Source: a virus
Virus record (IMG/VR): IMGVR_UViG_3300028836_000012
Coordinates: 1 to 20,336 of that record
Direction: 5' to 3' (one strand)
DNA length: 20,336 bases
Below are positions 1 to 20,336 of this stretch, in pieces. The first letter of the stretch is position 1, and each line of letters starts with the position of its first letter. A program made the position numbers and the translations under genes. The notes beneath the pieces were generated by a model. The model was given only the letters and a program-made list of their open reading frames with translations. It was not told the DNA's origin and made no database searches.

Positions 1-77
1 AAAAATAGTTTAGCATCATTAAATAGTTTTAATATCTCTTTATTTGTAAAGTCATTTGTAGTTATAAGATGTTGCAT
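1..77 (-). CDS. pyrB: Aspartate carbamoyltransferase, N-terminal fragment (host gene, cut by the window edge)
   Basis: Read on the minus strand from an ATG at 77-75, the frame stays open to the window edge and gives 25 residues beginning MQHLITTNDFTNKEI. The pattern M-x-HLI-T-x-DF-x-x-x-EI-x-x-LF is how the catalytic chain of aspartate carbamoyltransferase starts in Campylobacterota; Bacillus-type chains start similarly (MKHL...). The enzyme makes carbamoyl aspartate, the first committed step of pyrimidine synthesis, in the cytoplasm. A ribosome binding site (AAGGA on the minus strand, near 84-88) lies about 7 bases before the ATG, and a TATAAT box lies at 105-100. Only the start is visible, so the catalytic motifs cannot be checked. 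It is divergent to all phage genes, which suggests it is chromosomal flank rather than phage. The assignment rests on a short N-terminal pattern, so it is good but not certain. Confidence 0.7.
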   Translation of the reverse strand, partial: MQHLITTNDFTNKEILKLFNDAKLF

Positions 78-94
78 GGATCGTCCTTAGTTTG

Positions 95-109
95 ATGATA
101 TTATATCAT
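95..109. promoter_or_regulatory. Symmetrical -10 region, possible bidirectional promoter
   Basis: The 15 bases form a near-perfect palindrome with 7-base arms (ATGATAT / ATATCAT) around one T. On the minus strand this gives a perfect TATAAT at 105-100, well placed for pyrB; 17 bases further upstream is a weak -35 (GTGTCA, 128-123). On the plus strand the same bases give TATTAT at 99-104, which would start transcription near 111-113. That is just before the closing helix of the structured RNA. Symmetrical -10 elements are known to fire in both directions. The pyrB direction is fairly safe; the plus direction is inference. Confidence 0.5.
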
Positions 110-112
110 ATT

Positions 113-666
113 CTTTCAACAATGACACTATCGCTTAGAATACGTCTGGTGATATGTCTATCTTTATGATTCACTCACACCAGTATAAACTAAAAGAGAT
201 TAAGGCAAACGTGTCCCGATAAGCTGCTGATTGATGTTAGATAAGCGGTTATAGTCATCTCAATACCAGAGTGCATTGCTATAACCTTACGACCTCTATA
301 CTGGTTAATAACCTTGGAGTGTTTTAGAATCTAGCGTAGAGTTGCAGAAGCCTTGCACTTATTACTAAGTGGTGCTGAACTCTAAGTAGAATAATTGTGA
401 TTGATTCTACCAACTGATAAATTGCCGAGGCTGTTTATACGAATGTAAATCTCTCTACTTGATTAACTTCAGGTAGGGATTTCTTTACTCTGAATTCATA
501 CCTCAACTGATAACCGAATATAAAAAGAGCAACACCTGCTTGGCTGTTAAAAAAGAGTTTTACTCTAAAGGAGCAACGCGACGCTAAAGTAGAGAGATGA
601 ACGATTATTTACAACGTAAATGATGTTCGGGCAAACGATAGTGCGGCAGTCATTGAATAGATAAAG
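113..666 (+). ncRNA. Large structured non-coding RNA candidate (about 540 nt)
   Basis: The stretch has no convincing reading frame but many complementary segments that nest. The ends pair: 120-126 with 649-655 and 127-133 with 636-642, 14 Watson-Crick pairs interrupted only by a 6-base bulge (643-648). A perfect 12-bp helix joins 449-460 to 587-598. Directly next to it is a 13-bp hairpin, 599-628, with one bulged G and a 3-base loop. Further helices are 179-187/297-305 enclosing 247-254/279-286, and 325-331/403-409 enclosing 337-343/378-384 and 356-360/367-371. Bulge bases 644-648 could also pair with 423-427. The T606-G622 pair is a wobble on the plus strand but an A-C mismatch on the other, a small argument for plus-strand transcription. 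Size and phage context resemble the ROOL and GOLLD giant phage-associated RNAs, but I do not recognise the family. It is not tmRNA or RNase P RNA as far as I can see. Exact ends are uncertain. Confidence 0.65.
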
Positions 667-697
667 TAACGTTATACACCGTAGACTAAACTAGAGA

Positions 698-706
698 TGT
701 TATAAT
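698..706 (+). promoter_or_regulatory. Extended -10 promoter for a leaderless HTH gene
   Basis: TGTTATAAT is a perfect extended -10 element (TGn plus TATAAT at 701-706). No -35 match is seen at the usual distance. Only seven bases separate the box from the ATG at 714, so the transcript should begin at or next to the start codon. There is no ribosome binding site in between, which fits a leaderless mRNA. It would drive the whole early gene row. Confidence 0.6.
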
Positions 707-732
707 ACAACTTATGATTATTAAATATAACA
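698..732. promoter_or_regulatory. Possible operator: inverted repeat over the early promoter
   Basis: TGTTATA (698-704) and TATAACA (726-732) are exact reverse complements, 21 bases apart. They straddle the -10 box and the start codon of the HTH gene. GTTATA occurs again at 671-676. An HTH protein binding here would block its own promoter. The sites are AT-rich and short, so chance is a real alternative. Confidence 0.25.
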
Positions 733-911
733 ACATCAAAGCAGAATTTAAACGACTAGGCTTGACTAATAAACGAGTAGCAGGTATTTTAAATATTTCT
801 GTTCAGGGATTAGATAAACGAATTAAACAAGATAAGCCATCAATACATCTTATTACTTATGCTTTAACTAAACATTTCTCTGAAGAAGAGCAAAACCTAG
901 TTAAAGAATGA
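714..911 (+). CDS. Small helix-turn-helix DNA-binding protein
   Basis: The 65-residue protein is basic and has one predicted HTH: residues around 17-38 (LTNKRVAGILNISVQGLDKR) fit the helix, turn, recognition-helix pattern of phage Cro/CI-like and MerR-like small regulators. It is first in the rightward early operon. The ATG follows the -10 box by seven bases with no ribosome binding site, as in the leaderless cI message of lambda made from PRM. That suggests an expression mode suited to a regulator. Likely role: repressor or activator of the phage early region, possibly its own gene through the inverted repeat around 698-732. The stop overlaps the next start (ATGA). No dimerisation domain is visible, so it is shorter than a full CI repressor. 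Function is inferred from fold and position only. Confidence 0.6.
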   Translation: MIIKYNNIKAEFKRLGLTNKRVAGILNISVQGLDKRIKQDKPSIHLITYALTKHFSEEEQNLVKE

Positions 912-1081
912 AGATACCTAAAAATATTAAGATTTATCGATTACTAAAAAAAGAAGATAACAAATTAACTGCAGCGGAAACAGGATTTTTAGAACAATTA
1001 TACGGAATGTATAATGCAGGTAAACATCAATTAATTAGTAAAAAACAACACTCTTGGGCTGACAAAATACTATCAAAATGA
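908..1081 (+). CDS. Small phage protein of unknown function (57 aa)
   Basis: An ATG overlapping the previous stop (ATGA) opens a 57-residue frame that ends in another ATGA overlap, so it fits the coupled early operon exactly. The protein is lysine-rich and probably helical. Its second half (LTAAETGFLEQLY...LISKKQHSWADKI) resembles a short pattern seen in many phage early proteins, in which a helix is followed by LS-x-x-Q-x-x-W-x-x-x-I. I do not know its function. Weak similarity to the tails of some DNA-replication or recombination accessory proteins is my recollection only. Confidence 0.55.
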   Translation: MKIPKNIKIYRLLKKEDNKLTAAETGFLEQLYGMYNAGKHQLISKKQHSWADKILSK

Positions 1082-1254
1082 GCGATTTAGAATATCATAT
1101 ACAACACTCTAAAGAACAATGCCAACAATCAGTTAAAGCATTAAAAATATTAATTACTAAGTCTATGGATGTAGATGATGAATCAATTAGTAAACATTAT
1201 CTTGAAAGCGCATTACAATTATGCGATCAATTATTAAGAGAGCCTTTAAAATGA
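1078..1254 (+). CDS. Small phage protein of unknown function (58 aa)
   Basis: The frame begins with an ATG in a 4-base overlap with the gene before and ends in a 4-base overlap with the VRR-NUC gene. The 58 residues are acidic-to-neutral and almost entirely predicted helical (for example HIQHSKEQCQQSVKALKIL and SKHYLESALQLCDQLLRE). This suggests a small helical hairpin or dimer. Two cysteines, around residues 13 and 49, do not form a metal-binding pattern. No family is recognised. The exact tiling between coupled neighbours is the main evidence that it is real. Confidence 0.5.
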   Translation: MSDLEYHIQHSKEQCQQSVKALKILITKSMDVDDESISKHYLESALQLCDQLLREPLK

Positions 1255-1598
1255 AATCAGTAGAACACGAAGTACAAAAAGCAATTTGTCAATACTTAGA
1301 CGCAAGAGGAGTATGCTTTTGGGCTGTTCCAAATGGCGGCAATAGAAATATTATTACAGCAAAGATATTAAAATCAGAAGGGGTACAAGCCGGCGTACCA
1401 GATATTACAATTATTCACGACGGTTTATATTATGGCCTAGAGGTTAAAAAACCTAAAACAACAACTAAAGCAGGAGTATTAAGTTTAACACAAAAGGCAA
1501 TGATTGAACGTATTGAAAAAGCAGGAGGATCAGTAGCTGTTGTATATTCAGTACAAGACGTTATTGAAGCGTGTATTGATTGGAACGTCCGAAAGTGA
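1251..1598 (+). CDS. VRR-NUC domain nuclease
   Basis: This 115-residue protein is a stand-alone VRR-NUC domain, a PD-(D/E)xK-type nuclease. Visible signature: an N-terminal EHEVQ, then PNGG at 27-30, the catalytic GVPD ending at D51, E64-V-K66 as the ExK element, and Q81 in the following helix. Phage VRR-NUC proteins are Holliday-junction or structure-specific endonucleases thought to resolve branched DNA during recombination and before packaging. The start is taken at 1251, not the upstream in-frame 1221. 1251 gives the ATGA overlap seen at neighbouring junctions, and the family normally starts just before this glutamate motif. The gene sits directly before a YbcO nuclease and NinB, so the three probably act together on recombination intermediates. 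All catalytic residues appear intact. Confidence 0.85.
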   Translation: MKSVEHEVQKAICQYLDARGVCFWAVPNGGNRNIITAKILKSEGVQAGVPDITIIHDGLYYGLEVKKPKTTTKAGVLSLTQKAMIERIEKAGGSVAVVYSVQDVIEACIDWNVRK

Positions 1599-1876
1599 GT
1601 AAGATAACAAAAAGCGCTAGAGGCCAATCTTGTACTGTACGTTTAGACGAATGCTATGGCGGCCCTGATAACGAAACAGTTGTATTTGCTCATCTATGTA
1701 ACGGTTCTATGGGAATGAAGGCTATGGATATTCATGGCGCTTATTGTTGTGCAAGTTGTCATGATGTATTAGACGGAAGAAAACCTAGTGATTATAAAAA
1801 AGAAGAATTACTATTGAGTCATCTAATGGGTATGAAACGAACACAAGAGATTTTAGTTGGCAAAGGTTTAATGTGA
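1595..1876 (+). CDS. YbcO-like (DUF1364) metal-dependent nuclease
   Basis: The 93-residue product matches the YbcO family of lambdoid (pro)phages. It has the opening ARG-x-x-C-x-VR (C13), C20, an AH pair (H33), a GxGxK-like stretch and the closing HGAYCCASCHDxLD with C52, C55 and H56. These would bind a metal ion in an HNH-like fold. The family is described as a putative nuclease of the recombination region. The GTG at 1595 is chosen because it gives a GTGA overlap with the VRR-NUC stop and a length equal to the E. coli protein. The TTG at 1580 would add five residues. The stop again overlaps a possible GTG. Placed between VRR-NUC and NinB, it recalls the nin-type region of lambdoid phages, although the virion genes here are T7-like. 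Confidence 0.85.
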   Translation: MSKITKSARGQSCTVRLDECYGGPDNETVVFAHLCNGSMGMKAMDIHGAYCCASCHDVLDGRKPSDYKKEELLLSHLMGMKRTQEILVGKGLM

Positions 1877-1974
1877 ATGTATTAGATAAGCTTTATTCGT
1901 TGATTAAATCATTAAAAGAGTTCGAGGATTCTGTTGTTAAAAGCTTCAAAGGTAAAAATGAAAAGAGTAATTGA
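1873..1974 (+). CDS. Possible small protein (33 aa)
   Basis: A GTG overlapping the ybcO-like stop (GTGA) opens a 33-residue frame, VNVLDKLYSLIKSLKEFEDS and onward, that fills the gap before the NinB gene and overlaps it by 17 bases. It is an amphipathic, lysine-rich helix. Its start follows the same overlap rule as neighbours, but it is very short and could simply let ribosomes carry on to NinB. No family is recognised. Confidence 0.35.
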   Translation: MNVLDKLYSLIKSLKEFEDSVVKSFKGKNEKSN

Positions 1975-2383
1975 ACGCAAGAAAGAAAAACGTAATATTA
2001 TCGAATCAATGATAGTATCGTTCTTTAGCGAGCACCCAGAAGAGGATAAAGCTATTATAGAGATTAAACAAGATAAAGACAATAGATCAACGAAGCAAAA
2101 TCGGTTATATTGGGAATGGGTGAGTATATTGAGCTCAGAGACCGGATATCATAAAGATGAAATGCACATGATATTAGTTGATAAATTCTTAGGTTCAATT
2201 CAAATAACAACTAAGAAGGGTAAATCAATATCATCATTAAGATCAACTAAAGATTTAAAGTTAGGCGAATTTAAGGATTATCTAGAACAAATTGATATAT
2301 TCGCAGCAGGGTATAATATAAATTTACCACGACCTGATGATTTGTATTATGAATCAATGGGTTACACAAAAGGAACACAATGA
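1958..2383 (+). CDS. NinB/Orf-like recombination mediator
   Basis: The 141-residue protein carries the NinB hallmark RSTKQNRLYW at 43-52 (lambda NinB has RSLDQNRKLW). In the second half it has STKDLKLGEFKDYLEQIDIFA, matching the lambda stretch with VGEFAELLELIQAF. Lambda NinB (Orf) binds single-stranded DNA and SSB and helps load recombinase, replacing host RecFOR. The N-terminus (residues 1-12) is unusually lysine- and arginine-rich. The ATG at 1958 is preferred because AAAGG sits just upstream; an upstream TTG at 1934 is possible but has no better site. It overlaps the next gene by ATGA. Overall identity with lambda is low, so this is a family-level call. Confidence 0.75.
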   Translation: MKRVIERKKEKRNIIESMIVSFFSEHPEEDKAIIEIKQDKDNRSTKQNRLYWEWVSILSSETGYHKDEMHMILVDKFLGSIQITTKKGKSISSLRSTKDLKLGEFKDYLEQIDIFAAGYNINLPRPDDLYYESMGYTKGTQ

Positions 2384-2604
2384 ATGACTTACAACAATTT
2401 TTAATAATGATGACTAAAGATGTAGGTAATGGTATTAGCAATAAGATCATCATAGAAGGTGACGAATATACATACGTTTCATTCTTCCAAAGAGGTATGA
2501 GTGATCCAGTATGTGAGTGTGTAAATAGAACAAACCAGGAAGTTACATTCATGTTTGATTCAACAGACGGATCATTCAAAGGCATAGAGGGCGCAATAGG
2601 ATAA
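2380..2604 (+). CDS. Phage protein of unknown function (74 aa)
   Basis: The 74-residue frame starts in an ATGA overlap with NinB and its TAA overlaps the ATG of the terminase small subunit (TAATG). After a short helix the sequence alternates beta-strand-like segments (KIIIEGDEYTYVSFFQRG, CECVNRTNQEVTFMFDST), suggesting a small beta-rich fold. The two cysteines (CEC) are adjacent but there is no second pair for zinc. It is acidic. I recognise no family. Its position between recombination and packaging genes gives no clear hint. Confidence 0.6.
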   Translation: MNDLQQFLIMMTKDVGNGISNKIIIEGDEYTYVSFFQRGMSDPVCECVNRTNQEVTFMFDSTDGSFKGIEGAIG

Positions 2605-2999
2605 TGGACAATTTACCACTAGTAATAGGCGCAGGACTAACTAATAATCAGATCAAGTTTATCAATGCGTATACTACTAGCTATTGCAACGTCAGCAAGG
2701 CTTGTATAAAAGCAAACATAGCAAGAAACACTTTTTATAGATGGCAATTAGATAGTGACAGCTTTGCAGAAGCAGTAGAACAAGCTAAAGAAGGGCTTAG
2801 AGATAGATGGGAAGATGAGATAGCTAGGCACGTATTTGAAGACCGTAATCCTATTGTATTAAATAAGTTTGCACCAAGTGTATTAAAAGACAGAGGGTAT
2901 GCGGATATTAAAGACATTAACTTAACTGGTAAGCTTGATAATACTAATGAAGTAATAGTTACTATCATTGATGGTGGGGACGTAGAAGATTACGAATGA
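2604..2999 (+). CDS. terS: Terminase small subunit
   Basis: The 131-residue protein lies immediately before the large terminase and overlaps it by ATGA. Residues about 12-50 form an HTH typical of small terminases: LTNNQIKFINAY, NVSKAC-x-x-A-x-I-ARNTFYRW, then a helix ending in a conserved F-AEAVEQAKE. The middle (WEDEIARHVFEDRNPIVLNKFAPSVL) matches the phBC6A51/KpsF-like helix that usually precedes the oligomerisation region. The C-terminus is acidic. TerS recognises the phage DNA and hands it to TerL at the portal. The call rests on position, size and the HTH. Which DNA site it binds cannot be told from here. Confidence 0.8.
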   Translation: MDNLPLVIGAGLTNNQIKFINAYTTSYCNVSKACIKANIARNTFYRWQLDSDSFAEAVEQAKEGLRDRWEDEIARHVFEDRNPIVLNKFAPSVLKDRGYADIKDINLTGKLDNTNEVIVTIIDGGDVEDYE

Positions 3000-4252
3000 A
3001 GGTTGATATAAAACTCACTAAAAAGTTCCAACCTTTCTTAGAACAACATAGATATAAGATTGCTTATGGCGGGAGAGGGTCAGGCAAGTCATGGTCTATT
3101 GCACAACTACTTGTGCTCGCAGCATGGAAGAACCCTGTAAGAATACTATGCTCGCGCGAGATACAACGATCTATTCAAGACTCAGTATTGCAGCTACTAG
3201 GTGATACGATTGAACGTATGGGGTTAGGTGGTTACTTTGAAGTACAAAAGACTCAGATATTAGGCACTAACGGTAGCAGGTTCATCTTTGAGGGGATGCG
3301 CTCTAATATCACTAAGATTAAATCTATGGAAGGCTTAGATATAGTATGGGTCGAAGAGGCAGAAAGTGTTACCTACACAAGTTGGGAGACTTTAATACCT
3401 ACTTTAAGAAAGGACGGCTCCGAGATCTGGTGTAGTTTCAATCCTAATGATGAAATGGATAATACCTACGATCGCTTTGTGCTCAACCCCCCAGCAGACT
3501 CATACGTGGTCAAGGTCAACTATAACGACAATCCCTGGTTTCCTAAAGAACTCGAAGCTGAGAGACTAGAACTTAAAAAGAAGAACCTAGACTTATACAA
3601 CCATGTCTGGGAAGGTGAAGTCTTATCTAATAGAGATGGCGCTTACTACGCTAAGTTTATTGACGACGGCCAGATCATGAGCTTTCCTGTAGAACCTAAT
3701 ATTCCTGTTGATACTTATTGGGACTTAGGTGTTGCGGATGCGACTTCTATATGGTTTGTGCAGCAAGTTGGTATGGAGCTGCGTATTGTTTATGCTTATG
3801 AGAATCAAGGTGAAGGCTTAGGATTCTATATTAACTATCTACATGACTGGCGAGTGAAGAATCAAGCTGTGATGGGCAGACACTATGCTCCACATGATAT
3901 TGCAGTAAGAGAATTAGGTACAGGCAAGTCACGACTAGAGACAGCACGTAAGTTAGGCATTAACTTCTTAGTAGTGCCAAGGCTATCAGTTGAGGATGGT
4001 ATTCATGCTGCTAGAGCAATACTACCTAAGTGTTACTTTGAGAAGACAGGTACTAAAGATGGATTAAATGCTCTAAGACGATACCGTAAAGAGTTTGATG
4101 AGAAGAAAGGTGTATATAAATCACACCCCCTTCATGACTGGTCTAGCCACTTCGCGGACGCTTTTAGATACTTTGCTATTGCATTTAGAGAGAATAGACC
4201 AGAAGCAGGAAAGAGACAGCCGATGGCAAACACTGACTGGTTGAATGGCTGA
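2996..4252 (+). CDS. terL: Terminase large subunit (ATPase and nuclease)
   Basis: The 418-residue packaging motor has an intact N-terminal ATPase: Walker A GGRGSGKS at 25-32, Walker B IVWVEEAE at 116-123, and the coupling motif SFNPND at 147-152. The C-terminal RNase H-like nuclease has acidic residues at D243 and D248 (YWDLGVADAT) and a final D388 in SSHFADAFRYF. This is the Terminase_3 / PBSX-like arrangement. With TerS it cuts concatemers and pumps DNA through the portal. Size is normal. It starts in an ATGA overlap with TerS, and its stop overlaps the next ATG by eight bases. The terminase type does not by itself settle whether packaging is by pac, cos or terminal repeats. Confidence 0.95.
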   Translation: MKVDIKLTKKFQPFLEQHRYKIAYGGRGSGKSWSIAQLLVLAAWKNPVRILCSREIQRSIQDSVLQLLGDTIERMGLGGYFEVQKTQILGTNGSRFIFEGMRSNITKIKSMEGLDIVWVEEAESVTYTSWETLIPTLRKDGSEIWCSFNPNDEMDNTYDRFVLNPPADSYVVKVNYNDNPWFPKELEAERLELKKKNLDLYNHVWEGEVLSNRDGAYYAKFIDDGQIMSFPVEPNIPVDTYWDLGVADATSIWFVQQVGMELRIVYAYENQGEGLGFYINYLHDWRVKNQAVMGRHYAPHDIAVRELGTGKSRLETARKLGINFLVVPRLSVEDGIHAARAILPKCYFEKTGTKDGLNALRRYRKEFDEKKGVYKSHPLHDWSSHFADAFRYFAIAFRENRPEAGKRQPMANTDWLNG

Positions 4253-4682
4253 GTTAGTAGAGAATGAGATTGATTGGTTTGTTGTATTTGTAGATCACGG
4301 CCAGTTTCACTTTTGGGATATTGGCACAACATCAGGTTTTAGACATTGCTTTGCTTTTAGATGGGACGGTTTTAATTGGGTTATGATAGACCCTCTCGGG
4401 TGCTGGCTAGAGATACAAGTTATGCCGTACACACATGAAGACAATGTGCCACAAATGATGGTAGAATTAGGCCATAAGATGATATATGTAAGGAAGAGTA
4501 GGGAGAATAAATTTATTTTCCGGGGAATGATGACATGCGTTAATATAATAAAACATCTAATTGGGGTTAAAGCCTTTTGGGTGATTACACCAAGACAATT
4601 ATACAATTATTTACAGGGGAAAGATTATGGGCGGATTATTCAGTTCACCAAAAGCACCACCACCAAGCGAGTCTCAAGTTAA
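4245..4682 (+). CDS. Protein of unknown function after terminase (145 aa)
   Basis: The frame starts with an ATG inside the terL stop (8-base overlap) and is rich in aromatic residues: W11, W24, W40 and W45, with HCFAFRWDGFNWVMIDPLG at about 34-52. A His-Cys pair followed by beta strands and a conserved-looking DPLG recalls small papain-like proteins found beside terminases in some podoviruses. I cannot show a complete catalytic set, so no enzyme is claimed. The last 56 bases overlap the next gene in another frame. The basic C-terminal tail (KSTTTKRVSS) lies entirely in that overlap, so the overlap decides the tail's composition. Confidence 0.6.
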   Translation: MAELVENEIDWFVVFVDHGQFHFWDIGTTSGFRHCFAFRWDGFNWVMIDPLGCWLEIQVMPYTHEDNVPQMMVELGHKMIYVRKSRENKFIFRGMMTCVNIIKHLIGVKAFWVITPRQLYNYLQGKDYGRIIQFTKSTTTKRVSS

Positions 4683-4830
4683 AGCGGAGGCTCTTAGAGA
4701 TCGTGAGACACGTAAAGAAGAGTTTGTTAAAGCTAAAAGAAGTTCATCTGGTATCAGACGTAGGCGTGGTAGATCACTACTTATCTCAGATAAAGAGACA
4801 GGTATCGGATCTAGCAGCACACTAGGTTAA
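4627..4830 (+). CDS. Small basic phage protein, virion-associated candidate (67 aa)
   Basis: The 67-residue protein begins MGGLFSSPKAPPPSES and has an arginine cluster with a SLLISD strand near residues 44-54. Many podoviruses encode a similar short protein (glycine start, proline run, then a GRAS-type arginine-rich motif) just upstream of the portal. Function is unknown. A strong ribosome binding site (AGGGGA) stands about six bases before the ATG, although the start lies inside the preceding gene. This supports independent initiation. A longer frame at 4577-4825 in the same region is judged to be a shadow. Confidence 0.65.
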   Translation: MGGLFSSPKAPPPSESQVKAEALRDRETRKEEFVKAKRSSSGIRRRRGRSLLISDKETGIGSSSTLG

Positions 4831-4834
4831 GATT

Positions 4835-5029
4835 ATGGGGTTTGCATTTAAAAAAAGCAGAAATGCTGTAAAGAAATTAGCAAGTGATGGTACGCCAGCA
4901 GGCGCAGCATTAATTAAGGGTTATCATAAATCTGGTGGTGGTGTTGGTGCTGTCAAGAAAGCAGCAGGCGCTGCTAGAAAGGTAAGGAAGGGTGTTAAAG
5001 AACGCACATTACTTGATGTAAACAATTAA
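4835..5029 (+). CDS. Small lysine-rich protein of unknown function (64 aa)
   Basis: The 64 residues are strongly basic and glycine/alanine-rich, with a central flexible SGGGVGAVKKAAGAARK stretch (about 34-50). This composition suits a DNA-binding or disordered virion protein. It lies four bases after the previous stop and nine before the portal start, so it belongs to the head operon. No family is recognised and there is no signal peptide or membrane segment. Confidence 0.5.
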   Translation: MGFAFKKSRNAVKKLASDGTPAGAALIKGYHKSGGGVGAVKKAAGAARKVRKGVKERTLLDVNN

Positions 5030-5038
5030 AAGGTAAAC

Positions 5039-6598
5039 ATGCCAAACTATAGCAAGAGTAATCAAGCTGTCGCAACTATCATTAAAAGATACGAGACGGC
5101 TAAAGCACACAGATCATCATGGGAACAACACTGGAAAGAGTGTTATGAATACGCACTACCACAACGTGAAGTGTTTAATCAACACACACCAGGCTCGAAA
5201 AAGACTACAAGGATCTATGACTCTACAGCATTGATTGCTACACAAAGATTTGCATCAAGATTACAGTCAACATTAGTACCACCATTTAAGAAGTGGGCGA
5301 AGTTGTCAGCAGGTTCAGCAGTTCCAAAGGATCAACAGACTAAGATTGATAAGCAGCTAGAGAAAGAGTCAGACACTCTATTCTCGTATATCAATAACTC
5401 TAATTTAGCTACAGAAGCTAATGAAGCGTTTCTTGATCTTGCTGTAGGTACAGGCGCATTACTATTAGAAGAGGGAGAGGGTGAGGATCTATTAAGATTC
5501 AAAGCAGTTCCACTTAAACAACTTATTATTGAAGATGGCCCAGGCGGTACAGTCGAGAATGTATTTAGAGATCATTCAGTGGCAGTCAGAGATATTGAAC
5601 GTATCTGGCCAAAGGGCAAAGCATCAGAAGCAGTTAAGAAGATGATGCAAGAGAAGCCAGACCATTTGGTTCATATTATTGAAGCCACTATCTGGGATGA
5701 CAAAAAGAAAAACTACACTTTCGTGGTTATTGAATCAGCTACTAAGCATGTTGTATTTGAAGATTACTTTGAGCAGAGCCCTTGGATTGTGTTCAGATGG
5801 TCTAAGGTAGCAGGCGAGCGTTATGGACGTGGGCCTATCATGACAGCATTACCAGACATTAAGACAGCTAATGAAGTTGTTAAGTTTGTATTGAAGAATG
5901 CTGAGAAAGAAATTGCAGGTGTTTACACAGCAGTAGATGATGGCGTACTTAATCCTTGGACTATTAGCATTGCACCTGGTTCAGTTGTTCCAGTAGGACA
6001 GCAGGGTTCATTGCAGCCGTTAGTATCAGGTGGTAACTTTAATATATCAGAGTTAATCTTAGGAGATCTAAGAGATAACATTCGTAAAGCCTTATATCAC
6101 GATCAATTAGGCCCAGTATCTGGCCCAACTAAGTCAGCTACTGAGATTGGTATCAGACAACAAGAACTAATGTCAGACATTGGATCATCGTTCGGCAGAT
6201 TACAGATTGAGTTTATTAATAAGCTAATTAAACGTGCTTACTATATCCTTGAGAAAGCTAAGAAGGTTGCGCCTATTAAGGTTGGTGGCCAAGTTGTAGA
6301 GATTAAAGTTATTTCACCACTTGCTCAACAGCAAGATATGGATGAAGTTAATAAGCTTGCACAGTTCGTACAGTTTGCAGGCATGGTAGGCCCAGAAGCA
6401 ATGCAAGTAGGTTTAGATCTTGAAGCATTCCCTGAGCATATTGCTAAACTATTAGGTGTTGATAAGTCATTGATCAGAGATGCTGAAGCTAGGGCTGAGT
6501 TAAAGCAGCAGATGCAACAAGCAGCACAGCAACAACAGGTGGCAGAAGCAGCAATGCAGAATCCAGAGATGGCACAGAAACTTGCAGAGGGCCAATGA
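5039..6598 (+). CDS. Portal (head-to-tail connector) protein
   Basis: The 519-residue protein is of the podovirus connector family (Head-tail_con). The N-terminus has the usual WEQHWKECYEYALPQRE region (about 28-45), followed by RIYDSTALIATQRFASRLQSTLVPP. The middle has the PWIVFRWSKVAGERYGRGPIM segment and then GPTKSATEIGIRQQELMSDIGSSFGRLQIE, a stem-helix hallmark of T7 gp8-type portals. The C-terminus is glutamine/alanine-rich (QQMQQAAQQQQ), as in many such portals. Twelve copies form the ring through which TerL packages DNA. Length matches the family (T7: 536). It starts after AAAAGG and overlaps the next gene by ATGA. Confidence 0.93.
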   Translation: MPNYSKSNQAVATIIKRYETAKAHRSSWEQHWKECYEYALPQREVFNQHTPGSKKTTRIYDSTALIATQRFASRLQSTLVPPFKKWAKLSAGSAVPKDQQTKIDKQLEKESDTLFSYINNSNLATEANEAFLDLAVGTGALLLEEGEGEDLLRFKAVPLKQLIIEDGPGGTVENVFRDHSVAVRDIERIWPKGKASEAVKKMMQEKPDHLVHIIEATIWDDKKKNYTFVVIESATKHVVFEDYFEQSPWIVFRWSKVAGERYGRGPIMTALPDIKTANEVVKFVLKNAEKEIAGVYTAVDDGVLNPWTISIAPGSVVPVGQQGSLQPLVSGGNFNISELILGDLRDNIRKALYHDQLGPVSGPTKSATEIGIRQQELMSDIGSSFGRLQIEFINKLIKRAYYILEKAKKVAPIKVGGQVVEIKVISPLAQQQDMDEVNKLAQFVQFAGMVGPEAMQVGLDLEAFPEHIAKLLGVDKSLIRDAEARAELKQQMQQAAQQQQVAEAAMQNPEMAQKLAEGQ

Positions 6599-6828
6599 TA
6601 GACAACCAGAAAGATTTTGATGCTCTAATCGCAAAAGTATTCAAGAGCAAAGACGGCAAGAAGGTTCTTGAGTGGTTAGATGATAGATACATCAAGTCAG
6701 CGGTATGTGTTCCTGGGCAAGCAGAAGGCCAAGGCTATTATCGTGAAGGTCAGAACTCAGTTGTAAGGATGTTTAAGTCCTGCATATTGAGACAAGAGAG
6801 TGGTAAATATAACAATCGTGGAGACTAG
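6595..6828 (+). CDS. Bbp19-like small phage protein
   Basis: The 77-residue product matches the short Bbp19-type phage family. An N-terminal FDALIAKVF-x-x-x-DGKKVLEWL is followed by a mid-region glycine-rich turn and the characteristic REGQNSVVRMFKSCI helix near residues 49-63. These proteins are found next to portal and scaffold genes in podoviruses, but their role is not known to me. It is coupled to the portal by an ATGA overlap and ends two bases before the scaffold start, so it is made with the head proteins. Confidence 0.7.
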   Translation: MIDNQKDFDALIAKVFKSKDGKKVLEWLDDRYIKSAVCVPGQAEGQGYYREGQNSVVRMFKSCILRQESGKYNNRGD

Positions 6829-6830
6829 TT

Positions 6831-7595
6831 ATGGAAGAAGAAACATTATTATCTGAGGCGGCAGCACCAGAAGCAACAACAGAATCAACAGATACAACTA
6901 CAGAAGTATCAACAGAAGTACCATCAGCAGATGATTCCGCTTGGTATTTATCAGAAGGCGTAGCAGGACAGGGAGAAGCTCCTGATTGGTTTAAAGCTGG
7001 TAAGTACGCTACTATTGCAGACCAAGCACAAGCATACAACGGCTTAGAGTCTAAGTTAGGCTCTTTCACTGGCGCACCTAAAGATGGATATGAGACAGTT
7101 ATCCCTGAAGGAATGAATGTAGAGATCCCTTCAGACGATCCTCTAATGACAAACTTCAATGAGTGGGCGCAAGCAGCAGGACTATCTCAAGATGCTCATA
7201 GTGAGTTGCTTGGTGTATATCTAAATGGCATGGCAGGCGAACAACCAGACATGGAAGCAGAGATGAAACGCATTGGCCCAGACGCTAACCAAAGAATACA
7301 AGACATGGTTCAATGGGGTAAAGGCAATCTTGATGAGAATGAGTTTGAGACGTTACAATCAATGGCAACCACAGCAGAAGGCTTCCAGTTACTAGAAAGA
7401 ATGAAGTCATTCTCTAGAGAGACGCAAGTTTCAGCTCCTGATACAGCGCAACCAGTTAATACGGTTACTAAAGAAGCTTTATACGATCTAATGAAGGATG
7501 AAAGATATCAATCATCCCCTGCATATAGAGATGAAGTTAAGAATAAGTTTGATAACTTCTTTGGTAAAGAACCTGCAAAAACAATTAGACAGTAA
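6831..7595 (+). CDS. Capsid assembly scaffolding protein
   Basis: Position between portal and major capsid protein, size (254 residues) and composition all fit a T7 gp9-type scaffold. The first 40 residues are acidic and Thr/Glu/Ala-rich (a disordered region). A WYLSEGVAGQGEAPDWFKAGKY segment follows, the DWFKxxKY element often seen in podovirus scaffolds. The rest is helical, and the C-terminus ends with a basic helix (EVKNKFDNFF and onward) suited to binding the capsid. The scaffold directs procapsid assembly and then leaves. GGAG lies upstream of the ATG. The sequence is variable in this family, so the call leans on context. Confidence 0.85.
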   Translation: MEEETLLSEAAAPEATTESTDTTTEVSTEVPSADDSAWYLSEGVAGQGEAPDWFKAGKYATIADQAQAYNGLESKLGSFTGAPKDGYETVIPEGMNVEIPSDDPLMTNFNEWAQAAGLSQDAHSELLGVYLNGMAGEQPDMEAEMKRIGPDANQRIQDMVQWGKGNLDENEFETLQSMATTAEGFQLLERMKSFSRETQVSAPDTAQPVNTVTKEALYDLMKDERYQSSPAYRDEVKNKFDNFFGKEPAKTIRQ

Positions 7596-7621
7596 ATTAA
7601 TAACATTTAGTAGTGGCTTTT

Positions 7622-7630
7622 TGTTATAAT
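7622..7630 (+). promoter_or_regulatory. Extended -10 promoter upstream of the capsid gene
   Basis: TGTTATAAT repeats exactly the extended -10 seen at 698-706, and it follows a T-rich stretch (CTTTTTG), the type of upstream element used instead of a -35 in Campylobacterota. Transcription would start near 7637, just before the long hairpin and about 120 bases ahead of the capsid gene. It would give the capsid gene its own supply of message. Confidence 0.5.
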
Positions 7631-7653
7631 CAAACCACAGATACCCGTTAATC

Positions 7654-7709
7654 GGCCTGTATGAGTAGTTTAAGTGCCTCTAAAGCACTAGATTCAACCC
7701 ATATAGGTC
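7654..7709 (+). promoter_or_regulatory. Long imperfect RNA hairpin in the capsid leader
   Basis: Bases 7654-7663 pair with 7700-7709 over ten pairs, two of them G-U, so the fold is better on the plus strand. Inside is a second stem, AGTGC/GCACT (7673-7677/7685-7689), with a 7-base loop. Two stems split by an irregular internal loop is the layout of T7 RNase III processing sites. A rival pairing exists (7691-7697 with 7711-7717). A shorter hairpin precedes it (ACAG 7636-7639 with CTGT 7657-7660, plus CCG/CGG inside). Candidate RNA-processing or translation-control element. Confidence 0.45.
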
Positions 7710-7757
7710 ACTTGAATCGAGAAAGTAAGATAATTTTTTAATTCATAGGAGATTAAC

Positions 7758-8591
7758 ATGTCAGTTAATTTAAGTTCTTCGGCATCAGCTCAGTTTGACG
7801 CAGAAGTAAAACATGCCTTCGCAGGCGCAGGTAAATTACGTGATACAGTACGAGTTCGTACAGGCGTAGTAGGTGATACACATAACTTCCGTACTATGGG
7901 CAAAGGCACAGCTGCTGCTCGTGGTACTACTCAATCAGACGTTACAGCAATGGACGTTTCACATGCTAAAGTTGCATGTACTCTTGGCAACTATGTTGCA
8001 CCTGAGTACACAGACATCTTTGATGCTGCTGAAGTAAACTTTGACGAACGAACTGAACTAGCAGGTACTATTGCTGGTGCTTTGGGCCGTAGAGTTGACC
8101 AACTAATCATCGATGCTTTAGAGGCTGTGACTTCACCACCAGCTATCGCCAATGGTGGTACTAACATGACTTTAGGTAAGATCACAGAAGCTGCATCAAA
8201 GTTAAATGATGCTGGTGTTCCAATGGACGGGCGCGTTATGGTTTGTTCTGCTGCTGCAATCGAGAAGATGATGAATGATACAACCATCACTTCTGCTGAT
8301 TACAACGCCCTACGAGTATTGATGTCAGGTGAAGTAAACTCTTTCATGGGCTTTGAGTGGAAGATGATTGAAACTCGTTCAGAAGGTGGCTTAGTAATTG
8401 CTTCTAACATCCGATCTTGTTGGGCATACCATAAATCAGCTGTAGGTTTAGCTGTAGGTATTGATGTTTCTACTGAAGTAAACTACGTTCCTGAGAAGGT
8501 TTCATGGTTGTCATTAGGTAAAGTTAAGGCTGGTGCGGTAGTTGTTGATAAGACAGGTACAGTACAAGTTGATATTGACGAGACTGCGTAA
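7758..8591 (+). CDS. Major capsid protein
   Basis: The 277-residue protein is the HK97-fold shell protein of podoviruses. It has no cleaved-delta-domain signature and begins MSVNLSSSASAQFDAEVKHAF, then RVRTGVVGDTHNFRTMGKGTA and GALGRRVDQLIIDAL, which is typical of the phage capsid family used with this portal type. It is small compared with T7 gp10A (345). A strong ribosome binding site (AGGAGA) lies eight bases before the ATG, the best in the window. The gene has its own upstream promoter and a strong terminator after it, as expected for the most abundant virion protein. Codon choice (for example GTT, GCT, CGT) looks more optimised than in neighbours. Confidence 0.9.
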   Translation: MSVNLSSSASAQFDAEVKHAFAGAGKLRDTVRVRTGVVGDTHNFRTMGKGTAAARGTTQSDVTAMDVSHAKVACTLGNYVAPEYTDIFDAAEVNFDERTELAGTIAGALGRRVDQLIIDALEAVTSPPAIANGGTNMTLGKITEAASKLNDAGVPMDGRVMVCSAAAIEKMMNDTTITSADYNALRVLMSGEVNSFMGFEWKMIETRSEGGLVIASNIRSCWAYHKSAVGLAVGIDVSTEVNYVPEKVSWLSLGKVKAGAVVVDKTGTVQVDIDETA

Positions 8592-8609
8592 GTAAGTTGA
8601 GTTAAAACT

Positions 8610-8635
8610 GGCCCTTCTCACGAGGGGTCTTTCTT
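8610..8635 (+). terminator. Rho-independent terminator after the capsid gene
   Basis: GGCCCTT (8610-8616) pairs with AGGGGTC (8623-8629) in seven pairs, including two G-U, around a six-base loop, and is followed by TTTCTT. It lies 18 bases after the capsid stop and 21 before the tail adaptor. T7 has its terminator in the same place, after gene 10, where partial termination lowers tail gene expression. Confidence 0.8.
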
Positions 8636-8656
8636 AAATCAATTTAGGAAGGTAAT

Positions 8657-9235
8657 ATGTCAGCCGTAAAGAACTACACAGATATTGATATTGCGTCTAA
8701 TGCTTTATTGTTAATAGGTGAGAACACAATTGCTTCATTTACCGAGGACTCCGTAGCTGCTCTTATTGCGGCCAACTTATATCACGCTACATTTGAAAGT
8801 TTACTAACACTTCATCCTTGGCGCTTTGCATCTAATAAAGCAACACTGTCAAGACTAACAGCCAAACCTACTAACCAGTGGAAGTACGCATATCAATTGC
8901 CTACTGACTTCTTAGTGGCCCAACATATTGATAAAGGTAACGATAACTACCAGATCTATGCTGACAAGCTGTATTCAGATAATGAGACTATGATCCTGGA
9001 CTATACATACAAACCAGATGAGTCGTTCTTGCCTGCTTACTTTACTGAAGCACTAGAACTGAGACTAGCATCTGTATTTGCTATCCCTATTACTGAATCG
9101 GCAACCAAGGGTGAGTATTATGGTGGACTAGCTGACAAACAACTACAAAGAGCCAAGACTGTTGATTCTCAATCTACACCTTCAATTGGCCCGTCAGCCT
9201 TTGAGGGATCAAGATTAATTAATTCGAGGTACTAA
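8657..9235 (+). CDS. Tail tubular protein A-like adaptor (T7 gp11-like)
   Basis: The 192-residue protein matches T7 gp11 in length (196) and pattern. It has an opening DIASNALLLIGENTIASF segment, then W/R-rich LLTLHPWRFASNKATL (near 51-66), then WKYAYQLPTDFL and a final helical region with ELRLASVFA and TKGEYYGGLADKQLQRAK. The adaptor ring sits under the portal and joins it to the nozzle. AGGAAGG is a very good ribosome binding site. Its stop overlaps the next ATG (TAATG). It is downstream of the terminator, so it probably depends on read-through. Confidence 0.88.
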   Translation: MSAVKNYTDIDIASNALLLIGENTIASFTEDSVAALIAANLYHATFESLLTLHPWRFASNKATLSRLTAKPTNQWKYAYQLPTDFLVAQHIDKGNDNYQIYADKLYSDNETMILDYTYKPDESFLPAYFTEALELRLASVFAIPITESATKGEYYGGLADKQLQRAKTVDSQSTPSIGPSAFEGSRLINSRY

Positions 9236-11184
9236 TGGCTAAAGCAACCGCATCCCAGTCATCGTTTATTGCTGGAGAGCTTGACCCAAGACTAGCAGCA
9301 AGGATTGATGTAGAGAGTTATGCTAAAGGTGCTGAGACATTAACTAATGTTATTTGTCTTGGACAGGGTGGCGTTAAGCGCAGACCAGGCATGAAGTACA
9401 TTGATACTATTACAGAGTCAGCAGTGCGCTTAGTTTCGTTTGAATTTAATATTACACAGACATACTTGCTTGTCTTTGTTGATTCTAAGATGCGTGTTTA
9501 CATGGATGGTGTATTACAGACCAACATCAACGGAACTGGCAATGATTATCTAACAGTTCCTTATAATGCTGCAGAGATCAAAGAGATTGTATGGACTCAG
9601 AGCGCTGATACATTAATCATTTGTCATAACGACTACGTTCCTAGAAAGATTGTACGTGGGTCAACTCACTCAACTTGGACGATCTCTAACATGACGTTCA
9701 GTTATTACCCAACGTATGACTTCAATAGAGACTATGACGCAGGTACATTTAGCTGCGGTAGTTCTAATCCAGTAGTGGGCGATACAACTACGATCACTTG
9801 TTCAGGTGCTAGTCCAGTTACTACTGAGCATGTTGGCGGTATGTTTGAAGGCAATGGCGGTGTAGTAAGAATCACAGCATATAACTCTTCCACATCATTT
9901 AGTGGCACAGTATTACAAGAATTTATAAACAACAACAGCATCCCTGGCATTGACGCTTCATTAGAAGAGCCAGTATGGTCATCAGCACATGGTTATCCAG
10001 GCTCAGTAACATTCCATGAATCAAGAATGTGGTTGTCTAACTCTACCTCTCGCCCACAAACATTATGGGGGTCAGCAACAGGTGACTTCTTTAACTTTGA
10101 TCGTGGGTTTGGTGATGACGCAGATGCAATTGACATTACTATGGACACAGACCAGGTTAATGCGATCTATCATTTAGTATCAGGAAGACACTTACAGATC
10201 TTTACATCTGGCGGTGAGTTCTTTATTCCAGATCGTCCTATCAAGCCTGCTTCTGTTGGCGTATTACGTCAAACAAGATTTGGTGTACTAAAAGGCGTTC
10301 CACCTATTAACGTGGATGGTGCGACAATGTTTATACAAAGGAACGGCAAGCAGGTTCGTGAGTATTTATTTACTTATACCGAAAACTCGTACGTCTCCAC
10401 TGAGGTGAATTTGCTTGCCCCTCATCTTATTAACTCTCCAGTTGCTATGGCAGCACAGACTGGCGATATTGATAACGAAGGAAACTACTTATATATTGTT
10501 AATGCAGATGGTACAGTAGCAGTGTTTATTACAAACAGGGCTGAATCAGTTACTGCTTGGACAAGGCTAACAACAGCTGGTGAGATTAAAGATGTTGCAG
10601 AGGTAGAGGACATTATCTACTTCCATGTGAAGAGAACGATTAACGGATCTACTGTTTATCATATTGAAGCGTTAGATAACAATTACTACACAGACTCATC
10701 AGTACAAGTGACTAACAGCCCAGCATCGGCAACAGTTGCAGGCCTTGGTCATCTTAATGGTGAAGAGTGTAGGGTGAGAGCCGATGGTTCAGTTATGGAT
10801 AAAGCAACACCAGCATCAGGATCTATTACTTTAGCAAGAACAGCAACAGATATAGAGGTTGGGTTGAACTTTGACTTAGAGGTTAAGACAATGCCAGTTA
10901 ATGTTGGATTCCAGACTGGCCCTATCAATGTAAACAAACGTAGAATACTAAGGGTGTCGGCCCAGCTTTATCAGGCAAACGGTATTAAAATAAACGGCAA
11001 AGCAATCACAGACAAAGGTTTTGGCATAGGTGTATTAGGTGTAGCACCAACAGGATTCACAGGTATTAAGACTGTGCCAATGTTAGGCTATTCTAAAACA
11101 ACACAAGTAACAGTTACACAATCAGATCCAGCACCTATGACATTATTAGGGTTGACTCTAGAAATACAGGCACAAGGCGGTTAA
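9235..11184 (+). CDS. Tail nozzle protein (T7 gp12-like tail tubular protein B)
   Basis: The 649-residue protein has the widespread podovirus nozzle start SSFIAGELDPRLAARIDVE with QGGVKRRPGMKYID at about 45-58. It then has a VSFEFN-x-x-QTYLLVF strand pair and long beta-rich blades including ESRMWLSNSTSRPQTLWGS and TRFGVLKGVPPINVDGATMF. In T7, six copies form the channel at the tail tip. Length is between that of T7 gp12 (794) and shorter nozzle proteins. It lies directly after the adaptor and two bases before the first ejection protein. No separate receptor-binding or hydrolase domain is seen. Confidence 0.88.
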   Translation: MAKATASQSSFIAGELDPRLAARIDVESYAKGAETLTNVICLGQGGVKRRPGMKYIDTITESAVRLVSFEFNITQTYLLVFVDSKMRVYMDGVLQTNINGTGNDYLTVPYNAAEIKEIVWTQSADTLIICHNDYVPRKIVRGSTHSTWTISNMTFSYYPTYDFNRDYDAGTFSCGSSNPVVGDTTTITCSGASPVTTEHVGGMFEGNGGVVRITAYNSSTSFSGTVLQEFINNNSIPGIDASLEEPVWSSAHGYPGSVTFHESRMWLSNSTSRPQTLWGSATGDFFNFDRGFGDDADAIDITMDTDQVNAIYHLVSGRHLQIFTSGGEFFIPDRPIKPASVGVLRQTRFGVLKGVPPINVDGATMFIQRNGKQVREYLFTYTENSYVSTEVNLLAPHLINSPVAMAAQTGDIDNEGNYLYIVNADGTVAVFITNRAESVTAWTRLTTAGEIKDVAEVEDIIYFHVKRTINGSTVYHIEALDNNYYTDSSVQVTNSPASATVAGLGHLNGEECRVRADGSVMDKATPASGSITLARTATDIEVGLNFDLEVKTMPVNVGFQTGPINVNKRRILRVSAQLYQANGIKINGKAITDKGFGIGVLGVAPTGFTGIKTVPMLGYSKTTQVTVTQSDPAPMTLLGLTLEIQAQGG

Positions 11185-11186
11185 TT

Positions 11187-11603
11187 ATGGCAGAACTAAC
11201 ATTAGTACAAGGGTTAATGGCTGCCTCAACAGGCATATCAGCATTATCGGCCATTCAATCTGGTAAACAGCAAGAACTTGCGTATAAAATGCAAGCAGAC
11301 GCACAAGACCAAGCGTTAAAGGACAGAGAGCTTATAAGATTACAAAACCTCAGAAGAGCGCAGTCAAGCCAAAGAGCTTATTGGGCATCAAGAGGCATTA
11401 GTGGTTTTGAGGGTTCGGCAGCAGTAATTGCACAACAATCAAGGCTTGGTTATCAATTAGACGCTGGCGCAGACTTGTCATCAACTGGGCGTGAGATTCA
11501 GAGTCTGGCATCAAAAGGTAGCGCAGCAAGAAGCTCTAGTTACTGGAAGGCAGGTAGTAGTTTACTGTCTGGCGGTGTTGATTACCTAAATACAAGGAAA
11601 TAG
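11187..11603 (+). CDS. Internal virion protein, T7 gp14-like
   Basis: The 138-residue helical protein begins with a hydrophobic alanine-rich helix (LVQGLMAASTGISALSAIQSG). It continues with the LRRAQSSQRAYWASRGISGFEGSAAVIAQQS segment that marks small ejection proteins of many podoviruses, then an Ala/Ser-rich end. In T7, gp14 leaves the virion first and makes the pore in the outer membrane. The role here is inferred from place and pattern. It is shorter than gp14 (196). It is tightly packed between nozzle and the next internal protein. Confidence 0.75.
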   Translation: MAELTLVQGLMAASTGISALSAIQSGKQQELAYKMQADAQDQALKDRELIRLQNLRRAQSSQRAYWASRGISGFEGSAAVIAQQSRLGYQLDAGADLSSTGREIQSLASKGSAARSSSYWKAGSSLLSGGVDYLNTRK

Positions 11604-11607
11604 AGAA

Positions 11608-13251
11608 ATGGCAAACTTCCAACAATATACATTCCAACAAGGAAGAAGAGTAGGACAAGTAGATCTTACTGCGGCTAACGCATGGGAGTCATTGTCTAAT
11701 ACAATGTCTAGCTTTAGCAGCACCTTAGGGGATTATCAGAGAAGCCTAAACAAACAGCACGATGCAGAAGTAAAGTCATATATCAATAGTCAAGAAGATG
11801 ACATTATCACGACAGTCAGCAAGCTATCTATCGATCATGAGAATGAGTATGATGTTTTCATAGAAAAAGCACAGGCTTGGAAGAAGACCAAGATGGATGT
11901 TATGTCTAAGGACGAGGATCTTGGCACAGACTTTGCTCAAGGTTTTGGTCAGATGATGGACGATAAGATTGCCCAGTACGGTGAAAAGGTTTATGCAAAG
12001 AAGGTTAAGTTAGATAGGGCTAGGTATATACAGACAGCTAAAGATACAATAGAGACACATGCGCTAGATACTGAGAACATGATTGATTCAGTTATTGGTG
12101 GGTATCACAATGACCCAACCATAACAGACGAGAAGATTCAAGCTATATCTGCAACCTTCCAAACTCAACGAGACATGTTTGGTGGTCAGATTGATGAGCT
12201 GGTGAAGCTCGGCATAACTGGTGATGAGGCCTTTAACGAAGAAAAATCATTGCTAAGTCGGTTCTATAAGAAAGCCGCCATGTCTGAATTAAACGCTCAA
12301 ATTGAAAAAGGCAATGGATGGCAAACCATTCAAGACTTTAACGCCAATCCAAGCAAATTCTTTAGCTCTAGGAAGCACTTACAAGCATTATTCCCAGAAG
12401 TTAATGTTGCTATGAGTGATGAGGATAAAGCTGAGACATTTAAAGACATGATGTCGATGCTTAACGGCTATCAAGGGCAACAAGACCGTATGCAAGATTC
12501 AATAGCAGCGGACAAAGCTGTTACACATGCAAATCAATACTCGTTTATCTTAGATAGGATTGTAGAAGACCCTACCTCTGTTACAGCAGACGAGATTAAA
12601 CAAACACTTGCAAGTGGCGATATTAGCAATAAAGATCACGATACACTTCTGAAAATAATTCAGACGGGTGGCTTGTACAAAGAAGACGACAATGTTGTAT
12701 CAGACTTATACACAAGCCTGTTTGATCCAGAGGCTGATCAATTCCAGATATACGATCAAATTCAACAAGCAGTTAGAGACAATCAGATTACACCAGCAAC
12801 TCAAAAGCAACTTCTTTCTATTCTTAGAGACGGTGGATTGAAAGATGTTACTAAGGATGAAGACTACCAGATGGCCATTAACGAGGTTAAGACCGAGTTT
12901 AGAACTACTGGCCCATTAGCCGCGTTCTTGCCTAATGAGTCTAAGAACATCAACCGGGCTATAAGAGACATCTATCAACTTAAAAAGACACTACGTCCAG
13001 ATCAAGACTTCCTTGAAGAAGTTGATAAGATCAAAGCTAAATACAAGCGTACTGAAAACGTACAAACAAAAGTATCGTGGCAGTCAGGCTGGGTGGGAAC
13101 GTCTGAAGCGCCTAATGCTGAAGAGACCAAGAAGCTTTTAGTCCAACAGCTAGAGTCAAACCAAATTACAAAGTCTCAATACTTAGAACAGTTTGGCGCT
13201 GTTGATGATTACATGGAAGCATACAGTTTAAGACAAGGTAGAAAAAAATGA
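11608..13251 (+). CDS. Internal virion protein, gp15-position
   Basis: The 547-residue protein is acidic, lacks cysteine and is almost entirely predicted helical, with long stretches of charged heptads (for example 40-140). It is in the slot of T7 gp15, between the gp14-like and gp16-like genes, and a role in the ejection tube is likely. I see no enzyme motif or membrane segment. The N-terminus (NFQQYTFQQGRRVGQVDL) is like the start of other podovirus internal proteins. The stop overlaps the next ATG (ATGA). The family call comes from order and composition rather than direct sequence match. Confidence 0.65.
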   Translation: MANFQQYTFQQGRRVGQVDLTAANAWESLSNTMSSFSSTLGDYQRSLNKQHDAEVKSYINSQEDDIITTVSKLSIDHENEYDVFIEKAQAWKKTKMDVMSKDEDLGTDFAQGFGQMMDDKIAQYGEKVYAKKVKLDRARYIQTAKDTIETHALDTENMIDSVIGGYHNDPTITDEKIQAISATFQTQRDMFGGQIDELVKLGITGDEAFNEEKSLLSRFYKKAAMSELNAQIEKGNGWQTIQDFNANPSKFFSSRKHLQALFPEVNVAMSDEDKAETFKDMMSMLNGYQGQQDRMQDSIAADKAVTHANQYSFILDRIVEDPTSVTADEIKQTLASGDISNKDHDTLLKIIQTGGLYKEDDNVVSDLYTSLFDPEADQFQIYDQIQQAVRDNQITPATQKQLLSILRDGGLKDVTKDEDYQMAINEVKTEFRTTGPLAAFLPNESKNINRAIRDIYQLKKTLRPDQDFLEEVDKIKAKYKRTENVQTKVSWQSGWVGTSEAPNAEETKKLLVQQLESNQITKSQYLEQFGAVDDYMEAYSLRQGRKK

Positions 13252-16200
13252 CACAGCTTTTTTCAAAAGCAGAAGCCCAAGCATATACCGACGCATTTTT
13301 ATATGGAGACGACCCCCAACAAGCTTTAGATGTACAAGCTGCTGAATATAAGCGTAGATATAAAAAACAACAACAAATACAGAAGAATGAGGAAGCGGTT
13401 GACAATGCGTATTTAGAAACCACTTATGATAATGACGATATAGCAACAGGTTTTACTGCAACATTAGAAGAAAGAAAGATAAACAATTCTTCGGCTATGC
13501 AACACTTGAATGAATACAAAGCGGCACAAGTAGTTGAAGAGGTTGATGATGAGGTTGAGTTGCTTCCTGCTATTACTGGTAAGGTTATACGAGCGCCAGA
13601 GGTTAATGCTTTTGCTAAGGATAACAGGGAGATTGATGCAATTGCATTTGTTAAAGATCTAGACGCACAAGAAGTTCAAACAGTGCAGACGACACAACCT
13701 AAAGAAGACTCTACCTTATGGCAAGCCACTAAAGATTTTGCAAGCGATGCTTATCAAGGAAGCATAGGCCCTTTAATTCAAAGCTCTATGCCTGTTGCAT
13801 ATTTTGATGAATCAAACCCTAAGCACGCTGAAGCGTTAGATTTTGTAAAGACCATTAAAAATGCGACACTTGGTGTGGCTGATATGCCTCAAACAACAAT
13901 ACAGAAAACTGTTGATTTTGGCAAGGACATACTTAATTATAATTTGAAAGAATTGATGCAAAAACACTTCTATCCTGATAGTAAGCTAGAAGACTTGCCT
14001 GACATGATCAGCCAAGATGAGTGGAAGTTTGATATTCTAAAGACGCGCTTCCCAGAAAAAGGAACGCCAGAGTACGAGGCAGCATCTCCACAGTTCCAAG
14101 CTTATTATGATGAGGTTAATGCTAGTACAGCGTTCCACCTATCTAGAGAAATATCATCTTGGTTTAGTGCTTATAAAGTAGCACAAAAAGGCATGCAAAA
14201 AGTAACAACTAAGGCAATGCCTAAAGCAGATACGCTAATATCTAAGTTTGCTGCTAGTTCTAAAAACCTATTTATGACTGAGGTTATACCTAGTGCGTTT
14301 GCCTCTGCAAATATTGATCCTACTATGGGCAACTTGTCCACAGTAATGAAGCAGATGAAGTGGGTAGATGAAGACAACTCACTTACTAACTGGTTTGATG
14401 TTGGTGTAACAAAAGATTCACAGTCAGAGAAGAGACTAGAGCAGAGATTTAAAACAGGTATTGAGGACGGCGTCTTGACTGTAGGAATTGTTGCGCTGAT
14501 AAAAGGCATAACAAAATCACCAGAAGCCGCCAAGTGGTTTAAAGGCTTTTTGAAAGATTCAGATCCTGATGGCATAGAGAAATTTATAAATAAAATGATT
14601 GATCCTTTAGGAATGTCAGTAAACCCTAAATTTAGCTTTAAAAAAGAATTGTTTGCAGGCGGTAGCGCACAGACAGCAGACACAGGCTTACTTGGTACAG
14701 CCAAGAAGATGATTAATGAAGGTGCAGATGTTGATGCTGTATGGAAAGAGACAGGCTGGAAGACAGGCCAAGACGGTAAATGGCGATTTGAGATAGATGA
14801 TAGCACAGCAACAGTTAAAGAATTTCAAACATCTAAAAAAGGATTTACAACTTTAGAAGAGGTCATTGATCACCCAGCATTATTTGAAGCTTATCCTCAA
14901 TTACGCAAAATGAGAGTTAAACTTAGTGACAACCTTAGAGACTCGAATATCGGTAATTATGCAGAAACAAATAAACTAGATCGCTTATTTCTTAGAAAAG
15001 ACCTTATTGAGATGAATGCTAAATATCTTGGTACAGAAGAGTTTAAATCTACGTTATTACACGAGCTGCAGCACGCAATACAAAAGATAGAGAAGTTTGC
15101 TAAAGGAGGGAGCCAAAAACAATTCATCAGGAGTGCGCAGATAAAGCAAACTAAGGCACAAAATATTGTTAGCTTCTCTAATAGACAGCTTGAAAAAATG
15201 AGCAGCAGAGCAAGGGAATTAAATATATTAAAGAACACTAGCCCTAATGCGGAAAGGCCTGCTATCGCAGCAGAGATCAAAGCACTCAAACAAGATTATG
15301 ATGAGTTAAAAGCATATCGTGATAAGCATAGCCTAGACGCTAATGTTGATGTAGGCACAGAAACTTATCAAAAATATTTGAACTTAGCGGGCGAAGCAGA
15401 AGCTAGAGAAACCGAGCGTAGAATGAAATGGCCTGCTAAGATGCGTAAAGACAACCCTCCTATATGGGCCGGGGTAAAAGACGAAGACGTTATTGTTCAA
15501 TTTAAGACAAACGAGATTATAGAAAATAAACATCTTCTTGATATATCTAAAACTTGGCGTAAAGCCGACACTAGTTTATTAACCCCTGAACAGCAAGGAA
15601 TATTTGATGTAGCTATTGGCAGAGAGAGGTCAACTAAAATTCGTACTGAAGACGTTAGTACGTTAGCTGATTGGGTTGATTTAACAAAAGGATCTCCTAA
15701 GTCTGATAAAGGAATGGCGCATATTTTAATCGACCACCATAATGCCAAGCGGAGCTCACATAAGGGGCAGCTAGCAAGAGATGAGATATTAGGCATTGGG
15801 GAAGTATTACGAAGAGGAAAGCTGGTATCAACTACAGAAGACGCGGTTATCGGAGATAAACACGTTTATGAGCTTATTGCAGAAGATGGCTCTACATTAA
15901 CTGTAGTGGTCGCTCGTAAAGAAAAAGGGGACACGGTAATCACTGCTTATTCAAATCGAGACAAATTAGGTATAAAAGTTAAGGCAGAGTCCGTCAGTAA
16001 ACCTGACCGTGGGGCTCAAACCGCTCCCTCGACCTTAAAAGAAAAAGATACAAACGGATCAAACCTCTCTTCTTCTGAAGATATTATACCGCAAACTAAG
16101 CCTAAGTTTAATATAATTTATAAACAACTAGAAAAAGCCAACGAATCTACTTACCCAAAAATCCCCACACAAAATATATTTAACCATAAACAGCAAGCAA

Positions 16201-16475
16201 TCCCTAAAGTAAAAAAAGCAGCTGTTGATAAGTTGATTAATTCAAATAAAGAAACAAGCATGCCTTTTGAAATAATAAAAACTTCTGATATTGTTCCAAC
16301 ACAAAAGAATGTAACTGTTGCTAATTTAAAGAAAACACAAAATATACAAACAACCCTTGAAGACATTATTGTGGTAAAGAATAAAGGTAAGTATTATTTA
16401 GTAGACGGCCATCATAGAGTGGCTAATATGCTTCTTAGTAAAGCGCAAAATGTTAAAGTTAGAGTGTTTAAATAA
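13248..16475 (+). CDS. Large polyvalent internal virion protein with metallopeptidase-, nuclease- and ParB-like segments
   Basis: The 1075-residue protein appears modular. Residues 1-450 are helical and acidic, with no known motif. Near 590-730 is a zincin-like segment: LLHELQHAIQ (HELQH at 605-609) followed by GEAEAR at 715-720, which may supply the third ligand. Similar pairs occur in the large polyvalent protein-associated domains of phages. About 775-900 resembles the phage BECR-fold nucleases (Barnase-EndoU-ColicinE5/D-RelE type), with H825 and H830-H831 in GMAHILIDHH, and a strand-rich end with VYELIAEDGSTLTVVV and TAYSN. The C-terminal 70 residues are ParB/Srx-like, ending in YYLVDGHHRVANML (DGHHR 1053-1057). 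It lies among ejection genes, so it is probably injected and could act on host protein or RNA/DNA. Linkers near 920-990 are Ser/Lys-rich. Domain names are recalled, not searched. Confidence 0.7.
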   Translation: MTQLFSKAEAQAYTDAFLYGDDPQQALDVQAAEYKRRYKKQQQIQKNEEAVDNAYLETTYDNDDIATGFTATLEERKINNSSAMQHLNEYKAAQVVEEVDDEVELLPAITGKVIRAPEVNAFAKDNREIDAIAFVKDLDAQEVQTVQTTQPKEDSTLWQATKDFASDAYQGSIGPLIQSSMPVAYFDESNPKHAEALDFVKTIKNATLGVADMPQTTIQKTVDFGKDILNYNLKELMQKHFYPDSKLEDLPDMISQDEWKFDILKTRFPEKGTPEYEAASPQFQAYYDEVNASTAFHLSREISSWFSAYKVAQKGMQKVTTKAMPKADTLISKFAASSKNLFMTEVIPSAFASANIDPTMGNLSTVMKQMKWVDEDNSLTNWFDVGVTKDSQSEKRLEQRFKTGIEDGVLTVGIVALIKGITKSPEAAKWFKGFLKDSDPDGIEKFINKMIDPLGMSVNPKFSFKKELFAGGSAQTADTGLLGTAKKMINEGADVDAVWKETGWKTGQDGKWRFEIDDSTATVKEFQTSKKGFTTLEEVIDHPALFEAYPQLRKMRVKLSDNLRDSNIGNYAETNKLDRLFLRKDLIEMNAKYLGTEEFKSTLLHELQHAIQKIEKFAKGGSQKQFIRSAQIKQTKAQNIVSFSNRQLEKMSSRARELNILKNTSPNAERPAIAAEIKALKQDYDELKAYRDKHSLDANVDVGTETYQKYLNLAGEAEARETERRMKWPAKMRKDNPPIWAGVKDEDVIVQFKTNEIIENKHLLDISKTWRKADTSLLTPEQQGIFDVAIGRERSTKIRTEDVSTLADWVDLTKGSPKSDKGMAHILIDHHNAKRSSHKGQLARDEILGIGEVLRRGKLVSTTEDAVIGDKHVYELIAEDGSTLTVVVARKEKGDTVITAYSNRDKLGIKVKAESVSKPDRGAQTAPSTLKEKDTNGSNLSSSEDIIPQTKPKFNIIYKQLEKANESTYPKIPTQNIFNHKQQAIPKVKKAAVDKLINSNKETSMPFEIIKTSDIVPTQKNVTVANLKKTQNIQTTLEDIIVVKNKGKYYLVDGHHRVANMLLSKAQNVKVRVFK

Positions 16476-16579
16476 TGTTAATAAAAGCCTACACAACTCG
16501 GTTTACTTTAGTTAAAATAAAAGAAAGCCGTTTGACCCTTGCAGGACACTCAAACCAATTAATCAAAAGGATTTGGTAG
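16475..16579 (+). CDS. Possible small basic peptide (34 aa) between ejection genes
   Basis: An ATG overlapping the preceding TAA (TAATG) opens a 34-residue frame, MLIKAYTTRFTLVKIKES and onward, whose TAG ends exactly one base before the next ATG. It fills the only sizeable gap between the two largest genes. The peptide is strongly basic and amphipathic. There is no good ribosome binding site, so it would need re-initiation after the long gene. It may be a real peptide or just a ribosome relay; exact tiling is the main evidence. Confidence 0.35.
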   Translation: MLIKAYTTRFTLVKIKESRLTLAGHSNQLIKRIW

Positions 16580-19276
16580 ATGGGCACACCGTTCGCAGAA
16601 ATAGCAAAAGCATACGCAAAGTCTGGTGCTAAACGTACCGAAGACATTGTAGCTGCCGGTGCAAGTGGTAAGCTAAAGACTAACGCACAAGATGCTGCGC
16701 TGAGAGGTACAACACCTGAGGTCAAGCCTGTAGAAACAAAACCTACAGAGGTTGCACTTGAAAAACCAATCGTAGAACCAACAACTGTAGAGCCAACAAC
16801 TCCTATAGTAGATGAAGTCACGCAAGCCGAAGCAATCACTACTAAAACGGATCTGGAAATGGGCTTGCCTTCAGGCACTACTCCAGGCGCACGTAACATT
16901 AATTTTGATAATATTACAGAGTCTGACGAAGTCTTAACAATCATTGATAATATTGGCGCTCAAGAAGACCAATTTATTAAAGCTCGTGGCGGTGTTGTAT
17001 CACACGAACAAACGGTTCTTGATGCCCAAAAAGTAGAATTAGAAGACATCCTTGGTTTTAAACTAGGCGATGGCGTGTCTCCTGCAAGAATTACAGGTGC
17101 TAGAATTGCATTAACTGATTCAGCATCAAACTTACAGAAGATGGCTAAATCAGTATTAGATGGTGATGCCACAACAGCAGAGAAATTAGCATTTAGACAA
17201 GCAGTATCTACACACGTTGGTATTCAACAATCAGTAGCAGGAATGTCAGCAGAGGCTGGGCGTTCACTAAACGCATTTAAGATCAAAGCACAGGCTGGAA
17301 TGAAGACAGGGGAAACAACCCCAATATTCAGATCACAATTACAAGACGCATTTAACAATTCAGGTGGTGACGACACACTATACAAACTAGCAGAGTATAT
17401 TGAAGAAGCTGGCGATGATCTTGCTGAAATATCTAAACGTGCTACACAGGTAAATGGCGCAACTACAGGCGACTATATCTTAGAGTATTGGATTAATGGC
17501 TTACTATCTAGCCCTGCAACTCATGTAGTAAACACAACATCTAATGCAATGGTGGCAACTTGGGCTATCCCTGAAAGAATGATGGGTGCATTTTATTCTA
17601 AGTTATTCAGATCTGAAAAAGGTGTAGAGATTCAAGAGGCGTTAGGCCAGTTATACGGTCTTTCTACTGGTACAAGAGATGGATTGAGAATGTTTTGGAA
17701 AACTCTAAAGACTGGTGAGCCTTCTGATCCTATCATGAAACTAGAGGCACGTAAGTATAGGGCCATTACTGCTCAGAACATGGGCATTAATACTGAGGGG
17801 TATTTATCTAAAGGCGTTGATCTACTAGGTAACACTATCAGACTACCAGGTAGATTCCTTGGTGCTGAAGATGAGTTTTTTAAGGCTATCGGCTATCGCA
17901 TGGAACTAAATGCTTTAGCATATAGAAAAGCAGCGGCAGAAGGTTTAGAGGGCAATGATCTCGCCAAACGTATTGTTGATCTTATTGAGAACCCTACAGA
18001 AGAATTACACTTAGCAGCATCAGACGTTGCACGAGTACAGACATTCACAAACCCATTAGGCGAGTCAGGACAGAAAGTACAGCAGTTGGCTAACTCTCAT
18101 CCTGTGCTTAAACTTATGCTGCCTTTTGTAAGAACACCTGTAAACATTGTTAAGTTTGTTGGTGTTCGCTCTCCACTAGCGCCTTTTGCTAAATCATTTA
18201 GAGCAGATATTGCTGCTGGTGGCGCAAGAAGAGATATGGCATTATCAAGAATGTCTTTAGGCTCTTTAATCATGGTAGGCACAGTGCCTCTTGCTATGGA
18301 TGGAACTATTACTGGCCCAGGCCCTAAGAGCAAATCAGCAAGAGATGCGCTAAGAAGACAAGGGTGGCAACCTAACTCTATTAAGGTTGGCGATAAGTAT
18401 TACTCATATAACAGGTTAGACCCAATAGGCATGTTCCTTGGCTTAACAGCTGAAGTAACAGAGGTTATGAAGTATGCCAGCGATGAAGACAGAGACAGTA
18501 TAGCTGCAGCAGTTACTATTGCAATCGCAAAAAACGTGACTTCAAAAACATATCTTAGAGGTTTGTCTGATACTATGAACGTATTAACAGATCCAGATCG
18601 CTATGCTGAGAGATACTTTCAGAGAATGGGTGCAACATTCATGCCTGCGACTTCTTTAACGGCCCAAGTTGAAAGAACAATAGATCCGACATTAAGAGCC
18701 GCTTACTCATTGATTGATGAGATTAAAGCCAGAACACCTGGTCTATCAGACACACTACCACCTAGACGCAACCTATATGGCGAGCCTATTGTATTACAAG
18801 GCGGCCTAGGTTGGGATTTTGTATCGCCTATCTATTCATCCACCAAGAAGTTTGATTTTGTAGATAATGAGATTGTAGAGAATGAAGTAAACGTCGCCAT
18901 GCCTAGAAGAAGTATTGGCACAGGCAACTTCTCTATTGATCTTAATGCAGAAGAATACGATAGATACGTGGTATTAGCAGGTAAAGAGCTGAAAATGCCT
19001 TATACCAATCTTAAGACAGGAAAGACTAAGGACTTAAACTTGCACAAGTATTTACAAAGCATGATGGGCAGCGATATGTATCAAGATGCTAGCGTAGGCC
19101 CAGATGGAGGCAGAGCAATGCTTATTACTACTATTGTGAATGCGTTCAGAGATGGCGCTCGTGCAACGTTATTAGATGAAAATGAAGCATTGAATGCTGA
19201 GTGGAATTATCAAAAACAATTAAAAATTGAGGCAAAAACAGGACAACCTCTAGAAGAATTACTACAGGGATATTAA
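16580..19276 (+). CDS. Large ejection protein with LPD38-like region (gp16 position)
   Basis: The 898-residue protein follows the gp16 slot. The N-terminal 20 residues (MGTPFAEIAKAYAKSGAKRT) form an amphipathic helix. A disordered Pro/Thr/Val/Glu stretch (about 48-77, with repeats of EPTTV) follows, then long helices. Hydrophobic segments appear near 305-335 (INGLLSSPATHVVNTT-x-N) and 557-575 (SLGSLIMVGTVPLAM). The part after about 540, with WQPNSIKVGDKYYSYNRLDP and the PERYFQRMG-like region, resembles the large polyvalent protein-associated domain 38 found at the ends of many virion ejection proteins. No lytic transglycosylase motif was found, unlike T7 gp16. It likely spans or inserts into the cell envelope during DNA entry. 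AAAAGGA lies upstream of the start. Confidence 0.7.
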   Translation: MGTPFAEIAKAYAKSGAKRTEDIVAAGASGKLKTNAQDAALRGTTPEVKPVETKPTEVALEKPIVEPTTVEPTTPIVDEVTQAEAITTKTDLEMGLPSGTTPGARNINFDNITESDEVLTIIDNIGAQEDQFIKARGGVVSHEQTVLDAQKVELEDILGFKLGDGVSPARITGARIALTDSASNLQKMAKSVLDGDATTAEKLAFRQAVSTHVGIQQSVAGMSAEAGRSLNAFKIKAQAGMKTGETTPIFRSQLQDAFNNSGGDDTLYKLAEYIEEAGDDLAEISKRATQVNGATTGDYILEYWINGLLSSPATHVVNTTSNAMVATWAIPERMMGAFYSKLFRSEKGVEIQEALGQLYGLSTGTRDGLRMFWKTLKTGEPSDPIMKLEARKYRAITAQNMGINTEGYLSKGVDLLGNTIRLPGRFLGAEDEFFKAIGYRMELNALAYRKAAAEGLEGNDLAKRIVDLIENPTEELHLAASDVARVQTFTNPLGESGQKVQQLANSHPVLKLMLPFVRTPVNIVKFVGVRSPLAPFAKSFRADIAAGGARRDMALSRMSLGSLIMVGTVPLAMDGTITGPGPKSKSARDALRRQGWQPNSIKVGDKYYSYNRLDPIGMFLGLTAEVTEVMKYASDEDRDSIAAAVTIAIAKNVTSKTYLRGLSDTMNVLTDPDRYAERYFQRMGATFMPATSLTAQVERTIDPTLRAAYSLIDEIKARTPGLSDTLPPRRNLYGEPIVLQGGLGWDFVSPIYSSTKKFDFVDNEIVENEVNVAMPRRSIGTGNFSIDLNAEEYDRYVVLAGKELKMPYTNLKTGKTKDLNLHKYLQSMMGSDMYQDASVGPDGGRAMLITTIVNAFRDGARATLLDENEALNAEWNYQKQLKIEAKTGQPLEELLQGY

Positions 19277-19277
19277 T

Positions 19278-20336
19278 ATGGCAGACTTAATAGTTGGTGA
19301 CTTAACACCAAGAAATCAATATACAGCGACAAGTGGACAGACGCAGTTTACCTACGCTTTCCCTATCTTTGTTGATGCGGATCTAAAGGTATATGTCGGC
19401 ACTACACTTAAAACACTAACTACTGACTACACAGTATCTGGCGCAGGCACAGATAACGGTGGCACAATAACATTATTAACTGGTACAACTACTGGTGACA
19501 TTGTAACGATCTATCGTGATATGCCAGTACAAAGAACATCAGACTACCAGACTAATGGCGATCTATTAGCTGCAACACTAAATGATGATCTAGACAAGCT
19601 TGCTATGATGATTCAACAAGTAGAATACGACCTTAATAGTCGTACACTTAGATTTGGTCAATTCACTACAGGCATACCATTAAGTGAGTTCACAGAGAAC
19701 GCAACAGATCGAGCAGGCAAGGTATTAGCTTTTGACTCTTCTGGAGACCCTAATATCACACAAGAGCTTGGTGAATATAAAGGCACAGATGCCACAACAA
19801 CGACATCAGCTTATGTGTTGAGAGACATTGTTAAGTCAACTACAACAGCGCAACTAAACAACATTTATATTTGTACCGCAGCTTCTCCTAGTGGCACAGC
19901 ATTAACCAATACTTCATACTGGGCATTGATTATAGATGCAGTAGCAGCAGGTAGCTCGGCCACAGCTTCAGCCTCTAGTGCAACGGCAGCAGCAAGTTCA
20001 GCAACCGCAGCAGCAGCCAGTGCAACATCAGCTCAATCTTCAGAAGATGATGCGACTACAGCTCAAACAGCAGCAGAGTTAGCAGAGACACACGCAGAGA
20101 CAGCTGAGACTAATGCAGAAACTGCTGAGACGGCAGCCGAGACAGCACAGACCGCAGCAGAGAGTGCTAAGACTTCAGCCCAATCATCTCAAACTTCCGC
20201 TACGGCTTCAGCTACTTCAGCTACAGCTTCAGCAACCAGTGCTACAGCCAGTGCTTCAGGTGCTAGTTCTAGTGCTACAGATGCACAATCAAGTGAAGAT
20301 GATGCAGCAACAAGTGAGACTAATGCAGCAGCGAGT
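19278..20336 (+). CDS. Tail fibre protein, N-terminal part (cut by the window edge)
   Basis: The ATG one base after the previous stop opens a frame that runs 353 codons to the right edge without a stop. Residues 1-135 match the T7 gp17 N-terminal attachment domain: TPRNQYTATSGQTQFTYAFP, then VYVG, then IYRDMPVQRTSDYQTNGDLLAATLNDDLDKLAMMIQQ. This part docks the fibre to the adaptor and nozzle. After a linker (about 150-225) the chain becomes Ser/Ala/Thr/Glu-rich (SATAS, AETAET, AAES), a trimeric coiled-coil shaft common in marine phage fibres. The receptor-binding tip is outside the window. No ribosome binding site better than AGGGAT is seen upstream. Confidence 0.9.
   Translation, partial: MADLIVGDLTPRNQYTATSGQTQFTYAFPIFVDADLKVYVGTTLKTLTTDYTVSGAGTDNGGTITLLTGTTTGDIVTIYRDMPVQRTSDYQTNGDLLAATLNDDLDKLAMMIQQVEYDLNSRTLRFGQFTTGIPLSEFTENATDRAGKVLAFDSSGDPNITQELGEYKGTDATTTTSAYVLRDIVKSTTTAQLNNIYICTAASPSGTALTNTSYWALIIDAVAAGSSATASASSATAAASSATAAAASATSAQSSEDDATTAQTAAELAETHAETAETNAETAETAAETAQTAAESAKTSAQSSQTSATASATSATASATSATASASGASSSATDAQSSEDDAATSETNAAAS
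19957..20336 (+). repeat. Low-complexity repeat region in the tail fibre gene
   Basis: About 380 bases made of GCA, TCA, ACA, AGT and GCT codons encode Ser/Ala/Thr-rich repeats, with a central Glu-rich part (AETAETNAETAETAAETA). The unit AQSSEDDA appears twice, around 20029-20052 and 20281-20304, with different codons. Such regions are prone to slippage and to recombination between fibre genes. It continues past the edge. Confidence 0.75.

Follow-up and report, generated by a model that had tools for sequence, protein, structure and literature searches.

The general view of double-stranded DNA phages is that proteins initiate their replication. The small antisense RNAs of phage immunity regions, such as P4 CI RNA and P1 c4 RNA, are short molecules acting on an early transcript. 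In the literature that we searched, RNA-started phage replication was found only for the maintenance of mycobacterial prophages: cluster A phages without RepA (RedRock, Alma and LadyBird) use a noncoding RNA region for prophage replication in place of the replication protein, with relatives that use a protein initiator (PMC7157519). In the plasmid ColE1, RNA II starts 555 bp upstream of the origin, and RNA I starts 445 bp upstream and runs in the opposite direction (PMC11012335). GOLLD and ROOL are large ornate noncoding RNAs of phages and prophages (PMC12286853). Here we describe a previously unlisted RNA family, with ~90 viral sequences in marine tailed phages. The reading that we prefer, at a probability of roughly 0.5, is that this RNA serves as an antisense-controlled, RNA-based phage replication origin built like the ColE1 RNA II/RNA I pair.

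The window, i.e., the whole stretch of DNA analysed, is an IMG/VR record of 20,336 bases. A large structured RNA of ~540 nt had been predicted at positions 113-666, and its existence was confirmed by homologues in 89 further IMG/VR records and by strong covariation. A terminase-based search yielded 80 loci, three of which (L002, L029 and L027) contain the RNA region; the motif GGTGATATGTCT-N-TTCACTCACACC, taken from that region, gave more homologues together with further motifs, and a profile of the core recognises 90 records including the window. The INPHARED phages gave chance-level matches only, and the PLSDB plasmids gave no match. When 84,980 prokaryote genomes were scanned with a pattern, one chance match was returned, in a Sulfurovum sequence. 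The letters of the motif were not found in any relevant paper in a literature search. The elements of the RNA in the window are as follows.

120-133, plus strand: 5' strand of the end helix, with partners 636-642 and 649-655; specific to the window phage (and L002).
146-183, plus strand: signature hairpin CTGGTG-AUAU-GU..AC-UCA-CACCAG, with pairs 146-151/178-183, 156-157/173-174 and 160-162/168-170 (alignment A2).
235-336, plus strand: covarying long-range helix 235-242/329-336, whose closing U-G pair is invariant; it encloses an insert of variable length.
337-384, plus strand: core helix 337-342/379-384 with the inner helix 356-360/367-371 (helices 1 and 2 of alignment A1, with independent matches).
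386-410, plus strand: core hairpin 386-390/406-410, with the strongest covariation (A1 helix 3).
448-481, plus strand: local hairpin 448-459/470-481, AAUCUC..GGGAUU, in which a U-G pair is invariant (A1 helix 4).
549-565, plus strand: A-run followed by a short hairpin (AAAAAAGAGUUUUACUC); both recur in the family, with differing stem sequences.
599-628, plus strand: 13-bp hairpin of the original prediction, one of several interchangeable hairpins at this place in relatives.

Alignment A1 covers the 3' core in 24 distinct sequences (four helices, 22 pairs). In this alignment 99.2% of the cells are paired and 15 of the 22 pairs carry two-sided compensatory changes; the covariation score was reached by none of 500 shuffles, and pairing fell below 50% once the partner strand was slid by one base. 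Helix 3 (386-390/406-410) is 100% paired and changed on both sides in all five of its pairs. Alignment A2, which covers the 11 pairs of the signature hairpin, has 99.6% of its cells paired and two-sided changes in 5 pairs. For the long-range helix 235-242/329-336, one example pair occurs as AU in 14 sequences, UA in 3, GC in 2 and CG in 1, and the U-G pair is present in 20/20. Thirty-five later matches (22 distinct) that lay outside model building were 100% paired, with 7 pairs changed on both sides, although their alignment was fitted to the model and is therefore biased towards the structure. The plus strand, favoured in the original prediction, is also favoured by the energy of alignment folding (-111.6 kcal/mol for the plus strand vs -95.7 kcal/mol for the minus strand), by the 171 G-U vs 35 A-C cells of the alignment and by the invariant U-G pairs. 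As judged from these alignments, a structured plus-strand RNA is conserved in the family. In the signature hairpin, both strands of the internal loop (152-159 and 170-177 in the window) are invariant across the family, and this invariance suggests a tertiary or protein-binding RNA motif.

That there is no RNA at all, and that the helices are inverted repeats of a DNA element or arose by chance, is scarcely conceivable. The folding energy of the single sequence is indeed unremarkable (z of -1.9 for the plus strand and -2.6 for the minus strand of the window region) and is weak evidence when taken alone; the decisive data are comparative. These data, with 99-100% pairing and compensatory changes, a collapse of pairing on a one-base slide and conserved U-G wobbles, speak against a DNA element or chance.

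Every helix named in the original prediction was found at its place in the window, but two of the three that it had put forward as key, the 12-bp helix and the end helix, are not conserved in the family. In the end helix, CAATGACACTATCG at 120-133 pairs with CGATAGT at 636-642 and GTCATTG at 649-655; among the relatives, L002 alone has this pairing at a level above chance. In the window, the 12-bp helix 449-460/587-598 is perfect; elsewhere it exceeds the chance level only in L002, which is near-identical, and, in weaker versions, in L112 and L088. Of 400 dinucleotide shuffles made from 113-666, five (~1%) contained a perfect Watson-Crick helix of at least 12 bp, and such a helix is therefore uncommon yet not decisive. 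In each of the 26 members measured, the 5' strand of the helix 449-460/587-598 forms part of a local hairpin (9-14 bp), and in the window the hairpin 448-459/470-481 competes with this helix. The third helix, the hairpin at 599-628, does fold, with a probability of 0.85-0.87 for its outer pairs, but the stem beyond these requires a bulge.

The original prediction recognised no known RNA family, and a search of Rfam 15 with the window and its relatives, at gathering and relaxed thresholds, likewise gave only chance matches and no family; one of these, NsiR1, falls twice on the conserved 448-481 hairpin. The kinship with GOLLD and ROOL that had been considered found no support, as neither model matched at either threshold and ARAGORN detected no tRNA and no tmRNA in the window, whereas GOLLD often lies near tRNA genes. 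The RNA could still be an ornate one of this kind that assembles into an RNA particle or binds to some target in the host and takes no direct part in replication, as its size, phage setting, extensive conserved structure and invariant loops would allow. We consider this unlikely: there is no Rfam match to GOLLD, ROOL, OLE or HEARO, tRNA genes are absent beside the RNA in the window, and the link to antisense control and to the exclusion of an initiator gene is foreign to GOLLD and ROOL.

The limits of the element, placed at 113 and 666, proved incomplete on the 5' side, where the locus of the relatives reaches further and includes a sense promoter and an antisense unit. By consensus matching, 48 of 50 non-redundant loci have a sense -10 box, in most of them at a distance of 126-168 nt from the core on its left side; TTGACA-N16-TATAAT and TTGACC-N17-TATGAT are the best sense promoters in relatives, and a transcript of ~500-650 nt is predicted. 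In the convergent antisense promoter of the relatives, commonly TTGCCA-N16-TATAAT, the -10 box stands 40-54 nt to the left of the core, and by the same matching the promoter is accompanied by a terminator (hairpin and T-tract) in 46/50 non-redundant loci. This terminator lies 61-73 nt past the predicted start; the predicted antisense RNA, 61-73 nt in length, would cover the 5' end of the long RNA. The antisense TATAAT is kept in 81 of the 82 records with enough upstream sequence, and a -35 box of at least 4/6 in 65. In L027 (2340-2430), the sole outlier among the 50 non-redundant loci, the antisense -10 box is absent; transcription of the RNA may begin there at a promoter that immediately precedes the core. 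The surroundings of the RNA in the window are as follows.

1-77, minus strand: host-like start of a pyrB gene, 25 codons with the ATG at 77, running off the window; translation MQHLITTNDFTNKEILKLFNDAKLF.
86-90, no strand: approximate junction of pyrB-like DNA with the phage; the corresponding place in L002 has further phage sequence to its left.
100-128, minus strand: antisense promoter, with -10 box TATAAT at 105-100, -35 box GTGTCA at 128-123 and a spacer of 17; faces pyrB.
701-706, plus strand: -10 box TATAAT of the HTH gene promoter, 7 nt before the ATG; the spacing is alike in relatives.
714-911, plus strand: small Cro/repressor-like HTH protein of 65 aa, adjoining the RNA in nearly all records.
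1251-2999, plus strand: VRR-NUC nuclease, YbcO nuclease, NinB and terminase small subunit (Pfam), in the order found in relatives.

In the window, the 5' control module (sense promoter and antisense terminator) is missing because the pyrB-like DNA ends at about base 86. Positions 1205-11186 of L002 correspond to window 86-10068 at 99.8% identity, and the left flank of L002 carries leftward phage genes, not pyrB. Searches for other copies of the pyrB junction found none. The pyrB-like DNA could stand in place of the module through integration or through a chimeric contig; both are possible, given a single copy of the junction and RNA-bearing records in which no integrase is seen. At 1-105 the antisense promoter of the phage has its -10 box right beside the pyrB-like DNA, and a phage promoter would thus drive pyrB. 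In a comparison within the Campylobacterota, the N-terminal 25 residues of the window PyrB were at most 76% identical to PyrB-length frames, and the pyrB leader is resembled by the leader in one genome of this phylum; the PyrB identity suggests a Campylobacterota host for the window phage. A search for prophages with the RNA model in 397 Campylobacterota genomes, a set that includes no positive-control genome, returned nothing.

The small HTH gene lies directly downstream of the RNA in 88 of the 90 records. Its product is predicted by AlphaFold2 with a pLDDT of 85 and with HTH helices; HTH_3 was found in 12 of 25 members, and the nearest PDB matches, which are non-significant, include Aca1 and lambda-repressor-like proteins. 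As the -10 box lies 7 nt before the ATG, the HTH mRNA is probably leaderless. In another reading, the leftward early operon would start at the antisense promoter and be attenuated at the terminator, and the RNA would be a long 5' regulatory region of the HTH operon. The antisense unit does read towards the leftward early genes and end at a terminator, and the RNA does precede the HTH gene, but in the relatives displayed a -10 box belonging to the HTH gene stands only a few bases ahead of the start codon, so that the gene would not need the RNA as a leader, and in L002 a promoter-like sequence seen by eye stands directly before the leftward genes. We therefore regard a leader or attenuator as very unlikely.

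The rightward block downstream of the RNA in the window contains no O or P genes. The leftward genes include those for SSB and a Sak-like annealing protein, and several small early proteins have no known family. Across the family the RNA stays with the early gene block while the terminases vary between 36 and 100% identity. A packaging RNA of the phi29 pRNA type was rejected: the RNA occurs with terminases only 36-41% identical to that of the window, and it is not recognisable in L007 despite a 92% identical terminase.

In terminase relatives without the RNA, the same slot is filled by genes for a CI-like repressor, RusA, an O-like initiator and a small partner protein. The O-like initiator of L026 (1645-2457) matches a PHROG replication initiation protein with an E-value of 1.6e-32 and carries HTH_36, a Pfam domain that scored above the cut-off only in RNA-less records. 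In L026, L037, L045, L049 and L050, this lambda-type CI-O-P region stands upstream of YbcO-NinB-terminase just as the RNA does, in phages that are otherwise similar; the difference is that these have a protein initiator and a small partner protein in place of the RNA, with CI present and, in L026, an integrase. Neither an O-like initiator nor a CI-like repressor was found in any of the 70 RNA-bearing records in which YbcO is visible, whereas all 13 RNA-less records showing the region have an O-like initiator, 6 of them with CI as well. Thirteen more RNA-less records have no RNA and no initiator, and most of these apparently end before the region; L007 is the single one among them in which the region is visible. 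Motifs served to gather the RNA-bearing records and terminase the RNA-less ones, so that the counts lack phylogenetic independence. With Pfam, an integrase was found in no RNA-bearing record and only in the record of L026, and DnaB in no record examined. The listed frames of two near-complete RNA-bearing genomes, G438 (40.7 kb) and G437 (36.4 kb), contain no recognisable polymerase, helicase, primase, initiator or integrase; the replication genes recognised among them are those for SSB and annealing proteins only, and inspection of the listed frames brought no partition genes to notice. Three RNA-bearing records (L084, L086 and L114; 8432-8662 in L086) have a 77-codon frame similar to the small partner protein encoded behind the O-like initiator in RNA-less relatives.

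An RNA with a predicted antisense RNA, in the slot of the initiator and with no initiator present, is best explained as an RNA-based origin, although the step from genomic location to replication function is one that we infer. This reading is favoured by the covariation, the antisense unit, the replacement of CI and O, the absence of DnaB and integrase, the lack of any other recognised replication gene in G437 and G438, the tie between the RNA and the early block, and the precedents of ColE1 and the mycobacterial prophage origins. Several observations count against it. L007, with a terminase 92% identical to that of the window, keeps the HTH gene and the same early block, with neither O nor a recognisable RNA; L027 has the RNA and lacks the antisense unit; a long poly-G hybrid site as in RNA II was not seen in the RNA; and small early proteins of no known family are present. 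The mycobacteriophage RNA origin serves the prophage and not lytic growth (PMC7157519). Separately, L007 has at 2072-2744 a different noncoding region of 670 nt, with an inverted promoter/terminator module and an HNH endonuclease gene beside it; this region has no convincing match to the RNA model and a weak fold.

As the RNA also replaces CI, the loss of O could be coincidental. The main rival takes the long RNA and the antisense RNA as an immunity or lysis-lysogeny switch replacing CI, with replication carried out through an unrecognised gene or by the host. The position of the RNA between divergent early genes, in the slot of CI and beside a Cro-like HTH gene, would suit such a switch, as would the predicted antisense unit, a small antisense RNA in a phage immunity region like P4 CI RNA and P1 c4 RNA. 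However, the dominant feature here is a large conserved structured RNA, and known immunity RNAs being short, a switch leaves the large core unexplained; it also leaves unexplained the constant absence of O with the RNA, and as no integrase or partition gene was recognised, lysogeny itself is unproven. We hold a switch in place of an origin to be rather improbable, but the RNA could be both.

If the RNA is an origin, a long RNA (~500-650 nt) would be transcribed and folded, would hybridise with the template or recruit the host replisome, and would act as the primer from which host enzymes synthesise DNA. How often this occurs would be set by the antisense RNA together with the HTH protein encoded next to the RNA. 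At a later stage, replication would depend on recombination, with the phage SSB, single-strand annealing protein, NinB, YbcO and VRR-NUC in support. The predicted layout is close to the ColE1 geometry: a long structured RNA of similar length, a convergent antisense promoter inside its 5' part, a short antisense RNA predicted to end at a terminator near the sense start, and a small regulatory protein gene nearby. No known initiator protein was found in 70/70 RNA-bearing records, which do have small genes of no known family. The convergent antisense unit over the 5' end, found in relatives by consensus, is lost in the window. ColE1 differs in that its RNAs have no sequence match here, the Rfam RNA I model and PLSDB included; the antisense RNA of the phages is shorter (61-73 nt), the structure is different, the carriers are tailed phages, the nearby protein is an HTH protein and not Rom, and the priming role is a proposal. 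The cluster A origins lie beside parABS and serve prophage maintenance in Actinobacteria, lytic growth being normal without them, and neither a conserved structure nor an antisense unit was found described in the sections consulted (PMC7157519). An origin based on DnaA boxes was rejected. DnaA boxes of epsilonproteobacteria have a TTCAC core (PMC5043019) to which the invariant TTCACTCACA is similar, but it is a single imperfect site in a hairpin whose other arm is also invariant; the GC skew is uninformative because gene orientation switches at the same place.

The broader proposal, to which we give somewhat less than even odds, is that large structured phage RNAs of a new class would do the replication job of an initiator protein under antisense-RNA control, in a broad group of marine tailed phages that swap terminase types around the RNA. 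If true, it would be a clean natural replacement of an initiator gene by a conserved structured RNA, in ~90 phage sequences. The locus is a DNA segment of ~0.7 kb suited to an origin assay, and the RNA offers structural studies a new large target. For marine bacteria, in which genetic tools are few, the locus might also be used as a plasmid origin.

Two observations concern other genes of these phages. The terminase large-subunit match of L016 (2199-3815) falls into two segments (88% and 94% identity) with a span longer than usual, which suggests an insertion or a frame disruption. In the RNA-bearing phage G018 (L122/L123), positions 14904-21110 form one reading frame of 2068 codons among the structural genes.
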